Source: Halieaceae bacterium MED-G27
GTDB lineage: Bacteria > Pseudomonadota > Gammaproteobacteria > Pseudomonadales > Halieaceae
Direction: 5' to 3'
DNA length: 64,000 bases
Assembly (NCBI GenBank): GCA_002456975.1
Contig: NTKA01000002.1
Location: 1-64,000 of the forward strand
Under the pieces are notes generated by a model. It was not told where the DNA came from. It was given only the letters and a program-made list of their open reading frames with translations, and did not search any database. A program made the position numbers and the translations under genes. Shown one piece after another: positions 1 to 64,000 of the stretch (within the stretch, counting starts at the first letter, position 1; every line of letters begins with the position of its first letter).

Positions 1-970
1 TGGTGCTGAATTTACTTAACATCAGTAACTTCATTTCGCCATCTGGGTCGTTGCCGTTATCGAACATCACATTGTTGCGGATCTCGACTTCATCGGAGTG
101 CGGGTCAGAGCCCTTATCGCTCGCCACCTCGGTAACGAAATCACCGCTGGTGATAATAATGCCGCCGGTGTTATTGCCGGTGATGATGTTGTCCTCGATG
201 ACTACCTGATCACCCGACATCACCAGAATACCGGTGCCTGAAGGAATGCCAGCCACGAGTGAACCGGGAATCGCAAAGTTAGGGGTGTTGTTGTCGATGA
301 CAAAATTACGACGGACGATGGCATCGTAAGACGATTTGATCGGTAGGCCCGGCGTAATGAACACCAAAATTCCGCCGGTATTGTTGCGGGCGATATTACC
401 CTCGACCAGAACGTGACGGCTGTTCTCGATTTCGATGCCTGCAACGTTGTCGAACACCTGGTTGTTGCGGACATCGATGTAATCCGACATGCCCACATAG
501 ATCGCGGCGTCTTCGATACCACTGAGAATATTGTTTTCTATGAGGCCGTTTTCACCGAATTCGGGAAAGATGCCGTAGAGACCGGTATCGATCACCCAGT
601 TGTTGCGAATCGAGAAGTTGTTACCCGATTGCCCCATGATGGCATTGCCTTTGTAGTTTGTAATCTTGAACCACTCGACGCTAAAGCCATTGCCCGAGTA
701 AAGGATGGCGTCATTCAGATTCTTTTCACCGTCGAGTTGTGGCCATTTGCCATTCTCGACCACACCTATCAGCGAGATATCGTCTTTATCGACAAATACC
801 GTTTCGTTGTAGACACCGGGGTATACCTTAATCGTATCGCCCGGGGCCGCCACCGTGACCGCCGCCTGAATCGAGCCGCCTTTTTTGACTTCGTGCACCG
901 CAGCGGTCGCTGGTAGTGCGAGGGTCAGCGTGATTGCGCCGAGTAAAGAGGTGAGTCTTGTTATCGTCAT
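1..970 (-). CDS. Exported right-handed parallel beta-helix protein (3' part outside window)
   Basis: The frame is open from the ATG at 970 to the window edge, about 323 codons with no stop, so the C-terminus is missing. The protein starts with a signal peptide (hydrophobic stretch ending in LPATAA). It then has repeated Asn-rich turns such as IRNNWVIDT, IENNILSG, VRNNQVFDN, VEGNIARNN and IEDNITGNN, the pattern of stacked beta-helix coils (NosD/CASH, TIGR03805-like families). The start overlaps the stop of the upstream peroxidase gene by one base (TAATG), so translation is probably coupled. Members of such families are often found beside haem proteins and have no known reaction. A periplasmic or surface location is inferred from the signal peptide. 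Function unknown. Confidence 0.8.
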   Translation of the reverse strand, partial: MTITRLTSLLGAITLTLALPATAAVHEVKKGGSIQAAVTVAAPGDTIKVYPGVYNETVFVDKDDISLIGVVENGKWPQLDGEKNLNDAILYSGNGFSVEWFKITNYKGNAIMGQSGNNFSIRNNWVIDTGLYGIFPEFGENGLIENNILSGIEDAAIYVGMSDYIDVRNNQVFDNVAGIEIENSRHVLVEGNIARNNTGGILVFITPGLPIKSSYDAIVRRNFVIDNNTPNFAIPGSLVAGIPSGTGILVMSGDQVVIEDNIITGNNTGGIIITSGDFVTEVASDKGSDPHSDEVEIRNNVMFDNGNDPDGEMKLLMLSKFST

Positions 971-2199
971 TATGGTGTCCTCACAGTCAATGCTTGGGCT
1001 TTGATCGCCCGTCCCGGTGGTAGCCCTGAGGGTACCCGCATCGGGATTTCGGGCATAAAGCCTTCATCGGTTAAAGCGTGTAGGAAATCGACCAGTCTGT
1101 CGAGTTCTTCATCGCGTAAATTCGGGTCCCAGATATGCCAGTGGATGAGCAGCGACTCGTCCTCGGGTACGGCATGGCCACGCCCTTTGTTGTAGAAGCC
1201 AACCGTCTCCCGAAGCGTCTCAAAGTTACCCTGGTGCATGTAGGGCGCGCTTCGGGCGATATTACGGAGACTTGGCACCCGGAAACCACCACGTTGCTCG
1301 GGGATGCCTGAGGTGGCGCCTGCGCCTGGATCAAAGGGTCGATCCTCAGGCTCGGGTACGCCGATAATCGCGAGTTGTTGGTTGGTGAATAACGGCGGTG
1401 TATGACACTCACCACAGCGCGACACAAACGACCGGAAGACGTTAAGCCCTTCGAGTTCAGAGGGTGCAAGTGCGTTGTGGGCGCCATGCGCATAGAAATC
1501 AAACCGACTATTGAGCGAGATCAGCGAGCTTTCAAAGGCGGTGAGTGCCTCGTAAACCATATCCAGCCTGATAGTGTCCGCGTTGGTATTGGCGCTGGTG
1601 CCGGTGCCACTATGGAAGGCCTCTGCGAACATTGCTCGGTAGGTAGCGTTGTCATTCAGCGTTTTGAGGAGGTTCTCTGGTGTATTCCCCATCTCAAGCT
1701 CTGAGTACAACGGTCCTAACATCTGTTCCTCAAGCGAGGCTTTGCTGCCATCCCATAATAGGCGCTGGAAAAAGCCGATATTCCAAAGGCTCGGTGCTGA
1801 GCGCTCAAGAATCTGACCGTGAATACCAACAGCACGGCCTTTGCCATCCGAAAATCCGAGCTCCGGATCGTGACAACTCGAGCAAGCGAGCGAGCCATCA
1901 CTCGATAGTATGGGGTCGAAGAAGAGATACCGCCCAAGGTCGATGACCTCAGGACGAAAGCCATCGCGAAGCTCGGGCAGTCCGGCTTTTAAGCCACCGA
2001 CGCCACTGTTATGCGGCGATTTATAGGTGTTGTAGATGCTATCGAGCTTGCAGACCGAATGCTCGTTGAATTTAAAGCCCGCTGGGCAGTAGTCGACCAA
2101 TGCAAAGTCATGATTTGTTTGCTTGGCTATAGCGAGGGGCGCCAGCCAAAGTGCTAGCGCTAGACTCGCACCTAACTTACTCAGCGAGCGAAACCACAT
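970..2199 (-). CDS. Di-haem cytochrome c peroxidase / MauG-like protein
   Basis: This 409-residue protein has an N-terminal signal peptide (cleavage near residue 25) and two haem c sites, CSSCH at residues 106-110 and CGECH at 262-266. This is the layout of the CCP_MauG family. Surrounding family signatures include LGRYLFFDP before the first haem and RVPSLRNIARSAPYMHQG before the C-terminus. Family members reduce peroxide or oxidise protein side chains in the periplasm using electrons from small cytochromes. The upstream gene supplies a di-haem cytochrome c (23-nt overlap) and the downstream gene a beta-helix protein (1-nt overlap). The N-terminal segment before the first haem, with Cys38 and Cys50, is an extra I do not recognise. 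The true substrate is unknown. Confidence 0.88.
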   Translation of the reverse strand: MWFRSLSKLGASLALALWLAPLAIAKQTNHDFALVDYCPAGFKFNEHSVCKLDSIYNTYKSPHNSGVGGLKAGLPELRDGFRPEVIDLGRYLFFDPILSSDGSLACSSCHDPELGFSDGKGRAVGIHGQILERSAPSLWNIGFFQRLLWDGSKASLEEQMLGPLYSELEMGNTPENLLKTLNDNATYRAMFAEAFHSGTGTSANTNADTIRLDMVYEALTAFESSLISLNSRFDFYAHGAHNALAPSELEGLNVFRSFVSRCGECHTPPLFTNQQLAIIGVPEPEDRPFDPGAGATSGIPEQRGGFRVPSLRNIARSAPYMHQGNFETLRETVGFYNKGRGHAVPEDESLLIHWHIWDPNLRDEELDRLVDFLHALTDEGFMPEIPMRVPSGLPPGRAIKAQALTVRTP

Positions 2200-2791
2200 A
2201 AGCCGTCACATCGTCGATAAGCTGAGGGTCTTTTAGGGCTTTCGATAGTCGCGCCATTTGCTGGCCATAGCGATCGTCGGGATGAGCGCCGCGCCTGCCC
2301 TCCGTGTAGTGAAGATACTGACGCTTCAGGTAGTCACCACTGAGACCCAAAAGGTTGGGAGCGCCGAGCGCATCGTTACCAACTGCATTGGTGCCGTGAC
2401 AGGCGCCGCAGTAGGCGGTGTAGAGATCTCTGCCGCGAGCCTCGTCACCGGTCTGTGCTGAGGGTGCGGCAACGTTACTGTCAGGTAGCGCGGCAATCGC
2501 TGCGGTAGCGCTTGCGAGTGTTGGCGCATCCAGCGTGGTGACAGCGGCGACCATCGATTGAGTGTAGCTATCGTCGCTGCTGCGCCAGCCCTCCTTAAAG
2601 GCTTGCAACTGGCGTTTGATGTATTGCTCGGAGAGCAAAGAGAGATTAGGTGCACCGAGCGCTTCATTACCTTGAGCGCGAGCGCCATGACATTGTGCGC
2701 AATGCGTTTGATAGCTGTCATCGGCCGCGGCCGACATAGTTGCCATTAGCAGAGTTGTTAAAGCTACGCGCAGTATGAAGTTTGAATTCAT
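2177..2791 (-). CDS. Di-haem cytochrome c (c4/c553 type)
   Basis: This 204-residue exported protein has a signal peptide (about residues 1-22) and two similar halves, each with a class I haem c motif: CAQCH at 31-35 and CGACH at 128-132. Each half also carries the family sequence GAPNL followed by YxKRQ, as in cytochrome c4. It should act in the periplasm as a two-electron carrier. Its gene is the first of the operon and overlaps the peroxidase-like gene by 23 nt, so it is the likely electron donor or acceptor of that enzyme. A good sigma-70 promoter lies about 64 nt upstream. Confidence 0.9.
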   Translation of the reverse strand: MNSNFILRVALTTLLMATMSAAADDSYQTHCAQCHGARAQGNEALGAPNLSLLSEQYIKRQLQAFKEGWRSSDDSYTQSMVAAVTTLDAPTLASATAAIAALPDSNVAAPSAQTGDEARGRDLYTAYCGACHGTNAVGNDALGAPNLLGLSGDYLKRQYLHYTEGRRGAHPDDRYGQQMARLSKALKDPQLIDDVTAYVVSLAE

Positions 2792-2854
2792 GAGCCTTTG
2801 TTAGTGCTTGTCGTTTAGTTGTTATCGTCTAGTTCTTATTCTTTGAGCGACATC

Positions 2855-2882
2855 AGTATAAACGTCGGGGCAAGGGTGACAA
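2855..2882 (-). promoter_or_regulatory. Sigma-70 promoter of the cytochrome c operon
   Basis: On the minus strand the sequence reads TTGTCA, a 16-nt spacer, then TATACT; each hexamer matches consensus at 5 of 6 positions. It points toward the di-haem cytochrome gene, with the -10 about 64 nt before its ATG. This is a match by eye; no transcript start is known. Confidence 0.6.
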
Positions 2883-2966
2883 ACATGCCGCTTTGTAGGA
2901 TCTACCTAGCGATCGCACTTTTAGGCAAAGCGCGCTAAACTCAAGAAAAAGAGTGGGGGATGCGCT

Positions 2967-3428
2967 ATGCAGTTTTTGCAGCAGGATTGTCGCGCAACGT
3001 TACGAGAGGGCCTCGATGAGCTCTACCGCAACGCGCCGGAGGTGGCCGAGGTCTCTGAACGAAAAGGCAAGAGCTTTCGCGATCACGACCTCACACACGT
3101 GCTTTTTGGTTGTGATACCTCGCTTGAAGGTGAACTTTTGCTGAAGCCCTGGATCCTTTTCGGCACGACCATCACCATGGAAGAACTCAAAGCCTATCAG
3201 GCTGATCCCGAGGTGCAGCGTCTCAATCAAGAGGGGATCGATATGATGGGTGGGCGACTGAAAGCCTATCTATTGGGCTTTGTGTACTTTTTCCCGCTTT
3301 TTTTCTGGGTTTGGCTGCGCCGGGTGAGATGTATGTCTAGCAAGTGGCCTCATTCTGACGTTAGCGAAGAAATGCTCGATACGCCGCTTGATCAGTTAAG
3401 ACGTGAGTACGGGATTCAACTGTATTAG
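2967..3428 (+). CDS. Coq4-like protein
   Basis: This 153-residue protein carries HDLTH at residues 40-44 followed by exactly 11 residues and Glu56. This is the HDxxH-x11-E metal-binding signature of the Coq4 family (ubiquinone biosynthesis scaffold in eukaryotes, now linked to C1 decarboxylation/hydroxylation of the ring). A hydrophobic segment at about 99-117 followed by LRRVR suggests membrane attachment. The ATG at 2967 has a GGGGGA ribosome site a few bases upstream. The gene stands alone, divergent from the cytochrome c operon and convergent with rpoD. A coq7 gene lies at 28 kb, so ubiquinone synthesis is present in the genome. The family call rests on the motif only, and the function in bacteria is inferred. 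Confidence 0.65.
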   Translation: MQFLQQDCRATLREGLDELYRNAPEVAEVSERKGKSFRDHDLTHVLFGCDTSLEGELLLKPWILFGTTITMEELKAYQADPEVQRLNQEGIDMMGGRLKAYLLGFVYFFPLFFWVWLRRVRCMSSKWPHSDVSEEMLDTPLDQLRREYGIQLY

Positions 3429-3484
3429 CGCTCGCTTCACCCGTCACTAGCAGGACTTGCGAAGGCGGCGAGCAAGTTAATGGC

Positions 3485-5290
3485 TTACTCGTCTAGGAAG
3501 CTTCTCAGGTAATCCGAGCGAGTGGGGTGTCGAAGCTTACGCAGCGCTTTGGCTTCGATCTGCCGAATACGCTCTCGGGTCACATCAAACTGCTTGCCGA
3601 CTTCTTCAAGCGTGTGATCGGTATTCATATCGATACCGAACCGCATACGAAGCACCTTGGCTTCGCGAGCAGTCAAACCACCGAGCACTTCGCGGGTGGC
3701 CTCGGTCAAACCTTCATCGGTCGCGGCATCGACAGGGCTTGAGATAGCCACATCTTCGATGAAATCACCGAGGTGCGAATCTTCATCATCGCCAATTGGA
3801 GTTTCCATCGAGATTGGTTCTTTAGCGATCTTTAATACCTTGCGAACCTTATCTTCGGGCATGTCCATGCGCTCGCCGAGCTCTTCCGGTGTCGGCTCGC
3901 GGCCCATTTCCTGAAGCATCTGGCGCGAGATACGGTTCAGTTTGTTGATCGTTTCGATCATGTGCACTGGAATACGAATGGTTCTAGCCTGATCCGCAAT
4001 CGATCGAGTGATCGCCTGACGGATCCACCAGGTTGCATAGGTGGAAAACTTGTAGCCACGTCGGTATTCAAACTTATCCACCGCCTTCATAAGACCGATG
4101 TTGCCTTCTTGGATCAGGTCTAAGAACTGCAGGCCCCGGTTGGTGTATTTCTTGGCAATCGAGATTACAAGACGCAGGTTAGCTTCCACCATGTCTTTCT
4201 TTGCGCGACGAGCTCGGGCTTCACCCATGCTCATGCGACGATTGATCTCTTTAATCTCTGTGGTCGACAGTCCGGTCTCGTGTTCGACAACGCCAATCCG
4301 CCTCTGCAGACGCAAAATGTCTTCTTTGTAATTCAGTAAGCGCTGATTCACGGCGTCTGAGCTCGAGCCTCGCTCGATCCACTCAAGATCGCTCTCGGAG
4401 CCTTGGAATGTCTTAATGAATTCCTTGCGGTCCATGCGGCACTCACGAACGACAAGCCGCATGATCTCGCGCTCCTGCTCGCGCACCACGGCTAGCACAG
4501 CGCGCGGCGTTTCAACTAGGGGATCAAAGACTCGAGGCGTCAGCTTGAAGAACTTGAAGAGCTCACCAAGTTTCTTCATCTCATTTTGGGATTGCTTCGC
4601 TGAGTGACCATGCTCGGCAATCGCATTCCCGGTCTTGGTGCACTGACGCTTTAAGGCGGTGAAGCGCTTCTTCGCTTCTACCGGATCAGGTCCTGTTTCG
4701 GTCTCTTCGTCATCATTGTTGTTGTTCGCATTGGCTTCCGCAATTTCCTGCGCTGAGGGCACATGATCAGCGGGGTCAAGGTAGCCAACCAAAATATCGG
4801 TGAGCTTGCGCTCTTCCTTAGCGACCAAGTCATACTCGTTACAAAGCTTGCGCGCAATGCCGGGATACCAGGCGAGTGCTGCCATCAACTCGCGAATCCC
4901 TTCTTCGATTCGCTTGGCGATGACGATTTCGCCTTCGCGCGTAAGCAGCTCGACGGTGCCCATCTCGCGCATGTACATGCGCACGGGGTCAGTAGTGCGG
5001 CCAGCTTCGTTTTCAACAGCAGCCAGCGCAGCAGCAGCCTCTGCAGCAGCGATCTCATCGGCTGAGCGATCGCCCTCGGTCATGAGTAGTTCGTCGGCGT
5101 CGGGTGCCTGCTCGAATACCTGAATGCCCATGTCGTTGATCATCTGGATGATGTCTTCGACCTGATCGGGTTCTGAAATATCTTGGGGCAGGTGGTCATT
5201 GACCTCGGCATACGTGAGGTAGCCCTGCTCCTTGCCCTTGGCGATCAATTGCTTTAGCAAAGATTGTTGTTGTTGTAGTGTGTCAGACAT
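3485..5290 (-). CDS. rpoD: RNA polymerase primary sigma factor RpoD (sigma-70)
   Basis: This 601-residue protein is close to the length of E. coli RpoD (613). It has region 1.1 at the N-terminus, an acidic low-complexity stretch within the non-conserved region ([15 protein letters not shown], about residue 190), region 2.4 ([15 protein letters not shown]) and the C-terminal region 4.2 helix-turn-helix ([19 protein letters not shown]). It directs core polymerase to housekeeping promoters. It is the last gene of rpsU-yqeY-dnaG-rpoD. The 143-nt gap before it, with an 8-T run on the coding strand, may hold its own promoter or a processing site, but I see no clear hexamers. Confidence 0.98.
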
Positions 5291-5433
5291 GTACGGGTCC
5301 GGGGTCGTAGGGGCAGAAAAAAAACAGCCAGCAATGATAGCGATCGTTACGGCAATAAGCTATTGAAAATCCGGGCTTTCTGCCGCAAAAAGTAACGATT
5401 TCTGAACTTTCCTCGTCTGGGAGGGCTTGCGCG

Positions 5434-7299
5434 TCAGCCTCGTCTCGACTTTTCTCTAATAGCCTGTGTCAGCGCAACAAGCTCGCGCTTTTGCTTGTCG
5501 CTTAGTTCAGTGTAGGCCACAGATTTCAATTCATCAGCCCGTTTACGCAAAATACCGATTTCCCGATCTCTCGCCACTTTCTCAATCACCGCAGTCAACT
5601 GCGCCTGCATCCCTTTTTCATCGATGACTTCACTTGCGGCATAAGCGCTTAACTTCTCACCTTCGGGCGTGCCCATCCAATAGCCTAGTAGCGATGGTGT
5701 GGTCATATCGGGATTCTCGCGAACGTGTAGACACACCGCTCTCAGCAGTTTGGCATCCTCGGTGTCAATCGAATCCAAGCCGTTTAAATCCAGTGAGATA
5801 GCGAGCGCAGGGTTCAGGGTTATCAGACCCAATGCTCGCGATAGCAACGCAGTCTCGTTGACTATGCTGTCTTGACCGGCCGCTGGCAACGGCTGGCGCT
5901 GGGTGGAAGCAAAGGAGTCGTAATCGTCGAGTGCTTCGTATCCGGGGAAGCCTTCTTCACCCATCCGATCGCCCGTATCAGGGGGCATTTCAACCGCGGG
6001 CTCACGTGGAGGCTCGCGAAGGCGCTTGAGGCTCTCGACATCAATCGCGGTTCTGTCGGCAAGTGATTGGTAGAGCAGGGCTCTAAAAACACCTTCGGGA
6101 ATCATCGAGATGAATGGCGCAAGCACCTTCGATAGGCGTGCCTTGCCCTCCATCGTGGACTCATCAATACCGTCGCCTAGCTCCTTAAATAGGAAATCTT
6201 CAAGCGGTGTTGCGGTGTCTAAGAGATGCTCGAAGTGTGCCTCCCCTTTGTCACGAATCAGGGTGTCGGGGTCTTCGCCCTCTGGGAGGAACAGGAAGCG
6301 AACTTGTCTACCGTCTTCCATCATGGGTAGCGCGGCTTCTAAACCTCGGAATGCCGCCTTGCGTCCAGCGCTATCCCCGTCAAAGCAAAAAATGACCTGG
6401 TCGACACGGCGAAATAAGGCCTCTAGGTGTGGCTGACCGACCGATGTACCCAGCGTCGCTACTGCGTAGTGGATGCCAAACTGAGCCAGTGCGATCACAT
6501 CCATGTAGCCCTCAACGACAACGATTCGCTCCAGGTTCTTAGCGAACTGACGGATGTGATGGAGGCCGTACAACTCATGAGATTTCGAGAAAAGAGGCGT
6601 CTCGGGTGAGTTCAGATACTTGGGTTTATCGTCTCCGAGTACTCTTCCGCCCATTGCGATGACTTTGCCGCGCTGGTTGACGATAGGGAAAATGACGCGG
6701 TGTCGGAAGCGATCATAGACGCGGTCTCGGTCATTGCGGACGAGGAGGCCCGCATTTTCCGCATATTGTTTTTCCGCATCAGTGGTAAAAACGGTATCGA
6801 GTGTATTCCACCCTTCGGGTGCAAAGCCCAATCGGAAGTCTCGGGCTATTTCTCCACTCAAGCCCCGACTCTTAAGATAGCTGACAACGGCGTCTCGCGC
6901 CGGGTGCTGGCGCAGCATTTGCTCGTAGTATTTCGTGGCCTTTTCCATGGCCTCGTAAAGCGGTTTTTGAGTATCAATTTGAGGCGCGCCACCGCTCTCC
7001 TCATCGGGTGGTAGTTCCATACCTGCGCTATGGGCGAGTTGCTCGATAGCTTCTCTGAATTCGAGGCGCTCGTAGTCCATGATGAAGCCAAGCGCGTTGC
7101 CGCCAGCGCCGCAGCCAAAGCAGTAATAGAACTGTTTGTCGGGGTTAACCGAGAATGATGGTGTTTTTTCTTGATGAAACGGACAGCAGGCGGAGTAATT
7201 TTTGCCGGTCTTTTTGAGCTTCACTCTGCGGTCGACCACGTCCACGATGTCGGTGCGATCGAGCACTTGATCTATAAACGCTTGTGGAAGTCGGGCCAT
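5434..7299 (-). CDS. dnaG: DNA primase DnaG
   Basis: This 621-residue protein synthesises RNA primers at the replication fork with DnaB. The N-terminal CHC2 zinc finger is visible (CPFHQEKTPSF followed by YYCFGCGAGG). The central Toprim domain shows VVVEGYMDVIAL and CFDGDSAG. The C-terminal DnaB-interaction domain is less conserved. The start gives the family N-terminus MARLPQAFIDQVLDR. It lies between yqeY (22-nt gap) and rpoD in the macromolecular synthesis operon. Confidence 0.98.
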   Translation of the reverse strand: MARLPQAFIDQVLDRTDIVDVVDRRVKLKKTGKNYSACCPFHQEKTPSFSVNPDKQFYYCFGCGAGGNALGFIMDYERLEFREAIEQLAHSAGMELPPDEESGGAPQIDTQKPLYEAMEKATKYYEQMLRQHPARDAVVSYLKSRGLSGEIARDFRLGFAPEGWNTLDTVFTTDAEKQYAENAGLLVRNDRDRVYDRFRHRVIFPIVNQRGKVIAMGGRVLGDDKPKYLNSPETPLFSKSHELYGLHHIRQFAKNLERIVVVEGYMDVIALAQFGIHYAVATLGTSVGQPHLEALFRRVDQVIFCFDGDSAGRKAAFRGLEAALPMMEDGRQVRFLFLPEGEDPDTLIRDKGEAHFEHLLDTATPLEDFLFKELGDGIDESTMEGKARLSKVLAPFISMIPEGVFRALLYQSLADRTAIDVESLKRLREPPREPAVEMPPDTGDRMGEEGFPGYEALDDYDSFASTQRQPLPAAGQDSIVNETALLSRALGLITLNPALAISLDLNGLDSIDTEDAKLLRAVCLHVRENPDMTTPSLLGYWMGTPEGEKLSAYAASEVIDEKGMQAQLTAVIEKVARDREIGILRKRADELKSVAYTELSDKQKRELVALTQAIREKSRRG

Positions 7300-7321
7300 A
7301 TCCGCGACCTAAATAGGTGTC

Positions 7322-7780
7322 TCAGGCGTTGAGTTTAGCCTTAACCATCTTGGAAACGGCACCCATGTCGGCGCGACCCTGAAGTTTTGGCTTGATGGCG
7401 CCCATTAGAGGACCCATGGCAGCCATGCCCGTGGCGTCGATACCAGCGAGTGCTTCGTCGATCAGAGCGTTGATCTCGTCATCGGTGAGTTGTTGGGGAA
7501 GAAATTCCTGAATAACCGCAATTTCAGAGAGTTCAATCGCTGCGAGCTCATCGCGGCCCGCTGCCTGAAACTGGCTGACTGAGTCGCGCCGCTGCTTCAC
7601 CATTTTGTCGAGAATGGTCAAGGCTCTCGCATCGTCAACATCGATACGCTCGTCGACTTCGACGCGTTTAAATTCGGCTTGCATAAGCCTTATGGTGCCG
7701 AGACGCTCTTTATCCCGCGCTTTCATTGCCTCTTTCATGGAGGCTTTGATTTGGGCAACTAGTGACTCGGCTTCGCTCAT
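7322..7780 (-). CDS. yqeY: GatB/YqeY domain protein
   Basis: This 152-residue protein matches the YqeY family over its full length: an N-terminal helical part (MKARDKERLGTIRLMQAEFK) and a C-terminal GatB-like helical domain ending MGAVSKMVKAKL. The C-terminal domain resembles the tRNA-binding tail of GatB amidotransferase. No reaction is established for the stand-alone protein. Its position between rpsU and dnaG is the usual one in pseudomonads and relatives. Confidence 0.93.
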   Translation of the reverse strand: MSEAESLVAQIKASMKEAMKARDKERLGTIRLMQAEFKRVEVDERIDVDDARALTILDKMVKQRRDSVSQFQAAGRDELAAIELSEIAVIQEFLPQQLTDDEINALIDEALAGIDATGMAAMGPLMGAIKPKLQGRADMGAVSKMVKAKLNA

Positions 7781-7797
7781 AGCGGGTTGCCAGCTAA

Positions 7798-8013
7798 TTA
7801 ATACAGACGCTGGCGCTTGCGGTTCTCGCGAGACATTTTTTTGAGGTGTCGCTTTACCGCGGCGGCTGCAGCACGCTTGCGAACGGTTGTCGGCTTCTCA
7901 TAGTGCTCGCGCTTGCGTACTTCTGCCAGTAGGCCAGCTTTTTCGCAAGAGCGCTTGAAGCGACGCAGTGCGACGTCAAATGGCTCGTTTTCTTTTACCT
8001 TAACTGCGGGCAT
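7798..8013 (-). CDS. rpsU: 30S ribosomal protein S21
   Basis: The 71-residue product begins [21 protein letters not shown] and ends in a very basic tail ([14 protein letters not shown]), typical of bS21. The open frame extends upstream to 8103, but the ATG at 8013 gives the family N-terminus and lies downstream of a strong promoter. S21 sits at the 30S platform and helps initiation. It is the first gene of the rpsU-yqeY-dnaG-rpoD operon. Confidence 0.97.
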
Positions 8014-8064
8014 TGAGTGGTCCTGTGTCTTGGGTCTTATCGACCGCATTAAATTCGGGCGCGC

Positions 8065-8093
8065 AGTATAGGTAGTGGCGCTGAGTTTTGCAA
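8065..8093 (-). promoter_or_regulatory. Sigma-70 promoter of rpsU operon
   Basis: On the minus strand TTGCAA is followed by a 17-nt spacer and TATACT (4/6 and 5/6 matches to consensus). The -10 lies 51 nt before the rpsU ATG. It sits in the 128-nt divergent gap between rpsU and tsaD and would drive the macromolecular synthesis operon. Called by eye. Confidence 0.65.
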
Positions 8094-8141
8094 AGCCTAT
8101 CAACGTGCTACCTTGCCGCTCTTTGTCACTAAGGCTAAACC

Positions 8142-9188
8142 GTGCTCGTATTGGGAATAGAAACTAGCTGCGATGAGACAGGCGTTGCGCTCTATTGCAC
8201 TGAGCGTGGTCTGCTCGCCGACGCCCTGTACTCACAGGTCGATATCCATGCAGAGTACGGGGGTGTCGTACCCGAACTCGCATCCCGCGATCATATCCGT
8301 AAGACATTGCCATTGATCGACTCAGTGCTAGCGGATGCTTCATGCCGGAAGTCGCAGATAGATGCGGTCGCCTACACCGCGGGACCTGGCTTGATGGGCG
8401 CATTAATTGTTGGAACAACTGTGGCGCGCTCGATTGCGAAAGGGCTGGGTGTGCCCGCGCTCGGGGTACATCACATGGAGGGCCATCTCATGGCGCCCAT
8501 GCTTGGGGAAAACTCCCCAACTTATCCATTTGTGGCTTTATTGGTGTCAGGCGGGCACACCCAGCTGATCAAGGTCGCGCGCTTTGGTGACTACCAATTA
8601 CTCGGCGAATCTGTGGACGATGCCGCGGGTGAGGCCTTCGACAAAACAGCAAAGATGTTGAGTCTGGGCTACCCGGGCGGTCCCGCGGTCGCCAAGCTTG
8701 CTGAAGAGGGCGATCCGAATCGCTTCGACTTCCCCCGACCCATGGTGCGTCAGCCAGGGCTCGATTTCAGCTTTTCGGGGTTAAAGACCCATGTTTCGAC
8801 CTGCTTGAGGCAATTAGCCAACGACAATCCTTTGACCGACCAAGACCGCGCCGATGTTGCGCGCGCTTTTGAAGAGGCAGTGGTGGATACGCTGCTGATC
8901 AAGTGCCGCAGAGCGATCGAGCAGGAGTCAGTGGGTACTCTGGTAATGGCAGGTGGCGTCAGTGCTAATCGGCGACTGAGGGCACGTCTTGCCGAGGTGC
9001 TGGGTTCAAAAGGGGTGAAGGTCATGTATCCAGAGGCATCTTTATGCACTGACAATGGTGCAATGATCGCCTATGCAGGGGCACTCCGACTGGTAGCGGG
9101 AGAAGCTGATAGCGCCGACAGTCAGGTACGGCCAAGATGGCCGATCACCGAGCTGTCTGCCCCCGAAATGGCATTGGAAAGCCTCTGA
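8142..9188 (+). CDS. tsaD: tRNA N6-threonylcarbamoyladenosine synthase subunit TsaD
   Basis: This 348-residue protein has the Kae1/TsaD signature: [11 protein letters not shown] at the N-terminus, the metal-binding HHMEGH near residue 110, LVSGGHTQ, and [10 protein letters not shown] near the C-terminus. It transfers threonylcarbamoyl to A37 of ANN-decoding tRNAs together with TsaB, TsaC and TsaE (none in the window). The start is GTG at 8142, which gives the standard N-terminus. It is divergent from rpsU and followed after 9 nt by folB. Confidence 0.97.
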
Positions 9189-9197
9189 GGAAATCAG

Positions 9198-9554
9198 ATG
9201 AGCCTGGATCGTGTTCATATCGAAGGTTTGCGCACCCGCGCCGTGATTGGGTGTTACGGCTGGGAGCGTTTGGTCAAACAGCCCCTGGTCTTTGACATTG
9301 AGTTATTCGGTGATTTTTCACGCGCCGCAAGTACCGATGATGTGACCCATGCCCTCGACTATGCCGCTATCTCATCATCGGTAAAAACCTTTGTCGAAGC
9401 CTCAAGTTTTCAATTGCTCGAGGCATTGATTGAGGCGGTCGCGCGACAACTACTCGATATTGCAGCTGTTGAGAAAGTAAATCTGAGGATCAGAAAACCC
9501 TATGCGGTGGCCGATGCCTCGGTGGGTATATCGATAGAGCGGACCCGGCAGTAA
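9198..9554 (+). CDS. folB: Dihydroneopterin aldolase FolB
   Basis: This 118-residue protein has the FolB pattern: VHIEGLRTRAVIGCYGWER at the N-terminus, the catalytic-region DYAAI, LLEALIEAVA, and the C-terminal lysine region LRIRKPYAVADASVGISIERT. It cleaves 7,8-dihydroneopterin to 6-hydroxymethyl-dihydropterin in folate synthesis and may also act as an epimerase. It starts 9 nt after tsaD. The last 47 bases of the gene are present again in decayed form 140 bp downstream. Confidence 0.93.
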   Translation: MSLDRVHIEGLRTRAVIGCYGWERLVKQPLVFDIELFGDFSRAASTDDVTHALDYAAISSSVKTFVEASSFQLLEALIEAVARQLLDIAAVEKVNLRIRKPYAVADASVGISIERTRQ

Positions 9555-9740
9555 AGCTGCGTTATTTGCCCTACGAGTATCAGAGCGGTTGATCTCAGCT
9601 GCTCAGTGTTATCGATACCCAGTCCAACACGCTGTTCTTAAGTCGGATGGCCGATGCCTCGATGAGTATCTCGATAGAACGGACTAGGCAGTAAGGCCGC
9701 GCTTATAATCCTATTAGTACTAGAGTGACTGATCATGGGT
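9508..9740 (+). repeat. Decayed direct duplication of the folB 3' end
   Basis: Bases 9508-9554 (the end of folB including its TAA) recur at 9648-9694 with about 7 differences in 47, at an offset of exactly 140. Weaker similarity at the same offset continues to about 9600/9740. A further stretch at 9743-9785 resembles 9565-9610 (shared GAGTATCAGAG). The second copy has no start and is not coding. The whole gap between folB and cca (9555-9819) is made of this decayed repeat material, and I see no gene in it. Confidence 0.7.
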
Positions 9741-9819
9741 GCGCCGTTTACCCCGAGAGTATCAGAGTTGCTAATCATTGCAGCGCAGTGACAGCGACAC
9801 CTGGTCGAGTGCGCCATCC

Positions 9820-10926
9820 TCAAAAGAGGTGAGCGATGCTCTCGATTCTGGCTGCTTCGATGGCCCGGCCAATCTCGGGCCCTGTGCAATTGAAATTGAG
9901 ATGCGCCACAGCATCCATCGATATCGGTTTGGCGATACGCCTGGACGCGGCAAGACGCTCGATAGCTGATTGCATCTCACTGGTATCTGACATGGCGAGT
10001 AAGGCGGTGCAAAATCCGTCAAAGGGTTCGTCGCGCCGCCAAGCATCTAGCTGGCTGATCAATGTCACCGCATCACTCGCCGAAGTAATCGATAAAGCGT
10101 CAGCATGTCTGACAGCGAGCGCTAACTTATGAAATCGCTTGGGCCAATTCAGTGTCTGATACAGTGCAGTTATGTGCGCGTCTTGCGTTTTGAACAGCAG
10201 GGCCGCCCATCGGCAATCAGTGCGCGATGTATTGACTGCGGCGTCTGCCAGCAGCGGAATACCTTTAGCGAAATCGAGGCCTTCAAACAGTGTTTCTGTG
10301 GCCTCGCATTCACTCAAAACCCGGAAGTAAATATCCGGGCTGGGTTCTGCTAGGGCTCGCTCGGTCTCTCGCCATACTCGCTCCGCCACCAAAAAGTCGA
10401 GCTCTCCGGAACGGGATAGCTCCCGCATTAAGGATTGAGTTTCTTCCGCAATCGAAAAGCCTAGGTGATGGTAGCGAGCAGCAAAGCGGGCAACCCGCAG
10501 TACCCGCAACGGGTCCTCGGAAAAATTGTCAGAAACATGTCTTAACAATTTTTTGGTGAGGTCACCTTGGCCGTCATAGGGATCAACGATGTGTCCAGAC
10601 GCGCTCTTGGCCATCGCGTTAATGGTCAAGTCGCGTCTCGCTAGATCTTCTTCGAGCGTGACGTCGGGCGATGCATGAACCTGAAAGCCGGCATAACCAT
10701 GCCCCGATTTACGCTCGGTTCTAGCGAGCGCGAATTCTTCACCGGTGTCGGGATGTAAAAAAACAGGAAAGTCTTTGCCGACTTGCTTAAACCCGCGTTT
10801 CAGCAATTCATCGACGGTACTGCCGACCACTACCCAGTCGGATTCATCATAGGAGTAATTCAGTAGTTGATCGCGGACTGCCCCGCCAACTAAGTAGACC
10901 TCAAGGCCAGCTGCAGGGTCGCTCAT
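9820..10926 (-). CDS. cca: CCA tRNA nucleotidyltransferase
   Basis: This protein of about 368 residues adds or repairs the 3' CCA of tRNAs. Class II nucleotidyltransferase motifs are clear: [13 protein letters not shown] at the start, [18 protein letters not shown], and [15 protein letters not shown]. The ATG at 10926 overlaps the apaH stop as ATGA, which favours this start over the two upstream Met codons. It is shorter than E. coli Cca (about 412), and the part corresponding to the HD phosphohydrolase domain has no HD pair ([10 protein letters not shown] where an HDxGK motif is expected). The extra phosphatase activities are therefore probably absent. Confidence 0.93.
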
Positions 10927-11738
10927 GGGCATTGGCAAGCATGAAGTCTGCGATTGTCTAGATCGTAAAATGTAAGTTGATTACCCCAAACGCAACCCGT
11001 ATCGAGCCCTATGGTTTTATTTGAGTCAGTCACGCTCTCTAAGGATGCCCAGTGTCCAAAAATAATGGTGTCGTTTTTGGTGAGGCGCTCTGGATGGCTA
11101 AACCAGGGTGCCACTTTTTTCCCTTTCAGTACGTCCCCGTCCGCCGTCGCTCCTTTGCTGATCAGGTCGAGCTTGCCCTTGCGGGTGCAATGGCGCATCC
11201 GGGTCAGGTAATTGGTGATGACACGTAGACGTGTCATACCGCTCAAGTCATCTCGCCATACACAGGGCTCGTTGCCGTACATTGCGGCGAAAAACTCTTT
11301 GCAGCGCGCGCTTTGTAACATGGTCTCTACTTCGCGGCCGCGATCCAATGCATCCTCCACGGTCCACATTGGTGGTATGCCGGCATGCACCATTGTTACC
11401 CCGTGCTCGTGGTGAACAAGCGGCCTAAAGTGGAGCCACTCGATCAGCGCTTCTCGATCGGGCGCATCGAGAATGTCGTCGAAATTATCGGATTTTGATG
11501 GACGGCGAGCGCCTGCCGAGACAGCAAGCAGATGCAGATCGTGATTGCCCAGCGTCACGACAACATTGTCGCGTCGCTCATGGAACCACCGGAGAGTCGC
11601 AAGGTTATCCGGGCCCCGATTTATAAGATCGCCCACAGCCCAGAGCGTGTCTGAGTCCTCGTTGAATCCAACCTGCTTAAGCAGACACTTAAACGGTTCG
11701 AAGCAACCTTGAATATCGCCAACGACATAGGTGGTCAT
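10923..11738 (-). CDS. apaH: Symmetrical bis(5'-nucleosyl)-tetraphosphatase ApaH
   Basis: This 271-residue protein shows the metallophosphatase signature motifs [15 protein letters not shown] and GNHDLH, then a C-terminal SDxH-like region. It hydrolyses Ap4A to two ADP, and in E. coli it also removes Np4 caps from RNA. It belongs to the usual surA-pdxA-rsmA-apaG-apaH string, but apaG is missing here: the 281 nt to rsmA hold only a repeat. It overlaps cca by 4 nt. Confidence 0.96.
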
Positions 11739-12019
11739 ATCGATCTATCGCTCGGTCTATCACAAATGAATTGTACTCGTGTTTCTTTCGAGACTGACAT
11801 GGCTTATGCCCACTCAGATTACCAATTCCGCATCAACTAACGCTAGTGTAGTAGATGATTCTGGTCATAGTGGCACCGAGGATAGTGCAACTGAATACAG
11901 CGCAGTCGAAGACAGTGCAACCGAAGACAGTGCAACCGAGGAAAGCCCGATGGTTCGGCACCGGTACTAAATGGAAATGTTACCGGTGGATAATAGAGTC
12001 CAGGGGGATGAAATCCGAG
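11739..12019. other. apaH-rsmA gap where apaG is expected; possible small ORF
   Basis: This 281-nt gap occupies the place normally taken by apaG (about 125 codons) but is too short for it, and no ApaG-like sequence is visible in any frame. On the plus strand a 63-codon frame (GTG 11779 or ATG 11806, to 11970) encodes an acidic Ser/Thr/Glu repeat (SATEDSATEDSATE). It has no clear ribosome site or recognisable domain, so I do not call it a gene. Confidence 0.5.
11878..11952. repeat. 15-bp tandem repeat, about five units
   Basis: Five consecutive 15-nt units are visible, with the pattern GAAGACAGTGCAACC. Units three and four are identical; units one, two and five are diverged. In the plus frame each unit encodes roughly EDSAT. 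A partial sixth unit (AGTGGCACC) precedes them. It lies in the rsmA-apaH gap. Confidence 0.85.
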
Positions 12020-12808
12020 TTAGGTATTAGCCGCTCGACAAAGATTGACCAGGTCATCAATTTTAAGTGCTTCGGCCCTGACCGACGGATCGATACCAAG
12101 TGCCTCAATTTCCGAGTCAGACAAAATACCTTTTAAATTGTTGCGCAGCGTTTTTCGACGCTGGGCAAAAGCAGTTTGAACAAATTTAGCGAGGGTTGCT
12201 CGTTCACAATCTGTATGACGAGGGTTAGCGAGTGGCGCCAGGTGAACAATTGCAGACTGCACTTTTGGTCGGGGATAGAAAGCCTCAGGCGGCACATCGA
12301 ATAGGTACTCAACCCTGTGATCGATCTGGGTCATCACGCTCAGTCGTCCCCAGTCTTTAGTACCTGGTAATGCAGCGAGTCGCTCGACTACTTCTCTTTG
12401 AAGCATGAAATGCATGTCTTCGATAATCGAACTAAATGTGTAGAGGTGAAATAACAGTGGCGTCGATATGTTGTAAGGCAGGTTGCCAACAATTCTGAGT
12501 TTGCGATCGGAGTGATCGAGGCTTGAAAAATCAAAGCTGAGTGCGTCGGCGTTATGCAACGTAAATGGCTCATCGCAGAAAATACCGGCTAAAAGGCTCT
12601 GCAGATCACGATCTATTTCGATGGCATTTAGCTGACAACCGGAGTCGAGCAAGGCTCTGGTTAACGCGCCTTGCCCAGGGCCAATTTCGATCATGTTGTC
12701 ATCGGTATCGGGATTAATCGCCCCCGCTATTTGAGCGATGACTCCCTCGTCGGTCAAAAAATTTTGTCCGAAGCGCTTTCTAGGCTGATGCCCGGATTTT
12801 TTCTTCAA
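12020..12808 (-). CDS. rsmA: 16S rRNA (adenine1518-N6/adenine1519-N6) dimethyltransferase RsmA (KsgA)
   Basis: This 262-residue protein has family motifs RKRFGQNFLTD at the N-terminus, the SAM site MIEIGPGQGALT, and the catalytic NLPYNIS. It dimethylates two adjacent adenines in helix 45 late in 30S assembly. In the usual order it follows pdxA directly. Here a divergent H-NS-like/patatin pair lies between, and rsmA starts 16 nt after the H-NS-like gene, so it may now be transcribed with it. Confidence 0.97.
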   Translation of the reverse strand: MKKKSGHQPRKRFGQNFLTDEGVIAQIAGAINPDTDDNMIEIGPGQGALTRALLDSGCQLNAIEIDRDLQSLLAGIFCDEPFTLHNADALSFDFSSLDHSDRKLRIVGNLPYNISTPLLFHLYTFSSIIEDMHFMLQREVVERLAALPGTKDWGRLSVMTQIDHRVEYLFDVPPEAFYPRPKVQSAIVHLAPLANPRHTDCERATLAKFVQTAFAQRRKTLRNNLKGILSDSEIEALGIDPSVRAEALKIDDLVNLCRAANT

Positions 12809-12824
12809 GGCTAGATTGAAACGC

Positions 12825-13238
12825 TTAAATCAAGCAGTCGCCTAAACTACCGCCCTGCTCGACGTAATTTCTAAATACCACGGGTGTACGGCCGCGACCG
12901 GTCCACTGGTGAGTTTCTCCATCGACGGTAATTGAATATTTCGCAGGAACCTTGCCCGACTTTTTGCGGGCTTTTCGAGTGCTGACCGCAGGCGCAGAAT
13001 CTGATCCGGTAATATCGGCTGCTGAGATACCCATTTCGTCCATCATCGTTTTTAGCTTTTTTACTGCGATTGCTTTTTTCTTTTCAGCACGCTCCGCTTC
13101 GCGTGCTCTGGCCGTCTCAGTAGCGACCGACAGGTTGGCAATGGCGCGCTCTACCTGCTCAATAGTCAGTGACTTTAATGCCCTATTCGCGGCCACTTTT
13201 GATTTAGCAATGGATGCAATAGAAATAGTATCTGTCAT
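12825..13238 (-). CDS. H-NS family nucleoid protein
   Basis: This 137-residue basic protein has an N-terminal helical oligomerisation region with a coiled-coil-like Arg/Glu/Lys-rich segment (about residues 25-70). A linker follows, then a C-terminal H-NS DNA-binding domain (YSITVDGETHQWTGRGRTPVVF, about 101-122). The DNA-contact loop reads TGRGRTP (113-119), where most H-NS proteins have Q/R-G-R. It should bind the minor groove of AT-rich DNA. It diverges from the patatin gene across a 99-nt gap that is about 80% A+T, a likely target for its own binding. It probably arrived with the patatin gene as a unit in the pdxA-rsmA junction. Confidence 0.88.
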   Translation of the reverse strand: MTDTISIASIAKSKVAANRALKSLTIEQVERAIANLSVATETARAREAERAEKKKAIAVKKLKTMMDEMGISAADITGSDSAPAVSTRKARKKSGKVPAKYSITVDGETHQWTGRGRTPVVFRNYVEQGGSLGDCLI

Positions 13239-13337
13239 AAATTCGAAATCTCTTTTATCGTTTTTGTTACAGTGTATAGTGATCTTCTTTAAATTAAAAC
13301 TTTTATATAGACCGTATTAAATATAATAAAAACTATT
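13239..13337. promoter_or_regulatory. AT-rich divergent promoter region of the H-NS-like and patatin genes
   Basis: By hand count about 20 of 99 bases are G or C, far below the surroundings. A perfect TATAAT at 13322-13327 lies only 10 nt before the patatin ATG, and no ribosome site precedes that ATG, so the patatin mRNA may be nearly leaderless. I find no convincing -35. The composition makes this a natural site for H-NS-type silencing. Confidence 0.45.
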
Positions 13338-14261
13338 ATGCGAAAGATATTATCAATCGACGGTGGTGGAATAAGAGGAATCATTCCAGCACTGGTGTTG
13401 GATTACCTAGAAAAAGAATCCAATAAATCAATTAATGAGCTTTTTGATTTATGCGTTGGTACGTCTGCGGGAGGGATTATCGCTCTAGGGCTGACGCAAT
13501 CTCAGGAGGGCCGGCCGCGTTATTCAGCTCACGATCTCGCCGATTTTTTTGAGAATAGCGGTGCGAAAATTTTTAAACGATCTGTATGGCGCAATATTCG
13601 CTCCGCTGGTGGGGTTTTGGATGAACTATATTCAGCCCGCCCACTCGAGTCGGCACTGCGTAAATATTTTGGTGGCTCGCGGCTTGGCGATAATTTAGGT
13701 CTGACCATGGTCCCGGCCTATGATATTGAGGCTAGAAAAACCGTCTTTTTGAAAAGCTGGCACCCCGATCATGAGTTGATTTTGAGTCGTGACGCCGCAA
13801 GAGCAACCAGTGCAGCCCCAACTTACTTCGAACCCGCGCACGTCAAAGTCGGTGCTAACCGGCAAGCCCTGATCGATGGCGGTGTGTTTGTTAACTCCCC
13901 CGCGGTGTCGGCTTATGCCGAGGCGCTTAAGTTATTTCCCGGTGAACCACTGCTGCTCCTCTCTCTGGGCACTGGCGAATTGGTGCGCTCGATTCCCTTC
14001 GAGCAAGCCAAGGACTGGGGCCAAGCTGGTTGGGTAATGCCACTACTTGATTGTATGTTCGATGGCGCTACCAAAGCCGCTAATCATCAGATGAGTATTT
14101 TTTTGGGAGATAATTATTTGAGGCTTCAAGTGACGCTAGACGGGGCGAATGATGATATGGATGACGCGTCGGTCAGCAATATCGAAAATCTGAAGCGGAT
14201 CGCGGAGAGACTTATTGAAGAAAAGCGGCCATTGCTGGACCGTATTATTACGAGCGGCTGA
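13338..14261 (+). CDS. Patatin-like phospholipase
   Basis: This 307-residue protein has the full patatin catalytic set: the oxyanion loop DGGGIRG (8-14), the nucleophile elbow GTSAG with Ser43 (41-45), and the DGG dyad motif with Asp180. It should hydrolyse acyl esters of membrane lipids, and there is no signal peptide. The single-domain architecture resembles CapV-type and other stand-alone patatins, but no CD-NTase or other CBASS gene is adjacent. The neighbouring divergent gene is an H-NS family protein, and both sit inside an otherwise conserved operon. The start is AT-rich with no Shine-Dalgarno sequence. Physiological role unknown. Confidence 0.9.
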   Translation: MRKILSIDGGGIRGIIPALVLDYLEKESNKSINELFDLCVGTSAGGIIALGLTQSQEGRPRYSAHDLADFFENSGAKIFKRSVWRNIRSAGGVLDELYSARPLESALRKYFGGSRLGDNLGLTMVPAYDIEARKTVFLKSWHPDHELILSRDAARATSAAPTYFEPAHVKVGANRQALIDGGVFVNSPAVSAYAEALKLFPGEPLLLLSLGTGELVRSIPFEQAKDWGQAGWVMPLLDCMFDGATKAANHQMSIFLGDNYLRLQVTLDGANDDMDDASVSNIENLKRIAERLIEEKRPLLDRIITSG

Positions 14262-14275
14262 TTGTTCCCGAGACG

Positions 14276-15262
14276 CTATACGTTGAGTGTTCGTAAGGCT
14301 TCATCGATCGCACAAAACAAACTCTCAGGTTTAGCTAGACCTGTTCCCGCCAGCTCCAGTGCAGTGCCGTGATCAACCGACGTTCTTACAAAAGGTAAAC
14401 CGAGGGTTACATTGACGGCGCTGCCAAAGCCTCGTGTTTTTAAAACAGGAAGGCCTTGGTCGTGATACATCGCGAGAAATACGTCAGCTCGTGATTCGAT
14501 GTCAGCGGTAAAGGCTGTATCAGCGGGAAGCGGTCCCAGAACATCAACACCTGACTGTCGCAATCGTTCGCATACCGGGCTAATAATGTCGATTTCTTCC
14601 TGACCCAAATGACCGTCCTCGCCAGCGTGCGGGTTGAGTCCAAGCACCGCGACAGTAGGTGCCTTGAGGTCATAGTGGTGCTTCAACCCTCGGACTACTG
14701 TCCCAATGAGCTCCTCGAGGCCTGCCTGGGTAATGGCATCGGCGACGGCGCGCAAGGGTAGGTGGGTGGTGGCTAGCGCCACCCGAAATTGGTCTGCGAC
14801 CAGCATCATTGCGACCTTTGCATCGTAGCGCTCGGCGAAAAATTCGGTATGCCCAGAGAATGGAATACCGGCATCGCAGATGATTGATTTTTGAACAGGC
14901 GCAGTGACAACCGCGCAGTTGTCGTTGTTGTGAGCCAGATTTGCAGCGGTTGTCAGTAAGTCGATGACGTAAGCCGCATTGGCTGCATTGAGTTGCCCTG
15001 CGATGCAATGACTACGGAGAGGCCGATGCAGGACCGAGAGCGCACCTATGCTGTGTTGCGGTGCCGCCGTCGGATCTGAAACCTCATTGATTGTGACCGC
15101 CAGGCCGAGCTGCTTCGCGCGCGCGCCGAGTAACGCCACGTCGCCAACGACAATTAGTCTGCATGGAAGGTTCCGCCCGGCGGCTGCGAGCACAATGTCG
15201 GGCCCGATACCCGCAGGCTCACCCGTGGTGAGGACTACCGTGGGTATCGAGTGTGCGCCCAT
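14276..15262 (-). CDS. pdxA: 4-hydroxythreonine-4-phosphate dehydrogenase PdxA
   Basis: This protein of about 328 residues begins VVLTTGEPAGIGPD and has the metal-binding histidine region SGHTEFFAE. It also has GLNPHAGEDGHLGQEE, MYHDQGLPVLK and TSVDHGTALELAG, all PdxA signatures. It oxidises 4-phosphohydroxy-L-threonine in pyridoxal phosphate synthesis. The ATG at 15262 overlaps the surA TGA by one base; a GTG one codon earlier is also possible. It is the last gene of lptD-surA-pdxA and is convergent with the patatin gene (14-nt gap). Confidence 0.96.
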   Translation of the reverse strand: MGAHSIPTVVLTTGEPAGIGPDIVLAAAGRNLPCRLIVVGDVALLGARAKQLGLAVTINEVSDPTAAPQHSIGALSVLHRPLRSHCIAGQLNAANAAYVIDLLTTAANLAHNNDNCAVVTAPVQKSIICDAGIPFSGHTEFFAERYDAKVAMMLVADQFRVALATTHLPLRAVADAITQAGLEELIGTVVRGLKHHYDLKAPTVAVLGLNPHAGEDGHLGQEEIDIISPVCERLRQSGVDVLGPLPADTAFTADIESRADVFLAMYHDQGLPVLKTRGFGSAVNVTLGLPFVRTSVDHGTALELAGTGLAKPESLFCAIDEALRTLNV

Positions 15263-16557
15263 CACTTGATATCGACGAAGGCCTCTTCGCGGATTTTTCC
15301 AAGCCAGTTTTCCAACTCTTCTTCGTACTTGATATCGCGAATGTAGTTGGCGACTTGATTGCGCTTGAGTTCTTCAGAGAAGTCTGTGGTTCGGCGTCCG
15401 GTCACCTCCAGAATATGCCAGCCAAACTCACTCCGAACGGCATCGGTGATAACACCGATTTCTGCGCTGGCCATCGCCGCTTCGAATTCTGGCACCATTT
15501 GGCCGGGTACGGTCCATCCCAAAAGACCACCTTCTTGGGCTGATCCAATATCGTCAGAGTACTCTTTCGCAAGTTCGTCAAAGTCCTCGCCATCATTGAC
15601 ACGCTGGCGCAGCTCAAGGGCTAGGGCTTGAGCGGCTGCATCATCGAGTACTTCGTTGGGTGAAATCAGGATATGTCGGACTTCGGTTTGTTCAACCAGT
15701 CGTTCGATGCCCCGGGAGTCTGCCAAATGGACCAGATGCCACCCCGATGCAGATCGCACTTTACCTGTGGCGCCTTTTTCTAGTGAGGGAACAATGTCGC
15801 TAAACATACTCGGTATGTCGCTGAGTTTGCGCCAGCCAAGATCGCCACCGCCAAACCGGTAGGGCTCAGTGACGTTAACTGCTTCTTCGAACGCCTTGCC
15901 TGCAAGGATGCCGGCGAGCACGCTGTCTACAAACGCTTCTTTTTGGCGCTTGTCTGCCTCAGAGTCGTTTTTGGTAACCGAAAGCAATGCCTGAACCACG
16001 CGATATTGCGGTTCAGTCATGGCAATACCTTCTTCGGTCGCCATAAAGTTATCGATTTCTTTTTCCGTAATGTTGATGTTACGCATCACATTACCCTGCT
16101 GTACCCGCTGTATAGCCAAGTCTCTGCGAAGCGATTGCCGCATCTGAAGGTAGTCTTGTCCGCTTTGGATCAGCGCTTGCCGGAATTGTTCTAGGCTGAG
16201 CCCATTTCGACTCGCCACTCTCGCCATCGATTCATCAAGTTCCGCATCCGGAATTCGAATGCCATAGAGTTCCGCAAGCTGCAGCTGGATACTTTCCAAG
16301 ATCAGTCGATCCAATGCTTCTTGCATTACCGTTGCATCATCCGGCAACTCGAGGCCACGCGCGGTAGCGGTGTCCTTTATCTGAGCAAACCTATCAGCTA
16401 CCTCGCTTGCAAGGATGATGTCTTCATCGACTATCGCGACAACACTGTCGAGTCTTGTGACCTGTGCTGTCACCGGTGTGACAAAGGCTCCAAAAATGAT
16501 GGCAGTTACTACAAGCCACAGCCCTGAATGTCGCATCGACTGCTTACCGTTTTCCAT
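15262..16557 (-). CDS. surA: Periplasmic peptidyl-prolyl isomerase and chaperone SurA
   Basis: This 431-residue exported protein has a signal peptide, a SurA N-terminal chaperone domain (VVAIVDEDIILASEV ...), and two parvulin domains. The first starts near EPQYRVVQALLSV; the second contains EVRHILISPNE and GGLLGWTVPGQMVPEFE. It escorts outer-membrane proteins, LptD included, through the periplasm. The ATG at 16557 overlaps the lptD end by 14 nt. A second ATG at 16536 gives a more compact signal peptide and is an equally possible start. Confidence 0.96.
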   Translation of the reverse strand: MENGKQSMRHSGLWLVVTAIIFGAFVTPVTAQVTRLDSVVAIVDEDIILASEVADRFAQIKDTATARGLELPDDATVMQEALDRLILESIQLQLAELYGIRIPDAELDESMARVASRNGLSLEQFRQALIQSGQDYLQMRQSLRRDLAIQRVQQGNVMRNINITEKEIDNFMATEEGIAMTEPQYRVVQALLSVTKNDSEADKRQKEAFVDSVLAGILAGKAFEEAVNVTEPYRFGGGDLGWRKLSDIPSMFSDIVPSLEKGATGKVRSASGWHLVHLADSRGIERLVEQTEVRHILISPNEVLDDAAAQALALELRQRVNDGEDFDELAKEYSDDIGSAQEGGLLGWTVPGQMVPEFEAAMASAEIGVITDAVRSEFGWHILEVTGRRTTDFSEELKRNQVANYIRDIKYEEELENWLGKIREEAFVDIK

Positions 16558-18958
16558 TAAATCCTCTAATCATGTCCTGCATCAGGTTGTCTACGCGGCT
16601 CCCGAAGCCGCCGAGACCCTTAAGAACGAACTGAAACTGAAAGGCGCGATCACGTTGCAAGTCACTGCTAATGAAGCTGTCAGAGACATTTCGTAAGGGG
16701 TCCAAATAACTCATGTAGATGAGGCGCGCACGCCAGCAGCAGCCATCGTACTCGACCCCGACCATATCTTCTACGGTGCTATTGATTTCCATCGAATACC
16801 TGACAGCGGCAAAACCGCGCCAATTCCGGTTGATGGGAATATAGGTGGATGCGTTCACCTGCTCGGTCACAGGTCTTGCCAGCGACGAGGGTGGCGGCTC
16901 TCTCAGGGTGTAGCCGACATTGATGAGCGCGTCCTCAGCAGGGCGATAGGTCGCTCGCACATTAGCCGCATCAAACTGTCGATCATAAGCATCAAATAGG
17001 AAGTTGCTCTGCACGGACCAGTGCTCGCTGGCTCTCACATCGAGCGAAAAAGCGAGTGCTGAACCTTCATCGGTGAGCGCGGGATCTTGATCATTCAAGC
17101 GTACTTTTTGATCGCGAAAGTGGAATACCTGCCCAATGCTTGCGGTGACTTTTTCAACCCCTGACTTCGGATCAATCAGCCGCGACGTGACGCCTAGGGC
17201 GAATTGATTGGCATCAGCTAGACGATCAAATCCTGAAAAACGAGTCGTTCTGAACAGCTGTCGATAGCTGAAGGTCAACTCAGCACTGTCGAAATCAGGG
17301 ACGCCTGCGTGGTCTTCATAGCTGGCATAGAGGTAGTGGGCTCTCGGCTCAAGGGTTTGTAGCCACTCTTTGCCGGAAAAGGTCATTGTCCGATCGAACT
17401 CGAGTCCAGCGTCAACGCTAGCGACCCACGAATCTAAATTAATACTGCGACTGGCGGTTGGGTCGCCCGTCTGGTTTAAATTGTATCTAAGCGACCGGTG
17501 TCTGAGACTTGGGGTGATAAATCCATAAGATCTTCGCACCGGGCTGCTCACCCCCACTTCTGAGTAAATCCGCTGCCCCTTAACTCGATCGAGGTCGGTA
17601 TCGAAGTTAGCCACTTGGAACACTGCCATGGGCTCGAGCTCACCAAAACGTTTCTGCCCACGCCAACGCGCCGAAACCTGTGGCAGTTTCTTATAGGTAT
17701 CTGAGAGATCCTCGGCGATGCTTTGGAATTGCTGTGCCTCCAAGCTAAGTAGCCAGTTATCGTCTAACCAGTCGGCACTCGCGCGCTGCAGTAATGCGGT
17801 TTGCCTTTGCGCACGGAGGGTGTTGTTTTCCAGATCGCGCAGGTACTCGTTATCACTGACCCGCGTGTAGTCGATAGATGTGCGGAACCGAGACGATGCT
17901 GGACTCTCCTGGTTGACATTGATCAACCAACGATCGCTGGTTTCAAGTTCATTGCGCGTTCGATCGTCACTGAGCAGAGAGCCATTGAATGACCATAAAC
18001 CCCACCGTTTACCCAATCGGCGTGCGTTGAGCTGATGCATCAATCCCCGATCACCAATATGACGCGGTGAGTATGTCGCGTCGTAGTCAGGAGCAAGATT
18101 TAGGTAGATCGGTGCAGTGACATCGAAGCCGCCACGGGTATCGCTCCCAATATCTGGAAACAGCAATCCAGTTTTGCGTTGGTCTCCCAGCGGGAATTGA
18201 ACCCAAGGCAGGTAGGCAATAGGTACCCCTTTGATGCCAATTTTAGCGCCCCACGCTTCGCCCGTGTTGTTGGTGGTGTTGACGCGAATAGTGTCGGCAG
18301 ACAGCAACCAGCTGGGATCGTCAGGGGTGCAAAAGGTTAGAGTACCGTCGTCGATATCGAGCGATCCGTTGCGATCACGGGTCACCTCATCTGCGCGGGC
18401 GTAAAGTTGCTTGTCGTACAAGACAAACTCTGCGTCGGTCAACGTCGCCTGTTCGCTCAGGCTGTCGTATTTGATGGTGTCGCCGAACATCAAGATACCA
18501 GGCTCCTGAACTCTGACAGGCCCACTCGCGCTGACGGTTTCGTTCACTCTGTCGATACTGACGCGCTCTGCCTCTAAGCGCCGATACCCTTGCTCGACAA
18601 CAACGGTGTCGTAAAAAACAGCGCTGTCGTCAGAGATATCACTATCGCCAGCGCTGACCTCGAGATCAGATTCGGCGGGTGATTGAGAGGTGTCAATATC
18701 GCCGAGAGGATCGACGTATTTACCGCCGCATCGCCAGCATTGATCATCGCGTTCTTCCACAGGGATGATGCTCAATGGCTGCCAATGAAAGCGGGCGGAA
18801 ATGGACTCTTCTTTGAGCTCCTGACCCATAGTCGCGCTGCAGGTCAGCAGCCAAACCAAGCCTAGCCATTGCGTCAGTGCATGGCTCCGCCAGCGCCGCC
18901 CACAGGGGCGACTCGAGCTGCCATCGTGTCTTACTGGCGATGGATTGATAGATCTCAC
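16544..18958 (-). CDS. lptD: LPS-assembly outer membrane protein LptD
   Basis: This protein of about 804 residues has an N-terminal OstA/LptA-like beta-jellyroll (AERVSIDRVNETVSASGPV ... DEVTRDRNG) and a long C-terminal beta-barrel. Cysteines fit the LptD disulfide scheme: CWRCGG near the mature N-terminus and a CC pair in DGCCWRARL near the C-terminus. With LptE it inserts LPS in the outer leaflet. The frame is open to a TTG at 18991. I prefer GTG at 18958, which has a GGA-type ribosome site, but the start is uncertain. It heads lptD-surA-pdxA and is divergent from amgK, a neighbour also seen in Pseudomonas. Confidence 0.93.
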   Translation of the reverse strand: MRSINPSPVRHDGSSSRPCGRRWRSHALTQWLGLVWLLTCSATMGQELKEESISARFHWQPLSIIPVEERDDQCWRCGGKYVDPLGDIDTSQSPAESDLEVSAGDSDISDDSAVFYDTVVVEQGYRRLEAERVSIDRVNETVSASGPVRVQEPGILMFGDTIKYDSLSEQATLTDAEFVLYDKQLYARADEVTRDRNGSLDIDDGTLTFCTPDDPSWLLSADTIRVNTTNNTGEAWGAKIGIKGVPIAYLPWVQFPLGDQRKTGLLFPDIGSDTRGGFDVTAPIYLNLAPDYDATYSPRHIGDRGLMHQLNARRLGKRWGLWSFNGSLLSDDRTRNELETSDRWLINVNQESPASSRFRTSIDYTRVSDNEYLRDLENNTLRAQRQTALLQRASADWLDDNWLLSLEAQQFQSIAEDLSDTYKKLPQVSARWRGQKRFGELEPMAVFQVANFDTDLDRVKGQRIYSEVGVSSPVRRSYGFITPSLRHRSLRYNLNQTGDPTASRSINLDSWVASVDAGLEFDRTMTFSGKEWLQTLEPRAHYLYASYEDHAGVPDFDSAELTFSYRQLFRTTRFSGFDRLADANQFALGVTSRLIDPKSGVEKVTASIGQVFHFRDQKVRLNDQDPALTDEGSALAFSLDVRASEHWSVQSNFLFDAYDRQFDAANVRATYRPAEDALINVGYTLREPPPSSLARPVTEQVNASTYIPINRNWRGFAAVRYSMEINSTVEDMVGVEYDGCCWRARLIYMSYLDPLRNVSDSFISSDLQRDRAFQFQFVLKGLGGFGSRVDNLMQDMIRGFNGKR

Positions 18959-19090
18959 GAATTGGGTTTCCAAAGGGGTGGCCGACTTCAAGCCCGATAG
19001 TGTAGCGTGCTGAACCTGCGCGGGCGCTGTAAATTTGTAGTGAATAAGACAAAGCGACCATACTGCGCGCTTTTGTGGGTGAGAAGGGCA

Positions 19091-20128
19091 ATGCTAGTTG
19101 AAACTTGGTTAGCAAAGTATATTAATTGCGAACCATCAGAGATCGATCTTGAATTAATCGCCGGGGATGCCAGCCCGAGGCGTTTTTTTCGACTGCATTG
19201 CACAACGAACCTTCCATCGGGTGTGCCCGCCGGTGTCGTCTTAATGAAGTCCCCGCCGACCGAGAACAACGAGCGCTTCGTTCTGGTTCAGGGATTGCTC
19301 GAGACGGGCAGTGTTCGAGTGCCGCGGTTAATCCTAGCTGACCTAGCCGAGGGGTGGTTTTTACTCGAAGATCTGGGCGATAGGACTTTTCATCAGGCGC
19401 TAGCGTCAGAATCATCCGATCAGTTGTACGACCATGCTCTTGAGACGCTTGTCGCTATCGCCTCGGTACCGGTAGAGGCTGTGTTGCCGACTTATGACGC
19501 CGGACGACTGCAAGTGGAGTTGGATGTTTTTCCCGAGTGGTTTTTGGGCAAGGCACTTGAGCTGACTTTGGATGATGACGCTAAGCGTATCGTTGCCGGA
19601 CTCTCAGAATTGCTCGTTGCGTCTGCACTAGAGCAGCCGGCGATAATGGTGCACCGTGACTATCACAGCCGCAATTTGATGGTTATGCCCGACTCGGGTG
19701 AGCTTGCAGTGATCGATTTTCAGGATGCGGTATTCGGGCCCCTGACCTACGACGCTGTATCGCTGTTAAAAGATTGCTACGTCGTTTGGCCCAGGGATCA
19801 GCAGCTCAAGTGGCTGTCAGACTATCGAGACAAGCTGCTTCAGCGCAACGTGGTCGATGCCCTAGACTTTGATCGCTTGGTAGTCTGGTTTGATTTCATG
19901 GGCTTGCAACGACACATCAAGGTGTTGGGCGTATTTTCGCGGCTGTGGTTGCGCGATGAGAAGCCCGCTTATCTTGCCGACTTACCGGTGGTAGTAGACT
20001 ACGTGCTCGACACCTGCGATCGTTACAGTGACAGCTATGAGACGGTTGATATATTTCAGCGATGGTTTCGAGCGGATGTGTTACCCGCGCTGAATCAGCA
20101 GTCATGGTGGCAGGAGCGCTCGCTGTGA
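19091..20128 (+). CDS. amgK: N-acetylmuramate/N-acetylglucosamine kinase AmgK
   Basis: This protein of about 345 residues is in the aminoglycoside-phosphotransferase fold. The Brenner-type catalytic loop is HRDYHSRNLMV, followed by the metal-binding VIDFQDAVFGP. It phosphorylates the anomeric hydroxyl of MurNAc during peptidoglycan recycling. The ATG at 19091 has a GAGAAGGG ribosome site, so I reject the longer frame to 19007. The 4-nt GTGA overlap with murU and the position beside lptD match the known P. putida/P. aeruginosa arrangement, which supports AmgK over a generic phosphotransferase. Confidence 0.92.
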   Translation: MLVETWLAKYINCEPSEIDLELIAGDASPRRFFRLHCTTNLPSGVPAGVVLMKSPPTENNERFVLVQGLLETGSVRVPRLILADLAEGWFLLEDLGDRTFHQALASESSDQLYDHALETLVAIASVPVEAVLPTYDAGRLQVELDVFPEWFLGKALELTLDDDAKRIVAGLSELLVASALEQPAIMVHRDYHSRNLMVMPDSGELAVIDFQDAVFGPLTYDAVSLLKDCYVVWPRDQQLKWLSDYRDKLLQRNVVDALDFDRLVVWFDFMGLQRHIKVLGVFSRLWLRDEKPAYLADLPVVVDYVLDTCDRYSDSYETVDIFQRWFRADVLPALNQQSWWQERSL

Positions 20129-20811
20129 AAGCCATGATTCTTGCAGCGGGTAAAGGTGAGCGCATGCGGCCGTTGACTCAGCAGTGCCCAAAACCATTGC
20201 TAATGGTTAATGGCAGCACACTACTCGAGCGACATATCACTGCGCTGGTCACTGCGGGCGTTTCCGACATCGTGATCAACGTTTCCTATCTCGCGGATCA
20301 AATCATCGACTTTTGCGGCGATGGCAGCCGCTGGGGCTGCAACATCGAATTCTCGATTGAGGGTGAGCCATTGGAAACAGCCGGTGGTGTTATCCAGGCC
20401 TTACCTAAGCTAGGGACAGACCCATTTATCTTGGTCAGTGCCGATGTATTAACCGACTTCGATCATCGGGCGCTGGTCGAGCATTCGCTGGGTAGCGATT
20501 GGGCGAGTTTGGTTCTCGTCCCCAATCCTGAGCACCATCCTGAGGGGGATTTCGGTTTATCTGATGGGCGAGTCTCGCTGGTATCGGCCGGTGGCGACAG
20601 TTTCACTTACAGCGGTGTCGGCTTGGTGTCACCGATGCTATTTCACTCGCTTGAGACGGGAAAACGTCGGATCCGGCCGGTATTTGATAGAGCGCTCGAG
20701 TCCAACTGCGTAGAGGGCCGGGTGTGGACGGGCGTGTGGTCGGACGTTGGAACGCCTGAGCGTCTAGAGTTAGCCGCCTTGCAAGAAAGGGATCAAACTC
20801 GCGCCAGTTAG
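20125..20811 (+). CDS. murU: N-acetylmuramate alpha-1-phosphate uridylyltransferase MurU
   Basis: This protein of about 228 residues is a nucleotidyltransferase with the signature MILAAGKGERMRPLT and QCPKPLL. The metal-binding Asp lies in VSADVLTDFD. It makes UDP-MurNAc from MurNAc-1-phosphate, by-passing MurA/MurB de novo synthesis and so fosfomycin. The start is GTG at 20125, overlapping the amgK stop by 4 nt, giving the family N-terminus VKAMILAAG. Confidence 0.92.
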   Translation: MKAMILAAGKGERMRPLTQQCPKPLLMVNGSTLLERHITALVTAGVSDIVINVSYLADQIIDFCGDGSRWGCNIEFSIEGEPLETAGGVIQALPKLGTDPFILVSADVLTDFDHRALVEHSLGSDWASLVLVPNPEHHPEGDFGLSDGRVSLVSAGGDSFTYSGVGLVSPMLFHSLETGKRRIRPVFDRALESNCVEGRVWTGVWSDVGTPERLELAALQERDQTRAS

Positions 20812-20827
20812 CTGGTGAGAAGTCGGT

Positions 20828-20864
20828 GAGGGCTTTACACTAGCGGCTTTAACCGAGAGCCCTC
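20828..20864 (+). other. Inverted repeat just upstream of rpe
   Basis: GAGGGCT (20828-20834) and AGCCCTC (20858-20864) are perfect complements with a 23-nt loop, ending 5 nt before the rpe ATG. It could be a weak hairpin over the ribosome-binding region or an operator. No T-run follows it, so it is not an ordinary terminator. Significance uncertain. Confidence 0.35.
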
Positions 20865-20869
20865 TAAGC

Positions 20870-21538
20870 ATGCGTGATTACTTGATTGCACCTTCTATTT
20901 TGGCGGCAAACTTTGCTCGGCTGGGAGACGACGTTGACCGGGTATTAGCCGCTGGCGCCGACATGGTCCACTTTGACGTTATGGACAATCATTACGTACC
21001 TAATTTGTCGGTTGGCCCGATGGTGTGTTCTGCGCTCCGCAAACACGGTGTTACTGCGCCTATTGACGTGCATTTAATGGTAGAGCCGGTCGATGCCTTA
21101 GTGGGCATGTTCGCCGATGCTGGGGCGACCTATATTACCTTCCACCCCGATGCCTCGACCCACGTAGATCGCACGCTACAGCTCATCAAAAATGCCGGAT
21201 GCAAAGCAGGCTTGGTGTTCAATCCGGCGGCGTCGCTTGAGCCTTTGAAGTACGTTATGGATAAGATTGACATGGTGCTGCTAATGTCAGTCAACCCGGG
21301 TTTTGGTGGCCAGTCGTTTATTCCGTCGACGCTGGCAAAACTTCGAGAAACGAGACAACTAATCGATGCTAGCGGGCTCGATATTCGACTAGAGGTTGAC
21401 GGTGGCGTCGGTCCGAGCAATATCAGAGAAATCGCTGAAGCCGGAGCCGACACGTTTGTCGCGGGGTCAGCTATTTTTGGGCAGTCCGACTACGCTGAGG
21501 TCATTACAAAAATGCGCGGTGAGTTAGCTTCTGTATGA
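20870..21538 (+). CDS. rpe: Ribulose-phosphate 3-epimerase
   Basis: This 222-residue TIM barrel has the family motifs [55 protein letters not shown] and LEVDGGV. It interconverts ribulose-5-P and xylulose-5-P in the pentose phosphate pathway. It is the first gene of rpe-trpEGDC and overlaps trpE by 4 nt. The phosphoglycolate phosphatase gene often found between rpe and trpE is absent. Confidence 0.97.
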
Positions 21539-23025
21539 ACGCGCTGATCGACCGAGCAACCTTTGAGGATTTGGTTGCTCAGGGATTTTCTCGGATACCG
21601 CTGACGCGGACCTTGCTGGCGGATACCGAGACGCCACTCTCTACCTATACCAAACTTGCTGGGGCGCCTTACTCTTTTTTGTTTGAGTCTGTCGAAGGTG
21701 GTGAAAAATGGAGTCGGTATTCGATTGTCGGCCTGCCCGCCAGCGAGCGCTTGGAGGTCTCTGGAAAGACTATCAGCCAGTTTAAGGAAGGTGTCTTAGT
21801 TGAGTCCTGGGACAGTGAAGACCCATTGGCAACGATTGAATCGCACTGCAAAGCTCAAACCTGTGCGGCGATCGACCACTTGCCTGTATTCCATGGTGGT
21901 TGGGTGGGTTACTTCGGTTACGACACGGTTCGTTATGTAGAAGCCAAGCTTGATAAACCTGACAAGCCTTCTCAGATCGATACGCCCGATATTTTATTGA
22001 TGTTGGTCGACGAGGTAGTGGTATTCGACAACCTCCGAGGCACGCTCACGCTGATTGTCAACGCTGATACCGATCAGCCAAATAGCTACGAGCTTTCTGT
22101 TGCGAGATTGCAAACACTCGGGCAGCAACTAGCCTCACCCCTGCCGGAATTAGGTGCCGTGTCGGTGGGTGCCGTCGATACAGCATCGGTGGAAAACCAG
22201 GTGACCTTTGATACGGATCAAGCCACTTTTGAGGGTTGGGTAAACCGTGTCAAAGACTATATTTTGGACGGGGACGTCATGCAGGTTGTAGTGTCGCATC
22301 GGATGTCCCTGCCATTCGATGCTCCCCCCATCGACTTATATCGTGCCCTACGGTACTTGAATCCATCCCCGTACCTGTATTTTCTAGACCTTGATGACTT
22401 TCAGGTGGTCGGCTCATCGCCTGAGATTCTAGTGCGTGCTGAGCAGGGACAGGTCACGGTGCGGCCGATCGCGGGTACCATTCGACGAGGCACTACTGAC
22501 GCTGAAGATCAGGCCCTAGCAGAAGTACTCCTGAACGATGCTAAAGAGCGGGCCGAGCATTTGATGTTGATCGACCTCGGGCGCAACGATGTCGGCAGGG
22601 TGGCGAAGCCGGGTTCTGTAGAATTGACCGATAAAATGGTGGTCGAGAAGTACTCGCACGTGATGCATATCGTCTCCAACGTGACCGGAGCTAGTCGCGA
22701 TGATGTAGGCGCCATCGATGCCCTGCGAGCAACGCTCCCTGCGGGGACATTGAGTGGCGCTCCTAAGATCAGAGCCATGGAAATTATCGATGAATTAGAA
22801 CCCTACAAGCGCGGTGTTTACGGCGGCGCGGTGGGTTACATCACCTGGTCAGGTGACATGGATACTGCGATCGCCATCAGGACGGCCGTAGTGAAGGACG
22901 GCACTTTGTTTGTGCAAGCTGGGGCAGGTGTGGTGGCTGATTCTCAACCTGCATCCGAGTGGGAAGAAACGCTGAATAAAGCCAGAGCGGTACTCAGGGC
23001 GGCAGCGATGGTCGGACATTCCTAG
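21535..23025 (+). CDS. trpE: Anthranilate synthase component I
   Basis: This 496-residue protein has the tryptophan feedback site region ([19 protein letters not shown], about residues 43-61). Its chorismate-binding C-terminal domain shows [38 protein letters not shown] and YGGAVGYI. It makes anthranilate from chorismate with ammonia from TrpG. Its ATG overlaps the rpe stop as ATGA. There is no room for a leader-peptide attenuator directly before trpE, so regulation must act upstream of rpe or on the enzyme. Confidence 0.97.
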
Positions 23026-23041
23026 GGTTTAAGGGCTACGA

Positions 23042-23635
23042 ATGGCAGTCGATGTATACATGATAGATAACTACGACTCCTTTACTTGGAATGTCGTGCA
23101 GTATCTGTGGGAGTTGGATGCCGCGGTCGAAGTGGGTCGTAATGACGAGGTGAGCCTCGATGACATCGAAGCGTCCGGTAGCGACGTTTTGTGCATTTCT
23201 CCGGGTCCTTGTTCGCCAGATGAGGCGGGAATCTCAGTCCCGGCGATTCATCATTTCAAGGGTCGTTTGCCAATTTTTGGTATCTGCCTTGGCATGCAGA
23301 GTATTGGGGCAGCTTTTGGTGGGCGAATCGTCAGAGCGCCGTCGGTGATGCATGGCAAAACAAGTGAGATTTACCACGACGGTCGTGGGGTATTTGAGGG
23401 ATTACCATCACCATTTACCGCGACTCGATATCACAGTTTGGTTATCGATCCCGACACTTGTCCCGACTGTCTCGACGTGTCGGCATGGACGATCGACGCC
23501 GAGGGTAATCGAGACGTTATCATGGGTGTCAGGCATCGAGAGCTGGCCATTGAAGGGGTGCAATTTCACCCCGAGTCGATTCTGACCGAGCACGGTCATG
23601 ACATGTTGGCCAATTTCTTGAAGCAGGCTGGTTAA
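23042..23635 (+). CDS. trpG: Anthranilate synthase glutamine amidotransferase component
   Basis: This 197-residue class I glutaminase starts with [15 protein letters not shown]. It has the oxyanion region [13 protein letters not shown], the nucleophile Cys in [10 protein letters not shown], and the catalytic His-Glu in GVQFHPESI. It passes ammonia to TrpE. The nucleophile elbow has Met where TrpG/PabA usually have His (GICLGHQ), a form more usual in HisH. It may also serve PabB. Confidence 0.95.
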
Positions 23636-23645
23636 GGGGGCTTGT

Positions 23646-24680
23646 ATGGATATCCAAACCGCTATCGCTAACGTGGCATCGGGTGAGTCGCTCACGGTAG
23701 ACGCGATGAAAAGCGTCATGTTGGCCGTCATGCAAGGGGAAGCGACAGAGGCTCAAATTGGGGGGCTACTGGTCGGACTGCGGATGAAGGGCGAAACTAT
23801 CGACGAAGTGGTGGGTGCAGCAACCGCTATGCGATCACTCGCGACTCCCGTCAATATTGACCGCAGCGGTTTGATCGACATGTGTGGCACCGGCGGAGAT
23901 GGCACCAACCTGTTTAACGTATCCACGGCTGCTACCTTTGTTGTGGCAGCGGCGGGTGGTCGAATCGCCAAGCACGGCAACCGCTCGGTATCGAGCTCGT
24001 CTGGCTCCTCCGATGTGTTGGCTGCGCTCGGCGTGAATTTGGAAGTGACCCCGGAGCAGATTGCGCAGTGCATCGAGGAGGTCGGCGTCGGCTTTATGTT
24101 TGCTCCAGCCCATCACAGTGCCATGAAGCACGCCATCGGACCTCGCCGAGAACTCGCGATGCGAACTATCTTTAATATATTAGGTCCATTGACCAACCCT
24201 GCGGGTGCCAAGCGACAGGTACTGGGAGTATTCGATAAGTCGCTCTGTGAGCCCTTAGCATCAGCACTTCATGAATTGGGCAGCGAGCACGTTTTGGTGG
24301 TGCATGGTAACGATGGGCTCGATGAGTTGTCGGTGGCCTCAACCTCGCATGTGTGCGAGATGAAGGCCGGCGAGTTGACGAGCTACGAAGTAGACCCCAC
24401 CGATTTTGGATTGCGCGTAGGCTCTCTATCAGGTTTGTGTGTTGATAATTCGGAGCAGTCAGCGGCCCTGATTCGCAGTGCTTTGGGCGGTGAAAATTCT
24501 GAAAATGCCGATGCCGCAAGAGCCATCATTGCAATGAATGCTGGCGCCGGTCTGTATGTCGGAGGTCGCGCTGACAGCTTGCAGGCAGGTGTTGTATTAG
24601 CCGCTGCTACCATCGAATCCGGTAACGCGCTCCATTGCCTTAATGCTTTTGCTGATAAAACACAGGAGCTAGCTGGATAA
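23646..24680 (+). CDS. trpD: Anthranilate phosphoribosyltransferase
   Basis: This 344-residue protein has the PRPP site [45 protein letters not shown] and [17 protein letters not shown], all TrpD motifs. It forms phosphoribosyl-anthranilate, the second step of the pathway. It is separate from trpG (10-nt gap), unlike the fused enterobacterial TrpGD. Confidence 0.97.
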
Positions 24681-24684
24681 TCCC

Positions 24685-25503
24685 ATGACCTTAGATTCGA
24701 CACCGACAGTGCTTCGGAAGATATGTGATCGGAAATGGCAGGAGATCGATGAGCGCAAGGCGATACAGCCCCTCGACGCGCTTAAGGTGATGGCGTGTTC
24801 GCAGTCGCCAGTCCGCGGGTTTAGCGCTGCGTTGCGCCGCTGTAAACAAAATGCCGAGGTCGGAGTGATCGCCGAGGTGAAAAAGGCGAGCCCCAGTAAA
24901 GGTGTTATCAGAGCGTCGTTTGACCCTGCAGCCATTGCCAAAAGCTACGAGTCGGGCGGTGCGACCTGTTTGTCGGTGCTGACAGACATCGATTTCTTCC
25001 AAGGAGCAGATCGATTCTTACAACTCGCTCGGGATGCCTGTGATCTCCCGGTTCTTCGCAAGGACTTTACGCTCGACGCCTATCAGATTTGGGAGGCTAG
25101 GGCTCTCGGCGCCGACGCGATTTTGCTGATCGTGGCCTGTCTCGATGATGATCAACTTACCGAGCTATCTGATCAGGCAGCCCTGGCAGGACTCGACGTG
25201 CTTGTTGAGGTTCACGATCTGCAGGAGCTTGAGCGAGCACTTGCGCTCGATCTAACGATGGTGGGTATCAACAATCGCAATCTCCATACGTTTGAGACCC
25301 GTTTGGAGACGACACTGGAGCTCCTAGACCGGATTCCCGACGACATCATGGTGGTAACCGAGAGCGGTTTTCATACCCCTGAGGACATGGCGAGGATGCT
25401 CTCGCGTTCGGTCAGCACATTTCTGATCGGGGAATCCTTCATGCGACAGCCGGAGCCGGGTGATGCACTGAAGGTAATGGTGAGCTCGGCACAAGCGCTG
25501 TAA
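24685..25503 (+). CDS. trpC: Indole-3-glycerol phosphate synthase
   Basis: This 272-residue TIM barrel has the motifs [66 protein letters not shown] and [12 protein letters not shown]. It ring-closes CdRP to indole-3-glycerol phosphate. It is not fused to TrpF. It follows trpD after 4 nt and is convergent with crp (4-nt gap), an order also known from Pseudomonas (trpC-vfr). Confidence 0.97.
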
Positions 25504-25507
25504 GCAT

Positions 25508-26173
25508 TTAGCTAATGTTAGACAGCGCCTCAGCTGATCGAGGTTCTCGCAGTAGCACAATGGTTTTGCCTGCAACCGCTATAAAGCCGTCACCTTCGAG
25601 CATTTTCAGTACCCGCCCGGCCATTTCTCTCGAACAGCCAACGATTTTGCCCAGCTCCTGGCGAGTGATACGAACCTGCATACCTTCGGGGTGTGTCATG
25701 GCTTCTGGCAGCGTCGTCAATTGGATCAGCGCCCGATGGATTCGGCCGTAGACGTCGATAAACGCGAGATCAGCGAGCTTGCGAGTGGTGTTTTTGAGTC
25801 GCTGCCCGACTTGCGTGGTCAATGCGTAGAGCACATCTGGAAACTGGTGTCGCAGCGCATGAAACTCTTCGTAACTGATGACGGCAAACTCACAGGCTGT
25901 TCGTGTGATCAGATTAGCCGTTCGAGTCTCTTCTCCGAACAGGCCCATCTCGCCGAAGAAGTCGCCGGGATTCAAATAGCTAACTACTATTTCCTGCTCA
26001 GGGTCATCTAGGTCGTCAACGATCACTGACACCGAGCCCTCTAAGATTAGGTAGAGGTGGTTACTCAGGTCGCCCTGACGAAACACTACCGAACGAGGCT
26101 TCATCTGCTCGCGATCGCAATGCTCTAAAAAAGCTTCAGCGTCAGGAATACGCTTGTTGACCAAGTAATTCAT
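25508..26173 (-). CDS. crp: CRP/Vfr-type cAMP-responsive regulator
   Basis: This 221-residue protein has a cyclic-nucleotide-binding domain (LNPGDFFGEMGLFGEETRTANL, with the Gly-Glu and Arg contacts to cAMP) and a C-helix ending RLKNTTRKLADL. The helix-turn-helix TRQELGKIVGCSREMAGRVLK follows. Against E. coli CRP the phosphate loop is a little shorter and Ser83 is Thr, while the Thr-Ser pair in the C-helix is Thr-Thr. Context (trpC and an osmC gene on either side) matches vfr of Pseudomonas. A CRP-like palindrome lies 12 nt before the start, suggesting autoregulation. Confidence 0.92.
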   Translation of the reverse strand: MNYLVNKRIPDAEAFLEHCDREQMKPRSVVFRQGDLSNHLYLILEGSVSVIVDDLDDPEQEIVVSYLNPGDFFGEMGLFGEETRTANLITRTACEFAVISYEEFHALRHQFPDVLYALTTQVGQRLKNTTRKLADLAFIDVYGRIHRALIQLTTLPEAMTHPEGMQVRITRQELGKIVGCSREMAGRVLKMLEGDGFIAVAGKTIVLLREPRSAEALSNIS

Positions 26174-26184
26174 TCAATGATCTC

Positions 26185-26206
26185 AAGTGTGATCTATTTC
26201 GCACTT
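26185..26206. promoter_or_regulatory. CRP-binding palindrome upstream of crp/vfr
   Basis: The 22-bp sequence is AAGTGTGA, six bases, TCGCACTT. The arms are complementary except at one position and match the CRP consensus TGTGA-N6-TCACA with one change. It lies 12-33 nt before the crp ATG, where binding could block or adjust transcription or translation start. It could also serve the divergent osmC gene. Confidence 0.65.
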
Positions 26207-26301
26207 ATCATGCCATAGACTTCCCACCCCGTTGCGTGAGAGCAAACGCGAACGTCAGTCTTTTAGAATATACATTGCGGTGAGCGAGTCAGGAGAATGT
26301 T

Positions 26302-26721
26302 ATGCAGGGAAAGGTTAGTTGGGCTGGCGATGTGACATTTGAGGCCGAATCGGGTACCGGACACTCGATCATGATGGATGGGCCTGAAGAGGTTGGCGGG
26401 CAGAATCAAGGGGCAAGGCCAATGGAGTTGCTTCTGCTGGGTACTGGCGGATGCGCTTTATTTGATGTGGTGTCGATGTTGAAGAAGTCTCGGCAGTCCT
26501 TCAAAGCCGCGCGGGTAGAGCTGCAAGCAAAGCGGGTAGACGCGATTCCCGCTGTTTTTGAGTCGATTAATCTGCACTTTGTGATTAGTGGAGAGGGCGT
26601 TCGCGAGAGTCAGGTGGCCAGAGCGGTACAGCTATCCGCCGAAAAGTATTGCTCGGCTTCGATTATGCTTGCTACCGGCGGGGTGAAGGTCACTCATAGT
26701 TTCGAGATTCAGCTTTCATAG
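26302..26721 (+). CDS. OsmC family protein
   Basis: This 139-residue protein has the OsmC/Ohr fold pattern: GGQNQGARPMELLLLGTGGCALFDVVSMLKK with the conserved Cys, and the second Cys in SAEKYCSASIMLA. Two-cysteine OsmC proteins reduce organic hydroperoxides. This YhfA-like subgroup is less defined. The ATG at 26302 follows AGGAGAATGTT. Location beside crp/vfr is as in Pseudomonas. A 22-bp tandem duplication at the stop codon adds one Ser to the C-terminus. Confidence 0.9.
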   Translation: MQGKVSWAGDVTFEAESGTGHSIMMDGPEEVGGQNQGARPMELLLLGTGGCALFDVVSMLKKSRQSFKAARVELQAKRVDAIPAVFESINLHFVISGEGVRESQVARAVQLSAEKYCSASIMLATGGVKVTHSFEIQLS

Positions 26722-26738
26722 TTTCGAGATTCAGCTTT
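26695..26738 (+). repeat. Perfect 22-bp tandem duplication at the end of the osmC gene
   Basis: The unit CATAGTTTCGAGATTCAGCTTT occurs twice in a row (26695-26716, 26717-26738). The first copy encodes the last residues HSFEIQL; the junction creates TCA-TAG. Without the duplication the frame would end at the TAG now following copy two, one residue shorter. The perfect identity suggests a recent slippage event. Confidence 0.95.
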
Positions 26739-27118
26739 AGCAGCAAACACACCTGTCTTTTAGGTTGCCAGTACTTGGCGGGCTTGGATATCGGTGATCA
26801 GACTATTTAATCTCAAAGGCGCGTTCTACGTACTGACCCCGGGCTCTGCTCATTTTTCTCAAGCTCAAATGAACCTTGGGCTCTGTTCTTTTATTTTATC
26901 CTCCCGGCTTCGATAGATTCCGCGCCGACTCCACCCATCGCGCGGAGAGTCAAGGGAAGTACTTGTTCAGTCCCGTCTCTTTTTCCCGATCGTAATTACC
27001 GCTCCCTATATAAATTTTTCTGGCGAAACCCACCCACTGACCTATGGTTTAAAGGGCCGAGTTTATCTCTTTGGAACCGGCTCTATTTATTCAAAAAAAT
27101 ACAGTGGAGGAAGTGGGT
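26722..27118. other. Non-coding gap between osmC and the unknown lipoprotein gene
   Basis: In these 397 nt I see no gene. It holds an imperfect direct repeat (TGAMCC-x2-GGGCTCTGYTC at about 26834-26853 and 26870-26888) and AT-rich TATATAAA at 27007-27014, which may belong to a promoter for the lipoprotein gene. I find no good -35. It is the longest gene-free stretch of the window. Confidence 0.5.
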
Positions 27119-27958
27119 ATGAAGTATTTGATCAGCGTCATGATTCTTTTGGGCTTGGTTGCCTGTAGCTCCGATACCGAGGAAATGGCAGAGGCGCCGG
27201 TTGCTGACAAAGTAGAGACGCCAGCAATGGAGCAAGCGGAAATGCCAGTGATGGCAGAAGAGCCACCGATGACCGTCGCAATGGTCGAATTTGTTTGGCA
27301 TAAAAAGGGTCCTAACTTCAGCGACGAATCGCTAATGGCACACACAGAAAAGTGGGCTGGGATTGTCGATGAAGCAGGCTGGGATTTACGCTCAGCATCG
27401 GTGATTACGCCGCGATTCGACAATCCAAATGCCGATTTCATGTGGGTGATGGCCTGGCCTTCGCTTGAGGCACGAAATACCGCATGGAGCGATTGGGCAG
27501 AGACTTACGAGGCCGACTGGCTAGCCAGCTCTGAGGGTGTTTTCACCTATAACTCCGAGACAGTTCCGACCTTCAAACCCAATCGGGGCCGCGTTTCAGC
27601 GATGCCCACGCCCGTTGGTGGCACTGGGGTTCGCGAGTACCTCTTTTGTTCCTACAATGAGGGGTACGGTGCAGACGACATGGCAGCATACCGTCTGGCA
27701 TTCAATGCTTACGTCGATGGTGTTGCAACTGAAACCGGTCCTTCACGTTACTGGTGGGCTTACTTGAGTCCTATGTTTGATCCGCAGCCCGACAATCCCT
27801 TTGATTTTGTTTGGACCAATTCGTGGGGTGCGGACGCAGAGCGCGATGCAGGTCAAGCGGCATTCGTCGAGACTGACTTGGCAGCGGAAGCACAAACTAT
27901 GCTGACTTGTTCCGATCCTTTTGTTTTCGATACGAGACGCATCTACGCAGGCGCATAG
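27119..27958 (+). CDS. Lipoprotein of unknown function with two similar halves
   Basis: The product of about 279 residues begins with a lipoprotein signal, lipobox LVAC with Cys16. An Ala/Glu/Met/Pro-rich linker follows, then two halves with similar sequence. VEFVWHKKGPNFS ... DFMWVMAWPSLEARNTAWSDW in the first corresponds to YLFCSYNEGYG ... FDFVWTNSWGADAERDAGQAAF in the second. The pattern resembles a pair of dimeric alpha/beta-barrel (ferredoxin-like) domains; this is inference. The ATG at 27119 has GGAGG eight bases upstream, so I do not use the longer frame from 27071. The gene stands alone. Confidence 0.75.
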   Translation: MKYLISVMILLGLVACSSDTEEMAEAPVADKVETPAMEQAEMPVMAEEPPMTVAMVEFVWHKKGPNFSDESLMAHTEKWAGIVDEAGWDLRSASVITPRFDNPNADFMWVMAWPSLEARNTAWSDWAETYEADWLASSEGVFTYNSETVPTFKPNRGRVSAMPTPVGGTGVREYLFCSYNEGYGADDMAAYRLAFNAYVDGVATETGPSRYWWAYLSPMFDPQPDNPFDFVWTNSWGADAERDAGQAAFVETDLAAEAQTMLTCSDPFVFDTRRIYAGA

Positions 27959-27995
27959 TCGTCGCAAGTAGATGTCTTAATTGGGTATCAGCCGA

Positions 27996-28024
27996 GCAGG
28001 GACGATCCATAGGGTCGTCTCTGC
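27996..28024. terminator. Strong hairpin between convergent genes
   Basis: A 13-bp stem with two G-T pairs (27996-28008 with 28012-28024) and a 3-nt loop lies between the end of the lipoprotein gene and the end of coq7, which it almost touches. There is no T-run on either strand, so it may act as a bidirectional 3'-end/processing hairpin or a Rho-linked stop rather than a classic intrinsic terminator. Confidence 0.6.
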
Positions 28025-28027
28025 CAT

Positions 28028-28675
28028 CTAAATCCAATAGGTAGTCTTGGTCATCAACTGACTAGCGCCAGCCATCAGGCGCTTCACAGGGGTGGGGAAT
28101 TCGCTACCACCCTGATCAAGCGCGTGCTGTCCGTGATGCTCTTCTTCTTCAAGCATACGTTGCAGTATTAGCTGTGACTTTCTGTCGTCATTTGGCAGTT
28201 TTTTGAGGTGGTCTTTGAGGTGCGTTGCGACCCCCTCCTCGGTAGCGTGAACAAATCCTAAGCTCACGCGATCGCCAATCGCTCCTGTTATGGCGCCGAT
28301 AGCATAGGAGGTTCCGAAAAACAGGGGATTTAGCTGGCTCGGTTCGCTGTCTAATTCTTCGAGGCGCTCGGCACACCAGTCGAGGTGGTCTTTTTCTTCC
28401 TGTGCTGCATTCAGCAGTGCTTGCTTGGTCTCTTTTGATGCGGCGACTAACGCCTGACCGCGATAGAGCGCTTGCGCACAGACTTCTCCCGTATGGTTGA
28501 CGCGCATCAGGCCACCGGCGTGGCGCTTCTCGGAATCGGTGAGTTCGGGCTCAGGGTGATTAGCCGCAGGTGATGCTCGGTCACCGCTGAGTTTATCTGT
28601 TGACGCAGACACCTCACGAAGCGCTGTGTCCAACGTCGTAATCAATCGATCGAGTGGGGATAGTCTTCGTTCCAT
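28028..28675 (-). CDS. coq7: 2-polyprenyl-3-methyl-6-methoxy-1,4-benzoquinone monooxygenase Coq7
   Basis: The product of 215 residues starts MERRLSPLDRLI (ATG at 28675), which fits the family better than the longer frame to 28762. The di-iron ligands are present: GEVCAQALYRGQ, EEKDHLDW, HATEEGVATHL and EEEEHHGQHA. Coq7 hydroxylates demethoxyubiquinone in the late part of ubiquinone synthesis, replacing UbiF. It is the last gene of dusB-fis-purH-purD-coq7. Confidence 0.95.
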   Translation of the reverse strand: MERRLSPLDRLITTLDTALREVSASTDKLSGDRASPAANHPEPELTDSEKRHAGGLMRVNHTGEVCAQALYRGQALVAASKETKQALLNAAQEEKDHLDWCAERLEELDSEPSQLNPLFFGTSYAIGAITGAIGDRVSLGFVHATEEGVATHLKDHLKKLPNDDRKSQLILQRMLEEEEHHGQHALDQGGSEFPTPVKRLMAGASQLMTKTTYWI

Positions 28676-28707
28676 GACAGCGCTTACGTAGTTAGGGCTT
28701 ACTGAGA

Positions 28708-29982
28708 TTAGCGGGTTCGGGCGCGCCAGCCAATGTCGCGCCGATATTTTGCACCTGACCACGTAATGCCTACTGTCGCCTGGTAGGCGAGATCAGAGGC
28801 TTCATCGAGGTCATCGCCCATGGCGGTGACACAGAGCACGCGACCGCCGGCTGAAGTGACTTTGCCATCGACTTCAGCCGTGCCTGCATGAAATACCTTG
28901 CAGTCGCTCAGGTCTGCATCGAGTCCCTCGATGACAAACCCTGTTGGGCTGGACGCCGGATAGTGCTCGGACGCCATGACAATTCCGATACACGATCTCG
29001 CATCCCAGCTGGTTGCCTGTTTGTCGAGCGATCCGTCTATGGCTGCTAGACACAAAGTGGCGAGATCAGATTTCAGGCGCATCATAATCGGCTGAGTCTC
29101 CGGATCGCCGAACCGGCAATTAAATTCGATGACTTTTGGTGCGCCCATTTTGTCGATCATCAAGCCTGCGTAGAGAAAACCGCGATAACGGTTATCGTCC
29201 GCTACCATACCTTTTACGGTGGGTTCGATGATCTCATCCATGACGCGCTGATGTATGTCACCCGTTACCACAGGCGCTGGTGAATAGGCGCCCATCCCTC
29301 CGGTATTGGGTCCCGAGTCCCCTTCGCCAACCCGCTTATGATCCTGTGACGTGGCCATGGCGATGACATCGGTGCCATCGACCATGACAATAAAGCTAGC
29401 TTCTTCTCCGTCGAGGAATTCTTCGATAACCACGCGGGAACCAGCATCACCGAAGCGATTATCAGCAAGCATATCTTGGATGGCATCGGTGGCTTCGACT
29501 TCGGTCATTGCGACAATGACGCCTTTACCTGCAGCGAGGCCGTCGGCTTTGACAACAATGGGCGCACCTTGTTCTTGGACGTAGCGACAGGCCTGGTCAG
29601 CATCGGTGAAGGTTTGGTAAGCCCCTGTCGGAATATTGTGTCGGGCGAGAAACTCCTTGGTGAAAGCCTTTGATCCCTCGAGTTGCGCCGCCGCAGCACT
29701 CGGCCCGAAACACTTGAGGCCTGCTGCTTCAAAGTAATCAACGATACCGTTCACCAATGGTGCCTCAGGACCGACGACAGTTAGCTCGCAAGGCGTTGTG
29801 CGGGCGAACTCGGCGAGCGCCTCGAAGTCATCAGGCTTGATGGCAACATTTTTGCAGCCTGCTTCGCGAGCAGTTCCCGCGTTGCCCGGCGCTACGTAGA
29901 CCGTGTCTACCTGCTCGGACTGTGCAAGCTTCCAGGCGAGGGCATGCTCGCGGCCACCGTTACCAATCATAAGTACATTCAT
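28708..29982 (-). CDS. purD: Phosphoribosylamine-glycine ligase
   Basis: The product of 424 residues starts MNVLMIGNGGREHALAWKL (ATG at 29982); the open frame extends further but without family sequence. ATP-grasp motifs are clear: VKADGLAAGKGVIVA, EEFLDGEEASF, and IEFNCRFGDPETQ. It makes GAR in purine synthesis. It follows purH after 7 nt. Confidence 0.97.
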   Translation of the reverse strand: MNVLMIGNGGREHALAWKLAQSEQVDTVYVAPGNAGTAREAGCKNVAIKPDDFEALAEFARTTPCELTVVGPEAPLVNGIVDYFEAAGLKCFGPSAAAAQLEGSKAFTKEFLARHNIPTGAYQTFTDADQACRYVQEQGAPIVVKADGLAAGKGVIVAMTEVEATDAIQDMLADNRFGDAGSRVVIEEFLDGEEASFIVMVDGTDVIAMATSQDHKRVGEGDSGPNTGGMGAYSPAPVVTGDIHQRVMDEIIEPTVKGMVADDNRYRGFLYAGLMIDKMGAPKVIEFNCRFGDPETQPIMMRLKSDLATLCLAAIDGSLDKQATSWDARSCIGIVMASEHYPASSPTGFVIEGLDADLSDCKVFHAGTAEVDGKVTSAGGRVLCVTAMGDDLDEASDLAYQATVGITWSGAKYRRDIGWRARTR

Positions 29983-29989
29983 GGCAATC

Positions 29990-31561
29990 TCAGTGTCTGA
30001 AGTGGCGAATGCCGGTAAACACCATTGCCATATCAGCCTCATCAGCGGCGGCAATGATTTCGTCGTCCCTGATCGAGCCTCCGGGCTGAATCACAGCTTT
30101 GATGCCCCGCTCGGCAGCATTGTCGATGCCGTCTCTAAATGGGAAGAAGGCATCGGACGCCATGACGGCTCCCGCTACAGGCAACCCAGCGTGTTCTGCT
30201 TTGATGGCGGCGATTCGCGCTGAGTTAACTCGCGACATCTGGCCAGCACCCACGCCAACGGTCTGCTTGTCGGTCGCATAAATAATGGCATTCGATTTAA
30301 CGAACTTGGCAACACGCCATGCAAACAAGAGGTCGGCGAGTTCTCGCTCAGTCGGTGCCCGTCTTGTAACAACTTTCAGATCGGACTCGGTGATCACGTG
30401 GTCATCACGATCCTGAATCAACAGACCGCCGTTGACCTTTTTTAAGTCCCAAGAGGGGCTTCGCTCGCCCCAGACTCCCGTCGACATCACTCGGACATTG
30501 GGTTTTTCTGTGGCCACGGCTAGTGCATCGGTCGCGATGGAGGGCGCCACAATGACCTCGACGAACTGAGCATCGATGATCGTCTTGAGGGTCGCAGGGT
30601 CAAGCTCTCGGTTGAAAGCGATAATGCCACCAAAGGCTGATTCTTTATCGGTTTCGAACGCCTTGGTGTAAGCCTCGAGTAGGGTTGGTGCTGTTGCCAC
30701 GCCACAGGGGTTCGCGTGCTTAACAATCACGCAAGTCGGCTCATCGAACGACTTAACACATTCAATGGCAGCATCTGCATCAGCCACATTGTTGTAGCTC
30801 AGGGGTTTACCCTGATGCAGGGTGGCGGTGCCGATCCCTGCTTCGGGCCTGCTGATGTCGGTGTAGAACGCCGCCTGCTGGTGCGGATTTTCGCCATAGC
30901 GCATAACCGACGACCGTTGGAACTGGAAGTTGGCGGTCCTAGGGAATGCCTGCGGCTCGTCATCGACCCGCGTCCCTAGATAATTAGCGATCGCACCGTC
31001 GTAATGTGATGTGTGTTCAAAAGCCTTGGCTGCAAGATCAAAACGAAGGTCTTCGGAGGTGCCGCCATGTGCTTCAATATCGTTGACTACGCGACCAAAG
31101 TCCGAGTTATCCACCACGATTGTGACGTCCCGGTGGTTTTTAGCCGCGGCGCGCACCATGGTGGGCCCACCAATATCGATATTCTCAATCGCGTCAGAGA
31201 GCGTGCAATCTGGCTTGGCAACGGTAGCCTCAAATGGATAGAGATTAACCACAACCAGATCGATAGGTGTGATGTCGTGGCTATGCATCGCGTCTTCATC
31301 AGCACCGCGTCTACCTAGGATGCCGCCATGGACTTTGGGGTGAAGGGTTTTCACTCTGCCATCCATCATCTCAGGGAAGCCGGTGTAATCAGACACCTCG
31401 ATGACGGGAACGCCCTCGGAAGCAAGTAGCCGGCACGTCCCGCCGGTGGAAAGAATGTCAATGCCTAGCCCTGAGAGGGCTTTGGCAAACTCTACAACTC
31501 CTGTCTTATCGGAGACACTAATCAGAGCCCGTCGAACGGGCGCGAACCGCGCTTCCATCAT
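29990..31561 (-). CDS. purH: Bifunctional AICAR transformylase/IMP cyclohydrolase
   Basis: This 523-residue protein has an N-terminal MGS-like IMP cyclohydrolase ([31 protein letters not shown]) and a C-terminal AICARFT domain ([40 protein letters not shown]). It performs the last two steps to IMP. The ribosome site AAGGAAAAG precedes the tandem ATG-ATG start. Located between fis and purD. Confidence 0.97.
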
Positions 31562-31611
31562 GGTCTTTTCCTTGCTGTGTCAAAGTAGGGCAATACTCAC
31601 GCGAGCAGCCG

Positions 31612-31854
31612 TCAGAGCAAATTATATTGTCGCAACTTTTTGCGCAGCGTCCCGCGATTGAGACCTAGCATCGCTGCCGCTTTACTCTGATTATTGAGAT
31701 TGTATTCCATCACCGCCTTGAGCACAGGCTCTTCAACCTGCTCGATGACCATCGCATATAGGTCAACACAGGTTTCGCCGTCGAGCGTTTCGAGAAATTC
31801 CGTGATGGCGGCCTCAGCGTGGGTTTTTAATGATGATGTGCTTCCTTTGCTCAT
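31612..31854 (-). CDS. fis: DNA-binding protein Fis
   Basis: This 80-residue protein has the Fis-family C-terminal helix-turn-helix (NNQSKAAAMLGLNRGTLRKKL) and the preceding dimerisation helices (VEEPVLKAVMEYN). It is a growth-phase nucleoid and rRNA-promoter activator protein. It overlaps the dusB stop by 4 nt (ATGA), the classical dusB-fis operon. It is shorter than E. coli Fis (98) at the N-terminal beta-hairpin arm, as in Pseudomonas. Confidence 0.95.
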   Translation of the reverse strand: MSKGSTSSLKTHAEAAITEFLETLDGETCVDLYAMVIEQVEEPVLKAVMEYNLNNQSKAAAMLGLNRGTLRKKLRQYNLL

Positions 31855-32861
31855 GCCACCAGCCTACTGTCTGGTGACTGACTCGCCAAGCAATCCATCA
31901 TTTTTAAATCTAAGCCGTTAAGGTAGCTCATTTGTTGCGTTACATCATCCAGACGATTGAATTCGGATTTGATGGGTTTTAGCGCTTCACCACCCTCGGC
32001 ATCGAGAAACCAGCCGACGTGTTTTCTGACGATACGGCAGCCCATAAAGCTGCCATATAGCTGATATATCCCATCGGCATGCTCGCGCATTATTTCCAGT
32101 CTAGACTCAAACCCTGGCATTGCTTGACTTTTTTGCGCTAAGTTTTGTGCGATGTAACCTGGTAGCCAGAGTCGTCCTTGTGTAGCCCGGCCAATCATGA
32201 CGCCTGCGGCATTGGTTTCTGCAAGCACTGTTTTCGCGCTTGCAAGATCGGTGATGTCACCATTGGCAATGACTGGGATACCGACCGCGTTGACGATCGC
32301 CTGGGTCGTTTTATGCTCTGCGTTGCCATTAAAGCGATCGGCGCGTGTTCTGCCATGTACAGTCAGCATCGATACACCGCAACGCTCGGCAATTTTCGCG
32401 ATCTCCACACCGTTTCGTCTTGTCTGGTCCACACCTGTACGAATCTTAAGCGTCACCGGTACAGCACTCGCATTGACCACTGCACTCAAAATATCTTCGA
32501 CGAGGCTAGGGTTGGAAAGCAGGGCGGAGCCGGCGGCTTTCCTGCACACCTTCTTAGCAGGGCAGCCCATATTGATATCGATGATTTCGGCGCCCAAGTC
32601 GACGTTGAGCTTGGCGGCTTCAGCGAGCTTAAGCGGATCGTTACCAACTAGTTGGATCGATCGAATGCCTGCGGATTGGTCGTGTTGTAGTCGTTGCGAA
32701 GTCTTGTTCGATTGATATAACGATAGGTCTGCTGCAACCATCTCGCCGACGGCGACACTTGCTCCCCATTTCACCGCTATTCGGCGCATCGCCACATCGC
32801 TGACACCCGCCATGGGAGCGAGGAAAACCGGCGATGTGAGGTTGTAGGATCCAAGTTGCAT
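31851..32861 (-). CDS. dusB: tRNA-dihydrouridine synthase B
   Basis: The product of 336 residues starts MQLGSYNLTSPVFLAPMAGVSD (ATG at 32861); the 31 codons upstream in frame have no family sequence. It shows DINMGCPAKKVCRKAAGSAL with the active-site Cys, VTLKIRTGVD, VHGRTRADRF, and VIANGDITDLASA. It reduces uridine at tRNA positions 16/17 with FMN. It is first in the dusB-fis-purHD-coq7 run. Confidence 0.95.
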   Translation of the reverse strand: MQLGSYNLTSPVFLAPMAGVSDVAMRRIAVKWGASVAVGEMVAADLSLYQSNKTSQRLQHDQSAGIRSIQLVGNDPLKLAEAAKLNVDLGAEIIDINMGCPAKKVCRKAAGSALLSNPSLVEDILSAVVNASAVPVTLKIRTGVDQTRRNGVEIAKIAERCGVSMLTVHGRTRADRFNGNAEHKTTQAIVNAVGIPVIANGDITDLASAKTVLAETNAAGVMIGRATQGRLWLPGYIAQNLAQKSQAMPGFESRLEIMREHADGIYQLYGSFMGCRIVRKHVGWFLDAEGGEALKPIKSEFNRLDDVTQQMSYLNGLDLKMMDCLASQSPDSRLVA

Positions 32862-33098
32862 GCCTGCAATGCTCGTCGTTGATTGGACGCGACAGTGTAG
32901 AGATTCACGCCTTGATAATGAAGCCCAGCCGCGACTCGCTGTCGCTGATCGCACAGCGGTTATTTTGACTGCTAGCTATCGTGGAGCTAACTGCCGCTAA
33001 CTTCGGTAAAAAAGCACAGATTTGTCGCGTATGCGCAAAATGAGTAGACAGTTCGTCGGTGGTAGGTGAGACTCGCTTGCTCTGATTGAATTGTATGC

Positions 33099-33542
33099 AT
33101 GGATATGGCCCACACCTTAGTAATCCACGGACCGAATCTAAACCTCCTAGGAACACGGGAGCCGGAGGTCTATGGGTATGAAAATCTGGCTAGTATCAAT
33201 GATCGACTGACTGCCAAGGCGGAGGTTGCGGGTAGCACCTTGAAAGCTGTGCAGAGCAATGCGGAGCATGAACTTATCGAGGTGGTCCACGGGGCGCCTG
33301 CCGAGGGTACAAGTGGCATTATTATTAACCCCGCCGCTTTGACTCATACCAGTGTTGCGCTTCGCGATGCTTTGGCTGGTGTTGCCTTGCCGTTTGTTGA
33401 GGTTCATCTGTCGAATGTCTATGCCCGCGAGCCATTTCGTCACCACAGTTATTTCTCCGATCTCGCGCTGGCTGTAATTACCGGCTTGGGCAGTGCTGGG
33501 TACGACCATGCCTTGGAATTTTTATTGAACCGAACTGACTGA
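33099..33542 (+). CDS. aroQ: Type II 3-dehydroquinate dehydratase
   Basis: This 147-residue protein has [17 protein letters not shown] at the N-terminus, [18 protein letters not shown] and [19 protein letters not shown], the full AroQ signature with catalytic Tyr and His. It dehydrates 3-dehydroquinate in the shikimate route and so feeds the trp genes. The start may be ATG 33099 or 33105. aroQ-accB-accC is a common gammaproteobacterial order. Confidence 0.96.
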
Positions 33543-33579
33543 AATCAGTATGTAAAGACGTAAAGAAAAAGGTGCGTTT

Positions 33580-34038
33580 ATGGATATCCGAAAAGTAAAA
33601 AAATTAATCGAGTTACTAGAGGCGTCTAGCGTCGATGAAATTGAAATCAAAGAAGGCGAAGAATCGGTTCGAATTAGCAGGAATACAGGGGCGCCCATGA
33701 TGGCGGCAGCACCGGCCATGATGCCCGCACCCGCGATGCCCCAAGCACCCGCACCAGCGGCAGCACCTGCGCCAGCGCTCGAACCTGCTCCTGCGTCGGG
33801 TGCAGAAAATGCGCTTCGCTCTCCGATGGTCGGTACGTTCTATCGATCACCAAGTCCCGATGCAGCGCCATTTGTTGAGGTCGGTCAGAGCGTTCGCGCG
33901 GGCGATGTGCTTTGTATCGTCGAAGCCATGAAGATGATGAATCAGATCGAGGCCGATCATGCTGGAACCGTGACAGCCATTCACGTCGACAACGGTGAGC
34001 CCGTTGAATTTGATCAGCCACTGATCACCATCGCGTAA
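33580..34038 (+). CDS. accB: Biotin carboxyl carrier protein of acetyl-CoA carboxylase
   Basis: This 152-residue protein has an N-terminal helical part ([17 protein letters not shown]) and a long Ala/Pro linker (about residues 45-80). The C-terminal biotinyl domain has the biotinylation site [12 protein letters not shown] and an [11 protein letters not shown] thumb-type segment. It carries CO2 from AccC to the carboxyltransferase. Confidence 0.97.
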
Positions 34039-34077
34039 CGCGCTTCAGCAACTACATCGATTACAGGAACCTCGCAG

Positions 34078-35424
34078 ATGTTGCAAAAGGTACTAATTGC
34101 CAACCGGGGCGAGATTGCGCTTCGAATTTTAAGGGCCTGCCGCGAGCTGGGGATTCCAACCGTGGCGGTGCACTCGAGTATCGACAGCGATCTCAAACAT
34201 GTCAGATTGGCAGACGAAGCTGTTTGTATCGGTCCACCGGCCTCTAGCCAAAGCTATCTTCATGCGCCCGCTATTTTGAGCGCCGCGGAGGTTACCAACG
34301 CCGATGGAATCCACCCCGGTTACGGTTTTCTCGCTGAAAATGCCGAGTTTGCAGAGCAAGTCGAGCAATCAGGTTTCACCTTTATCGGGCCAAGGGCAGA
34401 TACTATCCGCCTGATGGGCGATAAGGTGTCGGCGAAGTACCAGATGCGAAAGTCCGGTGTGCCAACGGTGCCGGGCTCGGATGGTGCATTGCCTGACGAT
34501 CCTGACGAAATTATGAAAATCGCCCGAGATATCGGCTATCCGGTTATCGTCAAAGCAGCTGCTGGCGGTGGTGGGCGCGGTATGCGTGTGGTTCATAACG
34601 AGGAGGTCTTGCTCTCGTCGATTGAGGTGACTCAGTCAGAGGCTGCCGCCGCGTTCGGTTCTCCAGTGGTTTATATGGAGAAGTTTCTGCAGCGACCGCG
34701 ACACGTGGAAATTCAGGTGCTGGCCGATGGGCAGGGCAATGCCGTGCATCTCGGCGATCGCGATTGTTCGTTACAGCGTCGGCACCAAAAGATTCTGGAA
34801 GAGGCGCCTGCACCCGGTATCCCCGCTGAGATTCGAGCTGAAGTTGGTGAGGCCTGTGTCAAAGCCTGTATCGATATAGGTTATGCCGGCGCTGGCACGT
34901 TCGAGTTTTTGTATGAAGACGAGCAGTTTTTCTTTATCGAAATGAACACTCGAGTTCAGGTAGAGCACCCGGTGACAGAGATGATCACGGGAGTTGATAT
35001 CGTCAAGGAGCAGTTGCTCATTGCGGGCGGACAGCCTTTATCGATCACTCAGGACGATATTAAATTTCAAGGTCATTCGATCGAGTGTCGAATCAACGCA
35101 GAGGACCCGCGCACGTTCATGCCGTCTCCGGGTTTGATTAAGACCTTTCATGCTCCTGGAGGCCACGGTGTTCGCGTCGACTCACACGCCTACAGTGGCT
35201 ATCAAGTCCCACCTCACTATGACAGCCTAATCGGCAAGCTCATCACCCATGGCGAAACTCGTGATATCGCGCTCCGAAAAATGGGGCAGGCGCTCGATGA
35301 GTTGATCGTCGACGGTATTCGAACCAACACGGCCTTGCATCGTGAGCTCGTTGTTGATTCATCGTTTGTCGCGGGCGGAGTGAGTATTCACTATCTCGAA
35401 AGTAAGCTGGAACACGAACATTGA
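34078..35424 (+). CDS. accC: Biotin carboxylase subunit of acetyl-CoA carboxylase
   Basis: This 448-residue ATP-grasp enzyme starts [20 protein letters not shown]. It has the Gly-rich ATP loop [44 protein letters not shown] and [14 protein letters not shown]. It carboxylates biotin on AccB. It starts 39 nt after accB and overlaps prmA by 4 nt. Confidence 0.98.
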
Positions 35425-36326
35425 ATCAAGACGCTTGGCAGGAGTGGTCGCTTAATACAGCGGCTTTTCTCGTCGAGTCGCTCGAAGAATGGCTGTTTGA
35501 CCATGGCGCTTTGGCGGTCACGCTGGAAGATGATGCGGATCAACCCCTGCTTGAGCCCGGCCCGGGTGAGACCCCTATCTGGGATGCGGTAAAGGTCACA
35601 GCGCTGTTTGCGGCCAACGTTGATCTAGATCCAATCGCAGCCTCGGTGCCCCGAGCGTTACTCACTCCAGACACAGCTAGCGTGATTAAGGACGTAGCGG
35701 ACAAGGACTGGGAGCGAGTCTGGATGGACGACTTTCGTCCAATGCGCCTCGGGGAGCGACTTTGGATATGTCCGAGTTGGACCGATGTACCAGACCCCAA
35801 TGCGGTTAATGTGCTTTTAGACCCCGGCCTAGCCTTCGGTACAGGTACTCATGCGACGACAGCGATGTGCTTATCCGCACTCGACAATCTGGTTGTCGGT
35901 GGGGAGTCGGTGGCTGATTATGGTTGTGGCTCGGGCATTCTCGCGATTGCTGCTCTGAAACTGGGCGCAGCGACGGCGCTTGGCATCGATAATGATCCAC
36001 AGGCTCTGGTAGCCAGCCGAGACAACGCCGAGCGAAACGCTATCCAAGATGAACAGCTACTATTGGGTCTTCCGGATTGTAGTGACGAGCATGCATGGTT
36101 CGCTAAGGCGGACGTTGTCGTTGCCAATATTCTCGCTGAGCCATTGATCGCATTATCCGATCGTCTCCTGGCCCTAATGGCACCGGGTGGCACTGTATTG
36201 ATGACCGGCGTTCTGATCGAGCAAGCGCCTAAACTTATCGATCACTATGCCGGAGCGAACCTCACTCTGACGATACACGAGCAGCGTGATGATTGGGCGT
36301 TATTGAGGGGTGTGCATCAGCCCTGA
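35421..36326 (+). CDS. prmA: Ribosomal protein L11 methyltransferase PrmA
   Basis: This 301-residue protein has the L11-binding N-terminal domain ([17 protein letters not shown]) and a SAM-methyltransferase domain with [32 protein letters not shown] and [11 protein letters not shown]. It trimethylates L11. The start is TTG at 35421 in a TTGA overlap with accC; an N-terminal match supports it. Its 3' end overlaps the convergent DUF2333 gene by 10 bp. Confidence 0.95.
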
Positions 36327-37465
36327 GCCAGCAGCTCTTTTAAATCGATCAGTGCCGCATTCGCGCGCGACAAGTAACTGGCCATGACCAAGCTGTGATT
36401 AGCCCAAATGCCAAAGCCTGAACCATTTAGGATAATCGGGCTCCAGACAGTTTGCTGGGTTGCTTCGAGCTCTCGAATAATCTGTCTAAGACTGACGGTG
36501 GCGTTTTTCTTTTCGAGCACGTCGGCAAAATCGACTTCTGCCGCGCGCAAAAAGTGGATTAATGCATACGCGGCACCGCGACTTTCGTAATAAACATTGT
36601 CAACTTCGTGCCACGGTGTCTTGACGATAAATTCATCGCGCTCAAGCGTTGATTGGGTAGCAGCGGCATCACCAGCCAGATCGGTGTTAATTCGTCGCTG
36701 CCCGACACTCGCTGATAACCTCTGAGACAGGCTTCCCAACCGCTTTTCGGCCATACCCAGCCAGAAACTCAAGTTATCGGCGCGAGCGTAAAACTGAGCG
36801 CTATCTTCTCCGGTTTCAGGCAGTCGGTTTAAGTACGAGTTAATGTATCGGCGAGCGTCTTTATACTCGGATTCGGTCGCGGGTAATGCCCAGCTCGTGT
36901 ACTGAAAGTTAATTCGGGGCTCTGCCAGTGTGAGATCTACATCTTCCTGAGACTGCGATTGTGATCGGCTCAATACTTCTCGCAACGCGCGGGCTAAATC
37001 GCGGCTCTGGATTAACACGCCGTATTCCCAGCTTGGCATGTTGTCCATAAAGGTGCCCGGTGGCGTGATGTCGTTACTCAAGTAGCCGCCGTTTTTTTCC
37101 AATAACAAGCGGGTGACCTCAAGCAATGCTGCCGTCGTAGTCGCGCCGGTGATGGGCTGGTCTGTCGTAGCGAGATAGCGGTCTCGGTTGTCGACCACAT
37201 CAAAAGAATTAGGCGGTAGGCTCCAGTAATAACCAAGGGTCAAGGTCAGCAGAGAGTAGCCGCCGATAACGGCGATGATCGCTCGTCGACCACCCGGTGT
37301 CTGCAATGCTCGAAGCGTATCTCTCGATGGCATTAACGCGCTTACGCGTTTTTTCACCCAGTCAAAACGCTGCGTTGGGGCGGAACTCGCCGCTTCACCC
37401 GATGACTCTTCGGGTTGCGGTTCTTCCGGCTTTGGGTCGTCGGGACTAGTGATGGTGTCCACCAT
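36317..37465 (-). CDS. DUF2333 family membrane protein
   Basis: The product of about 382 residues has a Glu/Pro/Ser-rich cytoplasmic N-terminus and one transmembrane segment (AIIAVIGGYSLLTLTLGYYW). A periplasmic domain with the DUF2333-type sequence GGYLSNDITPPGTFMDNMPSWEYGVLIQ follows. Function unknown. ATG 37465 overlaps the copper chaperone gene end by 20 nt; an earlier in-frame Met at 37498 is less likely. The family is common in gammaproteobacteria. Confidence 0.85.
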   Translation of the reverse strand: MVDTITSPDDPKPEEPQPEESSGEAASSAPTQRFDWVKKRVSALMPSRDTLRALQTPGGRRAIIAVIGGYSLLTLTLGYYWSLPPNSFDVVDNRDRYLATTDQPITGATTTAALLEVTRLLLEKNGGYLSNDITPPGTFMDNMPSWEYGVLIQSRDLARALREVLSRSQSQSQEDVDLTLAEPRINFQYTSWALPATESEYKDARRYINSYLNRLPETGEDSAQFYARADNLSFWLGMAEKRLGSLSQRLSASVGQRRINTDLAGDAAATQSTLERDEFIVKTPWHEVDNVYYESRGAAYALIHFLRAAEVDFADVLEKKNATVSLRQIIRELEATQQTVWSPIILNGSGFGIWANHSLVMASYLSRANAALIDLKELLAQG

Positions 37466-37892
37466 GCTTTGCCTGTCTACGAATCTGGGCGTCCGCACAT
37501 ACCGAATCGCCTGTCTCTAGCATAAAGCAGATATTGGCAGATTGCCCTATTTCTAGGGGGGTAGTGAGCTTCATTAGCATCAGGTGCAGGCCACCCGGCT
37601 CAAGTGTTACTTGTTGTCCCGGTGCGATTGATAGCGCTGCGACAGGTCGCATCATTGCTCGATCATTTCGCAACTGTGTTTCGTGAATGGATGCCCGATC
37701 AGCAATCGATGTCGACACTGATACCACACTTAAAGGATCGGTACCGTTGTTTCTCATGGCACCATAGGCGGCGGTCATAGTCATGTGGGGAGGTGCCGCG
37801 CGCACCCATAGCTCTTCAATTAAAAAGTCGTCTGACGCTGTGACCGTGGTCGGCAGCAACAGTAGCGAGACAAGTGACAGCAGACGCATCAT
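37446..37892 (-). CDS. Periplasmic copper chaperone PCu(A)C
   Basis: The product of about 148 residues has a signal peptide ending TTVTA. It carries the PCu(A)C copper-site pattern: His and Met in PPHMTMTAAYGAM and the second pair in GLHLMLMKL (H-M-x-M spacing). These proteins bring Cu(I) to the Cu(A) centre of cytochrome oxidase. The start MMRLLSLV at 37892 removes a 18-residue extension without signal character. It lies between dsbD and the DUF2333 gene; DsbD may keep its redox partners reduced. Confidence 0.88.
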   Translation of the reverse strand: MMRLLSLVSLLLLPTTVTASDDFLIEELWVRAAPPHMTMTAAYGAMRNNGTDPLSVVSVSTSIADRASIHETQLRNDRAMMRPVAALSIAPGQQVTLEPGGLHLMLMKLTTPLEIGQSANICFMLETGDSVCADAQIRRQAKHGGHHH

Positions 37893-37926
37893 GAATTTTT
37901 CTCTCTCGGACGAACGTGATGTGAGG

Positions 37927-39657
37927 TCAGCGACGCGCCATTTCAATAGCTTCGAGTACCATATCTTGGGTCAATAGCTGAGGCAGAATGATCGGTTCGC
38001 TCGATACTCCGCTTGGATACATGACATAAAGCGGAATGCCACTGCGGCCATGGGATTGCACGAATTCACCGATGGCGGGATCGTAATCGGTCCAGTCAGC
38101 AATCATGTAGGGGATGTCTGCTTCGGCGAAGGCGGTTTTCATTGACGGTGTAAATAGCACCGCTGCCTCGTTGGCGAGACAGGTAATACACCAGTCAGCA
38201 GTGACATCCACGAAGACTGGTTCACCGCGTGCTCGCAGATCTGACAATGCTGGAGCAGACCAGGCGACTTGACCGTCATCCAGAGCTTTGTCGCGCCCGG
38301 TATCGTTGCTGGGAATACCCAGGAAAATGGCAACGGCGAGCAAAACCGCAGTCAGTACTTTGTTGCGGAAACTGTCGCCGTAGAGATAAAGGGCGAGGGC
38401 AAGCACCACTAAGCCTGCGAGTGCAGACGCCATCGTGTTGATTCCAGATTGATTACCGGCAACCCACAACAGCCACACCGCGGTCAGGTAAAGAGGGAAC
38501 GCTAGCACTTGCTTCGCAGTTTCCATCCATGCGCCGGGCCTGGGTAGCAACCGCGCCACTGTACCGCTGTAGCTCAGCAACACCATAGGCAAGGCCATAC
38601 CCAGTCCTAGAAAAGCGAAGATAATCAGAGTGATGTGTAATGGCTGGGTCAGCGCATATCCCAAAGCACTGCCCATAAAGGGTGCCGTGCAAGGGCTTGC
38701 AACCACGACAGCCAAGACACCGGTAAAAAAGCTTCCCGCGGCGCCGTCTTTCTCGGTGAGCGACTGACCGATATTCATCCAACTACTCCCGAGCTGGATG
38801 ACGCCATTGAGCGACAGACCCATGGCGGTAAACAAATAGGCGAGACCAATGACAAAGCCTGTCGACTGTAGCTGGAACCCCCAGCCAATCAGTTGCCCGG
38901 TTTGTTGTATGGCAATAAGCACAGCGGCGATTACAACAAAGCTTGTGACCACACCCGCGGCATAAATTAGGCTGTCACGCTGGTGAGCGCTGCGATCTCC
39001 TTGAGTAAAGCTCAGCGCCTTGAGTGATAGCACCGGAAAAACGCAGGGCATGATATTCAGAATCAGGCCACCGAGAAGGGCAAATAACAGCGCAGCCAGC
39101 ACGCTCATGTCTGGAGCTTTGGACGAGCTATCGGCAACGGTGACGGGCGATAAACTTCCAGCCTTCACCTCACCGGATTCGAGGTGCCAGAGAAAAGTCT
39201 TGGTGCGTGGGGGATAGCAAAGCCCGGCATCGGCACAACCCTGGTAGGTAACAGCGAGCTCGACAAGCTCCACCGCTTTATCGGTCTCGAGATCAAGACC
39301 TAGATCGGCGAACTGATAATAGACTTCGACATCACCAAAGAATTCATCGGTTTTTGCGAGTCCGTCAGGTATCGTAAGTTCTGCCTCTAGCGGCTCGTCT
39401 TGATCGCGGGCTTTCACCTTAAATGCATGTCGATACAGGTAATAATCGGGCGCAATAATCCAGCCTAACGTCGCCTGACCATCATTCCCACTCACCACAT
39501 CGAGCTGGTATGCCTCATCGACCGGGAGGAATTCGGATTGTTGCTGTGTGTAGGATGCAAGACTGCTCTGAGCCTGCGTCCAAGATGACAGCAACAAGCC
39601 TACCAAGACGGCGATATAGCCGACCAAGGGACGATACGTAGTGAGAAAATGGCTCAT
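37927..39657 (-). CDS. dsbD: Thiol:disulfide interchange protein DsbD
   Basis: The product of about 576 residues has an exported N-terminal alpha domain with the redox pair in GCADAGLCYPP. The eight-helix transmembrane beta domain follows (MPCVFPVLSLK and VASPCTAPFMG carry its two Cys), and the C-terminal thioredoxin-like gamma domain has DWCITC. It moves electrons from cytoplasmic thioredoxin to periplasmic proteins. ATG 39657 (MSHFLTTYRP) is preferred to the longer frame. It lies 7 nt after the pentapeptide gene and before the copper chaperone. Confidence 0.94.
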   Translation of the reverse strand: MSHFLTTYRPLVGYIAVLVGLLLSSWTQAQSSLASYTQQQSEFLPVDEAYQLDVVSGNDGQATLGWIIAPDYYLYRHAFKVKARDQDEPLEAELTIPDGLAKTDEFFGDVEVYYQFADLGLDLETDKAVELVELAVTYQGCADAGLCYPPRTKTFLWHLESGEVKAGSLSPVTVADSSSKAPDMSVLAALLFALLGGLILNIMPCVFPVLSLKALSFTQGDRSAHQRDSLIYAAGVVTSFVVIAAVLIAIQQTGQLIGWGFQLQSTGFVIGLAYLFTAMGLSLNGVIQLGSSWMNIGQSLTEKDGAAGSFFTGVLAVVVASPCTAPFMGSALGYALTQPLHITLIIFAFLGLGMALPMVLLSYSGTVARLLPRPGAWMETAKQVLAFPLYLTAVWLLWVAGNQSGINTMASALAGLVVLALALYLYGDSFRNKVLTAVLLAVAIFLGIPSNDTGRDKALDDGQVAWSAPALSDLRARGEPVFVDVTADWCITCLANEAAVLFTPSMKTAFAEADIPYMIADWTDYDPAIGEFVQSHGRSGIPLYVMYPSGVSSEPIILPQLLTQDMVLEAIEMARR

Positions 39658-39664
39658 TAATCGA

Positions 39665-40015
39665 TTACTGGTAGCGAAGGCGGGTGCCGAGGTCGAGTGA
39701 CAGTCGGATTTCGTCAGCACTCAGCTCGTCAGGGAAAAATACCCCGGATACTTTTGCATCGAGCAGGCTCGCGCCTCTCAAGTCGGTCTCTCGGAAGTCG
39801 ATTCCCGACAGGTCACAGTTCCGGAAATAGGCATTGGAAAAATCGAGTCCTCTGGCGTTGAGCTTCCTGAGGTCTCGACCGCGATAATCTCCGCCACTCA
39901 GCGATGAGCAGTCCATTGCATCCCGATTGGTATTAAAGCTATCGACATCCTCGTGGCGAAGCATCAAGTACAGAGGATCGTCTTTAATCTCTGGTTTGAC
40001 TTCTCGGTCGCTCAT
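39665..40015 (-). CDS. Pentapeptide-repeat protein
   Basis: The product of 116 residues (ATG at 40015, MSDREVK) has about seven A(D/N)LxX-type pentapeptides between residues 35 and 95 (YRGRDLRKLNARGLDFSN ... DLSGIDFRETDLRGASL). They would form a short right-handed quadrilateral helix. Function unknown. It precedes dsbD by 7 nt and probably shares its transcript. Confidence 0.82.
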   Translation of the reverse strand: MSDREVKPEIKDDPLYLMLRHEDVDSFNTNRDAMDCSSLSGGDYRGRDLRKLNARGLDFSNAYFRNCDLSGIDFRETDLRGASLLDAKVSGVFFPDELSADEIRLSLDLGTRLRYQ

Positions 40016-40057
40016 GCTGTCTCCTGATGTGTCCTGATAACCCCACCAACTTGCCTT

Positions 40058-40098
40058 TTGCCTGCACAACGGCGTCGGCTCGCAACCTATGCAGGCAA
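40058..40098. other. Perfect 9-bp inverted repeat in the gap before the pentapeptide gene
   Basis: TTGCCTGCA (40058-40066) and TGCAGGCAA (40090-40098) are perfect complements separated by 23 nt, in the 180-nt gap between the PfkB kinase and the pentapeptide-dsbD genes. It could be a terminator stem for the kinase or an operator. No T-run follows it on either strand. Nothing else is seen in this gap. Confidence 0.4.
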
Positions 40099-40195
40099 CA
40101 GATCATACCTGTGGGTCACGCCCCGCGATGTGTACGGTAGTGTAAGGCCTTTGGTCTCACCTGCGATAGCAGAGCCCTGGCATTTTCAATGAAGT

Positions 40196-41197
40196 TTAGT
40201 TGACAAAAAAAGCGTCGCGTAGCTCGATCGTTTGCGCTTGTGTCAGTCGTGGGCCGTGTTCGCAGACAACAGCAGCTGACGCTTCGGATGCGAAAGCACA
40301 GGCTGTTAAACTGCTCTCGCCACGCCACCGCGAGTAAAAGTAGGCACCGGCAAACATATCGCCGGCGCCATTGGTGTTAATGGCGTCGACTGCTTTTGCG
40401 TTTAAGCGGTGCATTTTATCGCCATCGAATACCAGACAGCCCTCGGCGCCCAGTGTGATGACAAATTCGCTGGCAATGGCGCGCATCGCCTCAGCGGCTG
40501 CGTCTAAATTGTCGGTTCCGGCCCATTCGAGAGCCTCGATCTCATTACAGAATATAAAATCCACACCATCGCTTATAATCGCATCGAGGTTGTCTCTGAA
40601 ATAGGTCACCATGCCTGGGTCTGAAAAGCTGACAGCGACTTTCGTGCCATTGGCTTGCGCAACCCGCTTGGTCTCCAGTGCTGCCTCTTGGCCCGTCGGT
40701 GACGTGACCAAATAACCTTCGATGTAAACCCACACGGAGTTTGCGATAGCGGCTTTATTCACCTCGGTGATTGAAAGTTGCTCTGAGATACCCAGAAAAG
40801 TGTTCATGCTGCGTTCCGCATCGGGGGAAACCAGCACGATGCACTTACCTGTGGTCCCGTCGCGTCGTCCGTTGGCGAAGCCGTGGGCGACGCCGCATTG
40901 TTCGAGATCACGAACATAGATGTCACCGTCGGCATCATTCGCGACGAGACAACTCATGTACGAAGGGGCTCCGAACTGCGAAGCTGCGATCATACTGTTC
41001 CCCGCACTGCCGCCACAGGCGTGAGTGGCTGTGGCTAGCTGCTCGCTAAGATATGTCTTGATTTCGGTTTGCCGGCCCTCGTCGACCAAGGTCATCATGC
41101 CTTTGTCGACTCCGAGATGTTTAAGATCGGCGTCGGTGACAGCGATTTCGGTATCGACCAAAGCCGCACCGATGGCGTAAACAAAATAGTCAGACAT
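40196..41197 (-). CDS. PfkB-family carbohydrate/adenosine kinase
   Basis: This 333-residue protein has the ribokinase-family signatures: GGSAGNSMIAASQFG near residue 60, and the second PfkB signature NTNGAGDMFAGAYFY with the catalytic Asp near the C-terminus. The first residue of that motif is Asn instead of the usual Asp. Sequences of this kind are usually named adenosine kinase, but ribose or fructose substrates cannot be ruled out. It is a single gene. Confidence 0.82.
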   Translation of the reverse strand: MSDYFVYAIGAALVDTEIAVTDADLKHLGVDKGMMTLVDEGRQTEIKTYLSEQLATATHACGGSAGNSMIAASQFGAPSYMSCLVANDADGDIYVRDLEQCGVAHGFANGRRDGTTGKCIVLVSPDAERSMNTFLGISEQLSITEVNKAAIANSVWVYIEGYLVTSPTGQEAALETKRVAQANGTKVAVSFSDPGMVTYFRDNLDAIISDGVDFIFCNEIEALEWAGTDNLDAAAEAMRAIASEFVITLGAEGCLVFDGDKMHRLNAKAVDAINTNGAGDMFAGAYFYSRWRGESSLTACAFASEASAAVVCEHGPRLTQAQTIELRDAFFVN

Positions 41198-41309
41198 GGG
41201 ATTTTCCTGTTGGCGTTAAGCTTGTGATTAAGAGGTAGGCTGCGAAGCGCGAATCATAACCGCTTTGACGGTCTTGTGTGGATGAAGTTGGATAACCCAG
41301 GGGTACAGG

Positions 41310-41894
41310 GTGATAGAAAATTTTGCGTCGATTGTTAATTGTCTGAAGGCCGCCACCAGTCCCAAGCTCTCGTCTATTGATAATGCGAAACGGGCGGCGG
41401 TGGCGATCGCACTCAGAGACGGTGCACAGGGCTGTGAATTACTTATGATTCAACGAGCCGTCAGAGAGGGCGACCCCTGGTCAGGCCACATGGGGTTTCC
41501 CGGTGGACGCCGTGAGCCTGGCGATAGCTCTAACCTCGACTGTGCCTTGCGCGAGACGCGCGAAGAAATTGGCGCGGATTACCAAGCGTATGGAGAGTTG
41601 CTCTGTCAATTGTCCGACGTCAACACGGGCTGGCGCGCTGACCGACCAGAGATGCTAGTGGCTCCTTTCGTGTTTTCGTTGAGCAAGCAACCAGTATTCA
41701 GCCTCAATCACGAGGTGGATAGTGTCTTATGGGTGCCGATTAGTTTTTTGCTGGATTCGTCAAACCGTAGTTTGCATCAATGGCAGTGGCGAGATCGATC
41801 GTTGGAGACCGATTGTTATCACTATGAGGGACGCTTGATTTGGGGCCTGTCGCTCATGATGATCGATGAACTACTCGAGATTATCCGGATTTGA
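41310..41894 (+). CDS. NUDIX hydrolase (NudL/CoA-pyrophosphatase-like)
   Basis: This 194-residue protein has the NUDIX box in GFPGGRREPGDSSNLDCALRETREEIG with the metal-binding REtxEE core. Before it lies WSGHMGFPGG, resembling the HxGQxxFPGG motif of NudL/CoaSE enzymes that split CoA into 3',5'-ADP and phosphopantetheine. Substrate is inferred. The 3' end overlaps the convergent small exported-protein gene by 24 bp. Confidence 0.83.
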   Translation: MIENFASIVNCLKAATSPKLSSIDNAKRAAVAIALRDGAQGCELLMIQRAVREGDPWSGHMGFPGGRREPGDSSNLDCALRETREEIGADYQAYGELLCQLSDVNTGWRADRPEMLVAPFVFSLSKQPVFSLNHEVDSVLWVPISFLLDSSNRSLHQWQWRDRSLETDCYHYEGRLIWGLSLMMIDELLEIIRI

Positions 41895-42586
41895 GTCATC
41901 GAGTGGCTCTGTCGGAGGAAGCAGACTGCCCCGACGCATAAAGCCGCGAGACGCCCGTTTCAGTGCTTCGAGCTCAGGATCAATCTCGCTCGCGCGAATC
42001 AGTGAATTCACACTAGCCTCTCCCGCGACAAAGCTTTCGATATGGTTCACCAGCACGGGGTTCATCTTCGGTGCATCGGCAAACCGTGGCATCCCTGGGA
42101 TGAGGTTGCCCGTGGCTCGCTGGCCACGCACTGCTAGCCAATAACCACCGCAGCTGGACAGCGAATAGTCGTCAACCCTTCCGTAGCTGATATTTGGAGT
42201 GGAGGGGTTAAACCCGCCCTCGGGGATTGCTTCGATTTTGTCGAGCGCAAGGACCCAGCGACTACCCTCTGGGAACTTGTCGATATCGGGACGGCAATAA
42301 TCGCCCGCTTTCATCCATACCCTGAGGTTTTCGTGCCATTCAGCCCCTTGGTACGTGTCTTCGATGGAGATATCTGCAGCATTGCCGCGGTGGCGTTCGA
42401 TGCTGGCGAGCACGATGATATCGGTGTCCTTCGCCACTTCGCTAAAGCTGCCCTGCCATAAACACTCGCAGGCGTGAGCGGTGGGCGTCGTCAAACCGGC
42501 TAACAATGTGGATAGGGCGATATTGCTCGCTAGGTATCGCCGCGACAATCTCGCGATAGTTCCTTCTGTCAAAAAACCAATCGGCA

Positions 42587-42587
<1 letters not shown>
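41871..42587 (-). CDS. Small exported protein of unknown function
   Basis: The protein of up to 238 residues has a hydrophobic signal-like segment (IALSTLLAGLTTPTAHA). The mature start ACECLWQGSFSEVAKDTDIIVLASIE is similar to the CxCxxxS-x-DxV opening of NTR/TIMP-like domains found in some bacterial exported proteins. Five Cys are seen (two at the start, CRPDIDK, SSCGGYW). The GTG at 42587 overlaps the hemB stop by one base. Function unknown; the OB-fold/NTR suggestion is weak. Confidence 0.7.
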
Positions 42588-43612
<1,025 letters not shown>

Positions 43613-44893
43613 CTACAGCGACGCGAACGCTCGGTCCGCGGCGACTATCGTTGCGTTGATATCTTCTTCGGTATGAGCCGATGACATGAAGCCAGCTTCG
43701 AAGGATGCGGGTGCTAAATAAACACCCTCGTCCAGCATTGCGTGGAAGAATCGGTTGAACTGCTCAACGTTGGCACTGATCACCTGAGGGTATTGAGTCA
43801 CTTTCTCATCTTCGGTGAAAAAGAAGCCGAACATACTTCCCAAATGATTGGTGGTAAACGGTATGCCAGCCTTGTTCGCTGATGCCTGCATACCCTCACA
43901 GAGTTGTGTGGTGCGAGCAAACAAACCCTCGTAGAAACCGGGTTCGGAGATAATATCAAGCGTCGCAAGCCCTGAGGCCATGGCTACCGGATTCCCCGAC
44001 AAGGTACCTGCTTGATAAACCGGGCCCAGCGGTGAAATGTGATTCATGATGTCAGCTCGGCCGCCAAAGGCACCGACGGGCATGCCGCCGCCAATCACTT
44101 TGCCGAGGCAAGTGAGATCGGGCTCAATGTTTAAAAAGCCCTGAGCACAGTGGGTGCCGAAGCGAAAGCCAGTCATCACCTCATCGAAGATCAATACGCT
44201 GCCGTGCTGAGTGCAAAGCTCGCGCATGCCTTCTAGATAGCCGGGCTCAGGCAAAATACAGTTCATATTGCCGGTAACGGGCTCAGTAATGACGCAGGCA
44301 ATTTGATCGCCCAGCTCCGCAAATGCCTGCTCAAGCGCTCCGAGATCGTTGAAGGGCAGGGTGATCGTGTGTTGTGCGAGCACCTCAGGGACCCCTGGTG
44401 AGCTCGGCACACCAAAGGTCAGCGCGCCAGACCCTGCTTTTATGAGCAGAGAGTCTGAGTGTCCGTGGTAGCAGCCCTCAAATTTAATGATCTTGTCGCG
44501 TCCAGTCGCACCGCGGGCCAGCCGAATCGCACTCATCGTGGCTTCGGTGCCCGAGCTGGTCATTCTCACTTGCTCGAGTGATGGCACGAGTGAACAAAGG
44601 CGTTCAGCAAGTTCGATCTCGATTTCCGTCGGGCAGCCAAAGCTGAGACCGTGTTGTGCGGTATCTATCACGGCCGCTCGGACTTTGGGATGGTTGTGAC
44701 CCATGATCATGGGTCCCCAGGACAAGACATAGTCGATATAGCGTTTCTGATCTACATCAAAGATGTAGGCGCCCTCGGCCCGCTCCATAAAGCGCGGTGT
44801 GCCACCGACTGCCTTGAAGGCACGCACCGGAGAGTTGACACCACCCGGTATCGGGCCCTGCGCTCGCTCAAATAGCTGTTCTGATTTGGTCAT
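43613..44893 (-). CDS. hemL: Glutamate-1-semialdehyde 2,1-aminomutase
   Basis: This 426-residue PLP enzyme shows [44 protein letters not shown] and the PLP lysine in [17 protein letters not shown]. It makes 5-aminolevulinate in the C5 pathway. Together with hemJ and hemB it forms a haem-synthesis run on the minus strand. Confidence 0.97.
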
Positions 44894-44958
44894 TGACCTT
44901 ATTCCCCCGGACGTTGAGTCATTTAGTTATCGTCATTTTATCGCAGTGTGGTTCGCGT

Positions 44959-45378
44959 TTAGGTGGGTCGGATGTAAACCAAGAGCACGATAGCGAACAG
45001 AAATAGAACGGGCACTTCATTGAAGAACCGATAAAAAACATGAGTTTTTGAGTCGTCTCCGCTGTTGATACGAGTCACGTAGATGCCGCATTGGATATGA
45101 TAAGCGAGTAGACACAGGACGCCGGCTAGTTTTAGTTGCATCCAGGTAGTCTCTAAATAGCCTGTCAATGCATAGCTCAATCGCCAGATGCCAAGCACCA
45201 GTGCTAGCACCATCAGTGGAGTCACGAATTTGAATAATTTGCGCGCCATTGTGGCGAGCGTTCGTTTAGTCGCCGGGTCATCGGCTTGAGCGTAGTAGAC
45301 AAAAATACGCGGTAGGTAGAACAGCCCGGCGAACCAGGTGACTACGAATATGACATGAAGTCCTTGTATCCAAAGCAT
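44959..45378 (-). CDS. hemJ: HemJ-type protoporphyrinogen IX oxidase
   Basis: This 139-residue membrane protein has four hydrophobic segments, a conserved His near the start (MLWIQGLHVIFVVTWFAG) and a conserved Lys in WMQLKLAGVL. The family C-terminus FYRFFNEVPVLFLFAIVLLV is present. HemJ oxidises protoporphyrinogen IX in bacteria lacking HemG/HemY. The position directly before hemL-hemB supports the call over a generic CopD-like protein. Confidence 0.9.
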   Translation of the reverse strand: MLWIQGLHVIFVVTWFAGLFYLPRIFVYYAQADDPATKRTLATMARKLFKFVTPLMVLALVLGIWRLSYALTGYLETTWMQLKLAGVLCLLAYHIQCGIYVTRINSGDDSKTHVFYRFFNEVPVLFLFAIVLLVYIRPT

Positions 45379-45450
45379 TTGACGCTCCGCGCTGGCTTCG
45401 TCGGCAACAGCTTGTAAACTAGCGGCACAATATCAGATCTCGGAACTAAT

Positions 45451-46482
45451 TTGATGAATGTTGGCATCGTAGGGGCGACAGGCTACGCCGGTGTAGAGCT
45501 TATTCGCCTGTTATTGGCGCATCCGGGCATCGCGATAAAGCGACTGACATCGCGCGCTGAGGCCGGTCGACGCATCGATGACCTGTTCCCGAGCCTGCGC
45601 GGGTACTTGTCGTTGGCATTTGAAGATCCGGCTGAATCGCGGTTTGATGATTGCGATTTAGTCTTTTTTGCGACACCGCACGCGGTTTCGATGCACTCGA
45701 TGACTGATCTGCTAGCTAGGGGAAAGCGAGTGATCGACTTATCTGCTGATTTCCGTCTCCGTGATGTCGATATCTGGCAGGAGTGGTACGGCACCACGCA
45801 CGCAGCACCCGAACTGATCGCCGACGCGGTGTACGGCTTGCCTGAAGTCAACCGAGAGCAGATTTCCGGCGCTCAGTTAGTTGCTTGCCCGGGGTGTTAT
45901 CCGACCGCTGTGCAACTGGGTTTCCTGCCATTACTCGAGGCCAATGCTATCGAGCCTGACAGGCTGATTGCTTCGTGTGCTTCCGGGACCAGCGGTGCCG
46001 GTCGCGCCGCCAAGGTAAATCTGTTGTTAGCAGAGGCAAGCACATCGATGAAGGCCTATGCGGTATCGGGACATCGTCACCTGCCAGAGATGAAACAGGG
46101 CTTAACTGCGATCGCAGGGTCGGAGGTCGACCTCACCTTCGTGCCTCATTTGGCACCCATGACTCGCGGGATTCATGCAACTCTGTTTGCCAAGATGACG
46201 AAATCAGAGGTTGATGTAGCCACTCTCTACTCATCGCGTTACCGTGATGAGGCTTTTGTTTTGATGACAACCGGGCAATACGATCCCGAAACCCGCCATG
46301 TCGGCGGTACCAATCGTTGCGAAATGTCAGTGACTCGGCCAGGTGGTGGCGATACTGTTGTGATCACCGCCGCCATCGACAACCTGGTCAAGGGTGCAGC
46401 CGGGCAGGCTATCCAGGTCATGAATATTATGTTGGGTGAGCCTGAGACGCTTGGCCTGACCAGCCCTGCTGTCGTTCCCTAG
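45451..46482 (+). CDS. argC: N-acetyl-gamma-glutamyl-phosphate reductase
   Basis: This 343-residue protein has the NADP site [18 protein letters not shown], the catalytic Cys in [13 protein letters not shown] and the His in HRHLPEM. It reduces N-acetylglutamyl phosphate in arginine synthesis. It is first in a run argC - membrane protein - bactofilin - erpA. Confidence 0.97.
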
Positions 46483-46485
46483 CCA

Positions 46486-47169
46486 GTGGCGACCACCGAC
46501 TACAAGACGGTTGTGAAGCGGGTCAATGAGACCCGCCAGCGCCGCCTGTTTGCGTCGGCCGCTATCCTGTCACTACTACTACTTGGGGCAGTGTTCTACG
46601 CAGGCTTTCAACAAGGCGAAAAAAATCGGGTGCCACTGATCAGTAATGAGTCGGCACTGGCGGAAAGCATTGAAAAGCTGGAGGCTCGAACTGCGATCGA
46701 CGAGGCGACGCTCACTCAGTTGCGCAGAGATCTCGCCTCGAAAGAACAACAGGTCATGGAGCTCGAGAACGAACTGGTCTTCTATCGGGATATCATGTCA
46801 TCGGGCGAAGACGTGAGTTCGGTAAAAATCCGAGCGCCTGAGTTACGCTGGGATCCCAGTCGTCGCGTCTTTGACTATCGCGCTGTCATTCAGCGCTTGG
46901 CACCTGACGATCAATTCTATCGAGGTGAGTTGTCTGTGGGCCTTGTCGATGATCAAGGACAGGCGTTGTCACTGCCGGTCGGCGAGCCCGAGTCCGGCAA
47001 CCATGCGCTGGCTTTCAAGTATTTTCAGCGTGTGTCTGGCGAATTCGAGGTGCCCGACGGATTTTCTCCCGCTGGCGTCACCTTTGCCATAGAATTGACG
47101 TCACCTAGGCGTCGGCGTTTCAATGACCAACTCGATTGGACTGAAACGGTTGTATACGGCACGCAATAG
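46486..47169 (+). CDS. Single-pass membrane protein with coiled coil (DUF6776-like)
   Basis: This 227-residue protein starts at a GTG 3 nt after the argC stop. It has a short basic N-terminus and a transmembrane segment (AAILSLLLLGAVFYAGF, about 24-41). A coiled coil with heptads follows (about 56-100, SIEKLEARTAIDEATLTQLRRD), then a C-terminal beta-rich domain. The order argC - this family - bactofilin - erpA recurs in gammaproteobacteria, which suggests a link to cell-envelope shape or assembly. No activity known; the DUF number is from memory. Confidence 0.8.
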   Translation: MATTDYKTVVKRVNETRQRRLFASAAILSLLLLGAVFYAGFQQGEKNRVPLISNESALAESIEKLEARTAIDEATLTQLRRDLASKEQQVMELENELVFYRDIMSSGEDVSSVKIRAPELRWDPSRRVFDYRAVIQRLAPDDQFYRGELSVGLVDDQGQALSLPVGEPESGNHALAFKYFQRVSGEFEVPDGFSPAGVTFAIELTSPRRRRFNDQLDWTETVVYGTQ

Positions 47170-47186
47170 ATGATGGAGCGCTAACT

Positions 47187-47627
47187 GTGCGAAACAAGAA
47201 TATGCAGACCCCCGCTGCTACCAAAGGGGGAACCACATTGATATCAGCTGGTACGAAAGTGACCGGAGATATCGTTTTTGCTGGCAATCTTGACGTCGAG
47301 GGGCAGGTGCATGGATCGATCAGTGCAGAGCCCGGGGCAACTGCGCTGTTACGTGTTGTATCAGGTGGTCACGTTGAAGGTGAGATTCGTGTGCCAGCCG
47401 CGGCGATCAGTGGCTCGGTCAAAGGCAATATCTACAGTTCTGAGCAGCTTGAGCTTGCCAAAGGTGCAAAAGTAACCGGCGATGTCTTCTACAACCTGAT
47501 TGAGATGGCTATGGGCAGCAGTATCGACGGTGGCTTGAAGCACACAACGGCTAGCGATACCCCGGAAGTGACTAAGTTGGTACCGAAGACGTCAGCGCCT
47601 GGTGATGTTAAAGACTCAACGGCTTGA
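47187..47627 (+). CDS. Bactofilin family protein
   Basis: This 146-residue protein has a central beta-helical bactofilin domain with repeating Gly/Val turns: TLISAGTKVTGDIVFAGN, LDVEGQVHGSI, GGHVEGEIRV, AAISGSVKGNIYS, KVTGDVFYNLIEM. Flanks are disordered. Bactofilins form membrane-associated filaments involved in cell shape and peptidoglycan placement. The gene follows a coiled-coil membrane protein by 17 nt, which may be its partner. Confidence 0.93.
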   Translation: MRNKNMQTPAATKGGTTLISAGTKVTGDIVFAGNLDVEGQVHGSISAEPGATALLRVVSGGHVEGEIRVPAAAISGSVKGNIYSSEQLELAKGAKVTGDVFYNLIEMAMGSSIDGGLKHTTASDTPEVTKLVPKTSAPGDVKDSTA

Positions 47628-47643
47628 AGGCGGGCTATAAGCG

Positions 47644-47997
47644 ATGTCAGTAGTAGCAGGATTTGACCCCACGGAAATTCGGTTATCCGACAACGCCGTG
47701 TCGAAGTTACATGCGCTGATTTCGGAAGAGGAAAATCCCGAACTCAAATTCCGGGTCTACATCACGGGCGGCGGGTGTTCAGGATTTCAATACGGGTTTA
47801 CCTTCGACGAGTCGATGGCAGATGACGATTGGGTGATCGAGCGCGGTGGTGTCGCCGCGCTGATTGACGCCATGAGCTACCAGTACCTGATGGGATCGGA
47901 GATCGATTATGTCGAGGGGCTTGAGGGCGCTAAGTTCGTCGTTAACAATCCCAATGCAACCACGACCTGCGGCTGCGGCGCCTCTTTCTCGATCTAA
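47644..47997 (+). CDS. erpA: Iron-sulfur cluster insertion protein ErpA
   Basis: This 117-residue A-type carrier has the three conserved cysteines in [11 protein letters not shown] and CGCGASFSI. The sequence [19 protein letters not shown] is close to ErpA. It delivers Fe-S clusters to target enzymes, IspG/IspH included. It is the last gene of the argC run and convergent with anmK. Confidence 0.95.
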
Positions 47998-48074
47998 TAG
48001 ACTCTAAGAATACGAGCTCCCCCTCTCGATTTAGCGAATAGGTCAGCCGCTAGCTTGGCGCTGGTGTCGAGGGC

Positions 48075-49187
48075 TTAACTTGGGTATATCGCTCCAAGAA
48101 TCGAAGTAGAAAGGGCACCGGTAACCGATCTGGTATCGAGCGCGATGCCATCGATCGCGTTGGCAGCGAACCAAGCAAAAGCCGCCGCCTCAATCCAATC
48201 GGGCGATAGTCCAAGTGCATTGGTGTCCATGATGTTGCACTGCGGTGCCGCTGCTGTGATCCGCTCCCTCAATAAAGAGTTGTGGACGCCACCACCGCAA
48301 AGATAGGTTTCGGTAATCTTGGCGTCTCTGATGGCATTGGCGGTGGTCAACGCGGTGAGCTCGAGGAGCGTACGTTGCACCGTCTCCGGTGTTGCGTCAG
48401 TCCGAAGTGCTGACTGCAACCATTCGCGATTGAAGTAGTCTTGCCCGGTGCTCTTTGGGGTTGCCAGCTGAAAATAGGGGTCAGCAAGTAACCATTGCAA
48501 CAGCGTCGAATCAATGTCACCAGTTCGCGCCCAATCACCGTTGGCATCGTAGGGTTGGCCGATGTGTTCGCGACTCCACTCATCTATGAGTGTGTTACCC
48601 GGCCCGATATCGAAACCGAACGTTGTGGCCTCGGTAAACAGCGATATATTGGCGATACCACCGATGTTAATAACACCGAGCTGATCGATATCCGTATTAC
48701 CAGCCGCTTGCTCGATCATGGCTCGATGAAACAGTGGTGTGAGCGGTGCGCCTTGGCCGCCGGCTGCGATGTCTCTTCCCCGGAAATCGGCAACCACAGT
48801 AATGCCTGTCATTTCAGCGATAACGTTTGGATTGCCGATTTGCAGGGAGAACGGTTTCTCTGCATTGGGTTGGTGCAGCAATGTCTGACCATGACTGCCA
48901 ATCGCCGAGATCGTCTCGACATTGGCATCGGCTTTCTCGAGGAGCTGATGCACCGCGCCGGCAAAGCATTCGGCTACTTCGACGTCGGTAGCTGCAAGAT
49001 CATTTAAGTGACAATTCGCCTCACGCTGTAGCGAAAAAATAGCGTGGCGCAAGGTTTCCGGGTAACGGCTTTCGCAAACTTCCAGCAAGGATAGGTCGCC
49101 ATCATCGCCCACTCTTACCAAGGCCGCGTCGATACCGTCGGCACTGGTACCCGACATTAAACCAATAAAATAGCGGGGCGCAGTCAC
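48075..49187 (-). CDS. anmK: Anhydro-N-acetylmuramic acid kinase
   Basis: This 370-residue protein starts with IGLMSGTSADGIDAALV. It has GSHGQTLLHQP, VADFRGRDIAAGGQGAPLTPLFH, NIGGIANIS and FDIGPGNTLIDEW, the AnmK signature. It opens and phosphorylates 1,6-anhydroMurNAc to MurNAc-6-P in wall recycling. It overlaps the M23 peptidase gene by 4 nt. With NagZ, AmgK and MurU elsewhere in the window, only a MupP-type phosphatase is not seen. Confidence 0.96.
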   Translation of the reverse strand: MTAPRYFIGLMSGTSADGIDAALVRVGDDGDLSLLEVCESRYPETLRHAIFSLQREANCHLNDLAATDVEVAECFAGAVHQLLEKADANVETISAIGSHGQTLLHQPNAEKPFSLQIGNPNVIAEMTGITVVADFRGRDIAAGGQGAPLTPLFHRAMIEQAAGNTDIDQLGVINIGGIANISLFTEATTFGFDIGPGNTLIDEWSREHIGQPYDANGDWARTGDIDSTLLQWLLADPYFQLATPKSTGQDYFNREWLQSALRTDATPETVQRTLLELTALTTANAIRDAKITETYLCGGGVHNSLLRERITAAAPQCNIMDTNALGLSPDWIEAAAFAWFAANAIDGIALDTRSVTGALSTSILGAIYPS

Positions 49188-50593
49188 TTTGCGCCTGCGA
49201 GTCCGCTGGTTGCTTTGACTGATGCGAGTCTCTGTACCGGATCGATGATATACGCTCTGAATCGATTCAGTTCGCTATCGGGTAGAGATTTTGCTTTCGG
49301 CAAAATCTTGTGCACGGTTCTGGGGTTTCGGTGTACGCCGTTCACCAGGAATTCGTAGTGTAGGTGGGGACCGGTGGCTGCCCCAGTTGACCCCACCGTG
49401 CCGATGACTTGGCCTTGTTTGACACGCTCGCCTCGTTTTACCCGCTTGCGATTAAGGTGCAGGTAGTGGGTTTTGAATCCTTCCCCATGCTGGATGAAGA
49501 CATAGTTGCCATTGGGTCGACTATAGCCCGCTTCTACCACTCGACCGTCGCCGGCAGCGTAGACCGGTGTGCCGCGCGGTGCGGCATAATCGGTGCCGCG
49601 GTGGGGTCGCTTGGTTTTATAGATTGGATGCAATCGGTTCGGATTAAAGCTGGAGCTCACCCGAGTGAAATCCAGTGGCGCTCGCAAAAATGCTTTGCGC
49701 ATACTAACGCCGTCCGCGGCGAAATAACCGACATCGCCCTGCGAGTCGGTGTAGCGAAAGGCCTCGACTAATCGACCATTATTATTAAACGAGGCCGCGA
49801 GAATTGGTCCGTCAGTGAATTTCTGGCCATCGAGAAAGTTTTCCTGATAAACAATTTGGATGTCGTCACCCACTCTGGGGTCCAACGCGAAGTCGATGAC
49901 ACCTCCGAGAATCGCAGCGAGCTCCATGATGATTCCCGCGGAGAGACCCGCGTCATCACCCGCCAGAAACAGCGAGCTTTCGATGGTCATCCCGACAGTT
50001 TTTGTTCTGAGCTCGGTATCTCGCGTCACCAGTTGACTACTGTATTGCCCCGCTTCGTTGGTATAGATCGTTTGCTTCAGCGGCGACTCGATATGCCTCA
50101 CTGACATGAGCTCACCCTCGGTATTGGCCAGGAAGCCAATGGTCTGTCCGGGGTAAATTTTTCTGAGTGCGCGGCCTTCACTATCGCGCGTGACTTCATA
50201 CACATCCCGATCGCTAAAGCCCGCTCGCGCAAAAATCAGACTCAGGTTATCGCCATTGCGGACTTTGATGTCTTGCCAGGAAGGTTCGGTTGTTTCGGGT
50301 GGACTGACAGCAGATTCAAGCAATTCATCGTTAACGATTGGGTCCGACCTAGAATCCGCGGTAACCGTCGACGACTTAGTCGCCAGTTCGGCTCGCTCGG
50401 CGTCGTCACCGCTAAATAGGCTAATAACAAGGGCGATAGCAACCACCGATCCCAAGCCCCAGATTATGGCGGAACGATCTGCCGTGGGCTTGCTGTGTTC
50501 GAGTCGTGTTGCTCCCCGTCGTTGTCTTGCCACCGTGGTCCCGCTTACCGATAGTTGAATGAGATAGTTAAATGAAATGACGCCCCGGATCAT
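49184..50593 (-). CDS. M23 family peptidoglycan endopeptidase (MepM-like)
   Basis: The protein of up to 469 residues has a signal-anchor (IIWGLGSVVAIALVISLF). A LysM/OapA-like domain follows (VRNGDNLSLIFARAGFSDRDVYEV), then a Csd3-type middle domain and a C-terminal M23 domain with the zinc ligands in HRGTDYAAPRGTPVYAAGDG and GPHLHYEFLVNG. It should cleave D-Ala-mDAP cross-links during growth. The N-terminal 20 residues are doubtful: a GTG at about 50533 is an alternative start. It is divergent from tyrS and followed by anmK. Confidence 0.92.
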   Translation of the reverse strand: MIRGVISFNYLIQLSVSGTTVARQRRGATRLEHSKPTADRSAIIWGLGSVVAIALVISLFSGDDAERAELATKSSTVTADSRSDPIVNDELLESAVSPPETTEPSWQDIKVRNGDNLSLIFARAGFSDRDVYEVTRDSEGRALRKIYPGQTIGFLANTEGELMSVRHIESPLKQTIYTNEAGQYSSQLVTRDTELRTKTVGMTIESSLFLAGDDAGLSAGIIMELAAILGGVIDFALDPRVGDDIQIVYQENFLDGQKFTDGPILAASFNNNGRLVEAFRYTDSQGDVGYFAADGVSMRKAFLRAPLDFTRVSSSFNPNRLHPIYKTKRPHRGTDYAAPRGTPVYAAGDGRVVEAGYSRPNGNYVFIQHGEGFKTHYLHLNRKRVKRGERVKQGQVIGTVGSTGAATGPHLHYEFLVNGVHRNPRTVHKILPKAKSLPDSELNRFRAYIIDPVQRLASVKATSGLAGAK

Positions 50594-50682
50594 ACCTGAG
50601 AAACATCAGATCTCGAACGAGTCGCGTATAGTATGAGACACTCGCGCCCCGCGATGGTTTCCATAGAAGTTAGGATATTGAT

Positions 50683-51972
50683 ATGAACGATTTGCTCGCT
50701 GATTTGACTGCCCGTGGGCTTGTCTTTCAGACAACCGGCGATGGCGAGCTAGAGCAGTGGTTGGCAGCGAAGCCGAGAACACTCTACTGCGGCTTTGACC
50801 CCACGGCGGACAGTCTACATATTGGATCGCTGGTACCACTCCTCACCTTGAGACGATTCCAATTGGCGGGACATCGACCCATTGCGCTGGTAGGTGGGGC
50901 TACCGGATTAATCGGTGATCCGAGCTTTAAATCTCAGGAACGTATTCTCAATACCCCCGATATTGTCGCCACCTGGGTGGAGCGACTGCGAGTACAAATG
51001 GAACGATTTCTCGCCTTCGATGGCGAGGCCGCAGCGATCATGGCTAACAACCTTGATTGGACGAAGGACGTGGATGTCCTGACGTTTCTTCGCGATGTCG
51101 GTAAGCACTTTTCAGTCAATGCCATGATCAACAAGGAATCGGTAAAGCAACGTATCGAGCGAGAAGGCTCGGGTATCAGCTATACCGAGTTCACTTACAT
51201 GATTCTGCAGTCCTTCGATTTTGCTGAACTCAATCGACGCCATGGCTGCGAAATGCAAATCGGTGGCTCGGACCAATGGGGCAATATCACCGGCGGTATT
51301 GACCTGACGCGACGGATGAATGGCGAGCAAGTGCACGGTCTGACCATGCCTTTGGTTACAAAGGCCGACGGCACCAAGTTCGGTAAAACCGAGTCCGGCA
51401 CTGTTTGGCTTGATGCCAAGAAGACCTCACCTTACGCGTTTTATCAATTCTGGTTGGGCACCGCTGATGCCGATGTTTACAAGTTCCTGAAGTATTTCAC
51501 CTTTTTATCGGTCGATGAAATCGACGCATTGGAACGAGCCGATGCCGCGCGGGAGGGTAGACCAGAGGCGCAGGCTGTCCTTGCAAAAGAGGTAACGCGC
51601 CTAGTCCACGGCGATTCCGGTCTAGCTGCTGCCGAGCGTATTACCGACGCGCTGTTTAGCGGTGATGCGACTCAGCTGAGTGCGTCTGATCTGGCGCAGC
51701 TTCAGCAAGATGGTCTGCCAAGTAGTGAGCTTGACCTGTCTAACTTGCCGGAGACATTGACGCAGCTGTTGGCCGATGTCGGCATGGCGAACTCAGGCAA
51801 GCAGGTGAAAGACGCGCTCGCGCGACATGCCGTTATTGTGAATGGGTCGGCTTTATCGCTGGATGCCAATGCGCAGCTTGAGTCTGTTTTCGATGCCGCT
51901 AAGTCGCTGCACGAGCGCTTTTTTCTGGTGCGCTTGGGCAAGAAGAAATATCACCTGTTCAGCCTTGTTTAG
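50683..51972 (+). CDS. tyrS: Tyrosyl-tRNA synthetase
   Basis: This 429-residue class I synthetase has [19 protein letters not shown] (HIGH motif), [27 protein letters not shown] (KMSKS motif) and a C-terminal S4 RNA-binding domain. A TATAGT at 50627-50632 may be its -10, with no clear -35. It is divergent from the M23 peptidase gene. Confidence 0.97.
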
Positions 51973-52002
51973 GTCGCGATCGATTCTGAGTGGTGATGGA
52001 CC

Positions 52003-52488
52003 GTGAAGCGGCTGTGCCTGCTGAGACACGCCAAATCGTCATGGGAAAACCCGTCACTGCTCGATAGAGAGCGGCCGCTGAATAAACGTGGCTATCGTGA
52101 TGCGCCGCGGATGGGTGCGTATCTAGCTGGCCGATATTCCCCGATTCCATTTTTTGTCAGTCCCGCCCGCCGTGCGCAGGAAACGTACACGGAATTACTC
52201 ACTGGTTGGCCTGAATTAAATAGCCATGGGGTGACTACTGAGGAGGCTCTTTACACCTTTGAATTCAGGGAGTTGCTGCAATGGCTTTCGGCATGCCCCG
52301 ATGAACTGGCAGCAGTTGCCATGGTGGGTTATAACCCTGCGTTGACTGATCTCACCAATTGGCTGGTAGGTAAAGGGATTATTGAGAACCTACCGACCGC
52401 TGGCTGGGCGGATCTGGTGATCGATCTCGATCGCTGGTCTGATATCGAGTTGAGCCGGGGTCGGGGACACTGTAAAACCATTATATGA
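52003..52488 (+). CDS. SixA-like histidine phosphatase
   Basis: This 161-residue protein has the RHG catalytic motif CLLRHAKSSWENP at the N-terminus and the second His region MVGYNPALTDL. SixA proteins remove phosphate from histidine phosphotransfer domains. It starts at GTG 52003 and overlaps nagZ by 4 nt (ATGA). It could instead act on a small molecule. Confidence 0.85.
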   Translation: MKRLCLLRHAKSSWENPSLLDRERPLNKRGYRDAPRMGAYLAGRYSPIPFFVSPARRAQETYTELLTGWPELNSHGVTTEEALYTFEFRELLQWLSACPDELAAVAMVGYNPALTDLTNWLVGKGIIENLPTAGWADLVIDLDRWSDIELSRGRGHCKTII

Positions 52489-53534
52489 CCCAAGGACATC
52501 GATTGAGGTTGAGCATGCTGCCCGCGATTTTTGGCCTAGAAGGCACCGAGCTTACCGATGCTGAGCGCTCCTTTTTTCGAGAAGTGAGCCCCTTCGGTTA
52601 CATCCTTTTTGGTCGCAATGTCGTTGACCGCGCACAATTGCAATCGCTCACAGAGTCACTTCGAAACCTTCACGGTAGGGCTGTTCCCATTTTGATTGAC
52701 CAGGAGGGTGGTCGGGTCGCGCGGATGCAGCCGCCCGAGTGGCCCGCTTACCCCCCAGCGCAGCGCTTCGCGGATTTGTATACAGTCAGACCGAGCGAGG
52801 CTTTGTTAGCGACACAGCTCAATTATGAGGCACTGGGTCTGGATCTGGCCGAGGTCGGCGTCACTGTTACCTGTGCTCCGGTACTCGACGTACCTATCGA
52901 GGGCGCGCACGATGTAATCGGTGATCGAGCGTTTGGGTCAGCCCCCGATACCGTTGCGACATTGGGGTGGGCGTGTCTGGATGGCTTGCAGCAGGCGGGT
53001 ATTGCCGGTGTGATTAAGCACATCCCGGGCCATGGACGGGCGGTGGTCGACTCGCATTACGAACTGCCCAGAGTGGCTGCAGGGCTTACCGAGCTTGAAC
53101 AGGATCTGCGCCCATTTAGTGCGCTCAATGATGCCAGCATGGCAATGACCGCTCACATTGTTTACGACGCTTGGGACTCCGATCACTGTGCGACCCTTAG
53201 TCATCGGGTGATCCAAGGCGTTATTAGAGGCGACATTGGCTTTGATGGATTGTTGATGAGCGATGACCTCGATATGAAGGCGTTGGCGGGTAGCGTGCCC
53301 GATCTGGCGCTAGCGGCACAGCAAGCAGGTTGCGATGTGGTATTGAATTGCTGGGCGAAACTATCGGATATGGAGGGGATAGCAAAGCGGTTAGCGAGTC
53401 CAGATCCTGACACGCTCAATCGCATGCTGCAGGTTTACGACGCATTGCCCTCGGCGCAATCGCTATTAACAATTACCGCCCGTCAGCAGTCATTGACAAA
53501 ACAGCGCGATGAATTACTGGCCTTGTTCGAATAG
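52485..53534 (+). CDS. nagZ: Beta-N-acetylglucosaminidase NagZ
   Basis: This 349-residue GH3 enzyme has LIDQEGGRVARMQPP, IKHIPGHGRAVVDSHYELP with the loop His-Asp, and SDDLDMKALAG with the Asp nucleophile. It removes GlcNAc from GlcNAc-anhydroMurNAc peptides in the cytoplasm, feeding AnmK. ATG at 52485 overlaps the sixA-like stop. Confidence 0.96.
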   Translation: MTQGHRLRLSMLPAIFGLEGTELTDAERSFFREVSPFGYILFGRNVVDRAQLQSLTESLRNLHGRAVPILIDQEGGRVARMQPPEWPAYPPAQRFADLYTVRPSEALLATQLNYEALGLDLAEVGVTVTCAPVLDVPIEGAHDVIGDRAFGSAPDTVATLGWACLDGLQQAGIAGVIKHIPGHGRAVVDSHYELPRVAAGLTELEQDLRPFSALNDASMAMTAHIVYDAWDSDHCATLSHRVIQGVIRGDIGFDGLLMSDDLDMKALAGSVPDLALAAQQAGCDVVLNCWAKLSDMEGIAKRLASPDPDTLNRMLQVYDALPSAQSLLTITARQQSLTKQRDELLALFE

Positions 53535-53568
53535 TGTGTTGGGCTGGTTAAGGAGCTCGCTCTAGATC

Positions 53569-54411
53569 ATGTTTCGTGACGTTATTTCGGTACTACCTGC
53601 CCAAGCCACTTCCGATGGTGCGGGCGTGGCGATCCAACGGGTTGCCCTGATGGGGAATGACTCGGTTGATCCATTGCTAATGGTTGATGAACTTCGATCA
53701 CCGTACCGCGATGATTTTGCTGCCGGCTTTCCTGCGCATCCGCATCGGGGTATGCAAACGCTGACCTATATGAAACAGGGCGGTATTGCTCACGAGGATA
53801 GTCTCGGCAACCGGGGTGAGATTCGAGATGGTGGCGTGCAGTGGATGTCTGCGGGTTCCGGTGTGATTCATTCCGAGATGCCCACGATCGATACGACAGG
53901 TCTCCACGGCTTCCAATGCTGGTTTAATCTTCCTGCCAAGGACAAGATGAGTCCACCGCGGTACCGCGATCTTAGCCGAGATGCGTTACCGATTATCGGT
54001 ATCGAAGGTGCTCGATTGACCGCCATTGCCGGCGACTGGGCATTGTTCGAAGAGCATGTGTCTGGGCCCTTAACCGAGTTGGCGCCGATTGCCCAGATGG
54101 CAGACTTGACGCTTGAACCCGGTCATACGCTGGAGCTTCAAGTGCATAACACCGCCAACGCGGCGGCCTTTGTCTATGATGGAGGTCTTGAGCTCGACAA
54201 TCGATCATCGGTCACGAAGTCGCTAGTACTAACCGGTGCTGGTGTTCGCTGGCGGCTTACCGCATCATCAGAGGGCGCGAGTTGCCTATTATTTTCTGGG
54301 CAACCGCTGCGTGAACCTGTTGTGCAATACGGGCCGTTCGTAATGAATACCCGAGAAGAAATAGAGACGGCATTGAATGAGTATCGACTCGGTAAATTTC
54401 TCAAACATTAG
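53569..54411 (+). CDS. Pirin family protein
   Basis: This 280-residue bicupin has the metal site in FPAHPHRGMQTLTYMKQGG, HEDSLGN, and WMSAGSGVIHSEMP. Its C-terminal Pirin_C domain has FVYDGGLEL and VVQYGPFVMNTREEI. Bacterial pirins bind iron and some act as quercetin dioxygenase. Role here unknown. Its 3' end overlaps the Kazal-like lipoprotein gene by 35 nt. Confidence 0.9.
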   Translation: MFRDVISVLPAQATSDGAGVAIQRVALMGNDSVDPLLMVDELRSPYRDDFAAGFPAHPHRGMQTLTYMKQGGIAHEDSLGNRGEIRDGGVQWMSAGSGVIHSEMPTIDTTGLHGFQCWFNLPAKDKMSPPRYRDLSRDALPIIGIEGARLTAIAGDWALFEEHVSGPLTELAPIAQMADLTLEPGHTLELQVHNTANAAAFVYDGGLELDNRSSVTKSLVLTGAGVRWRLTASSEGASCLLFSGQPLREPVVQYGPFVMNTREEIETALNEYRLGKFLKH

Positions 54412-54700
54412 CCTCCGCTTGCTCGTGGTTTTCGGGTTGGCGTTGTCTTCAGGATGCGCAACATCTGAATTTCTCTCCGGAAACGCGGACGCTGACGTCG
54501 CTCAGCCAGACCCTGTCGCTGCTCAGGGGAGTGATTGGACGATTTGCAAAGATCCGCGTCCAAAAATTTGCACCATGGAATACGATCCGGTGTGTGTGAT
54601 TACCACGTCGGGCTTGCGCCGCACCTATCCCTCGCCGTGTAATGCCTGTGCAGACGTTGCCGTCGAGGGTCATAAGCCCAATGCCTGTGAGGCCATCTAA
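54377..54700 (+). CDS. Kazal-like domain lipoprotein
   Basis: This 107-residue protein has a lipoprotein signal (lipobox LSSGC, Cys27) and a C-terminal domain with six Cys at 57, 65, 73, 88, 91 and 104. The stretch CTMEYDPVC (7 residues between Cys) and CNAC match the Kazal inhibitor pattern. Loop lengths are longer than in classic Kazal domains. It might inhibit serine proteases at the cell surface. The gene starts inside the end of the pirin gene in another frame and is followed by the symporter gene after 9 nt. Confidence 0.75.
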   Translation: MSIDSVNFSNISLRLLVVFGLALSSGCATSEFLSGNADADVAQPDPVAAQGSDWTICKDPRPKICTMEYDPVCVITTSGLRRTYPSPCNACADVAVEGHKPNACEAI

Positions 54701-54709
54701 GGAGAAGCT

Positions 54710-56011
54710 ATGTCTTTAACAAACCGAATTTTACTGGCGATGGTGCTGGGAATAGCATTTGGCTCGATCCTGAATGTTGTGGTCGGTAACTTAGACCCAA
54801 CTAGTGGCCTCTACGGATTTCTCCAAAACGGATTAATCATGGGCCTGTTCGATGGCGTGGGGCGAATCTTTGTTGCTTCGCTCAAGCTGCTTGTCGTTCC
54901 TCTGGTACTGGTCTCGCTGATTTGCGGCATGGCTGCTCTGGGTCAAAGCAGTCGAATGGGTGCGATTGCCGGCAAGACCGTCGGTCTCTATCTAATCACC
55001 ACAGGTATTGCTGTATCTCTTGGTCTGACTATAGCGACCATTGTGGGTCCGGGTAAGGGCATGACTCAAGCCGATGGCGGGGAGTTTGTGCGAAAAGAGG
55101 CACCTCCACTTATCGATACGATCGTCAACATGTTTCCTTCTAACCCCGTATCCGCGATGGCTGAGGGCAACATGTTGCAGGTGATCGTCTTTGCGCTGCT
55201 CGTTGGCTTTGCGGCCACAAGGGCAGGCGCTCATGGTGAGCGCATTATCAGTTGGTTTCAGGATATGGAAGCCGTGGTGATGAAGATGGTAGGCATTGTG
55301 ATCGAGCTGGCTCCTTACGGCGTGTTTGCGCTGTTAACCAAACTATTTGCGACCATGGGTTTCAGTACAATCTTCAATCTTGCGACGTATTTTTTCACCT
55401 TGCTCGCAGTACTGCTATTCCATGGTCTAGTGGTTTACGGCGCCCTCCTCAGGGCACTGACGCCGCTATCGCCGGGTATGCTCCGAGGCAAGATGCGCCA
55501 GGTCTGGGCGTTTGCATTTTCCACGTCATCCTCGGGCGCGACCTTGCCGCTTACGCTACGTACCGTGGAGAAGAAGCTCGGCGTTAACAAGAGTGTCTCG
55601 GGATTCTCGGTGCCCCTCGGTGCCACCATCAATATGGATGGTACAGCGATTATGCAGGGGGTAGCGACGGTCTTTATTGCCCAGGCATCGGGCGTTGATC
55701 TCACGCTAACACAGCTGTTAGTGGTGGTGCTGACGGCGACCTTGGCATCGATTGGTGCAGCCGCGGTCCCCAGTGCGGGCATCATTATGCTGACCTTGGT
55801 GTTGACCCAAATTGGACTCGGACTTGAATACCTCCCTCTCTTATTGGGCGTTGATCGTCTGCTCGATATGGTGCGAACTGCTGTGAATGTCACGGGCGAT
55901 GCAACGGTATCGACCATCGTGGCATATCACGAAGGCCAGCTCGATGAGACGGTATACAACGATCCGGCGGCTGATACGCAGGAGGCTGGTGGCCAAGGGT
56001 CGCCCGTATGA
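54710..56011 (+). CDS. Dicarboxylate/amino acid:cation symporter (DAACS family)
   Basis: This 433-residue protein has about eight transmembrane helices and re-entrant loops with the family motifs TSSSGATLPLTLR (HP1 serine-rich) and NMDGTAI (TM7). It is close to GltP/DctA in length. It takes up glutamate, aspartate or C4-dicarboxylates with H+ or Na+. It overlaps the MBL hydrolase gene by 4 nt. Confidence 0.93.
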   Translation: MSLTNRILLAMVLGIAFGSILNVVVGNLDPTSGLYGFLQNGLIMGLFDGVGRIFVASLKLLVVPLVLVSLICGMAALGQSSRMGAIAGKTVGLYLITTGIAVSLGLTIATIVGPGKGMTQADGGEFVRKEAPPLIDTIVNMFPSNPVSAMAEGNMLQVIVFALLVGFAATRAGAHGERIISWFQDMEAVVMKMVGIVIELAPYGVFALLTKLFATMGFSTIFNLATYFFTLLAVLLFHGLVVYGALLRALTPLSPGMLRGKMRQVWAFAFSTSSSGATLPLTLRTVEKKLGVNKSVSGFSVPLGATINMDGTAIMQGVATVFIAQASGVDLTLTQLLVVVLTATLASIGAAAVPSAGIIMLTLVLTQIGLGLEYLPLLLGVDRLLDMVRTAVNVTGDATVSTIVAYHEGQLDETVYNDPAADTQEAGGQGSPV

Positions 56012-56658
56012 GTTTGTCGGTGATGGTGGTGCCGGTAACGGCCTACCAGCAAAACTGCTCGATTGTTAAAGACGAAGCCACCGGAAAGATCGCGGTTGTC
56101 GATCCCGGTGGTGACATCGACCGGATCGAGGCGGCGATAGAGAAGCTTGGTGGCACTGTTGAAAAGATCTTATTGACGCATGGTCATATGGATCATTGCG
56201 CGGCAGCCGACGTGCTCCGTCAGCAGTGGGGTGTCCCGATCGAAGGGCCTGAAGAGGGTGATCGCTTTTGGATCGAGGGGCTGCCTAAATGGTGTGAGAT
56301 GTCAGGCTTCCCTATGGCTGAAGCATTCGAGCCTGATCGTTGGTTGAAGGACGGCGAGACCGTGACGATTGGCGGGGTGGAGCTCGACGTTATCCATTGC
56401 CCCGGTCATACCCCGGGCCACGTCGTTTTCTACTCAAAAGACCAGAATCTTGCCTGGGTGGGCGACGTGATTTTCGCGGGTTCGATTGGGCGCACCGACT
56501 TTCCCAGAGGCAATCACGACGAGCTGATTCACTCAATTAGAGCCAAGCTGTTCCCGCTGGGCGACGGAGTCCAGTTCGTGCCCGGGCACGGTCCCGATTC
56601 GACCTTTGGGCGCGAGCGTCAGAGCAACCCCTTTGTTGCCGACACTCGCTTTGGCTGA
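56008..56658 (+). CDS. Metallo-beta-lactamase fold hydrolase (glyoxalase II / YcbL-like)
   Basis: This 216-residue protein has the zinc motif LTHGHMDHCAA, the later His in CPGHTPGHVVFY, the Asp in WVGDVIFAGSIGRTD, and FVPGHGPDSTFG. These are characteristic of the YcbL/glyoxalase II-type group. Substrate unknown, probably a thioester. ATG at 56008 overlaps the symporter stop. Confidence 0.9.
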   Translation: MSLSVMVVPVTAYQQNCSIVKDEATGKIAVVDPGGDIDRIEAAIEKLGGTVEKILLTHGHMDHCAAADVLRQQWGVPIEGPEEGDRFWIEGLPKWCEMSGFPMAEAFEPDRWLKDGETVTIGGVELDVIHCPGHTPGHVVFYSKDQNLAWVGDVIFAGSIGRTDFPRGNHDELIHSIRAKLFPLGDGVQFVPGHGPDSTFGRERQSNPFVADTRFG

Positions 56659-56667
56659 GCTCTCGCG

Positions 56668-57744
56668 CTAGGGCGCGACAAAGCCCTCCCAGGTCGCCAT
56701 ATAGTCGATAAATTTTGGTCCCAAGCCCTCGGCGGCGAGATGTGCTCGCGTAACGGGAAGGTCAGCCATCGTAAAGTCCGGATTCGCCAGCGCTTGCTTT
56801 GCAAAATTGGCATGGACTACAGCCGCGCGACCGATAAAGACAAAGTCGAGACCTGCCTCAATCGCTCGCTCGCAGTCGCTGGCGGTATACAGCTTGCCAG
56901 CAGCCCCGAGGGCAACGCCGTCTCTGGGTAGTTCGGAGAAGATTGCGAGTAGCGACTGTCCTTTGAAGTTTTCGTCGTGCGCGGGTTTGAAAACGTCCCA
57001 TAGCGACATATCGATATAGTCGAGCCGACGGTCTCTCAGCAGATCAGAAGCGAGGTCGCGAATTTCCGTCGTATTTTGACCAAAGCGCTCGGGTGAGAGT
57101 CTGACGCCAAGGCTAAACTCCCTGCCGCAGGCTCGATTCACTCCCTCGATAATATCTAGCAATACCTTGGCGCGTTTTTCAGCAGTTCCGCCATAGGCAT
57201 CGCTTCGTCTGTTGTACTGTGGGCTGAGAAATTGCGCGATCAGATAGCCATGGGCACCGTGCAGTTCTACACCATCGAATCCTGCCTTTTGTGAGCGAAC
57301 GGCGGCCTCGATATAGTCCTCGATCAGTTGCTCGACTTCCGCCTCCGTCATTGCCTTGGAACCCGTTTTTTCATCGTCTGATGGGCACATGGGAACGTTG
57401 TCGCAGTAACTAGGCATCGCCCGCATGCCGCCGTGATGCAGTTGAACCACGGCATGGCTGCCGTGTGCTCTGATACCCTCAGCGAGTCGGGTTAAGCCAT
57501 CGAGGTGTTGATCGCTGTGTGCGCCTAATTGTCCGGGAAACCCAACGCCTCGGTGTTGCACAGACGCCGCACAGGTCATGGTTAGTCCGAAGCCACCCTC
57601 GGCACGGCGTGTAAGCCAGGTATATTCGTCGTCGCTCAAAATTCCATCGGTGCCGCTCTGCAGATTGGTCAGCGCGGCAAGACCATAGCGATTACCCAAG
57701 GTCGATCCATTGGCAAATGTTAAGGGTGTTGCTAATTGACTCAT
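56668..57744 (-). CDS. NADH:flavin oxidoreductase, Old Yellow Enzyme family
   Basis: This 358-residue FMN TIM barrel has GDQ-class motifs: VVQLHHGGMRA, VEQLIEDYIEAAVRSQKAGFDGVELHGAHGYLIAQFLSPQYNRRSDAYGG in order, and FVFIGRAAVVHANF. Family members reduce activated alkenes. It is shorter than DadH-type proteins, with no Fe-S or Rossmann domain. It lies 9 nt downstream of the amidohydrolase gene. Confidence 0.93.
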   Translation of the reverse strand: MSQLATPLTFANGSTLGNRYGLAALTNLQSGTDGILSDDEYTWLTRRAEGGFGLTMTCAASVQHRGVGFPGQLGAHSDQHLDGLTRLAEGIRAHGSHAVVQLHHGGMRAMPSYCDNVPMCPSDDEKTGSKAMTEAEVEQLIEDYIEAAVRSQKAGFDGVELHGAHGYLIAQFLSPQYNRRSDAYGGTAEKRAKVLLDIIEGVNRACGREFSLGVRLSPERFGQNTTEIRDLASDLLRDRRLDYIDMSLWDVFKPAHDENFKGQSLLAIFSELPRDGVALGAAGKLYTASDCERAIEAGLDFVFIGRAAVVHANFAKQALANPDFTMADLPVTRAHLAAEGLGPKFIDYMATWEGFVAP

Positions 57745-57753
57745 GATGATCCT

Positions 57754-59457
57754 CTAATTCTCGTAAGCTTCGCCGGCAAAGACGGTACCTACAACGGTAA
57801 TCGACTTAATATCCTTCACAGGAACCGTCATTGGATCGGCCGCGAGCACGGTAAAGTCGGCCATTTTTCCAGCGCGGATTGACCCGAGCTCATCCTCGAG
57901 ACCCAGCACCCAGGCAGCATCGATTGTAATCGCGCGAAGCGCGGCTTCTCGACTAAGCGCTTCGCTCTCACCCCAAGTAGTCCCAGAGATTGTCTCTCTT
58001 GACGTTGCCGTCCACATCAGTGTCAGCGGTGATAGCGGTGCCATGGGGCTATCGGAGTGCAGTGCAACGGGGACTCCCTTTTCTTCTAGTGACCCCAATC
58101 GAACCATTTGCGGCGCCCGATCGGGCCCCAGCCAGGGGCCGCTGTACATCTCGGACAAAATGTAATGATAGTAGGGGTTTGCCGATACCGTTGCCCCAAG
58201 GGCTGCCAGTTTGCGATTTTGATCTTCAGTGCTGTAGGCGAAATGCTCGAGCGTCATCCGGTGGTCTGCTTTTGGATTGCGGGCCAGTAATGTCTCCAGA
58301 ATGTCGATGAACCGAGCGGTGGCGGCATCGCCATTACTATGAGCATGAAGCTGAAAACCCGCATCCCAGAAGGTATTGGCGAACGCTTGTGTGGTGTCCT
58401 TGTCGAGCATCCACACACCATGGTGTCCATCGAGATAACCGGGCGGGCCCATTTGTGAAAGCCCGGAAAAAATAGCGCCGTCGAGCATTAGCTTGAAGTG
58501 ATTGCCAACCGAGACTCGATCGGTGTTGCTTGACTGCCAGCCGCGGATTTGCTGAAGGGCTTGTTCTGGGGTTAGGCCTCGAGCAACAAAGTCCAAAATA
58601 ATAGGCGTCAAAATGATTCGGCTCGGTACCGGACTTGCCTCTGCTGCCATGCGGATAGACATGATTTCTTGCTCGGGATTGCCGAAGATGCCGGTCCCCA
58701 TATCCGCCGCTGTGGTGACACCTGACTCTTGCATCATCGCCAAGAAATTCGCCATACCACCCATGAAACGATCAGGAGCGAATAAAAAACCGAGTTTTGG
58801 TACCACCGCCTTGAGTCCGCCCTCGTAAAAATGCCCTCGCTGCCAGTCAGCGCCTTCACCAATGGCACTAGCCATGGCTTCGGTAACACCGAGTGTTTCC
58901 CAGGCGGCATCATTGCCAATCAATTCGTGAAAGGACCGATGCCACAGCATGACAGGGGTATCGCTAAACCAGTCATTCAGAGTGTCTCGCCAGATCTCGC
59001 CATGCCACAGCGGGTGATAGCCCCACGTAATGAAGGGAATCGATGAGGGTTTGTAGTTTGCTACCAGACGTGTCAATTCACGTTGGTAGTCTGCAGGCGT
59101 CGTAGCGCCCGGGAACTCGCCGGTAGGTAGCGACCAATCGTCGGGAGCCAAGAACGGAAATTGCGTCAGTACCGCCGGTAATGAGGGGTGCACGTGAGGG
59201 TCGATAAAGCCGGGCAGGATAATATCTGCATCAAACCGACGATCGATGCGAGCGTCGCGGTCTTCAATTAGCGGTGCTAGCGAATCGAGTGTGCCGACAG
59301 CTACTACGCGCCCATCCTCTACTGCCACCGCGCTCGCCAAGGGGAGCGCGGGCTCCATGGTGCGAATGGTTTTGGCTGTATAGACGACGGTATCTGCCAA
59401 CACGGCCATCGGCAGTAGTGAAAAGGCTATCAGGAGTTTGATGGCAATCGATGTCAT
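57754..59457 (-). CDS. Exported amidohydrolase, YtcJ-like (amidohydrolase family 3)
   Basis: This 567-residue protein has a signal peptide (IAFSLLPMAVLA). It carries the composite metal-dependent hydrolase pattern: VAVEDGRVVAVG, IILPGFIDPHVHPS (HxH), QLHAHSNGDAATARF, TLEHFAYSTEDQ, HSDSPMAPLSPL, and the C-terminal LGSIRAGKMADFTVLAADP. Substrate unknown. The next gene encodes an OYE-family enzyme, so they may share a pathway. Confidence 0.9.
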   Translation of the reverse strand: MTSIAIKLLIAFSLLPMAVLADTVVYTAKTIRTMEPALPLASAVAVEDGRVVAVGTLDSLAPLIEDRDARIDRRFDADIILPGFIDPHVHPSLPAVLTQFPFLAPDDWSLPTGEFPGATTPADYQRELTRLVANYKPSSIPFITWGYHPLWHGEIWRDTLNDWFSDTPVMLWHRSFHELIGNDAAWETLGVTEAMASAIGEGADWQRGHFYEGGLKAVVPKLGFLFAPDRFMGGMANFLAMMQESGVTTAADMGTGIFGNPEQEIMSIRMAAEASPVPSRIILTPIILDFVARGLTPEQALQQIRGWQSSNTDRVSVGNHFKLMLDGAIFSGLSQMGPPGYLDGHHGVWMLDKDTTQAFANTFWDAGFQLHAHSNGDAATARFIDILETLLARNPKADHRMTLEHFAYSTEDQNRKLAALGATVSANPYYHYILSEMYSGPWLGPDRAPQMVRLGSLEEKGVPVALHSDSPMAPLSPLTLMWTATSRETISGTTWGESEALSREAALRAITIDAAWVLGLEDELGSIRAGKMADFTVLAADPMTVPVKDIKSITVVGTVFAGEAYEN

Positions 59458-59524
59458 GTCAGACCCTCACTGCTGAAGACGACATAATGACATGGATGCG
59501 GGGGTGTGCGATCACACTAGCGGG

Positions 59525-60940
59525 CTATTCTAGGACCTTGATCCAGTCGCCTGTTCGGGGCTCTCCGTTGGGGTAATAGCCGTTGATTAACCGCAGTTGA
59601 TTTTCGGCATCGGGGACTCTTATCCCCGCGCTCAGCGAGCTGAAGGTAGCACCGCGGGGTACCTGAACATAGGTTAGTGCGTTACTTTCACCGCGCTTCT
59701 TCTCGCGTGGAAACAGTGGGCGAAAGCTGGTGATGATGGTTTTTAGTCCGATGTCGGCTGTGGCAAAGTCACTTGACGCACCTTCGAAAAGATAGCGATA
59801 GCGATGATCAACGACGCCCATACGTTTTTGCGTAGCGCCGGCGCTAGCAATTCCTGTGGCGCCGACCAGCCCTTGGTTTTCAGTGGCTTCGAGCTCGCCT
59901 AGATCGCCAGAGACTGTGGCTGAGAGCGTCTCCTCGGGACTCTGCTCAGGATCGACCTTAGTAATTCGAATAGTCATCGTATCCCGACCATCGGGCGACG
60001 AGGCGACGATTGAATTAGCAGTCGCGCTGACGTCCCAGTTTTCTGGGTGCTCGAACGTAAAATCGAGTTTGTTGTGGTAGTACCGCAACGGGTCGCCCTG
60101 CGCTTCAGCGCTCGCACCAACCACCAAGCCTTCGGTTTCACGGCGGTAGCGACCGGGGATTTCAGGGTTTTCGGGTAAGTCTTCGCTGGCCAGATCCCCT
60201 GCAGCTTTAATGACGGTCTGCAGGCGCAGATCATTTCGGGGGTGCGAGGCATACAAGCCGTGATAGGTTCCAGTAGGTTTGCCGCTCGCTTTTGCGACGG
60301 CGCGGCGATAGCGCTCTTGATCCTTTAGTACTCCGATCACGGATAGCATTGAGTCGACATCGTAGCCGCTCTTATGCATGAATACGGCGCCTGCTCGGTC
60401 GGCTTCGAGCTCCATTTCACGCCCGAATCCAGAGATCACCTCGGCCCCATACATACTGGTCGCATCATATAAGTCACCCGATCCGGTCAGAATATAGGCC
60501 GACACCGCCGCGGCTTGTGTGGTCATGCTCTGTGTCTTGCGTCGACGGTGGTGATGTTCGGTGATGTGTCCGATCTCGTGTGCGATAACCCCCGCAAGCT
60601 CAGCTTCAGATTCTAAGTAGGCCAGCAGTCCACGGTTGATGTAGATCATGCCTCCGGGCAAAGCGAATGCATTGATATCGGGCGAGTCGAGTATCGTGAA
60701 AGTGAATTCAGCATCGGGCATGCTCGAATTCGCCACCAATCGATCGGCAATTTCATTAACGTAAGCTGCTAGTTCGGGATCGTCGTAAATTCCGACGTTG
60801 TCTATGAGCTTCTCGTGCTCATCGGCGGCATCGCTTGGCAGATTGACGGCGCGCCCGCCGACCGTAACTGTAGATGTGCTACCACATCCGGCGATGAGAG
60901 CAAGCAGCGTGACTACGATTAAGGAGCGCAGCATCGTCAC
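59525..60940 (-). CDS. M48 family lipoprotein metalloprotease
   Basis: This 471-residue protein has a lipoprotein signal (LIAGC, Cys19), zinc motif HEIGH at 121-125, and the third ligand in GREMELEADRAG (Glu177), typical of periplasmic BepA/LoiP-type M48 enzymes. The C-terminal half (from about residue 290) is a separate domain with no motif I recognise. It is the last gene of a five-gene overlapping set with two lipoproteins and two VWA proteins, starting in the stop of the previous gene (ATGA). Confidence 0.88.
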   Translation of the reverse strand: MTMLRSLIVVTLLALIAGCGSTSTVTVGGRAVNLPSDAADEHEKLIDNVGIYDDPELAAYVNEIADRLVANSSMPDAEFTFTILDSPDINAFALPGGMIYINRGLLAYLESEAELAGVIAHEIGHITEHHHRRRKTQSMTTQAAAVSAYILTGSGDLYDATSMYGAEVISGFGREMELEADRAGAVFMHKSGYDVDSMLSVIGVLKDQERYRRAVAKASGKPTGTYHGLYASHPRNDLRLQTVIKAAGDLASEDLPENPEIPGRYRRETEGLVVGASAEAQGDPLRYYHNKLDFTFEHPENWDVSATANSIVASSPDGRDTMTIRITKVDPEQSPEETLSATVSGDLGELEATENQGLVGATGIASAGATQKRMGVVDHRYRYLFEGASSDFATADIGLKTIITSFRPLFPREKKRGESNALTYVQVPRGATFSSLSAGIRVPDAENQLRLINGYYPNGEPRTGDWIKVLE

Positions 60941-61590
60941 TGACCTGCCGATAAATATTCCAGCAATTGCTGACCCAAGCTTTGGCAGGCGGTGTCTTGC
61001 ACCGGCGCGATCAGCGGTATTGGTACGACAACAGCGGGCATGTAGCTCTGACCACTTGTAGAGGCACTCATCCGGCCAACTTCAGCGTTGTTAATAAAGT
61101 TCCAGATAGTGGCTTCGTAATCTGATTCGGTACCCCAGGTGCCAAAGCCGAAGCAGCCGCCGCCGGCAGGGCTGATGCCACAGGTCATGGTACCCGCACT
61201 GTTGGTGTCTTGGGTTCGGCCATCCACCCAGACCATGTAGTTTAGATTGAGGTCTACGATTTTATTGGCCACGGGCTCGATGGTCATGAGGCGATCGAGG
61301 CCCTCGATACCTAGCGGTGCTGTTCTTGGTTCAAACCACGGGTAGAGCGAGTCCACAAATTTGCGCTCGGGAATCACGGTAATCGATGAATTACCACGCG
61401 TGATGTGATCGCCAATGCAATCGATGAAATCTGGTTCTGTATCGTAATCAGGCGCATGGCGACGTCCCAGTATGACGACGGCCCCGTCACCGATACCGGC
61501 AGTTGGCGCATCAAATGTCATTTCGTCTACGTTAGCGGTCACGCAGCCGCAAAGAAATAAAATGGTGATTAGTGGGAGTGCAAAACGCAT
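60937..61590 (-). CDS. Lipoprotein of unknown function
   Basis: This 217-residue protein has a lipoprotein signal (MRFALPLITILFLCGC, lipobox LCGC). The mature part contains VVILGRRHAPDYDTEPDF, a CIGDHI region, ERKFVDSLYPWFEPRTAP and a Cys/Gly-rich turn (CGISPAGGGCFGFG). No known domain is recognised. It overlaps its upstream neighbour by 1 nt and the M48 gene by 4 nt. Confidence 0.82.
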   Translation of the reverse strand: MRFALPLITILFLCGCVTANVDEMTFDAPTAGIGDGAVVILGRRHAPDYDTEPDFIDCIGDHITRGNSSITVIPERKFVDSLYPWFEPRTAPLGIEGLDRLMTIEPVANKIVDLNLNYMVWVDGRTQDTNSAGTMTCGISPAGGGCFGFGTWGTESDYEATIWNFINNAEVGRMSASTSGQSYMPAVVVPIPLIAPVQDTACQSLGQQLLEYLSAGQ

Positions 61591-62258
61591 TATTCACTCT
61601 CCATAGTAGTGGCCAACCAGCTGTTAACCGAAGGCACCCGCCCAAAGCTGGTAATAAAGTTGGCGCCCGCATCCCTCAGCGCCATCACCGCAGCCAGGTT
61701 CACGGCATCAACATCGGATTGCATAAATGCCGTGGGCGTCTTGCCATAGGCACTGAGGGTCCAGTCGGCAAAAGCCTGTATGTCGTCAGCAGCGATATCG
61801 AGACTTGCCTGCTCCATCAGTACCTCTGGCTCTGCCAACTGCAAACGATATCGCATCCAGAGTTCGTAAACCTTGACGTTGGTGTACAGCGGAATCGCGT
61901 ACTGGACATCGACAATGCTAGGTATAAATACGGCGTCGACTTGATAGTTGTTGAGGTCCTCGATGCTCTCAATGTAAACCACGTTATTGAAAGCGGCGGG
62001 CAGCAGCGTTGACCAAAATTCCACTTGCGCTACTCCGGTGCTGACTCGCCAACTCGCTTCTCCTCGGGCACTGCCATCGTCTACTAACTCATGGTTCTTA
62101 AACGAATCGGTGTAGAGGACGCCTATCGTTAGCGGCAGCTGGGGAATGACGGGTTCAGGAAAACTGCCATCTACGACCACTTCCTTAGCTGCGCAACCAG
62201 ACAAAATTAAGGACAGTAAGCCGAATAGCAGGCTCTTATAATTACGGACGATAGTCAT
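61590..62258 (-). CDS. Lipoprotein of unknown function
   Basis: This protein of about 222 residues starts MTIVRNYKSLLFGLLSLILSGC, with Cys in the lipobox LSGC; the ATG at 62258 is chosen because the earlier in-frame Met adds no signal character. The mature part holds IGVLYTDSFKNHELVD, WRVSTGVAQVEFWSTLLPAAF and an Ala-rich helical C-terminus. No family recognised. It overlaps the VWA gene end by 17 nt. Confidence 0.82.
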   Translation of the reverse strand: MTIVRNYKSLLFGLLSLILSGCAAKEVVVDGSFPEPVIPQLPLTIGVLYTDSFKNHELVDDGSARGEASWRVSTGVAQVEFWSTLLPAAFNNVVYIESIEDLNNYQVDAVFIPSIVDVQYAIPLYTNVKVYELWMRYRLQLAEPEVLMEQASLDIAADDIQAFADWTLSAYGKTPTAFMQSDVDAVNLAAVMALRDAGANFITSFGRVPSVNSWLATTMESE

Positions 62259-63240
62259 TGAGTCCCACAAACGTTCCACCATTTCGATGAGTCAGTTCTC
62301 GCATCAGTGTAGCAAACCGAATGCCCGTATCCTGCAACTCTGGTGGCCGTATGAACTGTACGGGAAAGCCCACGGCATGGATGCGAACCCGCCGCTCGCC
62401 GCTGGCTGCCTCGGCGTTTAAACGGTCAACCGTTAACACTACTTGCTCGATTGATCGTCCGGTAAATTCATCGCCGAACACGTAAATCGATATTTTTTTC
62501 TCTCGATCGTAAAACGATTGCACTGCTTGAGTGATGCCCTCGACGGGTGACGAGTTCGAAAAAGCATTCCAGTTAGCGAGGTTGCGAAGAATCTGTTGTC
62601 GTCGCATTGGCGTATCGGGAATCCACTGCCCGGCGGTACGGCTGAATAGGTAGTTACCCATATCGTTCAGCACCTGAATCCCTTTCACGTTAGGGTATAT
62701 ATTCAGCGTCGCTTCCATCTCTTGAAGCATTCGCTGCCAGGCATAAGAGAACATCGATCCCGATGTATCGATAATAAAAATAATGTACTCGCTGTCGACG
62801 GGGATTCCACCGATTAACTGATTTTGTCGCTCGGCATCACGACCGAGTAGTCGTTCCTGTTCCTCGCTTAATTCTTGGCGTGCAATCGCTAGTTGCTCAG
62901 CGACAATGCTGTTGGCGTTGCGGGTGGTCTGCAGTGCATCAAAACGCGATTTTGATTGTGCGAGCGCACCCTGAAGGATGGCAATACGCTCATCGTAAGC
63001 TGAAATTTGTTCGCGTTTGGCGTCGAGATCGCGATTGAGGATGGTGGTTTCACCACGGATTTCGAACAATTGCTCGGTGAGTTCCGCGACTTTACCCTCG
63101 GCGATCACGGTTGATTCTTCAAGGACCTGCGGTTCTAACGTTTTGGTGATCATTAGCAATAAGATCACCGCACCAAAGCCGCAACAAATAACGTCCAGAA
63201 ATGATAATGAGATTTCAGGCGTGGGTCGTCGCTTCGGCAT
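62242..63240 (-). CDS. ExbD/TolR-like membrane segment fused to coiled coil and VWA domain
   Basis: This protein of about 332 residues has PTPEISLSFLDVICCGFGAVILLLMI at the start; written in two parts, ISLSFLDVICC then GFGAVILLLMI. A single Asp (Asp16) at the mouth of the transmembrane helix follows the ExbD/TolR/MotB pattern. A long coiled coil follows (about 45-140), then a VWA domain (about 150-325) with the MIDAS motif DTSGSM at 158-163. The ATG at 63240 overlaps the TAA of the upstream VWA gene by one base, and a TTG at 63249 is unlikely. It should span the inner membrane with the VWA domain in the periplasm. Confidence 0.8.
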   Translation of the reverse strand: MPKRRPTPEISLSFLDVICCGFGAVILLLMITKTLEPQVLEESTVIAEGKVAELTEQLFEIRGETTILNRDLDAKREQISAYDERIAILQGALAQSKSRFDALQTTRNANSIVAEQLAIARQELSEEQERLLGRDAERQNQLIGGIPVDSEYIIFIIDTSGSMFSYAWQRMLQEMEATLNIYPNVKGIQVLNDMGNYLFSRTAGQWIPDTPMRRQQILRNLANWNAFSNSSPVEGITQAVQSFYDREKKISIYVFGDEFTGRSIEQVVLTVDRLNAEAASGERRVRIHAVGFPVQFIRPPELQDTGIRFATLMRELTHRNGGTFVGLNDYRP

Positions 63241-64000
63241 TAGGGCCAATCCTTAGCAGGCGCCATGAAGCTACCGCCCGATTCTTGGGCAAGACGCCAA
63301 AACTCCGATGCTGCGGCGGGATCACCTTCCATAGGGGACAAAATAACATTGATTGGCGTATTGCCGGGCAAGGCCCGAATCGCCTCCCTGAAAAGATTTA
63401 AGCGCTGGGGACCCGAGACGGTAGTCCGACGCGGCGCCTTGTCTCCCTGAGTTGGCAATCCATCAGTAATGATGAATATGTTGTCGGGTTTAGCACTAAA
63501 CTCATCCAAACGTTTGAAGGCGTTCAGCAGCGAGGTGCCACCAGTGGGAAGGCGCTCGCGAATAGAATTACTCACACGCTCGATTTGAGCGCCGTCTGCT
63601 ACCTCCAACCAGCGCCCGGCAGTTTCGGGCAAGGCATATTCGGCTTCGGTATTAAATGCGATAACTTGATATCTTGAACCCACCGGTAACTGCGCTGTCA
63701 GCCAATCGAGTGTGTCGAGCGCTTGATTCCATTTTCTAGCCTGACGTTGCCTGTCAGGAGACTGGTTTCTGAGTCTTATGATATTGACAACTTCGGGCGC
63801 GAGCATACTTGACGACACATCGATAAGGATGGCAATTCGATTACCGCCGAGCTTTAGGCCTGTAAGGTATTGCCGATTACCTTCGCCTTGAAACTCGCGA
63901 GCGCTTTGGCCGCCATCGGCTTCAGCGGCCTCTTTCAGTTGTTGTATCTGCTCCTCAAGCGAATTGATCTCGGCTTTTAGCGCGTCTAGGTCGGTAGTCT
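63240..64000 (-). CDS. VWA domain protein (5' part outside window)
   Basis: The frame is open on the minus strand from the stop at 63240 to the window edge, about 253 codons. The visible part starts with a coiled coil (LDALKAEINSLEEQIQQLKE) and passes through GLKLGGNRIAILIDVSSSML. This holds the MIDAS motif DVSSSM (around 63804-63821) of a VWA domain. The rest of the VWA domain follows (IIRLRNQSPD, FIITDGLPTQGDK). The N-terminus, possibly with its own membrane segment, lies beyond 64000. It precedes the complete VWA gene with a 1-nt TAATG overlap. Confidence 0.78.
   Translation of the reverse strand, partial: TTDLDALKAEINSLEEQIQQLKEAAEADGGQSAREFQGEGNRQYLTGLKLGGNRIAILIDVSSSMLAPEVVNIIRLRNQSPDRQRQARKWNQALDTLDWLTAQLPVGSRYQVIAFNTEAEYALPETAGRWLEVADGAQIERVSNSIRERLPTGGTSLLNAFKRLDEFSAKPDNIFIITDGLPTQGDKAPRRTTVSGPQRLNLFREAIRALPGNTPINVILSPMEGDPAAASEFWRLAQESGGSFMAPAKDWP

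Follow-up and report, generated by a model that had tools for sequence, protein, structure and literature searches.

The window analysed here comprises 64,000 nucleotides of a contig (C12) of Halieaceae bacterium MED-G27 and ends in five minus-strand genes. Starts and stops were checked on the DNA, and the successive overlaps of 1, 17, 1 and 4 nt agreed with those of an earlier, sequence-only reading of the window. The first gene, VWA1, lies at 63240..64000 of the window with 252 of its 363 residues inside; on the contig it runs from 64331 to 63240, which places the N-terminus that the earlier reading had left to be sought past position 64000. VWA2 (62242..63240; 332 aa from ATG 63240) has the same architecture, namely a helix, a coiled-coil-like linker and a VWA head. 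It overlaps by 17 nt with the gene for lipoprotein A (61590..62258; 222 aa from ATG 62258), which is followed by lipoprotein B (60937..61590; 217 aa) and by gene M (59525..60940; GTG start), encoding an M48 metallopeptidase lipoprotein. These five form the 3' end of a 13-gene operon whose other eight genes lie beyond the window. A promoter and terminator scan found 7 promoters (9.6 in shuffled sequences) and 15 terminators (14.1 in shuffled sequences); these counts are near shuffle level, and the operon ends are therefore not defined by that scan.

Both VWA proteins carry the MIDAS motif claimed for them, DVSSSM in VWA1 (63804..63821, minus strand) and DTSGSM in VWA2 (62752..62769, minus strand). 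When sequences were counted as distinct if they could be told apart by their last 150 residues, the DxSxS pattern was present in 91/91 VWA1 sequences (4 incomplete rows set aside) and in 96/96 VWA2 sequences; L185 was the single VWA1 without it among the 26 of the class set. In the Pfam scan VWA1 matched PF13519 above the cut-off. The VWA matches of VWA2 fell under the cut-off (PF13519, 20.1 bits versus 27), but the MIDAS residues are present nonetheless. As read from sequence, the motif shows a capacity for binding and gives no pointer to the partner.

Hydropathy places the hydrophobic N-terminal stretch of VWA2 at residues 14-32, with Asp16, the proposed ion-binding residue noticed in the sequence-only reading, at its start (codon 63193..63195, minus strand). 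The equivalent stretch of VWA1 (residues 15-33) carries Asp17 in the same place, beyond the window end on the contig. The earlier reading had staked its stator idea on conservation of Asp16, which proved invariant in every distinct VWA2 counted: 21/21 in a first alignment and 96/96 in a wider set, the latter count being partly selected because FLDVI[CS]CG, one of the two search patterns, favours Asp-bearing VWA2. The VWA1 counts and the profile-found sets are free of this bias, and there the helix Asp was found in 89/89 distinct VWA1 sequences (6 rows truncated at contig ends were excluded), in 26/26 distinct VWA1 and 26/26 distinct VWA2 of the class sets, and in 15/15 and 14/14, respectively, of the phylum sets, which contain the window's own sequence and one relative from the same order.

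VWA1 and VWA2 are homologous (hhalign probability 99.7%) and separate cleanly in a tree (30 versus 30 sequences, support 1.0), and VWA1 stood beside VWA2 in 72/72 loci with enough flank. On this evidence they are an old, retained heterologous pair. At locus L052 the helices are 83% identical and the channel protein described below 70%, but both VWA heads only 32%; the heads have diverged in step, with conservation maintained in helices and channel.

The sequence-only reading predicted a MotA/TolQ/ExbB-type channel gene just outside the window. Such a gene, E, was found at C12:65603-66406, its near end 1.6 kb beyond the window edge, with a PF01618 score of 52.5 bits (cut-off 22.9), and was present in 63/63 loci with enough flank. 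Thr189 and Thr222 were conserved in 81/81 distinct members. In an alignment with TolQ and two ExbB-type proteins from the same genome they fall on threonines, which we take to correspond to the E. coli pore threonines. Outside the motif region, identity to these paralogues is 16-18%, and hydropathy points to an additional helix at the N-terminus. By profile, the closest solved relatives were weak matches, TolQ at E 0.018 and PomA at E 1.0; searched against PDB sequences, the channel profile gave no match at E 0.01, and a threshold relaxed to E 10 yielded only weak matches. In a tree, 30 channel proteins formed their own clade (support 0.999) against 43 ORFs from ExbD loci, which were chosen by a TolQ/ExbB motif and not each verified individually. 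Since the genome carries its own separate Tol locus and ExbB/ExbD loci, the operon represents a further motor.

To survey its distribution, VWA2 was searched for in 146 genomes and matched in 89, including its own and a few fragments at contig ends. Together with a gene order conserved far beyond the genus, this indicates that the VWA cluster is not a product of chance. The operon is near-universal in the family (33/34 members outside the genus), occurs within the genus in many genomes of 2-3 Mb, and is patchy outside the family (31/369 class genomes, own included). VWA2 had no match in a plasmid collection. In the best 80 of 245 related loci, which include Bowmanella, Colwellia and Pseudoalteromonas records and no Idiomarina, gene order did not deviate in any of the 80, although the depth of this check varied (45 loci show at least 11 genes and 3 show only two); the sequence-only reading had called for such a comparison, and the answer agrees with it. 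A lineage outside the class has the same order in a minimal set, S-L-R-P-s-E-VWA1-VWA2. As the loci were located through the VWA pair, all presence counts measure what accompanies that pair; they take the near-identical loci L086-L089 as four and span related genomes, not independent events.

Among the remaining operon proteins, gene A encodes an Hsp70-fold/FHA protein, the predicted fold of which matches 4kbo (VIA Z 25.2, rmsd 2.8, 295 aligned). Of the distinct rows with a residue at the site, 71/75 have Asp or Glu at position 6 of the first phosphate loop and 73/76 have Asp at position 9. Hsp70/actin ATPases usually have a glycine-rich second phosphate loop, and none was seen in the gene A alignment. 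The predicted fold of gene L comprises a FlgT/PelC/CsgG/TolB-N-type domain (approximately residues 19-165; VIA-align Z 8-10.9) and, outside it, a helical hairpin; the domain call rests on VIA-align, as Foldseek gave no match at E ≤0.001. Gene P encodes an N-terminal transmembrane helix, PEGA repeats and an FGE-like domain. Formylglycine-generating enzyme has C-terminal active-site cysteines, and of the 61 members of gene P that were scored, 60 have no Cys in a stretch of 40 residues starting at RGxSW (the 21 of 82 members without RGxSW were left out). Protein s is small and exported, and ends in [FY]PxDI in 86/87 loci, L052 being the exception; a script found 83/87, and three of its four misses show the tail on inspection. 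Gene T was considered as a TonB_C protein and rejected, the domain being matched in 1/13 only. PDB sequence profiles for the proteins of genes A and L and for lipoproteins A and B gave nothing useful.

Collectively, these results suggest, with a probability of roughly 0.7, that the operon encodes an ion-motive-force-driven 5:2 motor with a VWA1-VWA2 heterodimer as its axle, acting on an outer-membrane lipoprotein assembly. By homology we infer the 5:2 stoichiometry, the heterodimeric axle and a flow of protons or sodium ions: five gene E subunits would surround one VWA1 and one VWA2 helix, and Asp17 and Asp16 would load and unload ions between the two threonine rings of the channel, so that the axle (or the ring) turns. 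Each axle subunit would reach into the periplasm by a coiled-coil-like linker of about 100-120 residues and end in a MIDAS-bearing head; the heads may grip an envelope partner and then pull on or remodel it. The most likely partner would be an outer-membrane lipoprotein assembly of L and S with the accessory lipoproteins A and B, while membrane-anchored P (PEGA/FGE-like) and R (TPR-like) could form a periplasmic scaffold. Where a lineage has the cytoplasmic gene A protein, this could regulate the motor. Such coupling to the outer membrane and the roles of the accessory proteins are conjectural, and for the biological outcome envelope maintenance is our first guess and surface translocation our second. 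In diderm bacteria, work done at the inner membrane has to reach the outer one, and only a small number of machines are known to achieve this (Ton, Tol, flagellar, T9SS, Agl). With about eight core genes in an order common to two lineages of one phylum, near-universal presence in one family and a probable motor with metal-binding heads at its centre, the operon is a good candidate for another, and its parts list, invariant residues and small PxDI protein open it to direct tests in cultured bacteria.

The idea at the centre of this reading is not new, as a motor core of TPH-vWA and TolQ-like proteins was predicted independently and earlier in section 8 of PMC12204202 (Mol Biol Evol 2025, msaf138). 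That section describes a family found in Proteobacteria, using Idiomarina proteins, with a heterologous vWA pair, an Asp-bearing transpore helix, a conserved threonine ring and an adjoining tolQ-like gene, and with no tolR/exbD. Matched by description, the present operon shares the tolQ-like neighbour, the vWA pair, the helix Asp, the threonines and the lack of tolR/exbD. In contrast to the 13-gene layout here, section 8 does not mention the rest of the operon, and PEGA, sulfatase-type, Hsp70, M48 and formylglycine proteins each have 0 occurrences in the main text of that paper. What is new, with subscription papers and preprints lying outside the literature searched, is the full operon, the Hsp70-fold/FHA cytoplasmic partner, the PelC/CsgG/TolB-N-type lipoprotein, the [FY]PxDI protein and the head divergence at L052. 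Of the sequence-only reading as a whole, the channel gene, the invariant Asp and the further motor have held up, and similarity of the VWA helix to ExbD has not. The operon resembles Tol-Pal in its TolQ-like channel, its Asp-bearing axle helix, a probable outer-membrane force and the presence of TolB among the fold matches of gene L. In contrast to Tol-Pal, all 13 proteins lack Pfam matches to TolR, TolA, the TolB propeller and the Pal/OmpA domain, and a TolQ-TolR locus is encoded elsewhere in the genome.

A possible, if unlikely, alternative, compatible with the motor and different in outcome, is a machine for envelope secretion or surface attachment like the T9SS motor (GldKLMN) or Agl-Glt, in which the heads would move surface-exposed cargo. 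GldLM of the T9SS is a motor with a long periplasmic axle, accompanied by the FGE-fold protein GldK, and the operon has an FGE-like protein as well: the best NCBIfam match of the FGE-like domain is GldK (E 4e-25), yet at 89 bits versus a cut-off of 350, and the N-terminal helix and PEGA repeats of protein P set it apart. In the descriptions available for the Myxococcus Agl-Glt system there are likewise a PF01618 channel, two different axle proteins (AglQ, AglS), TPR and FHA parts and an outer-membrane lipoprotein; the TPR, FHA, weakly TonB-like and lipoprotein parts of the operon resemble Glt. AglQ/S are described there as PF02472 proteins, however, and the operon has no recognised GltG-like FHA-TonB fusion or barrel. 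The adhesin CglB contains a VWA domain, whereas here VWA sits on the axle and not on a surface adhesin. Against this alternative, no outer-membrane beta-barrel, adhesin or above-cut-off T9SS component was found, GldL, GldM and GldN included (Pfam, 13/13 proteins; NCBIfam, 10/13), and gliding would not be expected of the many carriers with 2-3 Mb genomes.

It is improbable that the VWA helices dock outside the channel like TonB/TolA and that an unlinked ExbD/TolR, in common use with another system, serves as the axle. Sideways docking has been described for a vWA family with an SHLS motif in PMC12204202. The ExbD similarity that the sequence-only reading expected of the VWA helix was also absent: when 42 VWA helix segments were compared by hhalign with 21 ExbD/TolR segments, the probability was 1.9% over 8 columns and the Asp stayed unaligned, and neither VWA1 nor VWA2 matched PF02472 in the Pfam scan. 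Three ExbD/TolR proteins are encoded elsewhere in the genome, but each gene adjoins its own TolQ/ExbB partner; across the genome (75% complete) PF02472 matched on contigs C9 and C3 only and not on C12. A local ExbD profile, which recovered 40/40 of its own training sequences, found 2 ORFs in 101 loci, both about 10 kb from VWA2. The invariant Asp in the helices of both VWA proteins, and the company of channel (63/63) and VWA1 (72/72) with VWA2 in every locus with enough flank, with no ExbD near, argue against this arrangement.

Zorya (ZorAB) likewise has a motor of the PF01618 type and an axle protein out of the ordinary, and an anti-phage defence motor related to it is very improbable despite the shared motor superfamily and the patchy distribution outside the family, as PADLOC (10/13 proteins) gave only coiled-coil matches and a weak ZorA2 match for the channel (E 0.031) with none to ZorB, ZorC or ZorD, and the operon is near-universal in its family, fixed in order and without a plasmid match. 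The original view that the cluster is the same as neither Zorya nor Tol-Pal agrees with the Pfam and PADLOC tests made.

Within the VWA-axle motor, protein s might act as a dedicated clutch peptide, binding and release of its tail engaging the turning axle with the outer-membrane assembly or freeing it from it. Through its acidic residue and its free carboxylate, the [FY]PxDI tail would enter a pocket of the machine, either at the MIDAS metal of a VWA head or in a TPR clamp of R. We regard this role as doubtful; if true, the rotary motor would have a metal-dependent clutch, and we know of no precedent for one.

Of the five genes that the sequence-only reading grouped in one operon, the VWA pair stands as core; lipoproteins A and B and the M48 protein, each absent from roughly one locus in four to one in three, are accessory and cannot be core. 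With enough flank to judge, lipoprotein A was present in 60/78 loci (missing in 18), lipoprotein B in 58/75 (missing in 17) and gene M in 47/69 (missing in 22). The M48 call itself was borne out (PF01435, E 4e-33, HExxH intact, as in 62/62 distinct members), and the two lipoproteins remain unrecognised, with no Pfam or NCBIfam match above cut-off. A PHROGs search with 6 proteins gave nothing notable; for the two lipoproteins the best match was a weak one of lipoprotein A (E 0.025) over its signal peptide. Common ancestry of lipoproteins A, B and L was considered and rejected, as hhalign gave at most 77% probability with little aligned beyond the signal-peptide region. A lipobox pattern matched in 62/71 L, 51/66 S, 72/80 lipoprotein A, 70/78 lipoprotein B and 45/67 M48 sequences, and the misses are not losses, some rows being N-terminally trimmed and L048 and L049 carrying a lipobox. 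Lipoprotein B has five cysteines invariant in 18 sequences, at positions 16, 58, 137, 146 and 202, the first being that of the lipobox.

The sequence-only reading placed five minus-strand genes at the window's end, starting with VWA1, which runs past that end, and continuing with VWA2, lipoproteins A and B and an M48 peptidase lipoprotein, and this description was borne out. The window comprises bases 1-64000 of contig C12, which has 112,917 bases, and the sequence past its edge could be read. Eight more upstream genes lie there on the same strand as the five. They encode A (C12 64335-65606; 423 aa), E (C12 65603-66406; 267 aa), a small exported protein, s (C12 66419-66766, L005:9419-9766; 115 aa), P (C12 66729-68816; 695 aa), with one TM helix, PEGA repeats and an FGE-like domain, and R (C12 68820-70364; 514 aa), a TPR-like protein with one TM helix whose best Pfam match, at 26.7 bits, falls just short of the cut-off of 27. 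Further upstream are the lipoprotein L (C12 70371-71582, L005:13371-14582; 403 aa), the Ser-rich lipoprotein S (C12 71579-72730; 383 aa), whose C-terminal motif was present in 64 of 66, and a second TPR-like protein, T (C12 72727-74232; 501 aa). Along the operon, adjacent genes either overlap or are separated by no more than 12 bases, and the overlap of VWA2 and lipoprotein A is 17 nt. An amidohydrolase gene (PF07969; window 57754-59457) follows the M48 gene on the same strand after 67 bases; since a terminator scan listed no terminator-like site between the two, their co-transcription is possible.

A channel gene had been predicted just beyond the window, correctly, since E, whose 3' end lies 1.6 kb past the edge, matched PF01618 with 52.5 bits. 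Its best solved relatives by profile were TolQ (E-value 0.018) and PomA (E-value 1.0). Thr189 and Thr222 were found in 81/81 distinct E proteins and align with Thr residues of TolQ and of two ExbB-type proteins from the same genome. In a tree, 30 E proteins formed a clade apart from 43 ORFs that had been picked by their TolQ/ExbB motif. The other PF01618 genes of the genome adjoin their own ExbD/TolR genes, whereas E does not, and no axle candidate was found in the cluster besides the VWA proteins.

Both VWA N-termini consist of a short basic stretch followed by a [SA]FLD[VI]xxCGFGA-like motif at the start of the hydrophobic helix. The helix Asp, to which the sequence-only reading had drawn attention, proved invariant in every set counted: in 89/89 distinct VWA1 (not counting six rows that begin at the edge of a contig) and 96/96 distinct VWA2 proteins, in 26/26 of each among the distinct proteins found by profile across the class, and in 15/15 VWA1 and 14/14 VWA2 across the phylum. 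By eye the motif is like that of TolR of the same genome (YIDVM). In a profile comparison the proposed ExbD/TolR similarity fell short of significance (probability 1.9%), so common descent with ExbD is unsupported, and the likeness may have arisen by convergence.

The median distance between the last residue of the Asp motif and the MIDAS, counting the helix, was 151 residues for 84 scored VWA1 proteins and 139 for 76 scored VWA2 proteins. The MIDAS read DxSxS in 91/91 distinct VWA1 and 96/96 distinct VWA2 proteins; in the class set it did so in 25/26 VWA1, locus L185 having no such pattern, and in 26/26 VWA2. VWA1 and VWA2 are paralogues, and since they separate cleanly in the tree, the pair predates the divergence of the sampled lineages. 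At one locus of genus g5 (L052:2439-4605), each helix was 83% identical to that of the window and E 70%, with both heads at about 32%; in three comparison loci the heads were 46-67% and the helices 70-90% identical. In a second g5 genome (G085) VWA2 was only 34% identical. The L052 heads look like a paired replacement or fast paired evolution, and because both changed together, this suggests that the two VWA heads act together on a common partner.

According to a proposal that is accompanied by AlphaFold 3 models, TPH-vWA pairs take the place of TolR within a TolQ-like pentamer (PMC12204202, section 8). The operon shows each of the features stated there for TPH-vWA/TolQ pairs that the analysis covered, and credit for the core mechanism should therefore go to that work. 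The central idea of the sequence-only reading, an ion-driven VWA envelope machine, is probably correct and was already in print as a prediction. No earlier description of the remaining operon was found in a literature search confined to open-access journal papers. The operon is a real, conserved and uncharacterised envelope machine.

VWA2 matches, some of them fragments, were found in 89 of the 146 genomes searched: the genome itself, 47/56 of its genus, 33/34 of the rest of the family and 8/55 of the rest of the order. Across the class, 31 of 369 genomes had a VWA2 match and, across the phylum, 15 of 398 had a VWA1 match (own genome included in both), 12 of the 15 belonging to one family outside the class, f245. 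A single gene order, T-S-L-R-P-s-E-A-VWA1-VWA2-lipoprotein A-lipoprotein B-M48, was seen in 20 fetched loci and the best 80 of 245 found; deviations were missing parts only, plus one locus (L039) with P and T in pieces. Taxa appearing in the record titles of these best 80 include Halieaceae, Microbulbifer, Pseudoalteromonas denitrificans, Bowmanella, Porticoccus and Arenicella, and some titles belong to MAGs that carry the record labels Desulfobacteraceae, Acidobacteria and Kiritimatiellia. Among loci with long enough flanks, VWA1 was present in 72/72, E in 63/63, P in 56/57, R in 54/55, L in 53/54 and S in 49/51; A was present in 60/65, lipoprotein A in 60/78, lipoprotein B in 58/75 and M48 in 47/69. 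Four f245 loci carry S-L-R-P-s-E-VWA1-VWA2 alone. We take these eight genes as the core and A, T, lipoproteins A and B and M48 as additions. Of the five genes first described, only VWA1 and VWA2 thus belong to the core; the other three are accessory. Genome G016 holds, besides its main cluster, a second, divergent copy (L053; G016:C18:1-16000) with no match to A and an unmatched 465-aa gene in place of R.

The sole strong feature of s is its C-terminus, [FY]PxDI-stop, found in 86/87 loci with both P and E (81/82 without duplicates). The f245 gene, of about 50-75 aa, encodes little beyond a membrane or signal segment and a stretch of about 17 residues with FPVDI at its end. In six frames of all loci the pattern occurred 107 times in 4.3 million residues, mostly in s genes. 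Its fixed position relative to the C-terminus suggests that the free carboxylate or the Asp of the tail is recognised.

Near its lipidated end, L is predicted to have a domain of the FlgT/PelC/CsgG/TolB-N/PqiC type, followed by a long helical hairpin. Several proteins with this fold form rings or are located at the outer membrane, which is why L is placed, provisionally, at the outer membrane. A Gly/Ala-rich hydrophobic stretch in the hairpin (residues about 280-320), a low-confidence part of the prediction, might be membrane-inserted. Residues 1-301 of A are predicted to fold as an Hsp70-type nucleotide-binding domain (pLDDT 83.9; Z 25.2). Pfam found no FHA domain in A of the window or of L093; in the orthologues from L140 and L156 a C-terminal FHA domain scored above the cut-off. 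P resembles GldK through its FGE-type domain, below the cut-off of that model, and the C-terminal cysteines of the FGE type are absent. In two loci, L048 (2613-3605) and L049 (2467-3516), lipoprotein A carries a long Lys/Glu-rich insertion between the lipobox region and the conserved part.
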